Of a DNA stretch of 64,000 bases, positions 1-64,000 are shown piece after piece. The position numbers and the translations under genes are program-made. Origin of the DNA: Bacteroidetes bacterium RIFCSPLOWO2_12_FULL_35_15 (GTDB lineage: Bacteria; Bacteroidota; Bacteroidia; 2-12-FULL-35-15); the NCBI GenBank assembly GCA_001769385.1, contig MEPB01000026.1, forward strand, positions 18,392-82,391, written 5' to 3'. Each line of letters begins with the position of its first letter. The stretch's first letter is position 1. The notes under the pieces are model-generated. The model was not told the origin of the DNA. It ran no database searches and saw only the letters and a list, made by a program, of their open reading frames with translations.

Positions 1-452
1 AACAAGCCATTCCGGTTATCTACGAATACACTCAAAAAGTAGCAAAAGTACACGGGGAGAATCATCCCGAAGCAATAAAAATTGCAGAGAAATTTTTGAT
101 GATCTCAGATGAGCTTAATCGTCACATGTGTAAAGAAGAAGATATTTTATTTCCTTACATTAAGCATTTATCTGAAGCAAAAAACAGTGGTATGAAAATA
201 GAGCCTTCACCATTTGGAACTGTCGGCAATCCCATAAATTTAATGGAGCAGGAACATGAACTTGTCGGAGAATTATTTCATGATATTAATGAATTGAGTT
301 TTAATTACACTCCTCCGGTTGATGCTTGTACAACCTACAAATTGTCTTACGCAAAATTGAAAGAATTTGAAGATGATCTTCATCAGCATATTCACTTGGA
401 AAACAATATTCTTTTCCCAAAAGCGGTTAAATTAGAAAAAGAACTTTTATAA
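1..452 (+). CDS. ric: Iron-sulfur cluster repair di-iron protein (RIC/YtfE/ScdA-type hemerythrin), 5' truncated by window edge
   Basis: Frame 3 is open from the window start (QAIPVIYEYTQKVAKVHGENHPEA... into the listed ORF at 96). Hemerythrin-like His/Glu spacing: HGENH, H..KEEDILFPYI, EQEHELVGELFHDI, H.HIHLENNILFP. Confidence 0.85.
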   Translation, partial: QAIPVIYEYTQKVAKVHGENHPEAIKIAEKFLMISDELNRHMCKEEDILFPYIKHLSEAKNSGMKIEPSPFGTVGNPINLMEQEHELVGELFHDINELSFNYTPPVDACTTYKLSYAKLKEFEDDLHQHIHLENNILFPKAVKLEKELL

Positions 453-497
453 TTTTTTTATTTTGCCGCAATGGCGCAGGAAATAATAATTTCACTG

Positions 498-567
498 CGT
501 CATTGCGAGCAACGAAGTAATCTACACAAAACATTGTTTAGAGATAGCTTCATTCCTCGCAATGACG
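498..567. repeat. Intergenic palindromic repeat (CGTCATTGCGAG ... CTCGCAATGACG)
   Basis: Perfect 12-bp inverted repeat arms at 498-509 and 556-567. Confidence 0.85.
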
Positions 568-623
568 ACACAAAGAATTTTTTTGTGAAATTGAATGTTT
601 TATACTAACGAACAGAAAATAAA

Positions 624-1193
624 ATGGAAACAACAGCACCTGAATTTTATCAACAACTTTCAATTGAAAAAACAATTGAACTGGATGTAAGAAAAAATCT
701 TGCACAAGGAAACGATCCCTTTCAAGTAATCATGGATGGGATTTCAAAATTACCAGATGGTTTTACATTAAAACTCATCACTACCTTTGAGCCTAAACCT
801 CTTATCAGTATTCTTCGCCAAAAAGGATATACCACACATGTTGTTTATGAAGAAGGAACTGAGTTGGTATTTACCTATTTCAAAAAAGAATTGGATGCAG
901 GTAATTTATCTAAAACGAAAGTAAATACTGCCCCATCAAATAAAGATCAAATTGAACAGCTTTTAAAAAAATATGCAGAAAATATAAAAAGCATAGATGT
1001 TCGTGACCTGGAAATGCCTTTACCTATGGTAACCATTTTAAGAGAATTAGAAAAATTGCCTGAAGATATTTTACTTTATGTAAATCATAAAAAGGTTCCG
1101 GAATTTCTTTTGCCGGAGCTCCAGGAACGTGGGTATAAATGGATGATAGAAGAAATTGAAGAAGGCAATGTTAAATTATTAATTTATAAATAA
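624..1193 (+). CDS. Tandem DUF2249-domain protein
   Basis: Two similar halves: ELDVRKNLAQGNDPFQVIMDGISKLPDGFTLKLITTFEPKPLISILRQKGY and SIDVRDLEMPLPMVTILRELEKLPEDILLYVNHKKVPEFLLPELQERGY. Confidence 0.8.
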   Translation: METTAPEFYQQLSIEKTIELDVRKNLAQGNDPFQVIMDGISKLPDGFTLKLITTFEPKPLISILRQKGYTTHVVYEEGTELVFTYFKKELDAGNLSKTKVNTAPSNKDQIEQLLKKYAENIKSIDVRDLEMPLPMVTILRELEKLPEDILLYVNHKKVPEFLLPELQERGYKWMIEEIEEGNVKLLIYK

Positions 1194-1240
1194 AAGCCAT
1201 TTGTAGTCAAATGACAGGTCAATAAAACAATTATATATGG

Positions 1241-1339
1241 ATCTCATTTCGACCAGAGAAAGAAATCTCATTTTAACACTAATCTTTTGAGATTTCTCCT
1301 ATGTTTACCCTGAGGATAGCCAAGGGGTCGGAATGACAT
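1241..1339. repeat. Nested intergenic palindromic repeat
   Basis: Outer imperfect arms ATCTCATTTCGACC / GGTCGGAATGACAT; inner perfect arms AGAAATCTCA (1261-1270) / TGAGATTTCT (1288-1297). Confidence 0.75.
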
Positions 1340-1387
1340 AACAAAATACATTTCAGTACAAACTCTAAAAAAATTAAAACATATTTT

Positions 1388-2683
1388 ATGCAACTAGCTA
1401 CTCAAAAAGCTCCACCGGCAAACATAGTGTTACCACACTATGCATTTGCTGCGGTAGCTTTTTTAGTTTTGTTCATTTTGCTTTTTTTTTCTGCTGATTC
1501 TTTTATTGGCCACTACTTCAACCCTAAATTACTGACGATTACTCACATTGCCGCATTGGGCTGGGGAACGATGATCATTTTTGGTTCACTTTATCAATTA
1601 TTGCCGGTCATATTGAATAGTTCGTTGTTCAGCAATCTTTTGGCACAAATCACTTTTTATTTTTGGGGACCTGGACTAATACTACTTGCATTTTCCTTTT
1701 GGACCTTCGCCATCGGAATACCTATCCAGATTGCATCTGTTTTATTATTTATTGCTGCAACATTATTTTTAGTGAACATTATTGTAACCGTAACGAAAGC
1801 AGAAAAATCAAACATACAGGCCGAATTTATTGTTACAGCAGCTCTTTGGTTTTGGGTAACTGTAACAATCGGAGTATTGATGGCATTTAATTTAACGTAT
1901 GCATTCTTACCACAAGAACATCTATTTTATTTGAAATTACATGCACATATAGGAATTGCAGGCTGGTTCCTCCTTTTAATCATGGGTGCCGGCTCAAAAT
2001 TATTACCCATGTTTTTATTATCATCAGGCGTGAACGAAAAAAAACTAACCATCGCTTACTACTTGTTGAACGCAGGAATTATAGGTTTTTTAGTGGATTC
2101 TTTATTTTTCAATGGAATTTCAAGAGGAATAATTTACCTGCTAATAGCACTTGCCGGAATTGCTTTCTTTTTCTCTTTTGCTTACGAAGCCTATAAAAAA
2201 CGTGCACGTAAAAATTTAGATATTGGAATGAAACAATCAATTTATGCATTTCTAATTATTTCTGTTTGCATAATTTTTAGTGTGCTAAATAACTTAACTA
2301 TTTTTAATTCTGCTGTATTTGCTCAACAAATAACATTGCTATTTGGAATAAGTGTTTTCATTGGATTTATTAGCTTATTGATCATGGGACAAACTTTAAA
2401 AATACTTCCATTCATTGTTTGGTTAAATAAATATCAAAAACTTGCCGGAAAAGGAAAAACGCCATTGCCTAAGGATCTGTTCTCAGAAAAAATTGCATAT
2501 TGGCAATTTCTGTCTTTTATTATTGGCTTTCTTTTACTTCTTTTTGGTATTTTAATTTCAACAGTTATCTTTATACAAATTGCTTCTTTATTATTAATAG
2601 CAGCAGCTTTATTATACAATTTCAACGTTTTTAAAATGCTCTTACATAAAACCTCTATTCAACCTTTTCCAAAAAACAATTAA
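1388..2683 (+). CDS. NnrS / cytochrome c oxidase subunit I-like heme membrane protein
   Basis: About 12 hydrophobic helices with His-containing helices (THIAALGWGTMIIFGSLYQLLPVI; LKLHAHIGIAGWFLLLIMGAGSKLLPMF). Position inside an NO-response cluster. Confidence 0.7.
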   Translation: MQLATQKAPPANIVLPHYAFAAVAFLVLFILLFFSADSFIGHYFNPKLLTITHIAALGWGTMIIFGSLYQLLPVILNSSLFSNLLAQITFYFWGPGLILLAFSFWTFAIGIPIQIASVLLFIAATLFLVNIIVTVTKAEKSNIQAEFIVTAALWFWVTVTIGVLMAFNLTYAFLPQEHLFYLKLHAHIGIAGWFLLLIMGAGSKLLPMFLLSSGVNEKKLTIAYYLLNAGIIGFLVDSLFFNGISRGIIYLLIALAGIAFFFSFAYEAYKKRARKNLDIGMKQSIYAFLIISVCIIFSVLNNLTIFNSAVFAQQITLLFGISVFIGFISLLIMGQTLKILPFIVWLNKYQKLAGKGKTPLPKDLFSEKIAYWQFLSFIIGFLLLLFGILISTVIFIQIASLLLIAAALLYNFNVFKMLLHKTSIQPFPKNN

Positions 2684-2684
2684 C

Positions 2685-3011
2685 ATGCAAGTATATAACG
2701 AAGAAAATAAAATTGAAATCGAAGTGTATGATTCATTGAAACGTGTGATGGATCCTGAATTAGGAATTAATATTGTGGATCTGGGATTGATATATAAAAT
2801 TACTTATACGATTGAAAATGGAATTCATATTACAATGACCCTGTCAACAAAAGGTTGTCCGATGAGTGATGTGATCATGGATCAAATGGATAGTGTTTTA
2901 AGCGAGATCTTTCCGGATAAAAAACACCACATTGAATTAGTATGGGAGCCTGTTTGGAACACCAGCTTTGTAACACCCGAAGGAAAAAAAGCCTTGGGCT
3001 TAACGTTTTAA
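2685..3011 (+). CDS. DUF59 / MIP18-family metal-sulfur cluster assembly protein (SufT/PaaD-like)
   Basis: VYDSLKRVMDPELGINIVDLGLIYKITY...STKGCPMSDVI; DPE-x-VDLGL motif. Confidence 0.85.
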   Translation: MQVYNEENKIEIEVYDSLKRVMDPELGINIVDLGLIYKITYTIENGIHITMTLSTKGCPMSDVIMDQMDSVLSEIFPDKKHHIELVWEPVWNTSFVTPEGKKALGLTF

Positions 3012-3033
3012 TTTAGACCAAATGCTAATTCTA

Positions 3034-3127
3034 CATCATTGCGAGGAACATTCTGAGTTGAAGCAGACATTCAATCCATAACAAAGCTTTACTTGGAGAT
3101 TGCTTCGTCCCTCGCAAAAAATGACGG
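3034..3127. repeat. Dispersed intergenic repeat, 'ttctgNgttgaagcagacaN' family
   Basis: catcattgcgaggaacattctgagttgaagcagacattcaatcc ... ccctcgcaaaaaatgacgg. Confidence 0.7.
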
Positions 3128-3205
3128 CAATGCCTGATTTTCTTTGAAAATAATTAGTACACTAATTACCTAATTTTGAATTAAAAAAGATACAATAATA
3201 AAACA

Positions 3206-3637
3206 ATGTTTTCAAAAGCCTGTGAATACGCATTAAAAGCAGTACTTTATCTTTCACTCAACAGCAGTGAAGATAGAAAACTGGGCATTAAGGAAATTGC
3301 CGAAAAGTTAAATTTACCCAGTCCTTTTCTTGGTAAAATTTTACAAAATCTGGTTCGCCATAAAATTTTGGATTCAACCAAAGGACCAAATGGAGGATTC
3401 TATTTTAAGAAAAATTCGAAAAAAATATTCATCATAAAAATTGTAGAAATCATTGATGGCTTGGAATTTTTTGAAAAATGTGGAATGGGATTAAAACATT
3501 GCTCCAGCATAAAACCTTGTCCTATACATAATGATTTGATGCCCTATCGTCAAAAATTAAAAGAAATGCTGGAAGAAAAAACAATTGCTGATCTTACACT
3601 TGTACTTGCAAGTGGAAAGGCGTTTTTGAAAAATTAA
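3206..3637 (+). CDS. Rrf2-family transcriptional regulator (NsrR/IscR-like)
   Basis: Rrf2 winged-helix start (MFSKACEYALKAVLYLS...IKEIAEKLNLPSPFLGKILQNLVRHKILDSTKGPNGGF) plus three C-terminal Cys (CGMGLKHCSSIKPC) typical of Fe-S Rrf2 proteins. Confidence 0.85.
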   Translation: MFSKACEYALKAVLYLSLNSSEDRKLGIKEIAEKLNLPSPFLGKILQNLVRHKILDSTKGPNGGFYFKKNSKKIFIIKIVEIIDGLEFFEKCGMGLKHCSSIKPCPIHNDLMPYRQKLKEMLEEKTIADLTLVLASGKAFLKN

Positions 3638-3837
3638 TTTATTTTTTTGTTTCTGTCTTTGTTAGCGTTATTTCAACACAAACTCCAAAACATTTTTCTT
3701 TTTACTTGCAGATAAAACTATTACATACCGAGAAATAGAACTTTCAACGTCTTAAAATAAAGTGTTATACCAGTTAAACTAGTCCAATTTAAATTACCTC
3801 GCTCGTTTCTCATCTCCGCTCGAAATTACATCAGCGC

Positions 3838-3880
3838 TGTCATTTTGAGCATTCTGCGTTGAAGCAGACACATCGAGATT
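3838..3880. repeat. Dispersed intergenic repeat, 'ttctgNgttgaagcagacaN' family
   Basis: tgtcattttgagcattctgcgttgaagcagacacatcgagatt. Confidence 0.65.
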
Positions 3881-4151
3881 GTGTTGGGCTAAATTTCGGA
3901 CTATAATATATTTAGAATTGGTATTATATACATTTTTAAGTATTGATTTCAGAAATATGTTTGACAATACACCCGGAATAAATTCTCTCTGCCGAAAGAC
4001 AAGCATCAGAATAAGATTTTGCTTCGATTATTACTTCGATTGTATTACCGAAATAATTTATGACAACTTTCCAGCTTTTCATGATTAAAATTGTAAAACA
4101 GAGCTAATGCAATGCGCTAGCTCTTAATGATTAAATAAATTATTGGAATTT

Positions 4152-4523
4152 TTAAGAAATTGAAAGCACAGGAGGTCCCCGTTTTTCATTGCCGAAAAAG
4201 AGCTGAAGAAAGTAAAATGTTTGAGAAGAAAAAATAAACTGATTGCTACCTAAATGTATAAGGAAAGTATTTTCAGCAGCACAAAAATAGTGAACCGTTA
4301 CAATGCCTTTTTGATACTTTTTCCTTTTTGATGGGCGAAGTTTTTTTGAAATTTTTGAATTCTTTATAGTAAAATAATCAGTTGAAGATTTTTCTTTAAG
4401 TGTGTTTTCGTATTTATGTAGTTCAGAGAGTTGTTGTAATGCAAATGAATCCCCTGTCTTCGCATTGGTATGTTTATACCCAAAGAATGATAGTAGAATA
4501 AATAGGTAAACAAATTTTTTCAC
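4152..4523 (-). CDS. Small hypothetical protein with N-terminal signal peptide
   Basis: Open frame of 123 aa with hydrophobic leader MKKFVYLFILLSFFGY; no recognised domain. Confidence 0.4.
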   Translation of the reverse strand: MKKFVYLFILLSFFGYKHTNAKTGDSFALQQLSELHKYENTLKEKSSTDYFTIKNSKISKKLRPSKRKKYQKGIVTVHYFCAAENTFLIHLGSNQFIFSSQTFYFLQLFFGNEKRGPPVLSIS

Positions 4524-4751
4524 ATAGTAAAGTTAAGTAAAATTATCGTACTTATCAAGATGGGTTGTAATTGCGGTAAAAGCAAGTATATTATTTATTG
4601 ATGATAGAATATCAATAGTTTTTGCGCTGTAAAAAAAATCAAACTACGAAGTGTCCGCCTTTGCTGTTGTTATTTCATTTACAAATCTTATACGATTTTT
4701 CTTGTTCGCTTGCAGATGAAATAGCCCCTGCAAGAACTCAAAGCAGCAGAA

Positions 4752-5201
4752 CTATTTGATCGTATCAAGATTCAGGTAATAAAGTTTTGCTGCTTGTTCT
4801 ATTTCATCATCCAAATCGGAATCAATTTTAAAGGAATATAAAGCCCATTTATCATTTGGTTTATATAATTCAAAAATGAACCTCATTGGTTGTCGGTCAT
4901 ATTTTATCATGTAAGAATAAAGTATAAAACTTTCGGAGAATTGCTTTTTGGTTATAAGTTCATAACCATAATACTTGCCTACATAGTCAACAGTATATTT
5001 ATTCACTTCATTTTTCATAGTTTCAATCCCATCTTTAATTCTGGCAGTCCATGGATTGGTTGCATATATTTCTTCAACTGCTTTGCTCGGATTTTTCGCA
5101 TATTCTTTGAAGAAAGAATTTATAACATCCTCTGGATTTGATTGTCCACAAATAGTTAGTGATAATAATGTTATTGATGCAAATAAGATTATTTTTTTCA
5201 T
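4752..5201 (-). CDS. Secreted hypothetical protein
   Basis: Signal peptide MKKIILFASITLLSLTICGQ; start moved to the Met before the signal peptide, downstream of the listed ORF start. Confidence 0.6.
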   Translation of the reverse strand: MKKIILFASITLLSLTICGQSNPEDVINSFFKEYAKNPSKAVEEIYATNPWTARIKDGIETMKNEVNKYTVDYVGKYYGYELITKKQFSESFILYSYMIKYDRQPMRFIFELYKPNDKWALYSFKIDSDLDDEIEQAAKLYYLNLDTIK

Positions 5202-5326
5202 ATCTGTTTGTTTTTGTATTTCTTTTTTTGTTAAAGTTGTTTCATCAACAAACATAAATCATTTTTGTTCAATGCAGGATGCAATATTATAGAACAAAAA
5301 AATATTGAAATAGACCCAACACTTAA

Positions 5327-6532
5327 TTACTTTAACAACTTCTGCTCTTCCCTTCGATGTACTTCTTCTGTAATTAATTTCAGCTCCCTGCTCATTTGAC
5401 CTGCAATAGCAGTGTTTTCCTGTGCCCTGCGAATTAAATATGGAATTACAGATTTTACCGGACCATAAGGTAAATACTTGGTAACATTGTATCCGGCATC
5501 GGCCAAATTATACGTGATATGGTCACTCATACCAAATAATTGTGAAAAATAAATATTAGGATGATTATTAGGGATCTTTAAACGTTTCATTTCATTGATT
5601 ACAAACATACTACTTGCTTCATTATGTGTACCTGCACATAAAGTAATGATGTCAATGTTTTCCAGGCAAATAGTAATTCCTTTATCGAAAGCGATGTCGG
5701 TGTTTTCTTTCGAAGTTTGAATAGGGGATTTATAACCCATTTCCAGCGCACGTTTGTTTTCTTTTTCGAGATATGCACCACGCACTAATTTAATTCCAAT
5801 TAAAAACTTCTCTTTCCTCGCAATTGCGATCAGCGATTTCAAATAATCCAATCGATCCCAACGATACATTTGTAAGGTTGTTAAAACAATTGCTTTTTCT
5901 TTGTTATAGGTGCGCATCATTTCTTCCGCCATACGATCAATAGCCTCTTGAATCCATGAATGTTCCGCATCAATATATATAGGCACTTTGCTTACGAATG
6001 AATTATAACATATATCATTTAAACGGGATTTAGCTTTTGCGAATTCCGCTTGTTCTTCTTCAGTAAGTTTTGCTCCTGAATTTACTTTTTCAAGTAGCGC
6101 AAATGGCGCAATACCTGTTACTTTCAAACAAGTATATGGTATTGCAGGGTTATTTTTTGCAAGTTGAATAATGCGTATGATCTCCTCTTTTGTTTTTGTA
6201 AAATCTTCTTCTGACTCTTCCCCTTCAACAGAATAATCCAGTATAGAACCAATTTTTGATTTTTGTAATTCTTCTACTACTTTTTTGCTTTCATCCAGAT
6301 TTTCACCACCACAAAATTGTTTAAAGATGGTTGCTTTGATGACAGATCCAATAGGAAGTCCAATTTTTATGGCAAAGAGTGTCAGTTTCGAACCAATATT
6401 TACTAATCTTGGGTTTCCCATCAACTTAAAAAGCCAGCTGGTTTTATTTAATTGTTTATCATCTTTGCCTGAAAACGCTTTTTTAGTATCATCAAAAGAC
6501 ACTACCTGTGCTTGTTCTAAAATATCATTCAT
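5327..6532 (-). CDS. Proline dehydrogenase (PRODH)
   Basis: PRODH motifs: VSKVPIYIDAEHSWIQEAID, IGIKLVRGAYLEKENKRA, ICLENIDIITLCAGTHNEASS, FSQLFGMSDHITYNLA, YLPYGPVKSVIPYLIRRAQEN. Confidence 0.93.
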   Translation of the reverse strand: MNDILEQAQVVSFDDTKKAFSGKDDKQLNKTSWLFKLMGNPRLVNIGSKLTLFAIKIGLPIGSVIKATIFKQFCGGENLDESKKVVEELQKSKIGSILDYSVEGEESEEDFTKTKEEIIRIIQLAKNNPAIPYTCLKVTGIAPFALLEKVNSGAKLTEEEQAEFAKAKSRLNDICYNSFVSKVPIYIDAEHSWIQEAIDRMAEEMMRTYNKEKAIVLTTLQMYRWDRLDYLKSLIAIARKEKFLIGIKLVRGAYLEKENKRALEMGYKSPIQTSKENTDIAFDKGITICLENIDIITLCAGTHNEASSMFVINEMKRLKIPNNHPNIYFSQLFGMSDHITYNLADAGYNVTKYLPYGPVKSVIPYLIRRAQENTAIAGQMSRELKLITEEVHRREEQKLLK

Positions 6533-6664
6533 AATCTATTATTTATTTATTTCATTTGGAACTGTTCATTCCCGAATTGTTTATAATTGTATTCACGAAC
6601 TTCCTGTTTCGTAATATTCCCTTTGTCAGTAAATCCTCTTTTCAAACCCGGGCAAATTTTCACA

Positions 6665-8059
6665 TTATTTTTTTTCACTGCTTACTCCAAATAATACTTC
6701 TTTGGAAGAATCAGAAATAGTAATGTTTTGAATCTCACCTATTCTTGGATCAAATGCGCTACAAATATTGCGAATATAATCACGCCCTTCCTTTCTTATT
6801 TTTATAGAATTATCAGAAATTTTCAACCATTTGCATTTTTCAAATTTTCTTATTCTATTAATGCCCGTTAGCATAAGGGCTTTTTCTTCTTCTGAATTTC
6901 CCCAGGTGGTTTTAAATTTACATTGAAGGTTGAGGATGTGTTTTCGGATTATAAAATCTTCCTTATTTAAAAAACACCCATTCGCAACCGGTAATTTTTT
7001 TTTGTCAATTGAATGATAATAAGCCTTGATGGTTCGTTCATTTTGAACCGATGCATACCCTGCATCACTTATAGCAGAAACGCCCAAACCAACCACTATT
7101 GCACCGGCTTGAGAAGAATACCCCATTATGTTTCTGTGCAAAGAATTTGTTTTAAAAGCAGAATATAATACATCTGTTTTTTGGACAAACTGGTTCATTC
7201 CAATATCAATATATCCCGATTCCAAAAGCATATTTTTGTATATTTTCAGAAACATTTTTTTTTCAGGTTCTAATGGTAAATACCTCTCATAACTTTGCTG
7301 AGCCTTATTTTTTACAGGAGCATGAATATATTCATTTAAGCTAATTCGTTCAGGTTTCAATTCCCTTATTTTATAAATAGTATCGATAATTGTTTTCCTG
7401 GTTTGATGTGGCAAGCCGAATAATAGCTCAAAACAAATAGATCTATACCCGATCAACCTTGCAGCTTTTGTAATTTTTAGAATGTCTTCAAATGTCTGAA
7501 TTTGATTAATCGCATTTTGCACCCGGGGATCAAAATCCTGTATCCCAATATTAATAGATGTAAAACCCAATTTATTTAATTCAATTAAATGTTCTTTCGT
7601 AGTACTGTTTATTTGCATTTCAAATGTCATTATTGCATTTGTATCAATTTCAGCTTTTGAAAATATTTCCACTAAAAGTTTTTTCAAATTTTCAGAACTA
7701 AAAAATGTAGGGGAGCCTCCGCCCAAATGAAGTTGTTTAATATGTGGTTTTTTTTCGAGTAATTTACAGTATAGCTTCCATTCATTTATTAAATGTTCAA
7801 TATATGGTTCTTCTACATTGTGATTTTTGGTAGTATGAGCATTAAAACAGCAAAATGCACATTTGCTTTCGCAAAAAGGAAGATGAATGTATAAGCTTAT
7901 GCCCTGATTTGATTTATTCTGATTAAATACCTTTTTCACTAAAGCTTCCCAAGCTTTTTGATTGCCGGATTTATTTGTATCGTTCCAATATGGAACCGAA
8001 GGATAGCTGCAATATCCTGCATCAACGTCAGACTCAATGATATAAACACTACTCCTCAT
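6665..8059 (-). CDS. hemN: HemN-like radical SAM protein (oxygen-independent coproporphyrinogen III oxidase family)
   Basis: SLYIHLPFCESKCAFCCFN radical SAM cluster, HLGGGSPTFFSSENL, FEMQINSTT, NIGIQDFDPRVQNAINQIQ, ELLFGLPHQT. Confidence 0.8.
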   Translation of the reverse strand: MRSSVYIIESDVDAGYCSYPSVPYWNDTNKSGNQKAWEALVKKVFNQNKSNQGISLYIHLPFCESKCAFCCFNAHTTKNHNVEEPYIEHLINEWKLYCKLLEKKPHIKQLHLGGGSPTFFSSENLKKLLVEIFSKAEIDTNAIMTFEMQINSTTKEHLIELNKLGFTSINIGIQDFDPRVQNAINQIQTFEDILKITKAARLIGYRSICFELLFGLPHQTRKTIIDTIYKIRELKPERISLNEYIHAPVKNKAQQSYERYLPLEPEKKMFLKIYKNMLLESGYIDIGMNQFVQKTDVLYSAFKTNSLHRNIMGYSSQAGAIVVGLGVSAISDAGYASVQNERTIKAYYHSIDKKKLPVANGCFLNKEDFIIRKHILNLQCKFKTTWGNSEEEKALMLTGINRIRKFEKCKWLKISDNSIKIRKEGRDYIRNICSAFDPRIGEIQNITISDSSKEVLFGVSSEKK

Positions 8060-8069
8060 TTATCGCTAA

Positions 8070-8774
8070 TTAATTCCCCAACGAAATTTTCGACAATTTT
8101 TTGACATCATTTATTTTCAAAGTGCGATTTTCAATTGAAACAATTTTATTTTGCGAAAATTCTGATAGCAATTTATAAATATAATTTTTTGTTGTTCCGA
8201 TAATATTTGCCAGATCCTTTATTGAATAACTAATTGTTAAGCTGTTGGTCTGGTTACCACTTTTATGTGAAAGCAATAATAATACTTCAGCCAACTGTTC
8301 TTTTATTCCTTTTTGAGCAATGCTAACCATTCGTTTTTCAATATAATCAATACGTTCGCACAGAAGCTTGATCATTTCAATTGAAATTTCAGGTTTCTTT
8401 TTTACGATAGTATCAATATCATTTTTAGAGATTAAACAAATTTTTGTTGATTCTACCGCCATTACCGAATAGGAGTAAACATCTTTATTTATAAAAGAAT
8501 CAACACCCAATAGATCACCGGGTTTAGCAAACCAAAAAATAAAGTCTTCTTTATTTTTTTTTGTTTGAAATACTTTCGCAATACCTTCTTTAATACAGAC
8601 AATCCCATTAAACACTTCCCCTTGCTTAATAATAATTTTATTTCTTGAAAATGTTATTTGTTTTTTTTCACTAAAAAAAGTATCCAAATCGTTGCTGGGG
8701 CAATTTTTAAAAATAGAAGTTTTTTTATGAACACATTTACTGCAGGATATATTGTTATCGTCTTTCATGGTCAT
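8070..8774 (-). CDS. Crp/Fnr-family regulator with N-terminal Cys motif
   Basis: cNMP-like N-terminal barrel and C-terminal HTH (YSIKDLANIIGTTKNYIYKLLSEF); N-terminal CSKCVHKKTSIFKNC. Confidence 0.85.
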   Translation of the reverse strand: MTMKDDNNISCSKCVHKKTSIFKNCPSNDLDTFFSEKKQITFSRNKIIIKQGEVFNGIVCIKEGIAKVFQTKKNKEDFIFWFAKPGDLLGVDSFINKDVYSYSVMAVESTKICLISKNDIDTIVKKKPEISIEMIKLLCERIDYIEKRMVSIAQKGIKEQLAEVLLLLSHKSGNQTNSLTISYSIKDLANIIGTTKNYIYKLLSEFSQNKIVSIENRTLKINDVKKLSKISLGN

Positions 8775-8900
8775 TCTACATTACATTTAACCTGTTGAAA
8801 ATGGTAAAATAAAGTGGTGTAAAGGTAGTTCAGGCTGGTTTCTTAAAACAATGACATGAATCATGAACATATTGTTGGTAAACAGAAGGCCTTTGAAATG

Positions 8901-9626
8901 TTATTCAGTGATATTTGCGATATGTAAAAGCTTGGGGATACTGGCTATTTTTATACGTTTTCCGATAAGTTTGATTACACGATCTCGATTAAATTCCGAT
9001 AAAATACGGATACAGGTTTCGGTAGATGTGCCGGCTATGTTTGCAATTTCTTCTCTCGTAAGCGTTGTGTTAATGGTTCCGGTAATACTATCCGTCCCAT
9101 AATATTCCTTTAGCATTAACAAAGCTTCAGCAATACGCTCTCTAACATGTTTTTGAGCCATATTCAAAATCATTTGCTCAGCTATTCGTAAATCCTTGGA
9201 GAGTAATTTTATTGTTTGCATTGAAAATTTCGAATTGTGATCCAATAATTCTTCTATGATATTTTTGGGAAAAGAACAAACTATTGTTTCTTCTATTGCA
9301 GAGGCTGAAGCGAAATAATTTTCCCCACTAAGAAGTGCCCTGTATCCTATCAAATCGCTTTTCTTTGCGAAACGAACGATTTGCTCTTTTCCATCATCCC
9401 CCAATTTGAAAATTTTTACTTTTCCGGAATAAATACAGAATAAATTTTGTGGTTGATGTCCTTCATAAAAAATAACCTGCCCTTTTTTATATATATTATG
9501 AACCTTATTATCAGAAAGACTTGCTTCTTCGGCAGAATTTGTTGAACAAAACATGGAAACATTGAATGCTTCACAATCAGAGCACCGAGGAACTTCAATT
9601 TTTTTTATTTTCTTTGCCATTGTCAA
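8901..9626 (-). CDS. Crp/Fnr-family regulator
   Basis: cNMP-like barrel, HTH LTREEIANIAGTSTETCIRILSEFNRD; N-terminal CSDCEAFNVSMFC. Confidence 0.88.
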   Translation of the reverse strand: MTMAKKIKKIEVPRCSDCEAFNVSMFCSTNSAEEASLSDNKVHNIYKKGQVIFYEGHQPQNLFCIYSGKVKIFKLGDDGKEQIVRFAKKSDLIGYRALLSGENYFASASAIEETIVCSFPKNIIEELLDHNSKFSMQTIKLLSKDLRIAEQMILNMAQKHVRERIAEALLMLKEYYGTDSITGTINTTLTREEIANIAGTSTETCIRILSEFNRDRVIKLIGKRIKIASIPKLLHIANITE

Positions 9627-9904
9627 ATTCGTTAATTACTATGCAAAGTAAATTAGAATCAAGGCTAAAAAAGATGATATTACTCATGTTTTAATATATT
9701 CTTAATGTTGAATTTTAAAACGAAATTTATTTAATAGAGAAAAGCAAGTAGTAATTGAATTTGATCTTCTGTATTCGTGCTTATTTTAATATAAATACCA
9801 TTGGTTGATATAGCATGTACAGGTATTTCTTTTCTTTCTTGCTCTCTCAAAAAAAGTGAGTTGGATGCCTTCAGTATTATTGGCAAACAAAATAATCTAT
9901 TTAT

Positions 9905-10621
9905 TTGAAACCTAAAATAATGGAAAAAACACTCAACAAAAATAATGATACTGCTATTCGAAATACGATATTATATGAATATTGTTCTGAAGAGTGGCAT
10001 CCGATTATTGATCACAACCAGATTATTTTAAATAAAAAAAAAGGAGAATTGATATTCTCTACAGGCGAACAAGTAAAAGGAATTTATATAATTATTAATG
10101 GGAAAGTTAAAGTAGTTTCTCCTTCTTTTAACAATGAAGAACATATACACCGGCTTACGGGAGATGGTAAAATATTAGGACATAGAGGTTTTTCTGCCCA
10201 ATACTATCCCATTTCGGCTATTGCACTTACTGATTTAACTATTGTTTTTGTTCCAAATGAGATTTTCAAAATTTTAATTAAAACAAATCCATCTTTAAGT
10301 TTCTATATGATCGAATTTTTTGCAGAGGATCTGAGGCAATCTGAAGAAAGGATGAAAAACTTAATGTATTCTGATGTTAAAAATCGTATTGCTAAAGTTC
10401 TATTAACATTGATCGATTCATTTGGATACGATGAAAAGGAACTGAATAAATTAAGCTATAGTTTATCCCGAAAAGATTTCGCAAGTATGGCTGGCGTTAC
10501 TTATGAAACTGTGATTCGAACCTTAAAAGACTTTCAGGATAAAAAGTTCATTAAACTGGAAGGAAAAGAAATTTTCATTATCAATCTAAATAGTCTTAGA
10601 GATTTCGTTTTTTCTAAATAA
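9905..10621 (+). CDS. Crp/Fnr-family regulator
   Basis: cNMP-like barrel, HTH LSRKDFASMAGVTYETVIRTLKDFQDK. Divergent from the 8901-9626 regulator. Confidence 0.87.
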   Translation: MKPKIMEKTLNKNNDTAIRNTILYEYCSEEWHPIIDHNQIILNKKKGELIFSTGEQVKGIYIIINGKVKVVSPSFNNEEHIHRLTGDGKILGHRGFSAQYYPISAIALTDLTIVFVPNEIFKILIKTNPSLSFYMIEFFAEDLRQSEERMKNLMYSDVKNRIAKVLLTLIDSFGYDEKELNKLSYSLSRKDFASMAGVTYETVIRTLKDFQDKKFIKLEGKEIFIINLNSLRDFVFSK

Positions 10622-10723
10622 GAGAATTCACTAATCGTAATTAATTCCGAATTAAAAAAAACAAAAAACATACTGCACAAGACAATATGTTTTCTAACAC
10701 AAACTGACAAATAAAACTGTTTT

Positions 10724-12052
10724 TTATTTCAGAAAATTCGGTTTAAAGGTAATCATCACATAAGCCCAATTGCTTGTTTGGTCAGTACGTCCGTCACCTT
10801 TCCAATCTTTTACATTTTTAATTATTCCAATTGTTTCTGTTGGTAAAAAGTGAGAATAACCAGCAGTAATATTTACCCCACCGGGTAAAGTATAACCAAA
10901 AGTTAAATCAAATTCTGTTCCTAATGATGCACTCATTGCAGTAATTTTACCTGAGCTGATGGTTGCTTTACTATCCAATACATCAGCTGCAGCCATAAAT
11001 TCATGAACATCTAATGCGACATTCCATTTTTCTGTCTTGTATTTTAAACGTAAGATAATATCTTGTAATCCAACATTGTTTAAGTGATTACCCACATAAA
11101 AATAATCCATGTACCCATTGAATTTATGATTCGTTCCGAATACAGGATTGAATGAATGATTAACATCTTTGTATGCTGTATTTGTATCTGTCTGGCTTTG
11201 GCCGGATTGATATTCGTAACCTAAACCAACCGTAAATTTTTCTTTTAAGGTATATGCCAGATCAAACCCTCCCAACAAAGCAGCAACTTTTTTTGGTTTC
11301 CCTTTACTATTCAATGTAAGATCATCTCCGGCTTGATAATAAAAATTTAAGCCTGCGAATAAAGGTTTTGTTTTATATTCAATTCTTGTACCTGCGGTAG
11401 TAATGTATCTTGTACTATTAACAGAGACTGGAGATTGCTGACCAACATTCAATGCCAATAAACTGATGTTTAAACTTTTAATTTGCTTGTTTAACCATAA
11501 GTATTGCATTTCTTTATAACTTTTTGCAACAGAGTAGCTTGTACCAACCGTAGATGTGGCGTTTTGATTGTATGCTATTCCGGCATGAACAATAAAGGTG
11601 CTATCCATAAATTTAAAAACAAATGCGTCATGACTTCTTGCCTGTTGTGCCCAACCAACTGCTCCTAATATTCTTTCGTCATCATAACTTATTTCCTGAC
11701 GCCCCAATTTCATTGAAATTTTTGCATTAAAAGAATATTCTGCCCATCCTTCATGTAAACCAAATGATCCTCCTCCATCGCCCAAATTTAATTGTGATTG
11801 ATTCCCCCATACTCTCACATCCTGAAGTACAATTCCTGTTTTAAATTTATCTGCTTTATATCCAAAATTTAACCGGGTACGTTGAATAATAAATTGTGCT
11901 GATTTTTGAAGAGTATCTGCGGGAGATCCGAAACCGTGCAGATATTCAAAACGTGGGCGGAGTTCGCCTGTTAAAGTCATTTGAGCAATAGCTGCGGATG
12001 AGGAAATTAGCGTTGCTATCAGTAACCCTAACGGTTTTAATGCTGTTTTCAT
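10724..12052 (-). CDS. Outer-membrane beta-barrel porin (alginate-export-like family)
   Basis: Signal peptide; MTLTGELRPRFEYLHGFG...IIQRTRLNFGYKADKFKTGIVLQDVRVWG...ISMKLGRQEISYDDERILGAVGWAQQARSHDA; alternating barrel strands. Confidence 0.8.
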   Translation of the reverse strand: MKTALKPLGLLIATLISSSAAIAQMTLTGELRPRFEYLHGFGSPADTLQKSAQFIIQRTRLNFGYKADKFKTGIVLQDVRVWGNQSQLNLGDGGGSFGLHEGWAEYSFNAKISMKLGRQEISYDDERILGAVGWAQQARSHDAFVFKFMDSTFIVHAGIAYNQNATSTVGTSYSVAKSYKEMQYLWLNKQIKSLNISLLALNVGQQSPVSVNSTRYITTAGTRIEYKTKPLFAGLNFYYQAGDDLTLNSKGKPKKVAALLGGFDLAYTLKEKFTVGLGYEYQSGQSQTDTNTAYKDVNHSFNPVFGTNHKFNGYMDYFYVGNHLNNVGLQDIILRLKYKTEKWNVALDVHEFMAAADVLDSKATISSGKITAMSASLGTEFDLTFGYTLPGGVNITAGYSHFLPTETIGIIKNVKDWKGDGRTDQTSNWAYVMITFKPNFLK

Positions 12053-12115
12053 AGTTATTAATTTATAAATTACATTTTGTTTTTAAAATAGAGTAACCCT
12101 TTTAAATGAGTAATC

Positions 12116-13612
12116 TTAATGATCATAACGTTCTCTGTATTTTTTCGAATCTTCCTTCCGTTTCTGTATCTCTTCAGGGCTAAGTTTCCCGAGATACCAT
12201 TTATGCATCTCGCTGTTTAAAATTTCATTCAACGTTTTCTCCACTTTATCAGCAGCTTCTGTTTTCCCGTTTTTTCTTGATTTTTCAAGCAAATCCTGTA
12301 TTTCCGGGATCAATTCAGTATAAAATCTTTCAGCAACTTCAAAGTTACCGTGCCATTGCGTATAATCAGGTCCCATCATAGATGCACCCATTCTTGCCCT
12401 GCGACCTTCATGATGCCAAAGGTAGTAATACGTCCATTCAATTTTTTCATCAAAATCCAGAGCGGTTAATAAACCTTCCGATTTAAGTTGATTATAAATT
12501 TTGGTAGCCGGAATTCCAAATTTATCATTGTACAAGTTCACCTCATTATCATACTGTTTATAAAAATTTGCAACATAGTTAGCGGTATGGCATTGAGAGC
12601 ATACATTCTGCATTTGGGATCTCCGTTGGTCAGCAGTTAAAAACCCGTCAGGTAAAGGTTTTCCAGCTTTTTCAAATTTACTTTTCATAGCAAGATCTAT
12701 TTTTTGTGAAACGGGTGGGCGTAAAGTCCAGCTAATTCTATCACCAACATCATGAGTAATCTTCATGGTTGGAGTGGCACTGATATGACATGTGGCACAA
12801 GTAGGAGCAGCCGTATAATCGACACCTACAACCCATTTATCAGATGCAAGGTTCATTTTATCTTTATGCGCCCGGAAATTTACGCCATGTTTTGACTCGT
12901 TATAAATTTCTGCCTGAGGATGATCGGGTCCCATGTGACATTTACCGCAATTTTCCGGTTGACGGGCCTGTTCCTTAGAAAATGTATGTCTGTTATGACA
13001 GGCCGCACATGAACCTTTTGATCCATCTAAGTTTATTCTGCCAATACCTGTGTTTGGCCATGTTTTAGGATCAAACAAAGGGATGCCATTTGTATCTAGT
13101 TTTGTAAGTCCGTTTGCATCTTTTAAAAGTTCAACTTTGGAACCATGGCATTGCCAGCATCCACTTGCAGCAGCAGGATTGGCACCGTTGTTATAACTTG
13201 AATGTCCTTCCACTACTTCCGCTAAAACATTATCCAATGAACCCATTATCACCCCCGCATCCGCATGGTGACTTTTAGCAAATTGTGTAGTTTCCTCTTT
13301 GTGGCACATTCCACAATCTTTTGGTGTTACGATTGTAGCAATGTGTTCGCCATGATGATCAAATCCATCTATATCACTTTTTCCTGCATTATGACAATCT
13401 AGGCAGGTTACGCCTTCTTTAGAATGTCTGCTTTCTCGCCATTGCTCAACAATAGCTTTTCCATTTCCTGTTTTTTGATGACATTCAATGCATTTTGCGC
13501 TGGGGTCAGCTTCGCTGGAACCTGGTCTGCTTGTAAATGAAAATGCAAATACTGTGATAATAGTAATTCCTAAAAAACTGATGATACTCTTCTTATTTAA
13601 TTGTGTTTTCAT
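12116..13612 (-). CDS. Octaheme c-type cytochrome, hydroxylamine oxidoreductase (HAO)-like
   Basis: Signal peptide and eight CXXCH motifs (CIECH, CLDCH, CGMCH, CWQCH, CAACH, CGKCH, CATCH, CSQCH); HAO-like C-terminus YYLWHHEGRRARMGASMMGPDYTQWHGNFEVAERFY. Confidence 0.9.
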   Translation of the reverse strand: MKTQLNKKSIISFLGITIITVFAFSFTSRPGSSEADPSAKCIECHQKTGNGKAIVEQWRESRHSKEGVTCLDCHNAGKSDIDGFDHHGEHIATIVTPKDCGMCHKEETTQFAKSHHADAGVIMGSLDNVLAEVVEGHSSYNNGANPAAASGCWQCHGSKVELLKDANGLTKLDTNGIPLFDPKTWPNTGIGRINLDGSKGSCAACHNRHTFSKEQARQPENCGKCHMGPDHPQAEIYNESKHGVNFRAHKDKMNLASDKWVVGVDYTAAPTCATCHISATPTMKITHDVGDRISWTLRPPVSQKIDLAMKSKFEKAGKPLPDGFLTADQRRSQMQNVCSQCHTANYVANFYKQYDNEVNLYNDKFGIPATKIYNQLKSEGLLTALDFDEKIEWTYYYLWHHEGRRARMGASMMGPDYTQWHGNFEVAERFYTELIPEIQDLLEKSRKNGKTEAADKVEKTLNEILNSEMHKWYLGKLSPEEIQKRKEDSKKYRERYDH

Positions 13613-14007
13613 AGATTAAATTTTTTAAAAATAAATAAATGTTATTCCGGCAATGCAAAAAAATTGTTTTAAAGCATTAAAGCTCTTCAATACTTTTGTT
13701 GGACAAAATTATTTCTAGTTAATAAAACCTGCAACTATTTTAGCGTGCTATTTGGCATTTGCGCACATGTATTTTCGCAACTTTAATTTATGGTATTGCA
13801 TTTATATAAACTAATGTGTTAAAAAGTTATTTTTTTTAATAAAACATCAAACATTCAAACAGTTTTTATTTCATTTGAATCAAATCTTTTGTAACTTCTA
13901 TTATTTCGATAAACCACCTAGCAAATTAATTCACAATTATAATAGACTATATATAAGTTAAAACGGTACAAAATATTATTTTTTCTAAAAAAGGATTCAT
14001 CCAGAAG

Positions 14008-14100
14008 GTCATTGTAAGACACATTCTGCGTTGAAGCAGACACTCAATCTTTCATCAATCATTGTGAGATTGCTACGCTTAAGAAGTCTCGCAATGATGC
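14008..14100. repeat. Dispersed intergenic repeat, 'ttctgNgttgaagcagacaN' family
   Basis: ggtcattgtaagacacattctgcgttgaagcagacactcaatcttt ... agtctcgcaatgatgc. Confidence 0.7.
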
Positions 14101-14587
14101 CCCAGATAAGCATTCAATTATTTTAATAAACTAACTTGTATAATTCTAATTTAATAACACTGGGAATAATTTGCCTTTAAATTTCAATTATGACATATCG
14201 CATTTATATTGATTGCAATATTGCATATTTACTTTTTAGTATATATTATTTATGACATGTAACATATTTTAAAAAATTAATTCAATCATTTTTTAAACTA
14301 CTCTTCCTTTTAGGTTTGTATAGAAAATTAGGAAATAATAATCGATATGAAAATAAAAAACAATTCACAAAGTATAAGACTAATCTTAGGATTTCCTTTA
14401 ATGACAATAGTTCATTGCACGCTATTGCTCAGAAATTCAAACCATCCGAAAAAATGTACGGACTGTGTTTTGGAGATTTATATTACAAACCTGTATGCGA
14501 TACAACGGCTGGAGCATTTAATAGATACGGTTCAAGGAAATGACAAATTTTCCAGTTATAATGATAAAAGAGAAAAGCCGGTCGGAT

Positions 14588-14613
14588 AGGACCTAGCAAC
14601 TATAGGCAGTCCT
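14588..14613. other. Stable hairpin of unknown function (AGGA CCTA gcaacta TAGG cag TCCT) in the divergent intergenic region
   Basis: Complementary arms AGGA/TCCT and CCTA/TAGG read directly; not followed by a U-run. Confidence 0.4.
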
Positions 14614-14841
14614 CCTTATGAACGAAGTGCGGATATGATTCCACGACTAATATTTATTATTTTGTTTTTGCATTATATGATTCTAAACAACATTTTTAAA
14701 GTAAAACGTTAAATAAACGGTTGTTAATCCATTATTATATGTTTTATCTCATATTATGACCTAATCTAACTCATAGTTTATTTTTTTTTTAGCTTTTAAA
14801 TTTGTCAAAAAATAATTTTCAAAAAACCAAAAACATACCTC

Positions 14842-15513
14842 ATGAAACAGAAACTGATAATCCTAATTAGCCTTGTTTTATTTTCGTTTTCCGGAATAGC
14901 GCAGGATGGTCAAACTATTTTTACAACCAGATGCGCTGCATGCCACACAATAGGCAACGGACGTTTAGTTGGACCGGATCTTAAAGGTGTAAATAAAAAA
15001 TACAACTTTAAGTACCTCATAAAATGGATCAAATCTTCACAAACGGTTATCGCAACTGATGCAAAAGCAAAAGCACTATTTGAAGAATATAATTCAATTG
15101 TAATGCCTGACTTTTTGGATTTAAAGGATAGCGATATAAAAGGAATCGTAGATTATATTAAAACTCAAAGTGGTGAGGCAACAACAGCAAGTGTTTCAAC
15201 AGCACCAACAGAAGATAAAAAAAATACAACACCGGAAGTTTTGGCAAGTTCTTTAACACCTCAAAGCACAGAAGCAGCTCCAATAGAAGCAAAACAGGAC
15301 TTAAATACTGCTTCAACAACTAATAATTCTGCTACGGCAGCACCTGCTGTAAAAATAGCTGCCGCTTCTCTTATTGGAGAAAATTCATCAGAATCCCCTA
15401 TCACCTTAATATTAACATCAGTTACATTATTGTTGTTAGTAGTGGTTATGTTTATGGCTTTAAGGATCTTCATTGTTATCAGATCAATGGATAAAGAGAA
15501 TTCGGCAAATTAG
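14842..15513 (+). CDS. Membrane-anchored mono-heme cytochrome c
   Basis: Signal peptide, RCAACHTIGNGRLVGPDL heme motif, IVMPDF possible Met ligand, Ala/Thr-rich linker, C-terminal TM helix SPITLILTSVTLLLLVVVMFMAL. Confidence 0.88.
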   Translation: MKQKLIILISLVLFSFSGIAQDGQTIFTTRCAACHTIGNGRLVGPDLKGVNKKYNFKYLIKWIKSSQTVIATDAKAKALFEEYNSIVMPDFLDLKDSDIKGIVDYIKTQSGEATTASVSTAPTEDKKNTTPEVLASSLTPQSTEAAPIEAKQDLNTASTTNNSATAAPAVKIAAASLIGENSSESPITLILTSVTLLLLVVVMFMALRIFIVIRSMDKENSAN

Positions 15514-15557
15514 TTTGTCTAAATAATATTTTACGCTAAAAAACAAATCAATAAAAT

Positions 15558-18500
15558 ATGGAAAGAAGAAAATTTATACGTAATGTTTCCCTGGCCGCAA
15601 TGGGGACAATTGTTTTATCTCAATTAGAAGCAAAGGGATTCAGCAAAGCATTTGCATTTTTTGATCCGGTTGATGTAAAAAACCCTCTTGCTGCTTATCC
15701 TAATCGCGATTGGGAAAAAACGTATCGCGACCTGTGGAAACATGAAAGTGAATTTACTTTCCTGTGTGCACCAAACGATACACATAATTGTTTGTTGAAA
15801 GCACATGTAAAAAATGATACAATCGTACGTATTGCACCAAGTTATGGGTTTTCTCATGCTGAAGATCTGCAGGGCAATAAAGCATCCGCCAGATGGGAGC
15901 CCCGATGCTGCCAAAAAGGATTGGCGCTACATAGAAGATTTTATGGCGACAGAAGGGTTAAATCTCCCGTTGCCCGTGAAGGTTTTTTGCTTTGGGTCAA
16001 AGATGGTTTCCCAAGAGAATCAAATGGTAAAGCTCCTGCAAAATATTTTGAAGGAAGAGGGAAAGAACCATTTGTAAAAATTACCTGGGACGAAGCGTCA
16101 GAATTAACAGCTAAAGTATTGCATAATATTGCCAGCACCTATAATGGCAAAAAAGGGCAGCAATTGTTGGAAGAACAAGGGTACGCTAAAGAAATGGTGG
16201 AAGCCACCCATGGAAAAGGCGTACAAGTTTTAAAACACAGAGGCGGAATGGCTGCATTAGGTGTTACCAGAATCTTTGGTATGAATCGGTTTGCAAATTC
16301 ACTTGCCTTGCTTGATGCAAAAATAAGTAAATGCAAACCTGATGAAGCAAAAGGCGCAAGAGCCTGGGATAGTTATGCATGGCATACAGATTTACCTCCG
16401 GGACATGCTATGGTAACCGGTCAGCAAGCAATGGATTACGATTTGGTTTGTGTTGAACATTCCGACAACATAATTGTTTGGGGGATGAACTGGATCACTA
16501 CAAAAATGCCGGATGCACATTGGCTCACTGAAGCCAGAATGAAAGGAGCAAAAGTTACCGTGATTGCTTGTGAATACAGTGCAACTGCAAACAAAGCAGA
16601 TAATGTACTTATTGTTCGCCCAGGTGTAACACCTGCTTTAGCATTAGGTTTTACACATGTCATCATCAATGAAAATTTATTTGATGCTGAATACGTGAAA
16701 AAATTCACGGATATGCCATTCCTGGTTAGAATGGACAATAACGAGTTTTTAAAACCGACTGAAGTAATAAAAGATTATCAGAATAAAGACATCGTGGATT
16801 ATATCCATGTGATGAAGGCTGACGAAAAACCAACTCCTATGCTTAAACAAGGAGGTACTTATGTTTCTGAAAAAGACAGAAAAGAGTGGGGTGATTTTAT
16901 GGTTTGGGATGAAAAATCAAATGCTGTTACGCCAATTTGCCGTGATGATTATGGTAAAAAGATGAATGAAAAAGGAATTTTCCCTTCCCTGGAAGGAAAG
17001 TTTAAAGTAACATTAACAGATGGAACAGTAGTTGAAGTCAGGACCGTTTTCGATTTAATAAAACAATATGTTAACGAAAACTTCACACCGGAAATCGTTT
17101 CTGAATTAACCTGGGCACCCATTGAAGGAATTAAATCCATTGCAAGGGGTATTGCTAAACATTCCGGAAAAACCTTATTCGCAATGGGGATGGGACCAAA
17201 CCAGATGTTCAACAATGCACTAAAAGACAGAACAGTTCTATTACTTGCATCCTTAACAAAAAACATTGGAAGAGTTGGTGGTAACGTGGGTAGTTTCTCA
17301 GGGAATTATCGTGCTGCGTATTTCAGCGGACTCCCTTCTTACATTCTGGAAAACCCTTTCAATATCCAAATGGAAGAGGGAAAACCTGCCGATGTTAAAA
17401 AATATTTCTCCTACGAATCAGCTCATTTTTTCAATAATAGCGATCGTATGCTTAAAGTGGGTAACAAAGTGCTGACAGGAGATACTCACATGCCAACACC
17501 TACTAAATCTATTATGGTTTCCAATGGTAATTCACTATTGGCAAATAATAAAGGACACTATGAAGCGGTTGTTAATGCCTATCCAAAAGTAGAATTTATT
17601 GGCGTATTTGACTGGTGGTGGACAGGTTCTTGCGAATATGCTGATATTGTTTTTGGTGTTGATTCCTGGGGTGAATTCAAATCACCGGATGCTACCATGT
17701 CGGTAACAAATCCATTCCTGTATATTTACCCTAGAACTCCTTTAGCAAGAATATATGACACCAAAGGTGATTTGGAAGCTATTGCCGGTATTGCAAAAGC
17801 AATGGGGAAACTAATTGATGAACCCAGGTTCACTGACTATTTCAAGTTTATGCATGAAGGAAAACCCGAAGTGTATCTACAACGGGTTTTTGATTTAAGT
17901 CCTGCAACAAAAGGGTACAATGTGTTGGAAACAGAAGCAAAAGCCAAACAAGGTATTCCCGCATTATTGATGTCGAGAACATATCCTAAACACAGCGGTT
18001 ATGAGCAAGTGGCAGAAGAAAAACAATGGTATACAAAAACAGGACGATTAGAATTTTACAGAGATGAAGCAGAATTTTTGGCCGCAGGCGAAAATTTACC
18101 TGTTCACAGAGAGCCTATTGACTCCACTCCTTATGAACCAAACGTAATTGTTTCAAATCCCCACCCATCTATCAAACCTGCATCACCAGAGAGTTATGGT
18201 GTTTCAAGAGATAACATGTCAGGTGATGTTCGCCAGGGAAGAAACGTTGTAAAATCCTGGAGCGATGAGAAATTAACCAAGCATCCATTGAATGCAGCGG
18301 ATAAAAATTATAGATTTGTTTTCCATACTCCAAAATACCGGCACGGAGCACATACCACCCCTGTAGATACCGATATTGTTGCCGTTTGGTTTGGCCCGTT
18401 TGGCGACATGCACAGAGCAGATAAACGTACACCATTCGTTACCGAAATGTATGTGGATATAAACCCGAACGATGCGAAGGCTCTTGGTGTTGAGGATGGC

Positions 18501-19034
18501 GATTATGTACATATAGATGCTGATCCGGAGGATCGTCCTTTCCGGGGATGGCAAGGAAAAAAAGATTCAGATGCATATGAACTATCCCGTTTATTGTGCC
18601 GTGCCAGATATTATCCCGGAACACCAATTGGAGTTCTGAGAATGTGGCACAACGCTTATGGATCTACTTACGGCTCTGTCAAAGCTTCGAAAAATAATCC
18701 AACAGGATTAGCAAAAAATGAAAAGACAGGTTATCAATCTTTATTCAGAACCGGATCACACCAAAGCTGCACAAGAGCTTGGTTAAACCCAACACTCTTG
18801 ACCGATTCTTTGGTGCGAAAAAATCATTTCGGACAAATGATGGGCAAAGGATTTGAACTGGATGTGCATGGAGCAACAGGAGCACCAAGAGAATCATTTG
18901 TGAAAGTAACTTTTGCAGAAAAAGGCGGACTTGACGGAAAAGGATTATGGGAAGGTGCAGAAAAAGGAATACGCCCAACGTACGAAAGTGATGAATTGAA
19001 AAAATTCATGAAAGGCGGATATTATAAAGCATAA
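15558..19034 (+). CDS. narG: Tat-exported molybdopterin oxidoreductase alpha subunit, type II DMSO reductase family (NarG/NXR-like nitrate reductase)
   Basis: Twin-arginine leader MERRKFIRNVSLAAMGTIVLSQ. WEKTYRDLWKHESEFTFLCAPNDTHNCLLKAHVKND, RCCQKGLALHRRFYGDRRVKSPVAREGF, KHRGGMAALGVTRIFGMNRFANSLALLDAKI, and WHTDLPPGH matching the Asp Mo-ligand region of type II enzymes. Confidence 0.85.
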   Translation: MERRKFIRNVSLAAMGTIVLSQLEAKGFSKAFAFFDPVDVKNPLAAYPNRDWEKTYRDLWKHESEFTFLCAPNDTHNCLLKAHVKNDTIVRIAPSYGFSHAEDLQGNKASARWEPRCCQKGLALHRRFYGDRRVKSPVAREGFLLWVKDGFPRESNGKAPAKYFEGRGKEPFVKITWDEASELTAKVLHNIASTYNGKKGQQLLEEQGYAKEMVEATHGKGVQVLKHRGGMAALGVTRIFGMNRFANSLALLDAKISKCKPDEAKGARAWDSYAWHTDLPPGHAMVTGQQAMDYDLVCVEHSDNIIVWGMNWITTKMPDAHWLTEARMKGAKVTVIACEYSATANKADNVLIVRPGVTPALALGFTHVIINENLFDAEYVKKFTDMPFLVRMDNNEFLKPTEVIKDYQNKDIVDYIHVMKADEKPTPMLKQGGTYVSEKDRKEWGDFMVWDEKSNAVTPICRDDYGKKMNEKGIFPSLEGKFKVTLTDGTVVEVRTVFDLIKQYVNENFTPEIVSELTWAPIEGIKSIARGIAKHSGKTLFAMGMGPNQMFNNALKDRTVLLLASLTKNIGRVGGNVGSFSGNYRAAYFSGLPSYILENPFNIQMEEGKPADVKKYFSYESAHFFNNSDRMLKVGNKVLTGDTHMPTPTKSIMVSNGNSLLANNKGHYEAVVNAYPKVEFIGVFDWWWTGSCEYADIVFGVDSWGEFKSPDATMSVTNPFLYIYPRTPLARIYDTKGDLEAIAGIAKAMGKLIDEPRFTDYFKFMHEGKPEVYLQRVFDLSPATKGYNVLETEAKAKQGIPALLMSRTYPKHSGYEQVAEEKQWYTKTGRLEFYRDEAEFLAAGENLPVHREPIDSTPYEPNVIVSNPHPSIKPASPESYGVSRDNMSGDVRQGRNVVKSWSDEKLTKHPLNAADKNYRFVFHTPKYRHGAHTTPVDTDIVAVWFGPFGDMHRADKRTPFVTEMYVDINPNDAKALGVEDGDYVHIDADPEDRPFRGWQGKKDSDAYELSRLLCRARYYPGTPIGVLRMWHNAYGSTYGSVKASKNNPTGLAKNEKTGYQSLFRTGSHQSCTRAWLNPTLLTDSLVRKNHFGQMMGKGFELDVHGATGAPRESFVKVTFAEKGGLDGKGLWEGAEKGIRPTYESDELKKFMKGGYYKA

Positions 19035-19090
19035 TATTTAAAAACTTAAGAACGGTAATATATAAAAATATTTAAAAAAATAAGATCATT

Positions 19091-20221
19091 ATGGCAACAG
19101 TAAAAAATTGGCAACTAAAGAAGGATATGAAATATCCCTATGATGAAAGTCGCCCAAACAAACAAATAGCATATGTTTTTGATACCAACAAATGTATTGC
19201 GTGTCAAACATGCACAGTTGCTTGTAAAACTACCTGGACCTCCGGAAAGGGCGAAGAAACAATGTTTTTCAACAATGTGGAAACAAAACCTTATGGAGGC
19301 TATCCATTAAAATGGGATTTGAATACTCTTAAAATGATGGGCGAACAATCCTGGGACAAAGCAACAGGAGCTTATAAAGGCAAAACAATTTTTGATGATA
19401 CAAAAGGAGAAAATGTGAATGGATGGAGACCAGCAGAAAGAGACTATGCATTCCCCAACATGGGTGAAGATGAGTGTTCGGCTAATGTAAACAAAGGTGC
19501 GTTCTTCAGTGGAATTCATGATACCTGGATGTTTTATCTGGCACGCATTTGCAATCATTGCACGTATCCTGGCTGTTTAGCGGCTTGTCCGAGAAAAGCA
19601 ATTTACAAAAGACCCGAAGATGGAATCGTACTGATAGATGAATCTCGCTGCAGAGGATACAAAGAATGTGTCAAAGCTTGCCCGTATAAAAAAACATTTT
19701 TTAATATGGTAACCCGCACTTCTGAAAAGTGTATCGGCTGTTATCCTTTGATCGAACAGGGGGAACAACCACGTTGTGTTCAAACATGCATCGGAAAAAT
19801 AAGGATGCAAGGCTTTTTGAGCAAACCGGGAGAAGCAAAAGCAGACAACCCGATCGACCAAATTGTTCACATCAAAAAAATTGCCTTACCACTGTATCCT
19901 CAATATGGTACAGAACCAAATGTATATTACATTCCGCCAATTCATGTGCCAACAGATTTCTTGCACCAGATGTTTGGTCCCGGAGTTGACAAAGCAGTTG
20001 AGATGTATAAAAATCTTAAAAATGATCCGGATCTGCTTGCTGCATTTCTATTGTTCGGCAATACACCAAAAACAATTCATCATTATAAAAGAGAAGGTGA
20101 TTTCACCGTAGGATATAATGAAGCCGGAGAAGTGCTTACAAAAGTTCCAATGACTGAACCTGTTTATGTAAGACCTTATGATGATAAGGACCATGGAACA
20201 TTCAGACATAATACTCCCTAG
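19091..20221 (+). CDS. narH: Iron-sulfur beta subunit (NarH/NxrB/EbdB-like)
   Basis: Four cysteine clusters: CIACQTCTVACKTTW, CNHCTYPGCLAACPRKAI, CRGYKECVKACPYKK, CIGCYPLIEQGEQPRCVQTCIGK. Confidence 0.9.
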   Translation: MATVKNWQLKKDMKYPYDESRPNKQIAYVFDTNKCIACQTCTVACKTTWTSGKGEETMFFNNVETKPYGGYPLKWDLNTLKMMGEQSWDKATGAYKGKTIFDDTKGENVNGWRPAERDYAFPNMGEDECSANVNKGAFFSGIHDTWMFYLARICNHCTYPGCLAACPRKAIYKRPEDGIVLIDESRCRGYKECVKACPYKKTFFNMVTRTSEKCIGCYPLIEQGEQPRCVQTCIGKIRMQGFLSKPGEAKADNPIDQIVHIKKIALPLYPQYGTEPNVYYIPPIHVPTDFLHQMFGPGVDKAVEMYKNLKNDPDLLAAFLLFGNTPKTIHHYKREGDFTVGYNEAGEVLTKVPMTEPVYVRPYDDKDHGTFRHNTP

Positions 20222-20270
20222 GAAATAAAAATTAATTAAAAAAAATTGATACTTATTTAAAAAAATAAAA

Positions 20271-21158
20271 ATGAAGAAAACAATTTTTATTGCTGCAATA
20301 TCAGCACTTTCAGTGAGTTTGACAAGCGCACAGCCTGTTGCAATTATAATAAAATCAGAGAAGGTGACCGGCATCCCATTGCGTGAAGTAAATAACGCCA
20401 CATGGAACACAGCAACAGCATTTACTATTCCCGTGTTTCCACAAAACATTACTACTCCAATGTTAACTGCTCCCTCAGTAAAAAATTTAAAAGTAAAATC
20501 CATAAATGATGGAACTACTGTAGCTTTTTTATTGGAGTGGACCGATTCAACAAAAGATATTATTGTTGATGCAGATAAGTTCTGTGATCAGGTAGCAATT
20601 CAATTACCGATGCATCCTGATACTCTTCCGATTTTTATGATGGGTAATAAAAAAGGGCGCGTACATATTATTCACTGGAAAGGAATATGGCAAAATGATA
20701 TTGAAAACGGATTCCGCGATGTGAAAGATGCGTATCCGAATTACTGGGCAGATATTTATCCGATGGCCGAAAAACAAGGTGATGGAACCAATGGAAAATT
20801 TGCGAAAGATATTTCGGCACTTGATTATTCAAAAGGTAAAGGGAAAAATTTTATGCCTGCTTCTTATGCCGGAAACCCCATGTCGATCTTTGACAGAAAA
20901 GAACCATCAGAAGAATGTATGGCAGAAGGGTTTGGAACACTCACTACACAAACTAATCAAAATGCAACGGCATGGGGCGTTTGGGAAAATAATACCTGGA
21001 AAGTAATTTTTACCCGCCCGCTTGTTTCCAGCGACAAAGATGATGCCCCATTAACAGCTCCAACAAAAATTGCCTTCGCAATATGGAACGGACATTTTGA
21101 TAATATAAGCGGAAAAAAACATTACACTCAATGGATTGATTTTATCACTCAAAAATAA
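20271..21158 (+). CDS. Heme b-binding gamma subunit (ethylbenzene dehydrogenase/EbdC/NxrC-like)
   Basis: Signal peptide; VAFLLEWTDSTKD, DQVAIQLPMHP, WKVIFTRPL, KIAFAIWNGHFDNISGKKHYTQW; located directly after the beta subunit. Confidence 0.82.
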   Translation: MKKTIFIAAISALSVSLTSAQPVAIIIKSEKVTGIPLREVNNATWNTATAFTIPVFPQNITTPMLTAPSVKNLKVKSINDGTTVAFLLEWTDSTKDIIVDADKFCDQVAIQLPMHPDTLPIFMMGNKKGRVHIIHWKGIWQNDIENGFRDVKDAYPNYWADIYPMAEKQGDGTNGKFAKDISALDYSKGKGKNFMPASYAGNPMSIFDRKEPSEECMAEGFGTLTTQTNQNATAWGVWENNTWKVIFTRPLVSSDKDDAPLTAPTKIAFAIWNGHFDNISGKKHYTQWIDFITQK

Positions 21159-21164
21159 AAAAAA

Positions 21165-21734
21165 ATGAAAACTGTAATTGACAACAATTTAGTAAAAGCC
21201 GATTTGTTCAAAATACTGAGCATGGGCTTTTCTTACCCAAATCAGGAAAAATGTGATGATATGGAGTCTATCATTTTTGATCTGTTAAAAGATGCTGATC
21301 TGGATTTAGAAATTCAGGAGCAACTAAAATCCATTCAAAAAAATATTGATTACAAAGAAATTCTAAGAGAATATTCCAGAATATTTTTAAAAGGAACAAT
21401 CCCGACAACGGAAACCGCGGTTTGTGCAAAAATGAACTGTGTTGCTGATGTAGCAGGATTTTACAAGGCATTTGGCATGAATGCGAAAAGCGGTGATAGT
21501 CCCGACACGATAATCTATCAATTGGAATTTGCTTCCTTGCTCCTGGTAAAAATGGCTCTGGCTAAAGATGAAGAACACTCTTTTATTGTTCATGATGCCT
21601 ACCAAAAATTCATGAATGATCATCTAAAAGAGTTTGCTGAAAAATTTCAGGAAAAATTACAAAGCGCTGGCCCGATTGAATTTTACAATGGACTATCGAA
21701 TTTATTAATTTCAATCACTAAAAAACAAAACTAA
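21165..21734 (+). CDS. TorD/NarJ-like molybdoenzyme maturation chaperone
   Basis: All-helical ~190 aa protein with [35 protein letters not shown], following the gamma subunit in the operon. Confidence 0.75.
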
Positions 21735-21735
21735 A

Positions 21736-21939
21736 ATGAATACTTTAATAACGATAATCGGAATTTTTGGCCTTGGTGGCAGTGAACTGGTAATTATTGG
21801 AATTATCATACTCTTACTTTTTGGAGGAAAAAAAATCCCACAACTTATGAAAGGCTTAGGACAAGGCATTAATGAATTTAAAAAAAGTTCGAAAGGCGAA
21901 ACGCTTGAAGTAAACAACGATCTACAAAAAAAAGATTAA
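21736..21939 (+). CDS. tatA: Sec-independent translocase TatA/E subunit
   Basis: [43 protein letters not shown]. Confidence 0.92.
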
Positions 21940-21942
21940 ATA

Positions 21943-22926
21943 ATGCTCCTGGATAATTTCAACCGTGTTCATGATTACCTGCGGATATCTCTTACTGATA
22001 AATGCAATTTACGATGCACCTATTGCAATCCCAATGATTTACCCAAAGGGATTTTTGCAAATGCCCCCCGCATGACTGCGGACGAAATTGATCAGATCGT
22101 TTCTGTTTTTGTGAGATCCGGAGTAAAAAAAATTCGGCTTACCGGTGGAGAACCGCTGGTAAGAAAAGATGCAAAAGAAATTATTCAACGCCTTTCAAAG
22201 TATCCGATTGAACTTGCCATTACTACCAATGGAGTTTATGTTGACGAATTTATTGAAACATTCAAAGAGGCAGGGTTAAGATCAGTGAATGTTAGTTTGG
22301 ATTCCCTGAACAGGGGCAAGTATTTTTCGATAACACAACGCGATGTTTTTGATCGTGTGCAGAACAATATAAATTTATTATTGGCGAACGATTTTCATGT
22401 AAAAGTGAATGTTGTACTGATGAAAAATATAAATGATACCGAAATTCTTGATTTCATTAATTGGACCAAAGAGCTACCGGTACATGTTCGTTTTATTGAG
22501 TTTATGCCTTTTATAGGAAACAAATGGAGTAGTGAAAAAGTAATTACACATCAACAAATACTGGATATTATTTCTTCGAAATATCATTTCATAAAATTAT
22601 TGAACGAAAAAAATGATACTGCCAAAAAATATTTTGTTCCGAAACATCAGGGCTCTTTTGCGATCATAAGTACCATGAGTGATCCTTTTTGCAGTGGTTG
22701 CAATCGAATGCGCCTTACCGCTGATGGTAAAATGTATAATTGCCTTTTCGCAAAAAATGAAACAGATCTGCTCTGTTCATTACGTCAGGGAAAAGATATA
22801 GAACCTCTCATACAAGAATGTGTTAAGGGGAAATCCCTTATGCTTGGCGGAAATAATGAAGAAGAAAACTGGGGGAACCAAACCGGTGAATCGCATGAAA
22901 GAACCATGATAAGCATTGGTGGATAA
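21943..22926 (+). CDS. moaA: GTP 3',8-cyclase MoaA
   Basis: DYLRISLTDKCNLRCTYCNP, RLTGGEPLVRKD, ISTMSDPFCSGCNRMRLTADGKMYNCLF. Confidence 0.97.
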   Translation: MLLDNFNRVHDYLRISLTDKCNLRCTYCNPNDLPKGIFANAPRMTADEIDQIVSVFVRSGVKKIRLTGGEPLVRKDAKEIIQRLSKYPIELAITTNGVYVDEFIETFKEAGLRSVNVSLDSLNRGKYFSITQRDVFDRVQNNINLLLANDFHVKVNVVLMKNINDTEILDFINWTKELPVHVRFIEFMPFIGNKWSSEKVITHQQILDIISSKYHFIKLLNEKNDTAKKYFVPKHQGSFAIISTMSDPFCSGCNRMRLTADGKMYNCLFAKNETDLLCSLRQGKDIEPLIQECVKGKSLMLGGNNEEENWGNQTGESHERTMISIGG

Positions 22927-22949
22927 ATTTTTATTAATTTCACATTATC

Positions 22950-24137
22950 ATGTTATCCGTAGAAAAAGCAAAACAAGCAGTTATTGAAAACGTAAGTTTA
23001 TTATCAGTCGAAAACATTCCGATTGAAAAATCTTATGGCTATGTTCTTGCCGAAGATATCTATTCTCCTCTGGCACTCCCTCCATTTAATCAATCTGCAA
23101 TGGATGGTTATGCTTTTATTTTCGATGACCTTAAAAATAAATTGCCACTAAAAATTATTGCTGAAGTGGCTGCAGGAAATCAGTATAAGGAAACATTAAG
23201 ATCAGGTGATGCTATTCGGATATTTACAGGAGCTCCTGTTCCCTTGGGCGCAGACTGTATCGTTATGCAGGAAAAAGTGAGAGTCGAAATAAATCTTTTA
23301 CATATACTTGATACAACCTTAAACCCTTATTCGAACATTCGACTTAAAGGATCGCAAATAGAAAAAGAGGAATTAGCGCTATCAAAAGGCACAAAGGTCA
23401 CAGCCGCTACCATAGGCTTTATTGCGGGCATGGGAATTACTTCCATTCAGGTTGTTCGCAAACCAAAAGTGAATGTAATTGTTACAGGCAGCGAATTGCA
23501 AAAACCGGGAAACCCTCTGAAGGAAGGTCAGATTTTTGAATCTAATTCATATAGTATAAGTGCTGCACTTAACAGCATGGATCTTTCAGCAGACAGAATA
23601 GAATCAGTGGCCGACAATGAAGTTGAAGTAAATGCAATTATTGCAAGATCGATTGAAACATGCGATGTATTAGTATTATCAGGTGGAATTTCCGTTGGTG
23701 ATTATGATTTTGTGGAAAGAGGATTAAAAAACAGTACCGTTGAACCTATTTTTTATAAAGTAAAACAAAAACCCGGCAAGCCATTATTTTTCGGCAAGTA
23801 TAAGAATACAATTGTTTTCGCACTTCCGGGTAATCCGGCAGCAGTATTAAGTTGTTTTTATAATTATGTTTATCCTGCTTTACGAAAAATGCAAGGTTTT
23901 TCCAGCCATTTTCTAAAATCAGTTAAACTTCCAATATCAACAGATTATCCAAAAAAATCAGGCTTATCAAATTTCCTTAATGCAAAAATGGACAAAGACA
24001 AGATACTTCCATTGGAAGGACAAGCTTCCTACATTTTAAGGTCATATGCCATTGCAGATAGTATTATCTACCTTCCGGAAGAAAGCGAAAACTTGAAAGC
24101 AGGCGAACTTGTGGAAGTCTTTTTATTGCCAAAATAA
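22950..24137 (+). CDS. moeA: Molybdopterin molybdenumtransferase MoeA
   Basis: LPPFNQSAMDGYAF, IFTGAPVPLGADCIVMQE, VIVTGSEL, LSGGISVGDYDFV, KPGKPLFFG, FALPGNPAAVL. Confidence 0.97.
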   Translation: MLSVEKAKQAVIENVSLLSVENIPIEKSYGYVLAEDIYSPLALPPFNQSAMDGYAFIFDDLKNKLPLKIIAEVAAGNQYKETLRSGDAIRIFTGAPVPLGADCIVMQEKVRVEINLLHILDTTLNPYSNIRLKGSQIEKEELALSKGTKVTAATIGFIAGMGITSIQVVRKPKVNVIVTGSELQKPGNPLKEGQIFESNSYSISAALNSMDLSADRIESVADNEVEVNAIIARSIETCDVLVLSGGISVGDYDFVERGLKNSTVEPIFYKVKQKPGKPLFFGKYKNTIVFALPGNPAAVLSCFYNYVYPALRKMQGFSSHFLKSVKLPISTDYPKKSGLSNFLNAKMDKDKILPLEGQASYILRSYAIADSIIYLPEESENLKAGELVEVFLLPK

Positions 24138-24257
24138 ATTTTTTGGCATGACTGATATCATTTTTTTAAAATCCAAACAACACCACCTTTGTTTAGTTAA
24201 TTGGCAAATAAATTTCGATTAATCCATATATTTTAAAGATAAAATAAATTTTTAATA

Positions 24258-24848
24258 ATGAGCCTCAAAAAAAACATAACAGGAGTAATTCTTGCAGGCG
24301 GTAAAAGCTCAAGAATGGGCACCGACAAAGGTATTTTGGAGCTCAATGGAAGGAAAATAATTGAACACATCATACACTCCATTAAACCGGTGGTTGACGA
24401 AATAATTATTATTTCGAATAGTACTAATTATGATTATTTAGGATTGAAAGTTTATAACGATATAATTAAAGAACGGGGCCCGTTGGCAGGAATACATACG
24501 GCATTAACATATACCTCCACTGAAAGAAATTTAATTGTGAGTTGTGATATTCCTTTTATAAACAGTGATCTTTTATCTTATATCGTAAATAATGCAGGAC
24601 GCTGTGAAGTTGCAATACCAATACACAAAGGGAATACGGAGCCTCTTTGCGCAGTTTATTCAAAAAAATGTACCGATCGGTTTGAAGAATTGATTTCTAA
24701 AAATATCTTGAAGATGCATAATGTCTTTCATCATTTTATTACAAAAGAAATTTTCATTTCAGAAAAACAATCATTTTATGATCCAAAGTTATTTGTAAAT
24801 ATTAATACTCCGGAAGAGTTAGATAAGCAAAAGGAGGTAGTGTTATGA
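24258..24848 (+). CDS. mobA: Molybdenum cofactor guanylyltransferase MobA
   Basis: GVILAGGKSSRMGTDKGIL, GPLAGIHTAL, VSCDIPFI. Confidence 0.93.
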   Translation: MSLKKNITGVILAGGKSSRMGTDKGILELNGRKIIEHIIHSIKPVVDEIIIISNSTNYDYLGLKVYNDIIKERGPLAGIHTALTYTSTERNLIVSCDIPFINSDLLSYIVNNAGRCEVAIPIHKGNTEPLCAVYSKKCTDRFEELISKNILKMHNVFHHFITKEIFISEKQSFYDPKLFVNINTPEELDKQKEVVL

Positions 24849-25078
24849 ACATAAACGTACTATTATTTGGTTCCCTGGCGGAAGCAACAGGGAAAAGTCA
24901 ACTGGAAATAAATAATGTTCTAGATACAGAAACATTGAGATCGAAATTACTAAGAGAGTTTCCGAAATTAGAAAAATATAAATTTGTAATTGCTGTTTGC
25001 AAACATGTTGTAAAATCAAACACCATACTTCATGAAGGCGACACCGTTGCCTTGCTACCACCATTTGCAGGAGGCTAA
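24845..25078 (+). CDS. moaD: Molybdopterin synthase small subunit MoaD
   Basis: Ubiquitin-like fold ending in ...EGDTVALLPPFAGG (C-terminal GG). Confidence 0.93.
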   Translation: MNINVLLFGSLAEATGKSQLEINNVLDTETLRSKLLREFPKLEKYKFVIAVCKHVVKSNTILHEGDTVALLPPFAGG

Positions 25079-25080
25079 GA

Positions 25081-26220
25081 ATGTTAAATCCAGAAGAACT
25101 TTTAAGATATAATCGCCAGATACGGCTCCCGGAAATTGGTGAAGCTGGTCAGGAAAAGTTAAAATCATCTAAGGTATTAGTGATTGGAGCAGGTGGATTA
25201 GGATGCCCTGTTTTACAATATTTAACAGCTGTTGGTGTTGGAACAATTGGCATTGTAGATTTTGACAAAGTTGATGAATCAAACCTGCAACGTCAGATCT
25301 TATATAGTGTTGATGATGTTGGGAAATTAAAAGTTGATTGCTCTGTTCGTAAACTTACCCGCCAAAATCCTCATGTGCGATTTATTACTTATAATCTGCA
25401 ACTTACCAATCAAAATGCGATTGATATCATCAAAAATTACGATATAATTGTTGATGGTACAGATAATTTTGCAACTCGCTACTTGTTGAATGATGCGTGT
25501 GTATTACTTGATAAACCATGGATATATGGATCCATTCACCGGTTTGAAGCTCAGATATCTGTATTCAATTATTTAAATAAAAATAAAATAAAAGGACCTA
25601 CCTACCGCTGTTTGTTCCCTTCCCCTCCATTACTTGAACTGGAGGGTAATTGTTCTGAAATTGGTGTTTTAGGAGTATTACCAGGTATTGTTGGAATGTT
25701 ACAGGCAAATGAAACAATAAAAATTATTACTGAAATAGGAGATATTTTATCTGGCGAATTACTTATTTTAAATGCACTTAATTTACAATTTCATACCATT
25801 GGTATTGAACGCAGTGAAACATCATTACAAGCGGTTCCGGTTTCAGAAGCCCAGTTTACTAAAACTGCCTATGGTCAATTTTGTAATACGGTTACAAAAG
25901 AGTTAAAACATGAAGTAAGTATCGAAGAATTACATCGCTTAATGTCAGAAAACAGGGAAAATATTCAGTTGGTTGATGTTCGCGAACAAAATGAATCACC
26001 ACAAATAGAAGAATTAAAAGAAATTAATATTCCATTAGTCGAAATAATTGATAAAGCTTACAACATTGACAGAAACAAAAAAGTTATTATTTTTTGTAAA
26101 TCAGGCGTACGTAGCGCTATTGCCATTCAGTTATTACAGAAAAAATTCGGAATGAAAAACCTGTTTACCCTCAAAGGTGGCGTTAATGAATGGCTGAGAT
26201 CTGTAAAAAACAAAATCTAA
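25081..26220 (+). CDS. moeB: MoaD adenylyltransferase MoeB/ThiF with C-terminal rhodanese domain
   Basis: RYNRQIRLPEIGEAGQEKLKSSKVLVIGAGGLGCP, NLQRQILY, VDGTDNFATRYLLNDAC; rhodanese VVIIFCKSGVRSAIAIQLL. Confidence 0.94.
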   Translation: MLNPEELLRYNRQIRLPEIGEAGQEKLKSSKVLVIGAGGLGCPVLQYLTAVGVGTIGIVDFDKVDESNLQRQILYSVDDVGKLKVDCSVRKLTRQNPHVRFITYNLQLTNQNAIDIIKNYDIIVDGTDNFATRYLLNDACVLLDKPWIYGSIHRFEAQISVFNYLNKNKIKGPTYRCLFPSPPLLELEGNCSEIGVLGVLPGIVGMLQANETIKIITEIGDILSGELLILNALNLQFHTIGIERSETSLQAVPVSEAQFTKTAYGQFCNTVTKELKHEVSIEELHRLMSENRENIQLVDVREQNESPQIEELKEINIPLVEIIDKAYNIDRNKKVIIFCKSGVRSAIAIQLLQKKFGMKNLFTLKGGVNEWLRSVKNKI

Positions 26221-26292
26221 AATTTCCTATTTAAACTACCAACAAAACACAATTTTTCTTTTCTTTGAGTACTATTTTTTGAACTCGATATT

Positions 26293-26736
26293 ATGACTGA
26301 GAAAAAAAAGCACAACGTTTTCATCCAGGGAGCAATTACTCCGAATTTTATTGCTGATAGCATTGCCAAACACAGTGGGAAAACAAATATCGGGGGACAT
26401 GATATTTTTTTAGGGCAAGTAAGAAATGACCTGATTGATGATAAAACTGTTGTTGCAATTGAGTATTCTGCTTATCTGGAAATGGCCGAGGAGCAATTTC
26501 ATGAAATCCGTGAAGCTGCTTTTACAAAATATAATTTAGTTTGCATGCATATTTATCACAGTTTGGGAGCAGTAAAAACAGGCGAAATATGTTTGTTTGT
26601 TTTTGTTTCCTCAAAACATCGTAAGGATGCCTTTGATGCTTGCAGAGATATTGTCGAACAAATCAAAGAAATGGTTCCTATTTGGGGAAAAGAAATTTTC
26701 GAAGATGAATCACATACCTGGAAAATAAATAAATGA
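26293..26736 (+). CDS. moaE: Molybdopterin synthase catalytic subunit MoaE
   Basis: GGHDIFLGQVRND..., AIEYSAYLEMAEEQFHEI, IYHSLGAVKTGEICLFVFVSSKHRKDAFDACRDIVEQIKEMVPIWGKE. Confidence 0.96.
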   Translation: MTEKKKHNVFIQGAITPNFIADSIAKHSGKTNIGGHDIFLGQVRNDLIDDKTVVAIEYSAYLEMAEEQFHEIREAAFTKYNLVCMHIYHSLGAVKTGEICLFVFVSSKHRKDAFDACRDIVEQIKEMVPIWGKEIFEDESHTWKINK

Positions 26737-26741
26737 GATGT

Positions 26742-26789
26742 GAGATAGGAGTATGGAGATGGAAGATAAATCTCAATACTCCTATCTCA
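26742..26789. repeat. Perfect 14-bp inverted repeat (TGAGATAGGAGTAT...ATACTCCTATCTCA, arms 26741-26754 and 26776-26789) followed by degenerate direct copies
   Basis: Arms read directly from the sequence; trailing copies tctcaatactcatatctcaatattc. Confidence 0.85.
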
Positions 26790-26815
26790 ATACTCATATC
26801 TCAATATTCAAAAAA

Positions 26816-27727
26816 ATGGTAGATATCACATTTAAATCAAGTACACATCGTATTGCAAAGGCACAAGCAATTGTAAAAGTAAGTAAACAAGAAACCATTG
26901 ATGCTATCGTAAACAAAAGCGTTCCAAAGGGTGATGTTTTTGAAATGGCAAAAACTGCCGGACTGTTTGCAGTAAAACGTACCAGCGATATGATACCCGA
27001 TTGCCATCCAATTCCGGTTGAATTCACCTCCGTTCATTACGATATCAAAGGACTGGAGATCACTATTGACATAGAAGTGCATACTATTTATAAAACGGGA
27101 GTAGAAGTGGAAGCCATGCATGGTGCATCTGTTATTGCACTTACCATGTATGATATGCTAAAGCCGATCGACAAAGGGATCGAGATTCATACCATTAAAT
27201 TATTGGAGAAAAAAGGGGGGAAATCCGACTTCATTGATAAATTCCGTATCGACTTAAAAGCCGCTGTAATTGTTTGTTCTGATACTATTTCGGCCGGTAC
27301 AAAAACCGACAAAGCCGGAAAAGCTATTATTAAAAAATTAGAATCTTGCAAAGTTGCTATTGCAGACTACTCTATAATTCCTGATGATACAAAAACAATA
27401 CAGGAAAAAGTATTGAGCTTGTATGCGTCTAAAATCGATCTTATTATTTTAACCGGTGGCACAGGCCTTTCGCCCCGCGACAATACACCGGAGGCAATAA
27501 AACCACTTTTAGACAGAGAAATACCCGGCATCATGGAAGCAGCACGTAACTATGGTCAGGACCGGACTCCATTTTCTATGTTATCCAGAGGCATTGCGGG
27601 AATGAAAGGCAACACACTTATTATTGCATTACCCGGTTCAACAAAAGGAGCACAGGAATCGATGGATGCTTTATTCCCTTCTATTTTACATATTTTCAGG
27701 GTTGTTGAAGGCGCACAACATTATTGA
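26816..27727 (+). CDS. moaC: Fused MoaC-MogA/MoaB (cyclic pyranopterin monophosphate synthase + molybdopterin adenylyltransferase)
   Basis: MoaC motifs [51 protein letters not shown]; MogA motifs [45 protein letters not shown]. Start moved to the Met after the inverted repeat. Confidence 0.93.
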
Positions 27728-27925
27728 AAAACATTTTTATTTTTTAATATTACTATCAATGACGACATTTCTTAAATGTGGAATGGTGGGAGATATAAGG
27801 GAACAGCCGATTAGAAATTTTATCGATTTTTTCAGAATATAATTAACCGATAACCTATTTTTTTCGAATATTGAAATTATTTGGAATTATTTTTTTTCCT
27901 CAAATAATAGTGTATTTTTGAGGTG

Positions 27926-28327
27926 ATGAAAAAAATTCTTTTCCTTCTTCTTATCTCCTGTTTGTCGAAACTCTGTTTTTCGCAGGATAACGCATTTTAT
28001 AATCTGTATTTCGAAGGAAATGCGTTTTTAGCAAAAGGCCAGTTTGAACAAGCCATTGAAAAATATAACAAGGCGATCAAAACGTTTGAAGCTCCTTATG
28101 CATATTACAACCGTGGCAATGCTTATTATGGAAAAAAAGATCTGGCAAAAGCCCTCCTCGATTATAACAAAACAATAACATTGAACCCAAGTTATGCAGA
28201 AGCCTATCTCCAGCGTGGCTTGATAAAAACCTCCACCGGTGACAAAACAGGATGCGATGATCTAAAGAAAGCAGTTAAGCTCGACATGCCTGATGCGAAA
28301 GAAACTTTCAAGGCGCGTTGTAAATAA
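27926..28327 (+). CDS. Secreted tetratricopeptide-repeat protein
   Basis: Signal peptide and TPR motifs (FEQAIEKYNKAIKTFEAPYAYYNRGNAYYGKKDLAKALLDYNKTITLNPSYAEAYLQRG). Confidence 0.85.
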   Translation: MKKILFLLLISCLSKLCFSQDNAFYNLYFEGNAFLAKGQFEQAIEKYNKAIKTFEAPYAYYNRGNAYYGKKDLAKALLDYNKTITLNPSYAEAYLQRGLIKTSTGDKTGCDDLKKAVKLDMPDAKETFKARCK

Positions 28328-28377
28328 TTCATTCCTTTTACTTGTTCATTTTTAAATTTATTTTTTTCCTGAATCAA

Positions 28378-28758
28378 ATGAATCTAGATTATATTGATAA
28401 AACGAATGAATACGGTGATAATATGGTGCGTCTTTATAATTTTGGTAAGGCTGAAGCCATAAAATTTCGTGATGCAATTCAGCAAACAATTATTGTAAAC
28501 AAAAAACTTCTTCCTCTTACAACCCTCGATTTTATTCAAGTGCGTAATTGTTATTTAACACTTCGCATTTCAGATGAAGATGAAGGTATTACTACTATCG
28601 ACAAAGTAAATTTCGTATGTGATCTAACGTTAGAAGGTTATGTTCAAATGGTTTTATTACTTGAACCTTTTTGTAAAAAAGAAACAAAAGGATATAAATT
28701 CCTCTACGATATTGATTCGCAAACAGATTTTTTATTTTCTCCTGGCGGTACTTGGTAA
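28378..28758 (+). CDS. Hypothetical cytoplasmic protein
   Basis: Open frame with start at MNLDYIDKTNEYGDNMVRLYNFG; no domain recognised. Confidence 0.55.
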   Translation: MNLDYIDKTNEYGDNMVRLYNFGKAEAIKFRDAIQQTIIVNKKLLPLTTLDFIQVRNCYLTLRISDEDEGITTIDKVNFVCDLTLEGYVQMVLLLEPFCKKETKGYKFLYDIDSQTDFLFSPGGTW

Positions 28759-28958
28759 AAAAAACAAACAAGTGAATCAGCATTTCAACTTTAAAAAACA
28801 TATACTATTTATTGGAACTGAATTCTTATAATAAATGAAGTAAACTAAAAAATCTCCTTTTATTTAAAATGAATTAATACTGTAAATGATTTTTAAAAAA
28901 AATATTTTTCTAGTCTGGAATTTTGAAAAGATTTAAATTTGAAAATAAATACAGCACC

Positions 28959-30554
28959 ATGAAAAAAACACTTACTAGTTGCTTTATCTTATTTACAACA
29001 CTGTATCTAAATGCTCAAACGGCCTTGAGCTGGCAAAAAACATATGGCGGATCCGGCCATGAATACGCCTGGAAAACAATTCCTACTTCCGATGGAGGTT
29101 ACGCTTTTGTCGGGTTTTCCGAATCCAATGATGGTGATCTTTCGGGCCATCATGGCACTTCCACAACTAATGATCTGTGGGTCGCCAAGATCAATGCAGC
29201 AGGAACAATTCAATGGTCAAAACTTTTTGGTGGCAGTGAAGATGAGGAAGGGTACGACATTTTTCAAACTGCCGACAACGGATTTATGGTGGCGGGCTGG
29301 GCAAGCTCCTCGGATGGGGATGTTACAGGACTCCATGGAACTGCAGGAACTGATGATTTCTGGGTTTTAAAAATAAATTCAGCAGGAACCTTAGTCTGGA
29401 ATAAATGTTTTGGTGGAACATCGGATGATAATGCATCGGCTATTGTTCAAACACAAACCGGTGATTTTTTTGTTGGTGGTTCCACCTACTCATCAGATGG
29501 GGATGTGAGTGGAAATCATTCAACTAGTAATTCAGATTTTTGGGTAATAAAAATGAATAGTTCAGGGACTTTATTAAGCCAAAAATGTGTGGGTGGTACA
29601 GATTATGACGAAGGAATTAATATGATCTTAACTTCTGATAATGGTTGTGCAATTGTTGGAAGAACAAGTTCGGCAGATGGTGATGCAGTTGGTTATCATG
29701 GAGGTGCTGATATGCTTATCGCGAAATTAAATTCGAGTCTGGTAGTTGAATGGTCGAAATGTTACGGAGGAACAGAAACCGAAGAGTGCAACGCAATTGT
29801 GCAGTTAACTGATGGAAGTTTTGCTGCTTTAGGATATTCAAGCACTCAAAACAATGGCGATGTTACGGGTCATCACGGTTCACAAGGTTCTGATGATTTT
29901 TGGTTATTAAAACTTACTTCAACCGGAGTAATCAGTTGGGCCAAATGTTATGGTGGTGATGGGGATGATCAGGCGGATGGACTTACAAAAACAAGTGATG
30001 GAGGTTTTGTGATGTGTGGGTTGACAAATTCTACCAATGGTGATGTTTCCGGATTTCATAGCGGTGGTTTTTTTGATCCGGATATTTGGGTTGCAAAAGT
30101 TAATTCAACTGGCGTTTTTCAATGGCAGCGTTGCATTGGAGGATCCGGTCAGGATGAAGCTTTTAATGTTTATGAAGAAGGAACCGGAACGTATGTAATT
30201 ACTGGTTTTACATATTCTAACAATTATGATGTGACCCTGAATCATGGAAGTGCTGATGGATGGATCCTTAAAGTTACTGGAGCAAATGGTGTTGATGAAT
30301 TGAACCAACAAAATTATTTTAGTACATCACCAAATCCATTCCATGAGGAATTAACATTAAAAATTTTAACAAGTAATTCTAAGATCGAAAAAATTTTAAT
30401 TTATAATTTACTTGGTAAACAAATGAAAGTACTCGAGAACAAAAATTTTGTTGATGGTTATAAGATCGAAACAACTGATCTGCCCAAAGGAATTTATTTT
30501 ATGGAAATTTATGGAAATACAATTCGAAAAATTGAGAAAGTTATTAAAGAATAA
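28959..30554 (+). CDS. Secreted repeat protein with T9SS type A sorting domain
   Basis: Repeats of (W)xKCYGG...DEAxxIxxTxDGGFxxxGxTxSxDGDVxGxHG...DxWVxKxNSxG; C-terminal FSTSPNPFHEELTLKI...YNLLGKQ...GIYFMEIYG sorting domain. Confidence 0.88.
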   Translation: MKKTLTSCFILFTTLYLNAQTALSWQKTYGGSGHEYAWKTIPTSDGGYAFVGFSESNDGDLSGHHGTSTTNDLWVAKINAAGTIQWSKLFGGSEDEEGYDIFQTADNGFMVAGWASSSDGDVTGLHGTAGTDDFWVLKINSAGTLVWNKCFGGTSDDNASAIVQTQTGDFFVGGSTYSSDGDVSGNHSTSNSDFWVIKMNSSGTLLSQKCVGGTDYDEGINMILTSDNGCAIVGRTSSADGDAVGYHGGADMLIAKLNSSLVVEWSKCYGGTETEECNAIVQLTDGSFAALGYSSTQNNGDVTGHHGSQGSDDFWLLKLTSTGVISWAKCYGGDGDDQADGLTKTSDGGFVMCGLTNSTNGDVSGFHSGGFFDPDIWVAKVNSTGVFQWQRCIGGSGQDEAFNVYEEGTGTYVITGFTYSNNYDVTLNHGSADGWILKVTGANGVDELNQQNYFSTSPNPFHEELTLKILTSNSKIEKILIYNLLGKQMKVLENKNFVDGYKIETTDLPKGIYFMEIYGNTIRKIEKVIKE

Positions 30555-30570
30555 TTACAAAATATAATAC

Positions 30571-31704
30571 ATGAAACGAACCATTTCCTTTGTCCTTATT
30601 TCAATTTTCTTTGTATTTTTCAAGTATGGATTTTCTCAATCCAGAACGTTCAGCGGCAAACCTATTTATCAGATCCTGACCAAACGGGCAGGAACTTACC
30701 TGGGGACAACAACTGTAGAGTTGTTCCCCAACATAGCGCCTTTACATGTGAAAAATTTTGATAGTCTTGTTAGCGTTCAATTCTATGACAGTACTGCTTT
30801 TCATCGCGTTATCCCCGGTTTTATGATCCAGGGTGGTGACCCGAATTCAAGAAGCGGTCCTATTTCAACCTGGGGTAATGGTGATCCAAGCCAGCCAACA
30901 GTAGATGCAGAATTCAGTGTTGCAAAACATCTAAGAGGCGTACTTTCTGCTGCCAGAGATAGTTCTATCAACAGTGCAAATTCACAATTTTTTATTTGTG
31001 TGGCTCCTGCATCTTGGCTCAATGGGCAGTATTCTGTTTACGGGCATGTCACAAACGGAATGAATATCGTAGATACGATCGTCAATGCTCCACGAGATGC
31101 CAATGACAATCCATTACAGAAAATTGAAATGTTTATTACCTACCTCGGTTCAAATGATACGGTACCCAATGCCCCTTTGTTAAATCTACCGGTGTCAGGT
31201 TCAGCGAGTGCTTCAACAGGAAGATCACTCAAATGGTTTGCCGTTAGTGATGCAATTATTTATCATGTGGAAGTTTCAACTGATTCCACCTTTTCAACTT
31301 TATTTAAATCAGCCGATGTGGGAACAAATCTTTATACTGTTACAGGACTGGCGGCAGGGACAAAATATTATTGGAGAATACTGACCAACAATGGCGGGCA
31401 TTTTAGCACCTCCTCTACTGTCTGGAATTTTCTTGTATCCGGACTTGGCATTGATTCATACACTGATTCAACTGCTAAAATTACGGTGTCTCCCAATCCA
31501 AGTAAGGGACAGTTTTTATTTTCGAATTTAGAAAAAGAAAATACCATTGAAATTTTCGATATCACAGGAAAGTTGATTTTCAAAACAATTACAAAAAACA
31601 CTTCTTATACAATTGATCTGAGTGAAAAAGAAAAGGGAGTTTATTTTTATAGTATCCGAAGTCAAAAAAATAAAATTCTACAAGGAGAAATTATTGTTCA
31701 ATAA
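30571..31704 (+). CDS. Secreted peptidyl-prolyl cis-trans isomerase (cyclophilin) with FN3-like and T9SS sorting domains
   Basis: FHRVIPGFMIQGGDPNSRSG, GVLSAARDSSINSANSQFFICVAPASWLNGQYSVYGHV cyclophilin motifs; C-terminal ITVSPNPSKGQFLFSN...EIFDITGKLIFK...GVYFYSI. Confidence 0.92.
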   Translation: MKRTISFVLISIFFVFFKYGFSQSRTFSGKPIYQILTKRAGTYLGTTTVELFPNIAPLHVKNFDSLVSVQFYDSTAFHRVIPGFMIQGGDPNSRSGPISTWGNGDPSQPTVDAEFSVAKHLRGVLSAARDSSINSANSQFFICVAPASWLNGQYSVYGHVTNGMNIVDTIVNAPRDANDNPLQKIEMFITYLGSNDTVPNAPLLNLPVSGSASASTGRSLKWFAVSDAIIYHVEVSTDSTFSTLFKSADVGTNLYTVTGLAAGTKYYWRILTNNGGHFSTSSTVWNFLVSGLGIDSYTDSTAKITVSPNPSKGQFLFSNLEKENTIEIFDITGKLIFKTITKNTSYTIDLSEKEKGVYFYSIRSQKNKILQGEIIVQ

Positions 31705-32389
31705 ATAATATTCCTCCACCGTCATATAAAAAATTGGAAGATAGAGAAACAATTTCAATTTCCAAATCTTCCATATACTTTCTCAATGCACAGCCATATT
31801 TATGCAGATCAATGCTACCAATAAAAAATATTTTATTTTGATATGTTCCATTTGTTCCTCCTAAAAACCCATGCTTATGATCAATTATAGAAATTTGTTC
31901 GGGAGAAAAATAAAAACAATCCAAGCCTTTTTCCAACAATTTTTTTTCAATCCCTTTGTCGGAAGTGATGTATTTATTGTTGCCTAAATGCGTTAAACTG
32001 CAACGTGTATATGCTTGAGGTAAATTAATAATTTCTTTATCGAAATTTAATTTTATGATTTCAGGATCAGTAGTTCCGGATTTATGGAAGAAATAATCGG
32101 AGGTACTAATGCAATTATATCCAACACTATTTTCAAAATTTTCTTGCACCTTGTTTTCACCAAAAAAATAATTGACCTTGTGAGTATCTAAAAATTTCAA
32201 TAAAGACAAAGGAGAATTTGGAGCTACCACTAAATTGGACTCGTCCTGATAAATAAAAATATCAGGATGACCTGAAATAGAATTAAATGTTATTCCAGCA
32301 GATTCAAATTGAAACACAACATCTGCATGTTTCTTCAGATTTTCAATTGCTTCCCTGGGCGCTCTGCGATCAATTATAGCTAACATCAA
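31691..32389 (-). CDS. Hypothetical protein (DUF6873-like)
   Basis: Single open frame (MLAIIDRRAPREAIENLKKHADVVFQF...) overlapping the upstream radical SAM gene; family assignment from memory. Confidence 0.65.
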   Translation of the reverse strand: MMLAIIDRRAPREAIENLKKHADVVFQFESAGITFNSISGHPDIFIYQDESNLVVAPNSPLSLLKFLDTHKVNYFFGENKVQENFENSVGYNCISTSDYFFHKSGTTDPEIIKLNFDKEIINLPQAYTRCSLTHLGNNKYITSDKGIEKKLLEKGLDCFYFSPEQISIIDHKHGFLGGTNGTYQNKIFFIGSIDLHKYGCALRKYMEDLEIEIVSLSSNFLYDGGGILFIEQ

Positions 32390-33371
32390 ACTGATATTTA
32401 GAAAGACTACTGTCGGCTATAAACTTTGTGCTTATTCCTCTTTTCTGTAGTTCCTGTTTATTAATTCCATTAAAACCGACTGCAAAATTTAACTGTTTAT
32501 CATTTATTCTTAAGGTAATTTTTTCGGTAACTTTATTTTCAAGTTCCTTTAAAATTAACTCATTCCAGATCTTACTCATTACCATTTCCCTAAATGAGGG
32601 ATGAAACGGGCCGGCAATGAGTGATTTCCCATCCACTAATTCTTCAGAAGGATGCAAGCCGATTCTTAAAATTCCGATATTATTTTTTTCGAATACCTTG
32701 ACCAATTCCTTGGTCCACAAAACGGCTTCCTCAAGAGATAAAGGTTTGTAATTCCCTTTCATATAAAGTTGTTCCAATGCAGTTTCTTTAATAATAACTG
32801 TTGGGTAAATTCGTGTGCAATCTGCTCCCAGAGCAACAATATCGTTCGCTGTTTGTAATGTTCTTTCAAATGTATCCTGCGGCAAACCGATCATCATCTG
32901 GAGTCCGAGTAGAAATCCGTTTTCCTGAATTAAAGCTGATGCGCTTTTAATGGCTTCAAAATTATGTCCCCTCCCCGATTTATTTAATACCTCATTATTT
33001 GTTGATTGCGCTCCAAGTTCAATGGTTGTTACTCCATATTTTTTCAGCAGATCTAATTTTTCAGGTGTGATATAATCCGGACGAGTAGATACGCGTATCC
33101 CCGAAACAAGTCCATTTTGGATAAATTTGAAGGCTTCTTTCAAATATTGTTCCTGAAGGTCACTATTTATTCCTGTGAAACTGCCTCCAAAAAAAGCGAT
33201 ATCAACAATTCTTTTTTCCTTCATACTGCTCAAATGAGTTTCAACGATTGCATGAACATCTTTCGGTTTTGGAACAGATAATGTTCCACTGATCTTTACC
33301 TGGTTGCAAAAAACACATTGATGCGGACAAGCCAATTCAGGGAGAAATATAGGAATATTTGAGTGTTTCAT
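32370..33371 (-). CDS. Radical SAM protein, Elp3/YhcC-like
   Basis: IPIFLPELACPHQCVFCNQ CX4CX2C-type motif; FFGGSFTGIN, VSTRPDYI, ELGAQSTNNEVLNKSGRGH, GLQMMIGLPQDT. Confidence 0.88.
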   Translation of the reverse strand: MKHSNIPIFLPELACPHQCVFCNQVKISGTLSVPKPKDVHAIVETHLSSMKEKRIVDIAFFGGSFTGINSDLQEQYLKEAFKFIQNGLVSGIRVSTRPDYITPEKLDLLKKYGVTTIELGAQSTNNEVLNKSGRGHNFEAIKSASALIQENGFLLGLQMMIGLPQDTFERTLQTANDIVALGADCTRIYPTVIIKETALEQLYMKGNYKPLSLEEAVLWTKELVKVFEKNNIGILRIGLHPSEELVDGKSLIAGPFHPSFREMVMSKIWNELILKELENKVTEKITLRINDKQLNFAVGFNGINKQELQKRGISTKFIADSSLSKYQFDVSYN

Positions 33372-33736
33372 TTTTTTATTTGATCTTATTCGGGATGAAA
33401 CACTAACCTTTGGAGGAATGCATCATTGCTGTAAAATTAAAATAAATAGTTTGTCATTCCGAATTTTGTTAGAATTCAGAAAAAAATATTTTTAGAATCA
33501 ATAGTAAAAGGGAACAGATTTTCGCTGGTTTTAAATTTCCTCAATGGCTCTAAAAATAATTATTGACGAAGATTGCAGTTTTCAACAAAATTTTATAACA
33601 AGAATAAAATTAACAAAGACCAAAATTCTTTTGTCATTCGTTATTACTCGAATTGATTAATATCATTTCCTATGGTTTATTGCTGAAAGACCTTTGTGAA
33701 AAATAAAAAATTTCACCACTCTGTAAAATCATTTGT

Positions 33737-34471
33737 ATGGAAAATAAAACTTATAATTCCAAACTCAGGGCATTATTATCTATAAGAAATTTAGATAAAA
33801 TACTGAATACACATTTAGAACAAATGATGGAAATAGAAAAACAATTGGATGCATTAAATAAAAATGCCCTAACTGTACTTGAATCACATTGTTCCACTGA
33901 ATCTCAAGAAATATGGAAAACCATTTTAAAAGAAAATTCGAGTACCATCACGTCCATTAACCAGATATTAAGATCTGCTAAAGAAAAAGTAGTAAGTAAA
34001 GATAGATCCGAGTCAACAGAATTGTGGAAAAAATATGAATTGCATTTGGATAAACTAAAAGAAACATACAAAACCCTGGAAAACCTCGGATTGGAGATCC
34101 TTCCTTCTAAGGAGCATAAACATTGGGAAAAAGACATCTGTACATTTGACGAAACTATCCTTCCGCTGATCGTTTCGCATGCTGAGGTCTGCAAACAGGA
34201 ACTGGAATTGATTGCACGATACACTCCAAAAGAGCTTGACAATATTACTTTAATAATTATGCAACATATTCCTGAGGATTTTACATTTGAAGATGCTGAT
34301 AAATATGAAAAGGACTATTTAAAAGCCTTTGAAGAATTTAAAAAAGAATTTCGTAAGGAGAAAAATCTTTGGGATAAATTTTTAGATGTATTAGCAGGAG
34401 GAACTCACCAACCTCCTTCTGAACGTGTGATGTTGGAAAGATGGATAGAGGGTGAAAAACAAAATTTATAA
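33737..34471 (+). CDS. Coiled-coil/helical hypothetical protein
   Basis: Long helical open frame, Lys/Glu-rich, no signal peptide. Confidence 0.55.
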   Translation: MENKTYNSKLRALLSIRNLDKILNTHLEQMMEIEKQLDALNKNALTVLESHCSTESQEIWKTILKENSSTITSINQILRSAKEKVVSKDRSESTELWKKYELHLDKLKETYKTLENLGLEILPSKEHKHWEKDICTFDETILPLIVSHAEVCKQELELIARYTPKELDNITLIIMQHIPEDFTFEDADKYEKDYLKAFEEFKKEFRKEKNLWDKFLDVLAGGTHQPPSERVMLERWIEGEKQNL

Positions 34472-34517
34472 ATCCATTCGGGAGCCTCTTCGTTTCCAAA
34501 ACTTATGATATAAAAAA

Positions 34518-34612
34518 ATGAAAAAACTAAAAAGCTCCTTGACGATAAAATAATTACCCAGGAAGAATTCGAAAAAGAAAAAAAGAAAATTTTAGAAGAA
34601 GAAGGGAAATAA
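34518..34612 (+). pseudogene. Possible frameshifted SHOCT-domain mini-ORF
   Basis: The ATG frame ends after 11 codons, but the +1 frame from the A-run reads KTKKLLDDKIITQEEFEKEKKKILEEEGK*, a SHOCT-like sequence without its own start codon. Confidence 0.4.
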
Positions 34613-34668
34613 AAAATAAAAAAAAATTATTATTCTGATCTGTTATCTTAAAATCACAAAAAAAAATA

Positions 34669-35067
34669 ATGAGATTCCTCATTGCCGCATTACTCACCGG
34701 GCTGTCATTTGCGATCATGGATGGCTTAATAAACGGAAATGTGTATGCTGCGGAGCTAATGAAATACTATGACCCTATCGCGAAACATACTATTAATGTC
34801 CCGGTAGCATTACTCATTGATCTGTTTTATGGAATTATGATAACAGGAATATACAAAATTATTTTTCCTGTTCTACCCACAGGATCCGCAATGATCAAAG
34901 GAATAATTTTTGGAACCGGAATGTGGTTTTTCAGAGTAGTAATGAGTGTGATCTCCTCGTGGATGATGTTTACAATTCCTGCAAAAACTCTGATCTATAT
35001 GCTATTGACCGGTTTACTTGAAATGACAGTATTAGGGATCATTAATGGACTGATACTGAAAAAATAG
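34669..35067 (+). CDS. Small membrane protein, hypothetical
   Basis: 132 aa with about four hydrophobic segments. Confidence 0.6.
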   Translation: MRFLIAALLTGLSFAIMDGLINGNVYAAELMKYYDPIAKHTINVPVALLIDLFYGIMITGIYKIIFPVLPTGSAMIKGIIFGTGMWFFRVVMSVISSWMMFTIPAKTLIYMLLTGLLEMTVLGIINGLILKK

Positions 35068-35571
35068 AAATGCGAATTTTTGGGATCCTCTTTTTAATTT
35101 CAGATTTAGTAATTTCTTCTTTGAAAAAACAGCTGACTCTGAAATTTATTTTTTCTTCATCATTCTGTAAAAACACTATCAATTCTTATTTTTTCTCATT
35201 ACTTAGTCCGTGCCCTCTTATTCCTTGTATTACACCGTCAATTGGGTAAAACATACTTTACTGTATTCATACGACTTTTTTGAAATGGCTGAACTCTTTA
35301 AAAAAACAAGAAAGAATTTCTTCTGTTTTTTATTTTTAAAAATGAAAAAGAACAAAGGTGAAAAAACAATATTTTTTTCTTTGCTCTTTCTATTCCACAA
35401 AACAAGGCATTACAGGTGTTTTTTTACAAAATTTTTAAAAATAAAAGATAAATGTCAAACAAAATAACACAATTTACTATATTTGATAGGCTGTATGAAT
35501 CAGCAACACAAAAGAAAAGAAAAATATTTTTTTTCAGCTAGCTTAAAAAGGAAAAATAATACGCCATAAGA

Positions 35572-38013
35572 ATGCAAACCCAAAAAACCGATTTACATTT
35601 CATTGTTTGCAGTACCCTTAATTTTTGTCCTCCCCTCTGTAATATTACGGGTAGGATACAAAGCAATCGCTCGCATACGTATATTTTTATTTATTATTTT
35701 ATACTGCTTACTTGTTTTTCATTCGTTGAGAAAACTTATGCTTCCGACAGGTCTGGAAAAATTGATTCGCTTAAACAACTGATTGGTAAAGTTGAATCTG
35801 ACAGTGGCAAAATAGGTATTTTCAACGCACTTGCATTTCAAATGGCTTTTTCAAATCCTGATTCAGCAATTTATTACGCGAATAAATCCCTTGCCTTATC
35901 TGAGCCGCATCTTAAATCAACTAAAGAAGAAGAGAGAACAAAATACCTTAGTTTAAAATCTACTTCCTTTCATAACTTAGGTGTGATTTATTATTATGAT
36001 GGCAATGACGAAAAGGCTTTGAATTATTATTTCAAAGCTCTTGAAATACGCAATAAACTTTCAATAGAACATCCTCAACTAATTAAATATAAGAATGACC
36101 TGGCAGATACTTATAATAACATCGGTATTGCATACAAACATAAAGGAGAATTTGAAAAAGCCCTTGAATATTATCTCAAAGTTTTAATGGTTTATGAAGA
36201 GATTAACAAAACAAATAAAGGAGATTTTTCTTCCAAAACAGGTATTGGTGCTGCGTATAATAATCTCGGAGTAGTATATACTGCTTTAGGAAATTACAGT
36301 GAAGCTTTGCAAAACCATCTTAAATCATTGAAAATAAAAGAAGAGATAGGTGACAAATCAGGTATCGCATATTCCTATAATAATATCGGAATTGTATATG
36401 AGTATCAGGAAGATTTTGATCATGCCTTGGAATATTATTTCAAATCGCTCAAAATAAGGCAGGAAACAGGAAATAAAATGGGGATAGCTAATTCTTTTAA
36501 TAACATAGGAAACATCTACAGCGGCAAAAAGAAACACAAAGAGGCTTTAGAATATTTGAAAATGTCGGTAGAAATAAAGGAAGAGTTAGGAGATAAGGAA
36601 GGAATTGCTGCTTCCTATAGCAACATAGGAATGCTTTATTTTGATTTGGGAGGATTTCAGAAAAACCCTGATTCTGCAGCAATATATTATAAAAATGCTT
36701 TATTCTATCTGAAAGAAGTTCTTAAAATGGATGAGGAAAATAATGACAAAAGTGGAATGGCGACTTCTGATGTGAATATTGGTAGTGTTCTTACATGGCT
36801 GGGTCGTTTTGAAGAAGCAGAAGAGTATCTGCAACGCGGATTAAAACTTGCGATGGAATCTGATGAAAAAGATCTTGTCAAAAACGCTTATATGGGCCTT
36901 TCTGAATTAAATTCCAAAACAGGAAATTATAAAAATGCTTTTGAATACCATTTGCTTTATTCCCAAATTAAAGACAGTTTACTTAATGAAGAAAGTGGTA
37001 AACAAATTAAAGAGATGTCTGCCCGTTTTGAAAGTGAAAAAAAAGAAAAACAAATACTACTTCTTGAAAAAGATAAAGAAAAACAGGAGGAGGCAAGAAA
37101 AAGGCAACAACTTTTCTTTTTGGTTGCAGTTGCATTCTCCATATCTATAGCAATAATCGCTATTATTATTTTCCGCACTCTGAAAGTAACACGTAATCAA
37201 AAAATTGTTATCGAAAAGCAAAAACATTTAGTTGAGGAAAAACAAAAAGAAATTATTGATTCCATTACGTATGCCAAACGACTTCAGGAAGCCATATTGC
37301 CACCGCTCGAGTTAATCAAAAAACAGTTACCTGAAAGTTTTGTGCTTTACAAACCCAAAGATATTGTTGCCGGTGATTTTTATTGGATGGAAGTAATCGA
37401 CAATATTGTTTTCATAGCTGCTGCCGACTGTACAGGGCACGGTGTCCCTGGTGCAATGGTTTCTGTTGTTTGCAGCAATGCGCTTAACCGAACCGTAAAA
37501 GAGTTTGGCTTACGTGCTACAGGAGAAATTCTTGACAAAGTAACTGACCTTGTTCTTGAAACCTTTGAAAAAAGCAGTTCCGATGTTAAAGACGGTATGG
37601 ACATCTCCTTGCTTGCAATTAAATTCCCTTCTCCTAATGAGATTGACAGACAGATAAGACTTCAGTGGAGTGGAGCAAATAATCCATTATGGTATGTTCA
37701 AAACGGAAATATTAAAGAAATTACAGCAGACAAACAGCCTATCGGAAAACAAGACAAGAGAAAACCTTTTACAACTCACACCATAGAATATTCGGACTAT
37801 TCTGTATTCTATTTATTTACTGATGGATTGCCCGATCAGTTTGGAGGATTAAAAGGGAAGAAATTTTTATACAAAAGATTTAAAGAAAATTTATTTTCGA
37901 TTTACAAATTACCGATGGAAGAGCAGCAATCAAATTTAGAAAAAACATTTCAAGATTGGAAAGGAAGGCTAGAACAGTTGGACGACATAACAGTAATTGG
38001 AATAAAAATTTAA
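35572..38013 (+). CDS. TPR-repeat sensor with C-terminal SpoIIE/PP2C serine phosphatase domain
   Basis: Multiple TPRs (YNNIGIAYKHKGEFEKALEYYLKVL...), TM FFLVAVAFSISIAIIAIIIF, then SpoIIE: VAGDFYWMEVIDNIVFIAAADCTGHGVPGAMVSVVCSNALNRTV...LFTDGLPDQFGG. Confidence 0.92.
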   Translation: MQTQKTDLHFIVCSTLNFCPPLCNITGRIQSNRSHTYIFIYYFILLTCFSFVEKTYASDRSGKIDSLKQLIGKVESDSGKIGIFNALAFQMAFSNPDSAIYYANKSLALSEPHLKSTKEEERTKYLSLKSTSFHNLGVIYYYDGNDEKALNYYFKALEIRNKLSIEHPQLIKYKNDLADTYNNIGIAYKHKGEFEKALEYYLKVLMVYEEINKTNKGDFSSKTGIGAAYNNLGVVYTALGNYSEALQNHLKSLKIKEEIGDKSGIAYSYNNIGIVYEYQEDFDHALEYYFKSLKIRQETGNKMGIANSFNNIGNIYSGKKKHKEALEYLKMSVEIKEELGDKEGIAASYSNIGMLYFDLGGFQKNPDSAAIYYKNALFYLKEVLKMDEENNDKSGMATSDVNIGSVLTWLGRFEEAEEYLQRGLKLAMESDEKDLVKNAYMGLSELNSKTGNYKNAFEYHLLYSQIKDSLLNEESGKQIKEMSARFESEKKEKQILLLEKDKEKQEEARKRQQLFFLVAVAFSISIAIIAIIIFRTLKVTRNQKIVIEKQKHLVEEKQKEIIDSITYAKRLQEAILPPLELIKKQLPESFVLYKPKDIVAGDFYWMEVIDNIVFIAAADCTGHGVPGAMVSVVCSNALNRTVKEFGLRATGEILDKVTDLVLETFEKSSSDVKDGMDISLLAIKFPSPNEIDRQIRLQWSGANNPLWYVQNGNIKEITADKQPIGKQDKRKPFTTHTIEYSDYSVFYLFTDGLPDQFGGLKGKKFLYKRFKENLFSIYKLPMEEQQSNLEKTFQDWKGRLEQLDDITVIGIKI

Positions 38014-38098
38014 AATATCCCTTTGCAAAACGTTGATTTATTATAGTACTAGAAAAGAGTTTCATCACTATGTAAGCAATACACCTTAGCTCATCTTG

Positions 38099-40153
38099 TT
38101 AGTTGTTTGCTAATATATACTCCTTCGAATTTAGTTTCTCCAAAACCTTTCCCATATCAATCCCTGCTCCCAATACTCCTTTGAAAATATCACCCTTTTT
38201 CTGAAGTCTTTCAAAAATTGTTTTGATGGTAAAATGAGAAGGAAGCAGCCCTTTTTTTAATTCATTCCATTCAAGTGGTGTAGAAACAGGTGCGCCCGGT
38301 TTTGGTCTGAGGCAATATGGAGCCGCGAGGGTTTGTCCCTTCCTGTTTTGCAAATAGTCAATGTAGATTTTATTTTTTCTTTTACTTGGTATTCGTTCAA
38401 GACTGGTAATTTCAGGTACCAATTCATGACTGAGGGTGGCAATCAATTCTGCAAACTTTACCGACTCATCATAATTATATTTTGCTCCCAAGGGAATATA
38501 AATATGAATTCCTCTGGAGCCGGATGTTTTACAAAATCCGCTTATATTTCCTTTGTCTAACACTTCTTTAACGGCAAGAGCAACTTCAATTGCCTCCTCA
38601 AACGAAGAAACATCGGGTGGATCTAAATCAATAACAAGATAATCGGGAAATTCAATGCTTCCCTTACTTGAAAGCCATGGATTTATTTCAATGCAACCCA
38701 GATTAGCCATATAAATCAAAGTTGCTTTATCCTGGCACATTAAATAATTGATCTTTTTATTGGTTGATTCGGAAAATATTTTTATAGTTTCGATCCAGTC
38801 CGGCAACGTTGAAAGCATATCTTTTTGAAAAAAACTTTGTTGATTAATTCCATTCGGATTTCGTCTTAAACTTTCCGGTCTGTTCTTTAAATAAGGTAAA
38901 ATATAATCAGACACTTTGTTATAATATTCAATGAGATCTTCTTTGGTATAGTTTTCTTCCGGCCAATATATTTTTTTTAAATTAGTCAACTTCAATGGTT
39001 TTCCCTCTATTTTTAGTAGTGCTTCCTTCCCATCTTCGCTAAGATCTTCCTCCTTAATTAATGTATTTATTTTTGAATTTTTTTTTATTGAATTTTTTTT
39101 TATTGAAACATTTTTATACCCTACTTTCGCTTCTTTTATTTTTTTATTTTTTTCCAAACCGGAATTTTCAGATTTTAAAAATGACGCATCATTTTTTTTT
39201 ATTTTCTTGGTTTTTAAGATCGATTCAATTGGATTTTCCATTTCTCGGTTTACGTCTTTTGCATTTTTATCCTCTCTCATTCCAAGGAATACAGGCATCC
39301 TCATAACTCCATCATTGGTCCATTGCTGAAATTTTACTTCACAAACCAGTTGAGGTTTCAACCATTTTACGGGAGCATTCGTTTTTGGAATAATTCTAAA
39401 AGGTGATTTTTTCTGAACTAAAGGTTTTAATTTTATAATGATTTGCCGAAGGTTCTTATCATTAAACCCTCCCCCTGTATGACCTACATAAACTAATTCT
39501 TCTTTTTGATAAACGCCCAGCACCAAGGCGCCAAAATGTTTTCTTCCCGCATGTGGTTCAGTGAACCCTGCAATAACTACTTCCTGTTGCTTGACTGTTT
39601 TTATTTTTAACCAATCTCTCCCTCTCACTCCAGGCAAATAGGTGCTGTCTGCTTTTTTTGCAATGATTCCTTCCAGTTCTTTTTTTTTCACCAATGCAAA
39701 AAATTTGTTCCCTTCCTTCACAATATGATCGTTATATTTTATTGTTGGATCGTTGGGCAGAATTTTTTTTAGTAATTCTTTTCTCTGCCACAACGGAAGT
39801 CCGGTAAGGTCGTGTCCATTGTAATACAGAAGATCAAAAACATAATAAACAATGTTTCCTTTACCTGTCCGCTGATAATTTTGTATTAACTGAAATTGAG
39901 ATTTTCCTTCCTTATCCAAAGCCACAATTTCTCCATCAAAAATCGCCTGCATCCCCAGTCGAGAAAGTGATTCATAAACAGTTGGGAAACGCGTATTAAA
40001 TGAAAGATTGTTTCTTGAATACAAATAAATATCAGTAAAATTGACCTCCGCTATGGCTCTGAACCCATCCCATTTTATTTCAAAGATCCATTCATCTGAA
40101 TCAAAAGCCGCTTTCACAAGTGTTGCCATCATTGGTTTTATACGATGAGGCAT
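38099..40153 (-). CDS. ligD: ATP-dependent DNA ligase D, ligase + polymerase domains
   Basis: WIFEIKWDGFRAIAEV adenylation motif, FDGEIVALD, EGIIAKKADSTYLPGVRGRDWLKIK; POL domain LTNLKKIYWPEENYTKEDLIEYYNKV...DYLVIDLDPPDVSSFEEA...SGSRGIHIYIPL. Confidence 0.94.
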   Translation of the reverse strand: MPHRIKPMMATLVKAAFDSDEWIFEIKWDGFRAIAEVNFTDIYLYSRNNLSFNTRFPTVYESLSRLGMQAIFDGEIVALDKEGKSQFQLIQNYQRTGKGNIVYYVFDLLYYNGHDLTGLPLWQRKELLKKILPNDPTIKYNDHIVKEGNKFFALVKKKELEGIIAKKADSTYLPGVRGRDWLKIKTVKQQEVVIAGFTEPHAGRKHFGALVLGVYQKEELVYVGHTGGGFNDKNLRQIIIKLKPLVQKKSPFRIIPKTNAPVKWLKPQLVCEVKFQQWTNDGVMRMPVFLGMREDKNAKDVNREMENPIESILKTKKIKKNDASFLKSENSGLEKNKKIKEAKVGYKNVSIKKNSIKKNSKINTLIKEEDLSEDGKEALLKIEGKPLKLTNLKKIYWPEENYTKEDLIEYYNKVSDYILPYLKNRPESLRRNPNGINQQSFFQKDMLSTLPDWIETIKIFSESTNKKINYLMCQDKATLIYMANLGCIEINPWLSSKGSIEFPDYLVIDLDPPDVSSFEEAIEVALAVKEVLDKGNISGFCKTSGSRGIHIYIPLGAKYNYDESVKFAELIATLSHELVPEITSLERIPSKRKNKIYIDYLQNRKGQTLAAPYCLRPKPGAPVSTPLEWNELKKGLLPSHFTIKTIFERLQKKGDIFKGVLGAGIDMGKVLEKLNSKEYILANN

Positions 40154-40173
40154 TTTTGCTTTTTTTGAATCTT

Positions 40174-40836
40174 TTAATAAGCTGGTTTCATTTTTGCTTT
40201 TTTTTTTGAATGATTAGTCTGGGTGATCTTATCAGAAACAATACTCTCTTTTTTTTTACCCGATTGGGTTTTTATTTGTTCTAAACTTCTTTTCGTGACA
40301 ATTGATTTGTCTTCGTTTAATACATCTTTTACGTTAGCGTATTCATCTTTCTTTTTAATAAACAACCATTCATTGCCTTTTTTCAGATGCATTTTCACAA
40401 GTGCAAATTCTCCGTTCAGCTTTTTTCCTTTTAAAATTATTTTCAGATTTCCTTTTTGCAAACCTTCCAGCAATGCCTTTTCATTTTCCGTTTTTTCTTT
40501 TGTATCTATAGCCTGATAGGTCCCTTCATCCCAAATCATCACGGTACCTGCTCCATAATTCCCCTCCGGAATAATCCCTTCAAATTTTCCATAATCTAAA
40601 GGATGGTCTTCTACCATTATTGCAAGTCTTTTATCATTGGGATTCATGGACGGTCCTTTTGGAATGGCCCAGCTTTTTAATACCCCTTCCATTTCAAGTC
40701 TTAAATCATAATGCAAATGCGATGCATCATGTTTATGCACAACAAATTGGTGTTCATCAAGGCTCCTTTTTAATTTCGCTTTCGGCTCAGGAGTCTCATT
40801 GAATTTTCGTTTTTTTTTATACAGAGTGAGTGTCAT
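40174..40836 (-). CDS. DNA ligase D 3'-phosphoesterase domain protein (separate ORF)
   Basis: FVVHKHDASHLHYDLRLEMEGVLKSWAIPKGPSMNPNDKRLAIMVEDHPLDYGKFEGIIPEGNYGAGTVMIWDEGTY. Confidence 0.94.
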   Translation of the reverse strand: MTLTLYKKKRKFNETPEPKAKLKRSLDEHQFVVHKHDASHLHYDLRLEMEGVLKSWAIPKGPSMNPNDKRLAIMVEDHPLDYGKFEGIIPEGNYGAGTVMIWDEGTYQAIDTKEKTENEKALLEGLQKGNLKIILKGKKLNGEFALVKMHLKKGNEWLFIKKKDEYANVKDVLNEDKSIVTKRSLEQIKTQSGKKKESIVSDKITQTNHSKKKAKMKPAY

Positions 40837-40854
40837 TAAACAATTGGTTAAATT

Positions 40855-41715
40855 CTATATTTTATGCTTTAATTTTTTATATTTTACTGCTTTTTGTTTT
40901 TTAATTGTTCTCAATTGCCTCACAGGAGATCGATCCTGAACTTTTCTTCCTTTCACCGATTCAAGACTTGCCTTAATCACCGACATTAAATCTTTAACAT
41001 GTGTGGCCTCTGAAATTTTCCCTTTTACCTCCACAGGTTTTCCTTTAGCTTTTAATTCTATTACTTTTTTTAATTCATCCACATAAGTATCTTTATAATT
41101 GGCCGGATTAAATTTTTCAGTCAGTTGTTCAATAAGTTTGATCCCCATTTCTATTTCTTTTAATGAAACAGTGCTTTTTCCCGGCAAATTCAATTGATCG
41201 GCTGATCGGATATTTGAAGTGTATCTTAATTGATTTAAAATGATAACATCTCCCGAAATTTTGATTGCACCAATATGTTCCCGATGTTTTAAAACAAATG
41301 TTGCGATACCCGTTTTCTTTGATTTCCGTAAAGCTTCTCGAAGCAAAGCATAAGGCTTGACAGCATTTTTATCAGGTTCAAGAAAATAGGGTTTGTCGAA
41401 ATAAACAGAATCAATTTCCTCCTCATTTACAAAATTCACTATTTCAATTAAATTATTTTTCCTGACATTTGCATTCTTAAAATCTTCTTCATTCAGCACT
41501 ATGTATTTCCCTTTTTCTATTTCATATCCTTTTACAATATCTTTGAATGCAACTTCCCGCCCATCAGAAACAGCAATCCGTGCATACCGGATCGGTGACA
41601 GGTCTTGTTTTGCAAGCATGTCAAGATCGATATAATCATCTCCTGTTGCACTATATAATTTGACCGGAATATTTACCAATCCAAAACTAATTGCTCCACT
41701 CCATATTGATTTCAT
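40855..41715 (-). CDS. ku: Non-homologous end joining protein Ku
   Basis: MKSIWSGAISFGLVNIPVKLYSAT start, PYFLEPDKNAVKPYALLREALRKSKKTGIATFVLKHREHIGAIK. Confidence 0.95.
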   Translation of the reverse strand: MKSIWSGAISFGLVNIPVKLYSATGDDYIDLDMLAKQDLSPIRYARIAVSDGREVAFKDIVKGYEIEKGKYIVLNEEDFKNANVRKNNLIEIVNFVNEEEIDSVYFDKPYFLEPDKNAVKPYALLREALRKSKKTGIATFVLKHREHIGAIKISGDVIILNQLRYTSNIRSADQLNLPGKSTVSLKEIEMGIKLIEQLTEKFNPANYKDTYVDELKKVIELKAKGKPVEVKGKISEATHVKDLMSVIKASLESVKGRKVQDRSPVRQLRTIKKQKAVKYKKLKHKI

Positions 41716-41887
41716 GTTTTTTTTGTCAGGATAAATTATACATTTATACACGAAAGAATAAAGCAAAAATGATTAATTGCTCATCAATGGACAATGACCT
41801 CAGTCAAAGAAAAAATTTTATTCAGCAGGAAATTCCGAAATGAAATTATTAGGAGAGTAAAAAATGGTGCGTAAAAAATCAATAAAA

Positions 41888-42283
41888 CTAAAGGCTTCTT
41901 TTCTTCCAATACCACACCTCATCTTGTGATTCTTTGTCGATTTGCTTCCAGTAATGTGGGGTAACAAATTTTCCGTCTTCGGTTTTTAATTGGCGGTTAT
42001 ATACTCCATTTATAGGATTAAATGTGAGATCCGTAACACCAACAGTAAATGTTGTTATGACAGGAGCTGGAGGAGTTGTTTCAACAGGAGCATCTGTTCC
42101 TGCCGGGACTATAGGTTTAGCTGCTGTTTTTGGTGGAGGACTGTTCACTACAACAACAGTAAAGCCATTAAATTCTAATAGCTTTTTTAAAAATTCTACA
42201 CGTTCAGCACTGCAATTTTTTTCAATAATGGAGCATTTTACTTCTCCAAGTTCTTCAAATGAATAATTTGCATTTAATGCCAT
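41888..42283 (-). CDS. Hypothetical protein with Pro/Thr-rich linker
   Basis: Open frame downstream of nuoN on the same strand; N-terminal and C-terminal segments joined by a PPPKTAAKPIVPAGTDAPVETTPPAP linker. Confidence 0.5.
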   Translation of the reverse strand: MALNANYSFEELGEVKCSIIEKNCSAERVEFLKKLLEFNGFTVVVVNSPPPKTAAKPIVPAGTDAPVETTPPAPVITTFTVGVTDLTFNPINGVYNRQLKTEDGKFVTPHYWKQIDKESQDEVWYWKKRSL

Positions 42284-42340
42284 CTGCTTTTTTTATTTAT
42301 TTTTTCTATCCACCTATCGTCCCTCTCTTGAGGAGAGGTC

Positions 42341-43747
42341 TTAAATGGTAAGACTATTAATATAATCGTAAATACAACTTGCAAAACCAACCAGCACCAC
42401 ACCAACCATACAAATGATCAAACCTAGTTTTGCTGAAAAGCTTGCATTTAATTTTTCGATTGGTGCATCATTCGGATCAACAAAAATTGCTTTCACCACA
42501 CGCAAATAATAATACAATGAAACGATCATGTTCAAGGAAGCGATGATCACTAAAATATAATTACCATGACTTGCTCCTGCAGTTACCAAAAACATTTTTC
42601 CGAAAAAACCAGCGGTTGGCGGAATACCAGCCAATGAAAATAAGGAGATGGTAAGTACCCAACTAAGTAATTTATTGGTCTTATAAAAACCTTTGTAATC
42701 ACTTATGTTTTCTTTTTTCGCAAGTGCAGATACGATTCCGATAACACCAAATGCTCCAAGATTTGAGAAAATATACACCAATAAAAAATAAATGGTTGAA
42801 CTTGTTCCCATTTGGTTACCTGCTGATAAACCTAATAAAATATAACCGGCTTGCGCGATGGATGAAAATGCAAGGAAACGTTTAATATTATCCTGACGGA
42901 TAGCAAATAAATTTCCAACAGTTATTGTAAGCACAATACTTAGGAACAACATGTTGTACCACATGCCCTGGAAATTTAAAAACAGTGGACCTAATACTGA
43001 AATGAAAACAAAAACAATTGCTGCTTTTGAAATTACCGAAAGATAAGATGTAACTGAAACAGGTGATCCTTCATACACATCTGCTGTCCATAAGTGAAAA
43101 GGAACGGATGAAAGTTTAAATGCAAATCCAACAAAAACAAATATCAATGCTAAAATTTGCAAGTGTCCGCCTCCAATAAGTCCGGGCAATTCTGAAAAGC
43201 TCAATGTGCCTGTACTTCCATAAAGCAAAGAGATACCAAACAACATGATACAAGAAGAGAATGCTGATAACAAAATCATTTTTACAGCAGCTTCAGATGA
43301 TTTTAATTTTCCCAGATCAAAATTAGCAAGTGCAGCAAGTGGTATGGAGGCAATCTCCAAGCCAAGGTAAAACATCAGGAAGTTACCACTTGATATCATA
43401 AAGAACATGCCTAGCAAGGTGGTTAATAATAAGATGAAAAATTCAGGAACATGTTTATGAGATTTTAACCAATCGAATGCCTGTAATGAAATGATAAGTG
43501 TACCAAAATTCAGAATTGATTTTTCAAGAACAAGAATATTATTGCTATGGAACATTCCATTAAAAAGCATTCCATCAGCACTCGATATAAATCCTACTGC
43601 AAAATTAAGAAGCAATAAAAAGTTGGTAATATGCAACCAGGTACTGTTATCTTTAATGCCATCCCAAACTTTAAGGATCAGCAAAATAAAGATGATGAGC
43701 GTTAAGCTCAATTCAGATTTCATTAATATAAAAAAGTCAGTGTTCAT
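42341..43747 (-). CDS. nuoN: NADH-quinone oxidoreductase subunit N
   Basis: Proton-pumping antiporter-like helices (KLSSVPFHLWTADVYEGSPVSVTSYLSVISKAA; SLAGIPPTAGFFGKMFL). Confidence 0.95.
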   Translation of the reverse strand: MNTDFFILMKSELSLTLIIFILLILKVWDGIKDNSTWLHITNFLLLLNFAVGFISSADGMLFNGMFHSNNILVLEKSILNFGTLIISLQAFDWLKSHKHVPEFFILLLTTLLGMFFMISSGNFLMFYLGLEIASIPLAALANFDLGKLKSSEAAVKMILLSAFSSCIMLFGISLLYGSTGTLSFSELPGLIGGGHLQILALIFVFVGFAFKLSSVPFHLWTADVYEGSPVSVTSYLSVISKAAIVFVFISVLGPLFLNFQGMWYNMLFLSIVLTITVGNLFAIRQDNIKRFLAFSSIAQAGYILLGLSAGNQMGTSSTIYFLLVYIFSNLGAFGVIGIVSALAKKENISDYKGFYKTNKLLSWVLTISLFSLAGIPPTAGFFGKMFLVTAGASHGNYILVIIASLNMIVSLYYYLRVVKAIFVDPNDAPIEKLNASFSAKLGLIICMVGVVLVGFASCIYDYINSLTI

Positions 43748-43914
43748 TAATTTGGTAATTAGATAATTTGGAAATGTGTCAATTTACTAAATGCTTAAAA
43801 CATGTTTTTAAGTTTTGATGTTTATTAATTTGATATTTAAATAAATTCATTTTCAAATTATCAAATAAGTACATTTTCAAATTATTTTTTCAATTCATTT
43901 ATTTTAATTTATTT

Positions 43915-45414
43915 TTAAAATACCCTTGCAATATTTTCCATGATTATTTGTGCATCGGGTGCAATCAAATTATATAACCAGAATGGTGCAATTCCAATTG
44001 CGAGAATTGCAACAATTAACAATACAGAAGCAAATTTTTCGTTCCATGTTGCATCTTTCAAATGCTGAAAATGTTCATTCACTATTGGGCCCATCACCGC
44101 CTTACCGGCAGCCCGTAAAATATACACCGCTGTTACAACAATGGATGCAGCAGCAAGTATGGTTGCGATACGATGAAAAGCATCCGGACGTTGCCACGAC
44201 CCGATAAACACCGTCATCTCCGCCACAAAACCACTTAAACCCGGTAAACCCAATGAACACAATCCGGTGATCACATATACAGTTCCGATGAATGGAAGTG
44301 TTTTTAATAATCCGCCTAATTCAGAAATTTGCCGTGTATGTGTACGTTCGTAGATCATGCCGATGGCACCGAAGAAAAGGGCCGTCATCACACCATGTGA
44401 CACCATTTGCATAACGGCACCAATGATCGCAGTTTTGGTAAGCATACCGATACCAAGCAAAATAAATCCGCAGTGACTTACAGAAGAATATGCATTCATG
44501 TATTTCAGATCCTTTTGCATCAGCGTTGCAAACGAACCATAAATAATCGCGATGGTTGCCAGCAATACTATTAACCAGGAATATTGTTGTGCTGCTTCAG
44601 GCATTAAATACGTTGCTACACGCAATGCACCATACCCGCCTAACTTCATTGATATTCCGGCAAGGAACATAGAAGCTGCTGTTGGAGCCGAAGAGTGACC
44701 ATCGGGCACCCAGGTATGAAATGGGAACAATGCTGTAAATACACCAAAGCCTACGAACAGGAATGGAAAAATATACATTTGTGTTTGAACAGGAATATGC
44801 AAATGAGAAATTTGTATCAGGTCCCATGTATGAACTCCATTGCCTGTATTGGTAGCAAAATAGGTTGCCAACAAACCGATCAATACAAATACAGAACCGC
44901 CCATTAACATCAATGCAAGTTTCATGGCACTGTATTCTTTTTTGCCGCTTCCCCAAATTGCAATTAATAAGAATTTAGGAATTACAGCTATTTCAAGGAA
45001 GAAGAACATGGTGAACAGATCCAGTGAAATAAAGAATCCGTAGGCACCAACGCTTAATAATAACAATAAGAAGAAAAACTCTTTAGTTAATGTCTCCACT
45101 TTCCAGGAGATCAAGATTCCGGCAACCACCACACATGCGGTAAGCATGATCATCACTACCGAAATTCCATCTACACCAATAAAATATTCGATATTCAATG
45201 CACTGTACCAGGAATAACGTTGTTGAAAAAGCATTTGAGCGGTGTTACCAATAGCTCTTTCTGTAATATAAGCATACATCATCGCTGAAGCTAATCCAAG
45301 CTGAATAAGAGATCCAATAAATGAGGTCCATCTTATTTGTGATGAGTTACGGCAGAATAACACAGCAATTGCTGTAAGAAGAGGAACAAGTATTAGTATA
45401 GTTAAATTCGTCAT
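43915..45414 (-). CDS. nuoM: NADH-quinone oxidoreductase subunit M
   Basis: LFPFHTWVPDGHSSAPTAASMFLAGISMKLGGYGALRV, YSSVSHCGFILLG, SLGLPGLSGFVAEMTVF. Confidence 0.96.
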   Translation of the reverse strand: MTNLTILILVPLLTAIAVLFCRNSSQIRWTSFIGSLIQLGLASAMMYAYITERAIGNTAQMLFQQRYSWYSALNIEYFIGVDGISVVMIMLTACVVVAGILISWKVETLTKEFFFLLLLLSVGAYGFFISLDLFTMFFFLEIAVIPKFLLIAIWGSGKKEYSAMKLALMLMGGSVFVLIGLLATYFATNTGNGVHTWDLIQISHLHIPVQTQMYIFPFLFVGFGVFTALFPFHTWVPDGHSSAPTAASMFLAGISMKLGGYGALRVATYLMPEAAQQYSWLIVLLATIAIIYGSFATLMQKDLKYMNAYSSVSHCGFILLGIGMLTKTAIIGAVMQMVSHGVMTALFFGAIGMIYERTHTRQISELGGLLKTLPFIGTVYVITGLCSLGLPGLSGFVAEMTVFIGSWQRPDAFHRIATILAAASIVVTAVYILRAAGKAVMGPIVNEHFQHLKDATWNEKFASVLLIVAILAIGIAPFWLYNLIAPDAQIIMENIARVF

Positions 45415-45424
45415 TAGTTCATTT

Positions 45425-45817
45425 CTATTCGTTAATCTTCAATTTTTCAAGCACCAGTGTTTTAAACTGATTCGCAACAGTAACACATTCATTTACTTTA
45501 TCCACTGTCAGGCAATATTTCCCATCACATGCTTCATGATCTAATTCATTACAAAGAATTTCTGATATCGCAATTTTTGAAAATTGATTGTCGATACTGA
45601 TACATTGATTCAATAGTTCTTTCAAGGTATTTCCTTTGCTTTGGTCAACATCATTGCTCATCAAAAAAAGTCGTAACATCGTTACCAAAGAATGACGGGC
45701 GCTATAACAAACGGACATCGTAACTACATCTTCATGCGGTCGGTTCAATTCAAACTCAGCAATACTAAGCTCTGTTATAGCTTGTTTTAGCGCATTACGA
45801 ATTTCATTTGTTACCAT
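45425..45817 (-). CDS. Small helical protein (HEPN-like) embedded between nuoL and nuoM
   Basis: 130-aa helical ORF with 8-12 bp spacing to both nuo neighbours; ALKQAITELSIAEFELNRPHEDVVTMSVCYSARHSLVTML resembles HEPN helices. Confidence 0.6.
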   Translation of the reverse strand: MVTNEIRNALKQAITELSIAEFELNRPHEDVVTMSVCYSARHSLVTMLRLFLMSNDVDQSKGNTLKELLNQCISIDNQFSKIAISEILCNELDHEACDGKYCLTVDKVNECVTVANQFKTLVLEKLKINE

Positions 45818-45829
45818 GTTCCTAATTTT

Positions 45830-47773
45830 TTATGTCCATAAATAAATGAACAACAAAACAAATCCTAATGTTCCGGCAAAAAAGTAAATGGCATAATCCT
45901 GCACTTTACCGGACTGAAATGACTTAATAGATTCAGAAACAGATTCTGTTACCGATGCAATTAAATTCATAAAACCATCAAAAATAGTTTTATCGATCCA
46001 TGCTGCCGGGCGACCAATTAAATTAAACACGATTTTTTTTGTGATGAATAAATACATCTCATCAAAATAAAACTTGTGGTATGCTGCCGTATAAAATCCT
46101 TTTACAGTATCCGCAAATTTTTGCGGAACAAGACTTTCTTTAACATACATAAAATAAGCAAGAAGAATTGCAGCAACAGCAAGTAAAACCGGGCCGATCG
46201 CAAATCCAATATGAAATTCAGTTTCGAAACCAATTCCATCAGCAGTTACCAAATGACTGAATGGAACAAATCCTGCAACAACAGATAATATGGCAAGAAT
46301 AATTAATGGAAGCAACATGGTCCCCGGTGCTTCGCCATGATGTGCATCGTGGCTTTCGGAATGTGACTTATATTCTTTGTTCCAGAAAATATTAAAATAC
46401 AATCGGAACATGTAAAATGCAGTTAATCCGGCTGTAAGAACTGCTGCTCCGAAAATTAATTTATTTGAATTCCAGCATGCCAACAATATTTCTTCTTTAC
46501 TGAAGAAGCCTGCAAATGGTGGTATTCCGGCAATCGCCAAACAAGCCAGTAAAAATGTGAGGTGTGTTATCGGCATTAATTTTCTCAAACCACCCATATC
46601 CTTCATATCATTGCTGTGTACATAATGGATAACTGCACCTGCACCTAGGAATAATAATGCTTTGAAAATAGAATGTGTAAACAAGTGGAACATGGAACCC
46701 ATGAAACCAACTCCTTCTTCCGCATAAAAACCTGATACACCCAATGCAAACATCATGAATCCGATTTGCGACATAGTTGAATAGGCAAGAACACGCTTAA
46801 TATCTGTTTGTGTACACGCAATGATTGCAGCAAGCAGCGAAGAGAAAATGCCTATATAAGCAACTACTTCTAACGCACCCGGACAAGAATTGGAGAAGAT
46901 CGGGAATAAACGTGCCACTAAATAAACACCGGCAACAACCATGGTTGCAGCATGTATCAATGCAGAAACAGGTGTGGGACCTTCCATCGCATCAGGTAAC
47001 CAAATATGGAAAGGGAACATGGCTGATTTTCCTGCACCACCTGCAAACACTAACACCAAGCCCCAGGTTAATGCTGAAAAACCAAGGAAGGATGCAGAAA
47101 CAATACTTGTTAAATAATTACCTTCGGTTGTTAATCGTTGAATCAATGTTTGAAAATCCAATGTTTCGGAATAATAAGAAAGAACAAGTATTCCAATTAA
47201 AAATCCAAGATCAGCAAAACGAGTAACAATAAATGCTTTTTTAGATGCCGCCACTGCTGATGGTTTTTCATAATAAAAACCAATAAGCAAGAAAGAGGAA
47301 ACACCCACTAATTCCCAGAATATATAGATCTGAAAAATATTTGTGGAAAGTACCAATCCCAACATGGAGAATGTAAATAAGGAAAGGAACGCGTAATAGG
47401 TTGCGTAACGTGGTTCACCATTCATATAACCCATACTGTAAATATGAACCATGAGTGAAATGAAAGTAACGATCACAATCATCATCACCGAAATAGGATC
47501 CAATAATATTCCCATATCGATTGCAACGTTTGGCGAAAACTGTAACCATACATATTTTAATGCAATGATCTTTTGATATACGCCCTCAACTTTTCCTACT
47601 TCAAAGAAATATTGATACGCTACAAATGCGGATAAAAGGAATGAAACCAATAGCGAAAGTGTTCCCAGTACACCGGAGAATTTCGGGAAATACCTACGAC
47701 CAACTAATCCAATTATCAGGAAGGTGATGATCGGTAAAAGAGGAATTAACGCTATGTAAGTTGAATTCAACAT
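45830..47773 (-). CDS. nuoL: NADH-quinone oxidoreductase subunit L
   Basis: FWELVGVSSFLLIGFYYEKPSAVAASKKAFIVTRFADLGFLIG, AMFPFHIWLPDAMEGPTPVSALIHAATMVVAGVYL. Confidence 0.97.
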   Translation of the reverse strand: MLNSTYIALIPLLPIITFLIIGLVGRRYFPKFSGVLGTLSLLVSFLLSAFVAYQYFFEVGKVEGVYQKIIALKYVWLQFSPNVAIDMGILLDPISVMMIVIVTFISLMVHIYSMGYMNGEPRYATYYAFLSLFTFSMLGLVLSTNIFQIYIFWELVGVSSFLLIGFYYEKPSAVAASKKAFIVTRFADLGFLIGILVLSYYSETLDFQTLIQRLTTEGNYLTSIVSASFLGFSALTWGLVLVFAGGAGKSAMFPFHIWLPDAMEGPTPVSALIHAATMVVAGVYLVARLFPIFSNSCPGALEVVAYIGIFSSLLAAIIACTQTDIKRVLAYSTMSQIGFMMFALGVSGFYAEEGVGFMGSMFHLFTHSIFKALLFLGAGAVIHYVHSNDMKDMGGLRKLMPITHLTFLLACLAIAGIPPFAGFFSKEEILLACWNSNKLIFGAAVLTAGLTAFYMFRLYFNIFWNKEYKSHSESHDAHHGEAPGTMLLPLIILAILSVVAGFVPFSHLVTADGIGFETEFHIGFAIGPVLLAVAAILLAYFMYVKESLVPQKFADTVKGFYTAAYHKFYFDEMYLFITKKIVFNLIGRPAAWIDKTIFDGFMNLIASVTESVSESIKSFQSGKVQDYAIYFFAGTLGFVLLFIYLWT

Positions 47774-47775
47774 AA

Positions 47776-48090
47776 TTAAAATTTCATTAGATCTGCATCA
47801 TCCACATCAATTGATTTTAAGCTGCGGTACAGATGTATTATTATTGCAATTGCCACGGCAGCTTCGGCAGCAGCAATGGTAATAATGAATATGGTAAAAA
47901 ATAAACCATCCAGTTTATCAGCATACAAATATTTATTGAACGCTACAAAATTGATGTTGACACTGTTCAAAATTAATTCGATGGCCATCAGCATCGTGAT
48001 CATATTTTTACGTGTAAGGAAACCATACACACCAATGAAAAACAAGGCAGTGCTTATAAATAACATATGTGTCAATCCTATTTCGCTCAT
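47776..48090 (-). CDS. nuoK: NADH-quinone oxidoreductase subunit K
   Basis: FFIGVYGFLTRKNMITMLMAIELILNSVNINFVAF...ITIAAAEAAVAIAIII. Confidence 0.96.
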   Translation of the reverse strand: MSEIGLTHMLFISTALFFIGVYGFLTRKNMITMLMAIELILNSVNINFVAFNKYLYADKLDGLFFTIFIITIAAAEAAVAIAIIIHLYRSLKSIDVDDADLMKF

Positions 48091-48602
48091 TCTTTTGTTT
48101 TTATTTTAATGGCAATTACAATACATCCGACAAGTGCTGCTAATAAAAGCATACTCACTACTTCAAAAGGTAAAATATATCCGTATTGTGTCGTACTTAA
48201 CATTTGTAATCCAATATTTTTTACACTCGGTGCAACCGCTGCATTAGCAGTTGGAATAAATGTATGTTCCGTAATATAAAGAAGTGTAAGTGCTGTTGCA
48301 AAAACAGCTGCAAGTCCTGAAAACAGGGCCCTCCACAGCACAGGCTTTTGCATTTCATCACCGGAAGCATGTGTTAAAAAAACAGAAAATATGATCAACA
48401 CTACAATACCGCCTACATAAACCACAATTTGAACTGCTGCAATAAATTCATAATTCAAATAGAAATACAATGAAGCAATACCTAGCAATGAAAATAACAG
48501 GTAAATAGCAGCACGGAATATTTTACGGGAAGTTACCGCAAGTATTCCACCGCCAATGATCACCGCAGCGATAATATAAAATATGATTTGTGACGCGCTC
48601 AA
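48087..48602 (-). CDS. nuoJ: NADH-quinone oxidoreductase subunit J
   Basis: RKIFRAAIYLLFSLLGIASLYFYLNYEFIAAVQIVVYVGGIVVLIIFSVFL. Confidence 0.95.
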   Translation of the reverse strand: MSASQIIFYIIAAVIIGGGILAVTSRKIFRAAIYLLFSLLGIASLYFYLNYEFIAAVQIVVYVGGIVVLIIFSVFLTHASGDEMQKPVLWRALFSGLAAVFATALTLLYITEHTFIPTANAAVAPSVKNIGLQMLSTTQYGYILPFEVVSMLLLAALVGCIVIAIKIKTKE

Positions 48603-48681
48603 TTTATTTTTTATTTATCAATTTAAAATTCTAATTCTTAAATCCTTTTTCCTAAATCAACAAATCCTGATTTTTTAGTTC

Positions 48682-49158
48682 CTACTCAACTCCATCTTTC
48701 AATCTTGAACCGGGTTTATTCAAAACCTTTTTCAAATATTGTTTCTCGTACTGACTGTGTTCAAATTCATTGCCCATTAGAATTGCAGTGGTCGGACATG
48801 CTTCAACACACATACCACACATGGTACACATATCTAAATGATACACCCATGTATCAATTCTTTTTTTCTTTTTACCATCCGGTTGGATCTCTTGTTTGGT
48901 GATAATTTTTATTGATCCATTCGGACACGATAATTCACAGGATTGACACCCTGTGCATTGGTGTTCATTTTTTTCGTCATGCGGCATGATCACCTCACCA
49001 CGAAAACGTTCAGGCAAGTTTAATGTAGCACGATTTTCCGGATATTCTTCCGTAATAATTTTATTAGGATGGATAAAATAATACCCCGTCAATTTCATCC
49101 CGGTTAATAAGGATTTTATTGATTTAAAAATGGTCCCGAAATACTCTTTTATAAACAT
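48682..49158 (-). CDS. nuoI: NADH-quinone oxidoreductase subunit I (2x[4Fe-4S])
   Basis: CTGCQSCELSCP and CTMCGMCVEACP clusters; GEVIMPHDEKNEHQ; position in nuo operon. Confidence 0.93.
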   Translation of the reverse strand: MFIKEYFGTIFKSIKSLLTGMKLTGYYFIHPNKIITEEYPENRATLNLPERFRGEVIMPHDEKNEHQCTGCQSCELSCPNGSIKIITKQEIQPDGKKKKRIDTWVYHLDMCTMCGMCVEACPTTAILMGNEFEHSQYEKQYLKKVLNKPGSRLKDGVE

Positions 49159-49203
49159 CTTATTTAAAAAATTCTAAACATTAAATTCTAAAATCTAAAC
49201 ACA

Positions 49204-50298
49204 TTAAAAGTGCCAGCCCATAATTGCCATTAAGGTTACCAATAATACATTTACCATACTTATTGGCAACAAATATTTCCACTCCAGGTTCAATAATTGA
49301 TCAATCCGTAAACGCGGGAATGTCCAACGAAACTGCATAATAATAAAAATGATAAATAATGTTTTTCCAAAAAACCAAATGGATGAAGGAATGTAATCCA
49401 TGATATGATTGAAACCTGTCATTCCACCAATGTGGAAAGGCATCCATCCTCCAAGGAAAATTGTTGCAGCTACTGCTGATACAACAAATAAATTAATGTA
49501 TTCCGCCATCAGGAACATGGCGAATTTCATACCCGCATATTCTGTGTTGAAACCTCCGGTAAGCTCTTGGTCGGCTTCTACTAAATCGAATGGAGCACGA
49601 TTGATCTCTGCTGTTGAAGCAACTACAAATATCACAAAAGCAATCGCTACAGGAATGTGTCCCTTAAATATCCACCATCCGTTTGCCTGACTCTCCACAA
49701 TATCATTCAAACTTAAACTTCCGGTAAGAACTACAATTGAAATAAGCGATAAGCCAATTGAAAGTTCGTAGCTCACTATTTGCGCACCAGAGCGCATTGC
49801 TCCGATTAAGGAGTATTTATTACCACTTGACCAGCCAGCCATTAAAATTCCGATAACTGCCATGGATGAAACGGAAGAAATATAAAGTACGCCAATGTTA
49901 ATGTCCCAGATTTGAAAACCTTTGGCATAAGCTATTGGCGCTACAGCCAACAGAGCAGTAGTAATAATGATACCGGGAGCAAGATTAAATAAAAATTTAT
50001 CAGCAGCGTCAGGAGTAAAACCTTCTTTGAACAACAGCTTCACAGTATCAGCAATAATTTGCAAAGTCCCTTTTGGTCCAACACGATTTGGTCCTAAACG
50101 AAGTTCCATGAATGCTGCCACTTTACGTTCCATATAACCCAGGAAGAAAGCCAATAATATAAGGAACACCAATAAACACACTCCAACAATAACCATTTCG
50201 GTTACCGTAAGAAGCATATCGTTTGTTATGGCATTTTTCAGCCAATTATGGATATGTGTTGCAAGTGACGAAAAGCTATATGATAAAAGTGTTTTCAA
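49204..50298 (-). CDS. nuoH: NADH-quinone oxidoreductase subunit H
   Basis: LGYMERKVAAFMELRLGPNRVGPKGTLQIIADTVKLLFKE, AEINRAPFDLVEADQELTGGFNTEYAGMKFA, FRWTFPRLRIDQL. Confidence 0.97.
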   Translation of the reverse strand: MKTLLSYSFSSLATHIHNWLKNAITNDMLLTVTEMVIVGVCLLVFLILLAFFLGYMERKVAAFMELRLGPNRVGPKGTLQIIADTVKLLFKEGFTPDAADKFLFNLAPGIIITTALLAVAPIAYAKGFQIWDINIGVLYISSVSSMAVIGILMAGWSSGNKYSLIGAMRSGAQIVSYELSIGLSLISIVVLTGSLSLNDIVESQANGWWIFKGHIPVAIAFVIFVVASTAEINRAPFDLVEADQELTGGFNTEYAGMKFAMFLMAEYINLFVVSAVAATIFLGGWMPFHIGGMTGFNHIMDYIPSSIWFFGKTLFIIFIIMQFRWTFPRLRIDQLLNLEWKYLLPISMVNVLLVTLMAIMGWHF

Positions 50299-50346
50299 TT
50301 TTTAATATATAAATTCTATTCCTTATTTATAATTACTATTCCCTAA

Positions 50347-51468
50347 TTACCTGTCAATATCAGGAATAATTAAATCAATGGTAGCCATAATTGCTATCAG
50401 ATCCCCTATTTTATGTCCTTTTGAAATATGTGGTATTGCAGATAAGTTAGCAAAATTTGGTGAACGATATTTGCAACGGTATGGTGTTGCACTGCCATCA
50501 CTAACAATGTACACACCTAATTCTCCTCGGGCTGTTTCTACTCGTTGGTAAAATTCTCCTTTTGGTAATTTTAGTACATTTTTTGTTTTGGCAACAAATT
50601 CTCCTTCCGGAATATTGTCGATCAGCTGCTCTATAATATTTACTGATTGTAACATTTCAGCCATACGCACCTGGCACCTTGCCCAGCTATCACCACCTGT
50701 TACCAGTATTTCGTCAAATTTCAGTTTTTCATAACCATCATAAGGATAAAGTTTCCGGATATCGCAGCTAAGTCCGGAAGCTCTTGCTACAGGACCTGTA
50801 CAACCTAATGCAATGGCATCTTCTTTCGTTAAAACTCCAACATCCATCATACGATTTTGGAAAATAACATTACCGATCAATATTTCATTGTACTCATGAT
50901 AATTATCTTTGAATTGCTTCAATACTTCTTTAATACGTTTTGGAAAATCAGGTTGCAGGTCTGTTATTACACCACCCGGAACCATGAAGTTTTGCGTAAG
51001 TCTTGCTCCACAAGTTTCTTCCATGATGCTATTGATCGCCTCGCGTTCGCGGAAAGCATAAAAGAAAGGAGTTACACCACCCAGATCGAGACCGGCAGAT
51101 GCAAACCATAAAATATGTGAGCTAAGACGTGACAACTCACATAATATAATCCTGATTGCTTGTGCACGTGCAGGAACCTCTACCTGTAAAGCTTTTTCAA
51201 CTACCAATGCACATGCCTGATTGTTCATGTGTGCCGACAAATAATCCATTCGGCTGGTTATATAAATAAACTGGCGATAGGAAAAACTTTCGCTCATTTT
51301 TTCAATGGAACGATGAATGTATCCCAGATGTGGTTCTACTTTTTTAATTGTTTCACCATCCAGCCACACCTTTAAACGTAACACACCATGTGTGGACGGA
51401 TGCTGTGGCCCAATGTTTATGACAAATTCGCCTTCTTCGTTAATACAATCTTCTTCTCCTAGTAACAT
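50347..51468 (-). CDS. nuoD: NADH-quinone oxidoreductase subunit D
   Basis: NIGPQHPSTHGVLRLKVWLDGE, PHLGYIHRSIEKMSESFSYRQFIYITSRMDYLSAH, TGPVARASGLSCDIRK. Confidence 0.97.
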   Translation of the reverse strand: MLLGEEDCINEEGEFVINIGPQHPSTHGVLRLKVWLDGETIKKVEPHLGYIHRSIEKMSESFSYRQFIYITSRMDYLSAHMNNQACALVVEKALQVEVPARAQAIRIILCELSRLSSHILWFASAGLDLGGVTPFFYAFREREAINSIMEETCGARLTQNFMVPGGVITDLQPDFPKRIKEVLKQFKDNYHEYNEILIGNVIFQNRMMDVGVLTKEDAIALGCTGPVARASGLSCDIRKLYPYDGYEKLKFDEILVTGGDSWARCQVRMAEMLQSVNIIEQLIDNIPEGEFVAKTKNVLKLPKGEFYQRVETARGELGVYIVSDGSATPYRCKYRSPNFANLSAIPHISKGHKIGDLIAIMATIDLIIPDIDR

Positions 51469-51924
51469 CTATAATTCTATCATGTGTTCGTCAACATAAT
51501 TTTTTCTCAGGGGATACCCCACCCAATCTTCTTCTAAAAATATTCTACGCAAGTTTGGATGATTTAAAAATTTAACACCAAACAAATCGAATACTTCATC
51601 TTCATTCAATTCGGCTGTTTTCCAAATATCATAAACCGATTCAATTTGCGGATTAATAGTATCGGTAATTTTCGCTTTTACAACAATTGTATGATTATGT
51701 GTTTTTGAATTCAGGAAGTAAACCATCATTAAATGATCTTTCCAATCCACACATGTTAAGCAAAATAAATAATCAAAATTAAATTCTTTAGTTGAGCGAA
51801 GAACTTTCATAAAAGGAAGTAACTCTTCGGAAGGAATAATAACATTCAAAAACTCTCCGGTTTCATCAAAAGTGACTGCTGAGAATACTTGTGTAATATT
51901 ATTTTTTAGTTCTTCGTTAGTCAT
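51469..51924 (-). CDS. nuoC: NADH-quinone oxidoreductase subunit C
   Basis: FNFDYLFCLTCVDWKDHLMMVYFL, SVYDIWKTAELNEDEVFDLFGVKFLNHPNLRRIFLEEDWVGYPLRK. Confidence 0.95.
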   Translation of the reverse strand: MTNEELKNNITQVFSAVTFDETGEFLNVIIPSEELLPFMKVLRSTKEFNFDYLFCLTCVDWKDHLMMVYFLNSKTHNHTIVVKAKITDTINPQIESVYDIWKTAELNEDEVFDLFGVKFLNHPNLRRIFLEEDWVGYPLRKNYVDEHMIEL

Positions 51925-51960
51925 TATTTTTATTTCCTGTTTTTTTTGTTTCCCTATTCC

Positions 51961-52509
51961 CTACTTTTTATCTACTTGTTTTCTGAAGTAAGCGTCATTC
52001 TTAATTTTTTCCTGCAAAGCAATCATTGAATGTAAAAGAGCTTCAGGACGCGGAGGACAACCCGGCACAAAAACATCAACAGGAATAATATGATCAATTC
52101 CTTTTACAACAGAATACGTATTGTAAAAGAACGGACCACCTGAAATAGTACATGCACCCATTGCAATAACATATTTTGGTTCGGGCATCTGATCATATAA
52201 GCGCTTAAGCACCGGTGCCATTTTCATCACAATAGTACCTGAAACAATTATTAAATCAGCCTGACGTGGTGTTGCACGCATTACTTCAAATCCAAAACGC
52301 GACCAATCGTATTTTGCATTTACAGTGTGCATCATTTCAATTGCACAGCAACTTGTACCAAATGCCAACGGCCATACCGAATTGGAACGGGCCCAATTTA
52401 TAACCGCATCAAGTTGGGTTACCATAAACCCTCCATCAGGAGTTTCGTGAATTTGCCCGGGAAATTCCAGTTTATCTTTTACACCCATTTTAGCGCTCCC
52501 TTCTTCCAA
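51961..52509 (-). CDS. nuoB: NADH-quinone oxidoreductase subunit B
   Basis: [78 protein letters not shown]. Confidence 0.97.
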
Positions 52510-52865
52510 GCATACAACAGGCCCATAAATAAAATAAACATGAAAACTAATATCTCAAAAAATGCAAGCATGCCTATGTCTTTTACAACAACAGCCCATG
52601 GATACATGAAGACAAGCTCCACATCAAACACCAAAAATATTAAAGCGAATAAATAATAACCAACATTAAATTGAATAAACGAAGTTCCCGAAGTAGGAAT
52701 ACCGCATTCGTATGTTTCACCTTTCTGAGGATTTGTAGAAGTTTTTGCAAGTGCCTTTGATAAAAGGATTCCGCCTGCCGCGAAAGCAACTCCGCAAAAT
52801 AAAAGAAGTATTAGTGCCAGTGAGCCCATATAATTTTTTCTGGTGTCAAAAGTATCTTGCGTCAA
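52479..52865 (-). CDS. nuoA: NADH-quinone oxidoreductase subunit A
   Basis: [44 protein letters not shown]. Confidence 0.95.
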
Positions 52866-52959
52866 AGTTATAAAAAATGATATATATCATACCAAAATAA
52901 TTCAAATCAAGCTTCCTTTACAAACTATTTTTAATTCAATTAATTTAAAACTATAATTT

Positions 52960-53307
52960 ATGGCAATCAAAATTACAGACGAGTGTATCAATTGCGGAGC
53001 CTGCGAGCCAGAATGTCCAAATGGTTCTATTTATGCCGGAGGAGATGAGTGGAGATTTTCCGACAAAACCTCAGTGAAAGGAAGTTTTACTTCAAAAAGC
53101 GGAATTACGGCTAATGCAGACGATGCGCAAACCTCTATTTCAGGAGATTTTTATTATATCGTAACGGATAAATGCACTGAATGTGCGGGGTTTCATGATG
53201 AACCACAATGTGCATCTGTTTGTCCTGTTGATTGTTGTGTTCAGGACGAAAATCATGTGGAATCGAAAGATGAATTATTAGCAAAGAAAGAAACATTACA
53301 TGCTTAA
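52960..53307 (+). CDS. 2x[4Fe-4S] ferredoxin
   Basis: [20 protein letters not shown] and [22 protein letters not shown]. Confidence 0.93.
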
Positions 53308-53326
53308 AAATCATTAAAGAATAATA

Positions 53327-55198
53327 ATGGAAACAGTTGAAAAAAAAGCAGGGAAAACAACCGAAGTTAGAGAAGCTGATAGAGTGGTGGTACGTTTTTC
53401 CGGTGACTCCGGTGATGGTATGCAATTAACCGGAATGCAGTTTTCTGATACTGCAGCACTTTTAGGAAATGATATCAGTACCTTTCCTGATTATCCGTCT
53501 GAAATACGTGCCCCGATAGGTACTGTTGCAGGGGTATCTGGATTTCAGGTGCATTTTGGAAGCAAAGAAATATTTACTTCCGGTGACGAATACGATGTAT
53601 TGGTTGCAATGAATGCTGCAGCATTAAAAGTTGATCTTCCTAAATTAAAAAAAGGAGGATTCATCATTGCAAACACTGCCGGATTTGATAAAAAAAATCT
53701 TGGCCTGGCACAATATCCTGAAGGAGTGAATCCTTTGGAGGATGAATCACTTACAAATTACACTGTATTGCAAGTAGATGTAACACGGCTTACAAAAGAA
53801 GCGCTTGCAGATTCTGGATTAGGAACAAAAGAAATTGAACGATCTAAAAACATGTTTGTGCTGGGTGTTCTTTTCTGGATGTTTGATAAACCTCTAGATC
53901 ATACGCTAAAGTTCATCGAAGAAAAATTTGCAAAAAAACCTGAAATTGCTCTTGCGAATGAAAAAACGTTAAAAGCCGGGTGGATCTATGGTGAAAACAC
54001 AGAGATCTTTAACACTCAATTCAAAGTTTCAGCAGCAAAACTACCTGCTGGAGAATACAGAAGTATCACAGGAAATCATGCAACTGCTATTGGATTACTT
54101 GCTGCTGCAGAGAAATCAGGTTTGCCTTTATTTTTAGGCTCTTACCCTATCACTCCTGCTACAGATATTTTACATGAGCTTTCAAAATACAAAGCGAATG
54201 GCGTAAAAACCTTGCAGGCAGAAGATGAAATAGCTGGTATTTGTTCTGCCATTGGAGCTTCTTATGCAGGAAATCTTGCAATAACAACTACTTCAGGACC
54301 CGGTATGGCTTTAAAAACGGAAGCATTAGGTTTAGCAACCATGTTGGAAATCCCTTTGGTGGTTGTAAATGTTCAGCGTGGAGGGCCAAGTACAGGTTTA
54401 CCAACAAAAACGGAGCAATCCGATTTATTGATGGCCATGCATGGAAGACATGGCGAAGCACCTCTTCCTGTTATTGCAGCTTCTTCTCCATCGGATTGTT
54501 TTGATATGGCGTATGAAGCATGCAGAATTGCGATTGAACACATGACACCTGTCATATTATTAACAGACGGATACATTGCAAATGGTTCTGAACCATGGCT
54601 TTTTCCAACTGAAGATAAGCTTGCAAAAATTTCAGTGAAGTTTTTAGATACGCCCAATGGCGAAAACAATGTGTTGCTTCCTTACAAACGCAACGAAAAC
54701 TTAGTTCGTCCCTGGATCAAGCCGGGAACAAAAGGTTTAGAGCATCGTATTGGCGGATTGGAAAAACAAAATGAAACCGGAAACGTTTCGTATGATGCAA
54801 AAAATCACGAAACGATGACCAGATTAAGAGCTGCAAAAATTGAAAAAATTGCTGATTTTATCCCTCTTGCAAAACCTGATAGCGGAAAAGAAAAAGCGAA
54901 AGTTCTGGTATTAGGCTGGGGCTCTACAGCAGGCTCAATAAAAATGGTTGTTCGCGAAATGATTGATGAAGGCGCTGATGTGGCACATGTTCATTTAAAA
55001 TACATCAATCCATTTCCAAAAAATCTGGGTGAATTATTAAAAGGATATGAAAAAGTATTGATCCCTGAAATGAATTGCGGACAATTGTTACAGTTGATAA
55101 GAGCAAAATATATGGTACCTGCAATTGGTTTTTCTAAAGTGCAGGGATTGCCGTTTACAACAGCTGAATTAAAAGAAAAAATAAAAGACCTATTATAA
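53327..55198 (+). CDS. korA: 2-oxoacid:ferredoxin oxidoreductase alpha (fused gamma-alpha) subunit
   Basis: [101 protein letters not shown]. Confidence 0.94.
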
Positions 55199-55311
55199 AT
55201 CTACGAAATACGAATAAATACGAATCTACGAATAAGAAAACAAAATATTATATACAGTTTCGTGAATAGGTATAGTTCGATATTGGTAGCTAAATTAAAA
55301 AATAAATTAGC

Positions 55312-56343
55312 ATGGAAACAGCAACTGAAAATAAATTAAGCCCAAAGGATTACGCATCAGAAATGGAAGTGAAATGGTGCCCGGGATGTGGAGACTATTC
55401 TATTTTAAAGCAGGTACAAACGGTATTTCCTGATCTGGGTGTGCCCAAAGAAAATTTTGCTTTCATTTCCGGTATAGGTTGTTCCTCACGCTTTACCTAT
55501 TATATGGATACATACGGTATGCATAGCATTCACGGAAGAGCTGCAGCAATTGCCTCCGGGGTAAAAGCGGCTAATCCTGATTTAAGTGTGTGGATCGTTT
55601 CCGGTGATGGTGATGCCCTTTCAATTGGTGGAAATCACTTTATTCATTTGATGCGTAAAAATTTCGATGTGAATTATCTGGTTTTTAATAATCAGATCTA
55701 CAGCTTGACAAAAGGACAATATTCCCCAACTTCTGAAAGAGGAAAAGTAACTAAATCGAGTCCATACGGTTCTATTGAAGAACCATTTAATCCTTCTGAA
55801 TTAGCATTGGGTGCAAAAGCAAGTTTTGTTGCGCGTACACTTGACCGCGATCCGAAACACATGCAAGCAGTTTTAAAACGCGCTCATGCACATAAAGGAA
55901 CTTCCTTTGTGGAAGTATATCAAAACTGTCCTGTATTTAACGACACAGCCTTTTTTGCCTTCTCTGATAAAGAAACAAAAAAAGAAGAAGCCATCCTAGT
56001 GGAACACGGCAAACCATTGATCTTTGGTAACAATGAGGAGAAAGGAATTAAGTTTGAAGGATTAAATCCTGTTATAGTAACTATTAAAGAAAGTGGTATT
56101 TCTCCAAATGATCTATGGATACACGATGAGAAAGATAAAACAAAAGCAAATATCCTTTCCCGTTTCTTTGATACGACTCAACACGATGATGAGTTCCCCC
56201 GTCCATTCGGAATTATTTACGCCAATGAGCGCCCGATATACGATGAGAACTTAGTAGCACAAATTGATACCGTTAAGCTTAAAAAAGGAAAAACATCCTT
56301 AAATAAAATATTATCAGGAGAAAAAACCTGGAGTATAAATTAG
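55312..56343 (+). CDS. korB: 2-oxoacid:ferredoxin oxidoreductase beta subunit
   Basis: KWCPGCGDYSILKQVQTVFPDLG, GIGCSSRFTYYMDTYGMHSIHGRAAAIASGVKAANPDLSVWIVSGDGDALSIGGNHFIH, NNQIYSLTKGQYSPTS. Confidence 0.95.
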   Translation: METATENKLSPKDYASEMEVKWCPGCGDYSILKQVQTVFPDLGVPKENFAFISGIGCSSRFTYYMDTYGMHSIHGRAAAIASGVKAANPDLSVWIVSGDGDALSIGGNHFIHLMRKNFDVNYLVFNNQIYSLTKGQYSPTSERGKVTKSSPYGSIEEPFNPSELALGAKASFVARTLDRDPKHMQAVLKRAHAHKGTSFVEVYQNCPVFNDTAFFAFSDKETKKEEAILVEHGKPLIFGNNEEKGIKFEGLNPVIVTIKESGISPNDLWIHDEKDKTKANILSRFFDTTQHDDEFPRPFGIIYANERPIYDENLVAQIDTVKLKKGKTSLNKILSGEKTWSIN

Positions 56344-56368
56344 ACCTTTGATTTGGGTTAGAAAGAGG

Positions 56369-56397
56369 CACCTCGGGTAATGTGAGGTGTTTTTTTT
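56369..56397 (+). terminator. Intrinsic terminator downstream of korB
   Basis: CACCTC-gggtaatgt-GAGGTG followed by an eight-T run. Confidence 0.75.
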
Positions 56398-56483
56398 GTG
56401 TAGTACTCTTTCTTATTTTTACACAGAAATAAATTGAGTAAATCTCCGTACTTTTACATTTCAAAAAATAATCAATAAAAAAA

Positions 56484-56996
56484 ATGAACAAACACCTTGA
56501 AATATTATACAAAGAGCATGCAGTCATAAAAAAAGCTCTTCAAACAGTAAAAGAACTGAAAGAACTGATCGATATAAATCCCGATGAATATAAATCAGAA
56601 ATGATACGGTATATTTCTTTTTTCAGAAAGTATGCTGATGGATTTCATCATTATAAAGAAGAACAAATTTTATTTCCTGAAATGAGCAAAAAAAATGAAT
56701 TCCTTGCTGAAGGTGTTATCAAAGAAATGTTTGAAAACCATTCTGATTTCAGAGAGATGACCGGAAATATTGAATCTCTGGTTAATTCAGGAGATTACAA
56801 AAATGCCCATGCAGCATTTGAAAAATATGCTGAAGCATTACTTGATCATATTGCAGTGGAAGATGATGAAGTTTTTCAAATGGCCGAATCGGTTTTTGAT
56901 GATGCAGAAATTGAAAAAATATATTTCCGTTTTATGGATTGTGATAAAGACCTTGGCACTTCCGACAAAATAAAATTTGAAGCAATGATAAATTGA
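56484..56996 (+). CDS. Hemerythrin-domain protein
   Basis: LEILYKEHAVIKKALQTV, FADGFHHYKEEQILFPEM, ENHSDFREMT, LLDHIAVEDDEVFQMAE: canonical HxxE/HxxxE positions. Confidence 0.88.
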   Translation: MNKHLEILYKEHAVIKKALQTVKELKELIDINPDEYKSEMIRYISFFRKYADGFHHYKEEQILFPEMSKKNEFLAEGVIKEMFENHSDFREMTGNIESLVNSGDYKNAHAAFEKYAEALLDHIAVEDDEVFQMAESVFDDAEIEKIYFRFMDCDKDLGTSDKIKFEAMIN

Positions 56997-57037
56997 TTTT
57001 ATTTTAAAAAAAATTGAAAACCAAATTCAATAATTAA

Positions 57038-57254
57038 GAGCCTGTTAAAATTTCACTAAAATAAAATATAGTATAGCAAACATTGCGGGGTCACTTCGAG
57101 TGCGACCAAAGGGAGCGTATCGAGAAGGCGGGGAGAATTCTGAAATAATAAGCTCTCGCACTTTCTCGATACACCTTCCTAAAAAAGGAAGGCTACTCGA
57201 AATGACAACCCACATTGCGATAACAGATAATTTGAACAAAATTTAAACAGGCTC
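57038..57254. mobile_element. MITE-like element with ~20-bp imperfect terminal inverted repeats
   Basis: Left end GAGCCTGTTAAAATTTCAC, right end GAACAAAATTTAAACAGGCTC; internal perfect pair GTATCGAGAA/TTCTCGATAC; no coding capacity. Confidence 0.6.
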
Positions 57255-57274
57255 TACGAAATAAATAATTAATC

Positions 57275-57949
57275 ATGAAATTGCTGATCATTGAAGATGA
57301 ACTTAGTTTACTAAAAAGCATTACTGATTTTTTTCAGAAGGAGTTGTTCATTTGTGAAACAGCCACTACATACAATGAAGGACTTGAAAAAATTAATTTG
57401 TATGATTATGATTGCATTATTTTAGACATCAATCTTCCGGGGGGCAGTGGATTGAAACTTCTGGAAAACCTTAGAAATAAAAAGAAACAAGAAGGCGTTG
57501 TCATTATTTCTGCAAAAAATTCAGTGGATGATAAAATAGCCGGGCTCGAATTAGGAGCTGATGACTATCTGACCAAACCTTTTCATCTTTCAGAATTAAA
57601 CGCCAGAGTTAAAGCCCTTCTTCGAAGAAAATATTCGGAGGGAACAAACCAAATTAAGTGTGATGATTTATTAATTGATCTATCTTCAAAGTCTGTTTCA
57701 TTTAAAAATATTCCTCTTCACCTTACAAAAAATGAATATCAGTTATTGATTTTTATGGCTGCAAACAAACAGCGCGTAATATCGAAACAAGCAATAGCAG
57801 AGCATCTTTTAGGCGACCAGGCTGACAATGTTGATTCCTATCATTCTGTTTATGCTCATATAAAAAACATTAAGAAAAAACTAAAAGATGTTGATTGTCC
57901 GGATTGCATAAAAGCTGTTTACGGACTGGGGTATAAATTTGAAATGTAA
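57275..57949 (+). CDS. OmpR-family response regulator
   Basis: Receiver domain (LLIIEDELSLLK, DCIILDINLPGGSGLKLLE, VIISAKNS, GADDYLTKPFHLSEL) plus winged-helix C-terminus. Confidence 0.94.
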   Translation: MKLLIIEDELSLLKSITDFFQKELFICETATTYNEGLEKINLYDYDCIILDINLPGGSGLKLLENLRNKKKQEGVVIISAKNSVDDKIAGLELGADDYLTKPFHLSELNARVKALLRRKYSEGTNQIKCDDLLIDLSSKSVSFKNIPLHLTKNEYQLLIFMAANKQRVISKQAIAEHLLGDQADNVDSYHSVYAHIKNIKKKLKDVDCPDCIKAVYGLGYKFEM

Positions 57950-57966
57950 TGAAATAGAGGAAAAAA

Positions 57967-59232
57967 ATGAAACTTCAAAAAAAAAATACGCAATTCTTAC
58001 TGATCTACCTTCCTATTATTTTAATAATTTGTTCTTTCATTTTTTATATTCTGCTAAGTCTTCAAATAAACCATTTACACGATAAATTACTACTCCTTAA
58101 ACAAGAAAATATTTTAAAATTATTAGATGAACACAAGCGTGAAATTGAACTACATTCAGGAGCTAAGGGAGAGTACACAGTTACTGAAATTAATACTCCT
58201 ACTTCAAAAAAATATAACGTCATTACAGACACTTCTATTTTTTATGCATCCCAAAATAAATTTTTGCCATTTAAAATGCTTACCGAAAGATTCAGACATC
58301 TCGGCAAAGATTATGAAATTACCACCTACTCCTCTTCTATTGAAACCACTCATTTGATGGTAGCGGTGTTTTCAATTCATGGTCTGATTTATATCATTAT
58401 GCTGTTCTCCATTGTCATCATTAATCGAAAGGTTTCTGAAGAATTATGGCAACCATTTTATGAAACAATTGATAAACTTAATACCTACGACATTAGCATG
58501 AACAGTTCCCTGAATTTAAACCATGAAACAGGCGTAACAGAATTTGACGAATTAAACAGGGTAGCTCAGCAATTAGTTACTAAAGATCAACTGGCTTACC
58601 AAAGCCAGAAGCAGTTTGTTGAAAATGCTTCACATGAAATACAAACTCCGCTTGCTATCATTCGGTCAAAAGCTGAATTATTAATGGAGCAACCTGATTT
58701 AAATGAGAAAACAGCAGAACTGATAAACGATATTGCAGAAGCTACCACTCGTTTAAGCATCCTGAATAAAACCTTATTACTATTAGCTAAAATTGAGAAT
58801 AATCAATTTCTTGATCAAAAGAAAATTTATCTTTCTGAAGTAATTGAAACGAGCCTTACTAACTTTCAGCAATCTTTTGATGACAGGTTACCCCAAATAA
58901 AAAAAGATTTAGATAACTCTTCATATATTACTGCTAATCTATCATTAATTGAGATTCTTTTGAATAATTTAATTAAAAATGCCATTATCCATAACGAGCC
59001 TTTTGGCAACATAAATATTGCTTTAAAACACAACAATTTCATTATCGAAAATACCGGACCTGCATTAACCATCTCTGAAGAATTGTTATTTGAACGCTTC
59101 AGAAAGGACTCGAATAAGCCTAATCAGACAGGATTGGGACTTGCTATTGTAAAGCAAATTTGCACGTTGTACGATTACAAGTTAAGCTATACCTATAAAG
59201 ATCATATTCATCGCCTTCAAGTTAACTTCTAA
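57967..59232 (+). CDS. Sensor histidine kinase
   Basis: Two TM helices, QKQFVENASHEIQTPLAIIRSKAELL H-box, NLIKNAIIHNEP N-box, TGLGLAIVKQIC G-box. Confidence 0.94.
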   Translation: MKLQKKNTQFLLIYLPIILIICSFIFYILLSLQINHLHDKLLLLKQENILKLLDEHKREIELHSGAKGEYTVTEINTPTSKKYNVITDTSIFYASQNKFLPFKMLTERFRHLGKDYEITTYSSSIETTHLMVAVFSIHGLIYIIMLFSIVIINRKVSEELWQPFYETIDKLNTYDISMNSSLNLNHETGVTEFDELNRVAQQLVTKDQLAYQSQKQFVENASHEIQTPLAIIRSKAELLMEQPDLNEKTAELINDIAEATTRLSILNKTLLLLAKIENNQFLDQKKIYLSEVIETSLTNFQQSFDDRLPQIKKDLDNSSYITANLSLIEILLNNLIKNAIIHNEPFGNINIALKHNNFIIENTGPALTISEELLFERFRKDSNKPNQTGLGLAIVKQICTLYDYKLSYTYKDHIHRLQVNF

Positions 59233-59336
59233 AAACTCTAAATTTCTACTAAATCACATATTAATTTTGTCGTATGCTCTCCTTTTTTTATTTATTGTAA
59301 TTCACAATACACTAAAATAGGAGGTTAAAAGTAAAA

Positions 59337-60053
59337 ATGAAAAATATTAACTGCTCTTCCTGTTCTAACACAAATTGTCTTGTACTCAAGCATTGCTCAT
59401 CTCAATGGATTGAGTTGATCAATCAAAAAAAATATCAGAGCTCCATTAAACAAGATCAGAATATTATTAATGAAGGATTTCCTGTTTTAGGAATTTACTT
59501 TATTCAAAAAGGTAAGGCAAAAGTGTTTTCTACTGGGTTTACAGGGAAGCGACAAGTTGTTCGTTTTGCTAAAGAAGGGCACCTGCTTGGGCATAGAGCT
59601 TTAGGAAACGATGATACTTACCCAATTGGTGTTGTTGCCTTAGAAGACAGCCTGGTCTGTTTCCTTGAAAACACGCTTCTGGATGACATATTTCTACACA
59701 ATCCGAATTTTTCACATGGGTTGATGATGTTCTATTCGCAGGAATTGCGAAAACTGGAAAAAAGGATGAAAAATATTCCCCGAATGAACGCCAGGGAAAA
59801 AGTCGCAGAGGCATTGTTATTAATCTATGAAAGTTTTGGTTTAAATGAACATAACGAATTGAATGTTCCTTTTTCCCGTAATACTATTGCACACATAGCC
59901 GGCACCAGCTCAGAGGAAGTTTCCCGACTGCTTTCGAATTTTGAAGAAGAAGGTTTCATTAACAGACACGGTAGAAAAATAGCGATATTAAATCTGGAGG
60001 ATTTAAAAACTATTATTGTGAAAATGGATTTTAAAGTAATAATTAATAATTAA
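59337..60053 (+). CDS. Crp/Fnr-family regulator with N-terminal Cys motif
   Basis: cNMP-like barrel, HTH FSRNTIAHIAGTSSEEVSRLLSNFEEEGFI; N-terminal CSSCSNTNCLVLKHC. Confidence 0.9.
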   Translation: MKNINCSSCSNTNCLVLKHCSSQWIELINQKKYQSSIKQDQNIINEGFPVLGIYFIQKGKAKVFSTGFTGKRQVVRFAKEGHLLGHRALGNDDTYPIGVVALEDSLVCFLENTLLDDIFLHNPNFSHGLMMFYSQELRKLEKRMKNIPRMNAREKVAEALLLIYESFGLNEHNELNVPFSRNTIAHIAGTSSEEVSRLLSNFEEEGFINRHGRKIAILNLEDLKTIIVKMDFKVIINN

Positions 60054-60436
60054 AATAATAGTCCGTTTCTTCCCATGCTATTTCCATAACATTATTAGCA
60101 ATATAAACTTTTGATGCAGATCAAGTAACGGTCCGATAAGTATCACTGTTCTTTGATTTTCCCTTTCATTATTTTGCAAAACGATAATTTGTAAGCTCAA
60201 ACTTGTAAAAAATACAAACTTCAGACTAAGTACAATCATTTTTATTTATTAAAACTATATCGTCCTTTGTCATGGAAATGTAATTTAAAATTTACGGGCA
60301 AAGAAACAACTGCACATTTCACGGTTTCTACTGCAAACCATTCAAAAAAAACATTAAATATTTTACTAATTTCTTTCAAAAAAACAATTAAATACAAATT
60401 AATAAGCAATAATAAGTTAAACAAAAAACAAAAATC

Positions 60437-61714
60437 ATGAAAACGAAAAAATTTAAACTATTAACTGTGCTAGGAGCATTGTCTATGGGAATCATCTTAA
60501 TAGCTCCTACATCTTGTAAAAAAGATAAGATAAAAGGATGTACTGACCCGGTAGCAACAAATTACAGTTCAACAGCAGAAGAAGATGATGGGTCTTGTAC
60601 CTATGCCACACCTGGACCGGGCACAAGCACAACTGATCTTTTATCAAAATCTGTAACTTCAGCTCCAACTATGGATGGAGTAATTGATGCTTCCTGGGCC
60701 AATTGTCAAAAATTAACAGGAACAGCAGCGGTACCTTCAAGCATTACTGATTTTGTGTGGTACAACGGAGAAACTTACAATTTCACATTGCGTTCGATGC
60801 GTGATGCCACCAATATTTATTTCCTGGCTGAATGGACTGATCCTAAGGACAGTAAAGAAAGAGAAGGGTGGTATTTTGACACTAGTGTTACTCCAAATAT
60901 ATGGAAGCAACAAAACAAAAAAGCAACATCAGCTACTGATAAATGGTATGAAGATAAATTGGCAATGTTGTGGCCAACAGCAACTACAAGCCTTACTGAC
61001 TGGAATTCTTCTACTTGTTATTCAACCTGTCATGGAGTAAATCAAACTTTAGGTTATAATACCACTACTAAACACTATGCTGCAGCCGGAGAGGTTGTTG
61101 ATATGTGGCATTGGAAACGCGTTAGAACCGGAAATCCGTTTGTAAATCAGTTTGATGACCAACGAATAGTTACAATCGTTGATATTAACGCACCTACAGC
61201 AACTGAAAAGAAAGATGGTGGAAGAGGTAGTGATGCATCTACTGCCGGTGGTGATGTTGCTAACATACAAACATTAAACAATGGAACTGCAAATGTTACT
61301 GTTCCTAAGTTTATTATTCCTAACCAAAGTAATTATTATTGGATCACAACTGATGATACACTTAGTGGTTTGGCAAAACGTGTAACGGCAGTTGATGTTA
61401 ATGGTGTATTGACTTATGCAGGTGGTACTATTGACCCTGCAACAGGTGGTTATGAAATGAATACAGGAGCTAAAAGATTTCCTAGTATTTATACCAGAGG
61501 TACGTTTGTTGGTAGCAGAGGAGATATTACAGCTTATGGAAACCATACCGGTACAGGTTGGGTGCTTGAATACAAAAGAGCACTTACAACTTCTGATGCA
61601 GCAAATGATGTTCAGTTTGATGTTACCAAAGAGTATATGTTTGGTTTTGCTATTTTTGAAAATGCAGCAATCGCTCATGGTATCAAACCTAATTTAAAAT
61701 TAAAATTTAACTAG
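60437..61714 (+). CDS. Lipoprotein with ethylbenzene dehydrogenase gamma-like heme-binding domain and CX3CH motif
   Basis: Lipobox-like APTSCKKD; GCTDPVATNYSSTAEEDDGSCTY; MDGVIDASWANCQKL, ATNIYFLAEWTDPKDS, STCYSTCHGVNQ, WHWKRVRTGNPFVNQFDDQRIV. Confidence 0.75.
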   Translation: MKTKKFKLLTVLGALSMGIILIAPTSCKKDKIKGCTDPVATNYSSTAEEDDGSCTYATPGPGTSTTDLLSKSVTSAPTMDGVIDASWANCQKLTGTAAVPSSITDFVWYNGETYNFTLRSMRDATNIYFLAEWTDPKDSKEREGWYFDTSVTPNIWKQQNKKATSATDKWYEDKLAMLWPTATTSLTDWNSSTCYSTCHGVNQTLGYNTTTKHYAAAGEVVDMWHWKRVRTGNPFVNQFDDQRIVTIVDINAPTATEKKDGGRGSDASTAGGDVANIQTLNNGTANVTVPKFIIPNQSNYYWITTDDTLSGLAKRVTAVDVNGVLTYAGGTIDPATGGYEMNTGAKRFPSIYTRGTFVGSRGDITAYGNHTGTGWVLEYKRALTTSDAANDVQFDVTKEYMFGFAIFENAAIAHGIKPNLKLKFN

Positions 61715-61769
61715 TTAAAAGCTCAAACCGTATTTAGATTAGTATAGTTGTTTTAGTTTTTTTCATAGG

Positions 61770-61798
61770 AGCAGCAGTTGGAGAACTGCTGCTTTTTT
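61770..61798 (+). terminator. Intrinsic terminator
   Basis: Perfect 10-bp stem AGCAGCAGTT-ggag-AACTGCTGCT followed by a T-run. Confidence 0.9.
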
Positions 61799-62028
61799 AA
61801 TGCTACTACCAAATGAAATATAAAATAGTCCATTTTTAAAACCTCAGCCAAACCCTCTCCTTGAAAAAAGAGAGGGTGATTGGCCTATTTTTTTATATTT
61901 CACTTTTGGTATTCCCTGTATCTTTCCCTTTGATGACTAACAATTCTCTGGATCCCGATTGATATTTGTAAGTATTATTATAGTAGCTGTATCATTACAT
62001 TTCATAAATTTGAAATATCTAACAGATC

Positions 62029-62490
62029 TTGCTGATGATGAGCTATCAATTATTAAAACTGATCCATATCCTGAGTGCCACATTAATGATAGGTACAGGC
62101 CTTGGCAGCGCATTCTATTTATTCTTCACCTATAAAAAAGCAAAAGCATCCACTGTAAAAGATGTCTTAAAATTAGTTGTTCTGGCAGATTCTATTTTCA
62201 CGCTGCCATCAGTAATTGTTCAACTGATCACAGGTATATTTTTGTCGAACCTGATGAACCTGCTTTACACAAAATGGTTTTGGATTGTAACTATTTCGAG
62301 CGTTATCGTTTTAGTCTTATGGCTCATTGCTGTTTTTATTCAATATAAACTCAAACGATTACTGGAGGAGAAAGAAGAGATCACTCCGCAATTTCACGAT
62401 TTGATGAAACAATGGTATTTCCTGGGAATATTTTCATTTTCCGGCTCCATCTTTCTTTATTATTTAATGGTTTATAAACCTTTTATTTAG
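62029..62490 (+). CDS. DUF2269-family integral membrane protein
   Basis: LLKLIHILSATLMIGTGLGSAFYLFF; four TM helices. Confidence 0.75.
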   Translation: MLMMSYQLLKLIHILSATLMIGTGLGSAFYLFFTYKKAKASTVKDVLKLVVLADSIFTLPSVIVQLITGIFLSNLMNLLYTKWFWIVTISSVIVLVLWLIAVFIQYKLKRLLEEKEEITPQFHDLMKQWYFLGIFSFSGSIFLYYLMVYKPFI

Positions 62491-62492
62491 CA

Positions 62493-63665
62493 ATGAATAT
62501 ATTGATCTTAGGAGGAACCGGTTTTATAGGAAACAGCATATTTCATTCGCTTGTTTCACATCATACTATAATAGTTGCAAGCAGAACCAAAATAGAATGT
62601 TATGATAATTGGCGTCAGGTAGATTTTGCTAAAGAAAATGATTGGAAAAAACTGTTGCAAGGAATTGACCTGGTAATAAATGCAATAGGAATTATTGAAG
62701 GTGATTTTCAAAAAATCCAAACAGATGCGCCACTAAGTCTTTTCGAAGCGTGTATAAAACAAAACATTAAAATAATAAATATTTCTGCAATTGGTGCTGA
62801 GAAAAAAATCCCTGTAACAAAATTTCTGCAGACAAAAAAGATAACAGATGATTTTGTTTTACACTATCCTTTTGGAAAAGTAATTTATCCGGGTATAGTG
62901 CTTGGCAAAAATGGTAAAAGCACTAAGTTCTTCTCAGCAATTGCAAGTCTTCCTATCATTCCTGTTTTTGATGACAAAACAATACCCTTAGTTCACATTA
63001 CCCAACTGACGGAACTCATCAGAACTATTGCAGAAGATTTTGATAAATACCCTAAACAAATTTTTGCGGTTTCAGAAAATGAAACGTTTACCGATTTCCT
63101 TTCTGCATTGAAAGGAAAAAAGGGAAGGTTTTTCAAAATTCCGAAATTTATTATTTCCATATTTTTTCTACTATTTCCAAAAGCTACCATTGGTCTGTTC
63201 AGCAAAGACACGGTTAAACTTTTTGAAATAACAGAACCAAGCGATTATCCTCCTATGTTTGAAAAAGCGAGTTCAAAATTTCAACTAGATGCAGAAGTTG
63301 ATTACACACTCTTTATTTCTTCATTTGCTTTATTGGCAATTGTTTTCATTTGGGTATGGAGCGGAGTAAGTTCATTGATCGCATGGGATGAAAGTTATTC
63401 TTTAATGAATCTCATCACTTCTAACCATATTTTAGCAACCGGCTTGATCTTACTTGGTAGTTTTGCAGATATTATTCTTGGCTTTGCTGTGATAAATAAA
63501 ACCATCCGAAAAAAAGTATTGATCCTGCAGCTTATTTTTATGATAATCTATATGCTTATACTTACTGTATTTGCGCCTTTCTACTGGATTCATCCTTTTG
63601 GTGTATTGAGTAAGAACATTCCAATAATTGCTTTGAGTTGTTATTTACTGATGAAAAAAGATTAA
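62493..63665 (+). CDS. NAD(P)-binding SDR-like protein fused to a DoxX-like membrane domain
   Basis: NILILGGTGFIGNSIFHSL Rossmann start; four C-terminal TM helices (VFIWVWSGVSSLIAWDESYSL...). Confidence 0.82.
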   Translation: MNILILGGTGFIGNSIFHSLVSHHTIIVASRTKIECYDNWRQVDFAKENDWKKLLQGIDLVINAIGIIEGDFQKIQTDAPLSLFEACIKQNIKIINISAIGAEKKIPVTKFLQTKKITDDFVLHYPFGKVIYPGIVLGKNGKSTKFFSAIASLPIIPVFDDKTIPLVHITQLTELIRTIAEDFDKYPKQIFAVSENETFTDFLSALKGKKGRFFKIPKFIISIFFLLFPKATIGLFSKDTVKLFEITEPSDYPPMFEKASSKFQLDAEVDYTLFISSFALLAIVFIWVWSGVSSLIAWDESYSLMNLITSNHILATGLILLGSFADIILGFAVINKTIRKKVLILQLIFMIIYMLILTVFAPFYWIHPFGVLSKNIPIIALSCYLLMKKD

Positions 63666-64000
63666 GAGTCAGTTTGTTTTTCCAGAAAAGATTCTTCATT
63701 TCATTCAGAATAAAGAGTGCAAGATTTTGTCATATTGAGCCCTTCGGCTATGCTCAGGATAAACTCCGCGAAATATCTATTGGGAATGGAAGCAATTATT
63801 TTGAATAGAAATTAAAATATTTCTCTTATACCAATTACAAATATATTTTGGTCCAACAAATTCCCGCGCACAGTCTTCGACAAACTTTGACGGACTTCAC
63901 GCATTGGACCATTTTATAAATAGGGTTCACTCTAACACTAAGAAAAGCAATATTGTCGGATCATTTAAGCCTTTTTTGTTTTATTTGGTGCAAACATTTC

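Follow-up and report, generated by a model that had tools for sequence, protein, structure and literature searches.

An octaheme cytochrome c encoded beside an NXR-type operon in a Bacteroidota genome: a probable nitrite reductase standing in for NrfA

The window, that is the whole stretch of 64,000 nucleotides that was analysed, carries genes for an octaheme cytochrome c (OCC) and a porin next to an NXR-like operon. The features concerned are as follows.

10724-12052, minus strand: porin gene, an ORF of 442 aa (PF13372 above cut-off; AF2 model with pLDDT 71; Foldseek)
12116-13612, minus strand: OCC gene, an ORF of 498 aa (eight CXXCH motifs; Multi-haem_cyto; tree)
12347-12418, minus strand: part of the OCC gene coding for the C-terminal block WHHEGRRARMGASMMGPDYTQWHG, residues 399-422 (family alignments)
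14842-15513, plus strand: opening gene of the NXR-like operon, coding for a monoheme cytochrome c that has a hydrophobic segment in its C-terminal part (PF00034)
15558-19034, plus strand: NXR-type molybdopterin subunit alpha (best PDB match 7b04, Kuenenia NXR-A)
19091-21734, plus strand: NXR-type beta (Fe-S), gamma (heme b, EB_dh) and chaperone subunits (PF09459; TIGR03478, TIGR03477, TIGR03482)

A sequence-only reading of the window had described an octaheme gene with a porin gene downstream on the same strand, adjoining an NXR-like operon. This layout was upheld: both ORFs are present, OCC first and then the porin after a gap of 63 bp, and the alpha subunit aligns with Kuenenia NXR-A along its full length (E 2.3e-254, residues 26-1156), as against about 110 bits only for NarG. 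Among the remaining NXR subunits, PF09459 was matched above the Pfam cut-off and the three TIGR families were matched below the NCBIfam cut-offs. The OCC gene is transcribed divergently from the NXR genes. Three CRP/FNR-type regulators lie side by side at 8070-10621, between an oxygen-independent HemN gene and the OCC/porin pair, and an Rrf2 regulator and a COX1/NnrS-like protein are also encoded near the locus. A run of molybdenum-cofactor genes (MoaA, MoeA, MobA, MoeB, MoaE, MoaC/Mog) is found at 21943-27727, directly downstream of the NXR operon. Scans for FNR boxes, promoters and terminators were at chance level with no FNR-box enrichment, an Rfam search gave no match, and a search of a plasmid collection returned distant homologues only (26-39%).

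The eight CXXCH motifs claimed for the cytochrome were all counted (residues 41, 70, 100, 152, 202, 222, 272 and 338), with a chance expectation of 0.024 on average and 2 at most in 5000 shuffles. The protein matches Pfam Multi-haem_cyto at 1.6e-22, above the cut-off, and no NrfA-type pentaheme cytochrome c552 domain was found in it using Pfam. When PDB sequences were ranked, 4qo5, which we take to be the Ignicoccus hospitalis octaheme cytochrome c IhOCC, came first (phmmer 2e-46; profile E 8e-70), followed by HAO/HDH structures. A fold search with a mediocre AF2 model also gave 4qo5 first, then 6h5l, titled as a reducing HAO-like complex. With a pLDDT of 66, and its lowest values near residues 185-280 and 411-418, this model is too weak for active-site geometry to be read from it.

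A search through bacterial and archaeal genomes yielded 245 OCC relatives, the best 80 of which were kept; among these, sequences from Bacteroidota and Chlorobiota were 60-72% and those from many other phyla near 50%. In a sample taken within the phylum some match was found in 49 of 396 genomes, with strong and long matches in a handful only. In a tree whose rows were the OCC family and Scalindua paralogues, the OCC family was split from the Scalindua HAO/HDH paralogues with support of 100/99, and the window OCC joined a protein (L002, 72%) of a Bacteroidetes MAG inside a Bacteroidota/Chlorobiota clade. The protein had been placed in the HAO/HDH/epsilon-Hao superfamily, and this stands (Multi-haem_cyto, 4qo5); in the tree it falls outside the HAO/HDH clade. 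As judged from its sequence, the window OCC is a member of the reductive Ignicoccus/eHao-like branch. All of the best 80 of the 245 relatives have the Asp-His pair that aligns with HAO D267/H268, and the window gene is intact with the invariant residues of the family kept. Two Scalindua OCC paralogues (L097, L098) are longer, with additional residues between hemes 7 and 8.

The cleavable signal proposed for the cytochrome was borne out in part: the N terminus has a hydrophobic stretch and no clear cleavage site, and the N termini of relatives resemble either an anchor helix or a lipoprotein. The window OCC is accordingly predicted to be periplasmic or membrane-anchored. A lipobox-like Cys in four relatives (L016, L018, L020, L021) suggests lipid-anchored forms; no adjoining Rieske/cytochrome b genes were found for these, on contigs that are partly short.

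The C-terminal block WHHEGRRARMGASMMGPDYTQWHG is present as described, although it had been held typical of the HAO/HDH/epsilon-Hao superfamily and is instead a signature of the OCC subfamily, not common to the Scalindua HAO/HDH paralogues. The tyrosine of its GPDY motif (Y417) had been put forward as the crosslinking Tyr of a P460-type heme. HDH, HOX and HAO have the crosslinking Tyr in common (PMC12758564), and on that basis residue 460 of a Scalindua HDH (L083), the only invariant Tyr across five oxidative-type Scalindua paralogues, was taken to be this residue. In all nine alignments with the full OCC set its column met W420 (seven) or Q419 (two) and never Y417. In three alignments that contained just six OCC rows the C-terminal block was misplaced, and these were discounted; an hhalign profile alignment did not settle the placement of the block. 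Among the best 80 of the 245 relatives W420 is invariant, whereas residue 417 is Y in 65, I in 11 and W in 4. Y417 was thus ruled out as the crosslinking Tyr, since the Tyr column falls on W420/Q419 and Y417 is variable in 15 of the 80, and the P460 Tyr crosslink is expected to be absent from the window OCC. Without the crosslink reduction is held to be favoured (PMC8940962; PMC12758564), so reduction would be favoured over oxidation here, and the hydroxylamine- and hydrazine-oxidising options of the earlier reading are disfavoured.

The neighbours of OCC genes in relatives also fit a reductase role, since they deliver electrons from quinol. In Bacteroidota and Chlorobiota the genes usually run Rrf2 – porin – Rieske – cytochrome b – OCC – NapA – NapG – NapH – NapB. 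NapA scored 1423 bits, which is above the equivalog cut-off, and Pfam confirmed NapB, Rieske and cytochrome b. In other phyla the OCC often occurs with a tetraheme protein, an NrfC-like Fe-S protein and NrfD. At the loci of the best 80 of the 245 relatives, Rieske/cytochrome b was counted in 18, NapA in 15 and NrfC/NrfD in 24, figures that are lower bounds because many contigs are short. An NXR-type enzyme was found beside the OCC in none of these 80 loci within the stretch read, and the L002 OCC adjoins an alternative complex III. The porin–Rieske–cytochrome b–OCC–Nap operon was seen in L003, L006, L007, L009, L010, L012, L014 and L022; in such operons the N terminus of the OCC is anchor-like, and the protein may replace cytochrome c1 of a bc-type complex.

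The porin matches Pfam Alginate_exp at 7.7e-14, its model has 18 long strands, and a Foldseek search with this model gave AlgE structures as its first 16 matches. With the AlgE exporter it therefore has in common an 18-strand barrel, the Pfam family and the top structural matches, but identity is 14%, its context is one of nitrate/nitrite enzymes, and no alginate genes were recognised among the listed ORFs neighbouring it. It clusters (100/100) with the NXR-linked porin of a congener (G002) and not with the porins of OCC–Nap operons. The congener's porin is 68% identical, and its gene immediately precedes those for cytochrome c and NxrA on the same strand, in a colinear porin–cytochrome c–NXR arrangement (L128, 7330-12344) without any OCC. 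For this reason the porin is not OCC-specific, and the idea that it is a dedicated partner of the cytochrome was given up. This porin type recurs with a nitrate/nitrite enzyme as its partner, whether or not an OCC is present, and the gene context suggests that the porin probably passes nitrate and nitrite.

Across the 36 searched genomes of the genus, window genome included, NXR occurs in five and OCC in one, being absent from the 35 congeners searched; G002, G006, G017 and G019 have the NXR alpha subunit (70-96%) and no OCC. The monoheme cytochrome c is colinear with NxrA in G002 and G006. Since congeners have the NXR, and one of them the porin beside it, without OCC, and the window porin is of the NXR-linked type, the OCC appears to have joined a pre-existing NXR–porin region. 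Co-regulation of OCC and NXR is not established, given the divergent transcription and the absence of OCC from the 35 congeners. In the stretch that HemN, a CRP-type regulator and OCC occupy in the window, G002 has a cytochrome c and NorB/CcoN-like pair, flanked by a CRP-type regulator and proline dehydrogenase.

No NrfA had been seen in the window, and none is present in the genome as a whole (99.4% complete), in which NapC/NrfH, NirK, NirS and Hcp were also absent; the nitrite reductases searched for were NrfA, NirK and NirS. The NapC/NrfH family PF03264 had no match anywhere in the genome, and a complete alternative complex III (ActABCDEF) is encoded on contig 105. The earlier suggestion of an HAO-superfamily enzyme in place of NrfA is strengthened by these absences and by the relatives found in nap operons. 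NrfA-independent nitrite reduction by the OCC is likely, nitrite being the presumed substrate, and we consider it probable, with some confidence, that this Tyr-less, presumably periplasmic OCC is a nitrite (and hydroxylamine) reductase standing in for NrfA in a chain of NXR, OCC and alternative complex III.

In such a chain nitrate and nitrite would cross the outer membrane via the AlgE-like porin, if these are its cargo, and the adjoining periplasmic NXR-type enzyme would convert nitrate to nitrite, a direction suggested by its nitrite-reducing neighbour. The OCC would then use heme 4 to reduce this nitrite, most likely to ammonium, with menaquinol electrons passing to it through alternative complex III, which is proposed as the donor because NapC/NrfH is absent and the Rieske/cytochrome b module of relatives is missing from the window locus. 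Ammonium is a plausible product and not a certain one, as Tyr-less HAO relatives can make NO or may make hydroxylamine. Against the nitrite-reductase reading, the native octaheme of orange Beggiatoaceae oxidised hydroxylamine and hydrazine in vitro besides reducing nitrite, and Ca. Thioglobus, which has a homologue, failed to grow on nitrite (PMC6449678). The wider proposal, that a Bacteroidota NXR of the kind known from anammox bacteria and nitrite oxidisers acts as a periplasmic nitrate reductase whose nitrite goes to a Tyr-less OCC fed by alternative complex III, giving ammonification without NrfA or the Nap of its relatives, is put forward tentatively, its chances being slightly less than even.

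It is also conceivable, if unlikely, that the OCC stops at NO or hydroxylamine when it reduces nitrite, or serves to detoxify these compounds, and does not perform full respiratory ammonification. Kuenenia HAOr, which has no crosslink, makes NO from nitrite, according to work cited in PMC12758564, and the CRP/FNR-type and Rrf2 regulators and COX1/NnrS-like protein near the locus, together with the NorB/CcoN-like pair in the equivalent stretch of the congener, would be in keeping with this. However, the genome has no Hcp to finish a hydroxylamine route, and the Nap and quinol-oxidising modules of relatives (Rieske/cytochrome b or NrfCD) point to respiration. An oxidative route, amounting to partial nitrification without amo, in which the OCC would convert hydroxylamine to nitrite or NO and the NXR would turn nitrite into nitrate, is very improbable. 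In its favour, the adjoining NXR is closest to the anammox enzyme, and the native octaheme of orange Beggiatoaceae oxidised hydroxylamine and hydrazine in vitro (PMC6449678); against oxidation, the crosslinking Tyr is absent, the OCC lies outside the HAO/HDH clade, and the OCCs of relatives stand with NapA and quinol-oxidising modules. That the OCC was recently gained beside the NXR by chance, with no functional tie to NXR or porin, would agree with its narrower occurrence in the genus (1/36 as against 5/36) and with the type of the porin, yet is scarcely credible for an intact gene, with the family's invariant residues kept, whose position, next to the one nitrate/nitrite enzyme seen in the region, mirrors the Nap linkage of relatives with another enzyme.

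As a nitrite reductase in place of NrfA, the OCC would belong to a group that is overlooked by surveys of nitrate ammonification, in which nrfA is counted and Tyr-less octaheme enzymes escape notice. Such enzymes frequently carry the annotation hydroxylamine oxidoreductase and are mistaken for a sign of nitrification. The locus also bears on the direction of NXR outside nitrifiers.

Among known systems, IhOCC (4qo5) is the best match to the window OCC in both sequence and fold and has an octaheme arrangement in common with it; it is said, in the work of Parey et al. from 2016, to lack the crosslink and to reduce nitrite and hydroxylamine. It differs in being archaeal rather than bacterial, with identity of about 26% when the folds are aligned, and in having Val in the place of the pocket His of GPDH. 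An IhOCC-like paralogue of Scalindua (L100) forms a long branch in the OCC tree. The eHao of Campylobacterota is a reductive, Tyr-less octaheme that replaces NrfA and has HaoC, of the NapC/NrfH type, as its partner. The window OCC is alike by description, being Tyr-less, putatively reductive and in place of NrfA, but no NapC/NrfH/HaoC-type gene (PF03264) is found in its genome. HAO and hydrazine dehydrogenase share with it the superfamily, the eight hemes and the conserved Asp-His pocket pair, and differ in having the crosslinking Tyr and in forming a separate clade, while the TvNiR type has CXXCK at the active-site heme, unlike the window OCC, in which heme 4 is CWQCH and all eight motifs are CXXCH. 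Nap, Rieske/cytochrome b and eHao occur together in Caldithrix abyssi, which has no NrfAH and for which alternative complex III is a proposed donor (PMC5317091). Caldithrix and the Rieske/cytochrome b–OCC–Nap operons (L003-L022) have in common with the window a Tyr-less octaheme beside a periplasmic nitrate-reducing enzyme, a role the window NXR would fill, and both the Caldithrix and the window genome lack NrfA and have alternative complex III as a possible donor. The window locus differs from these in having NXR-type alpha, beta and gamma subunits in place of Nap, and no Rieske/cytochrome b. The kind of enzyme, and the replacement of NrfA by it, are thus known, and what is new is the pairing of an OCC with an NXR-type enzyme.
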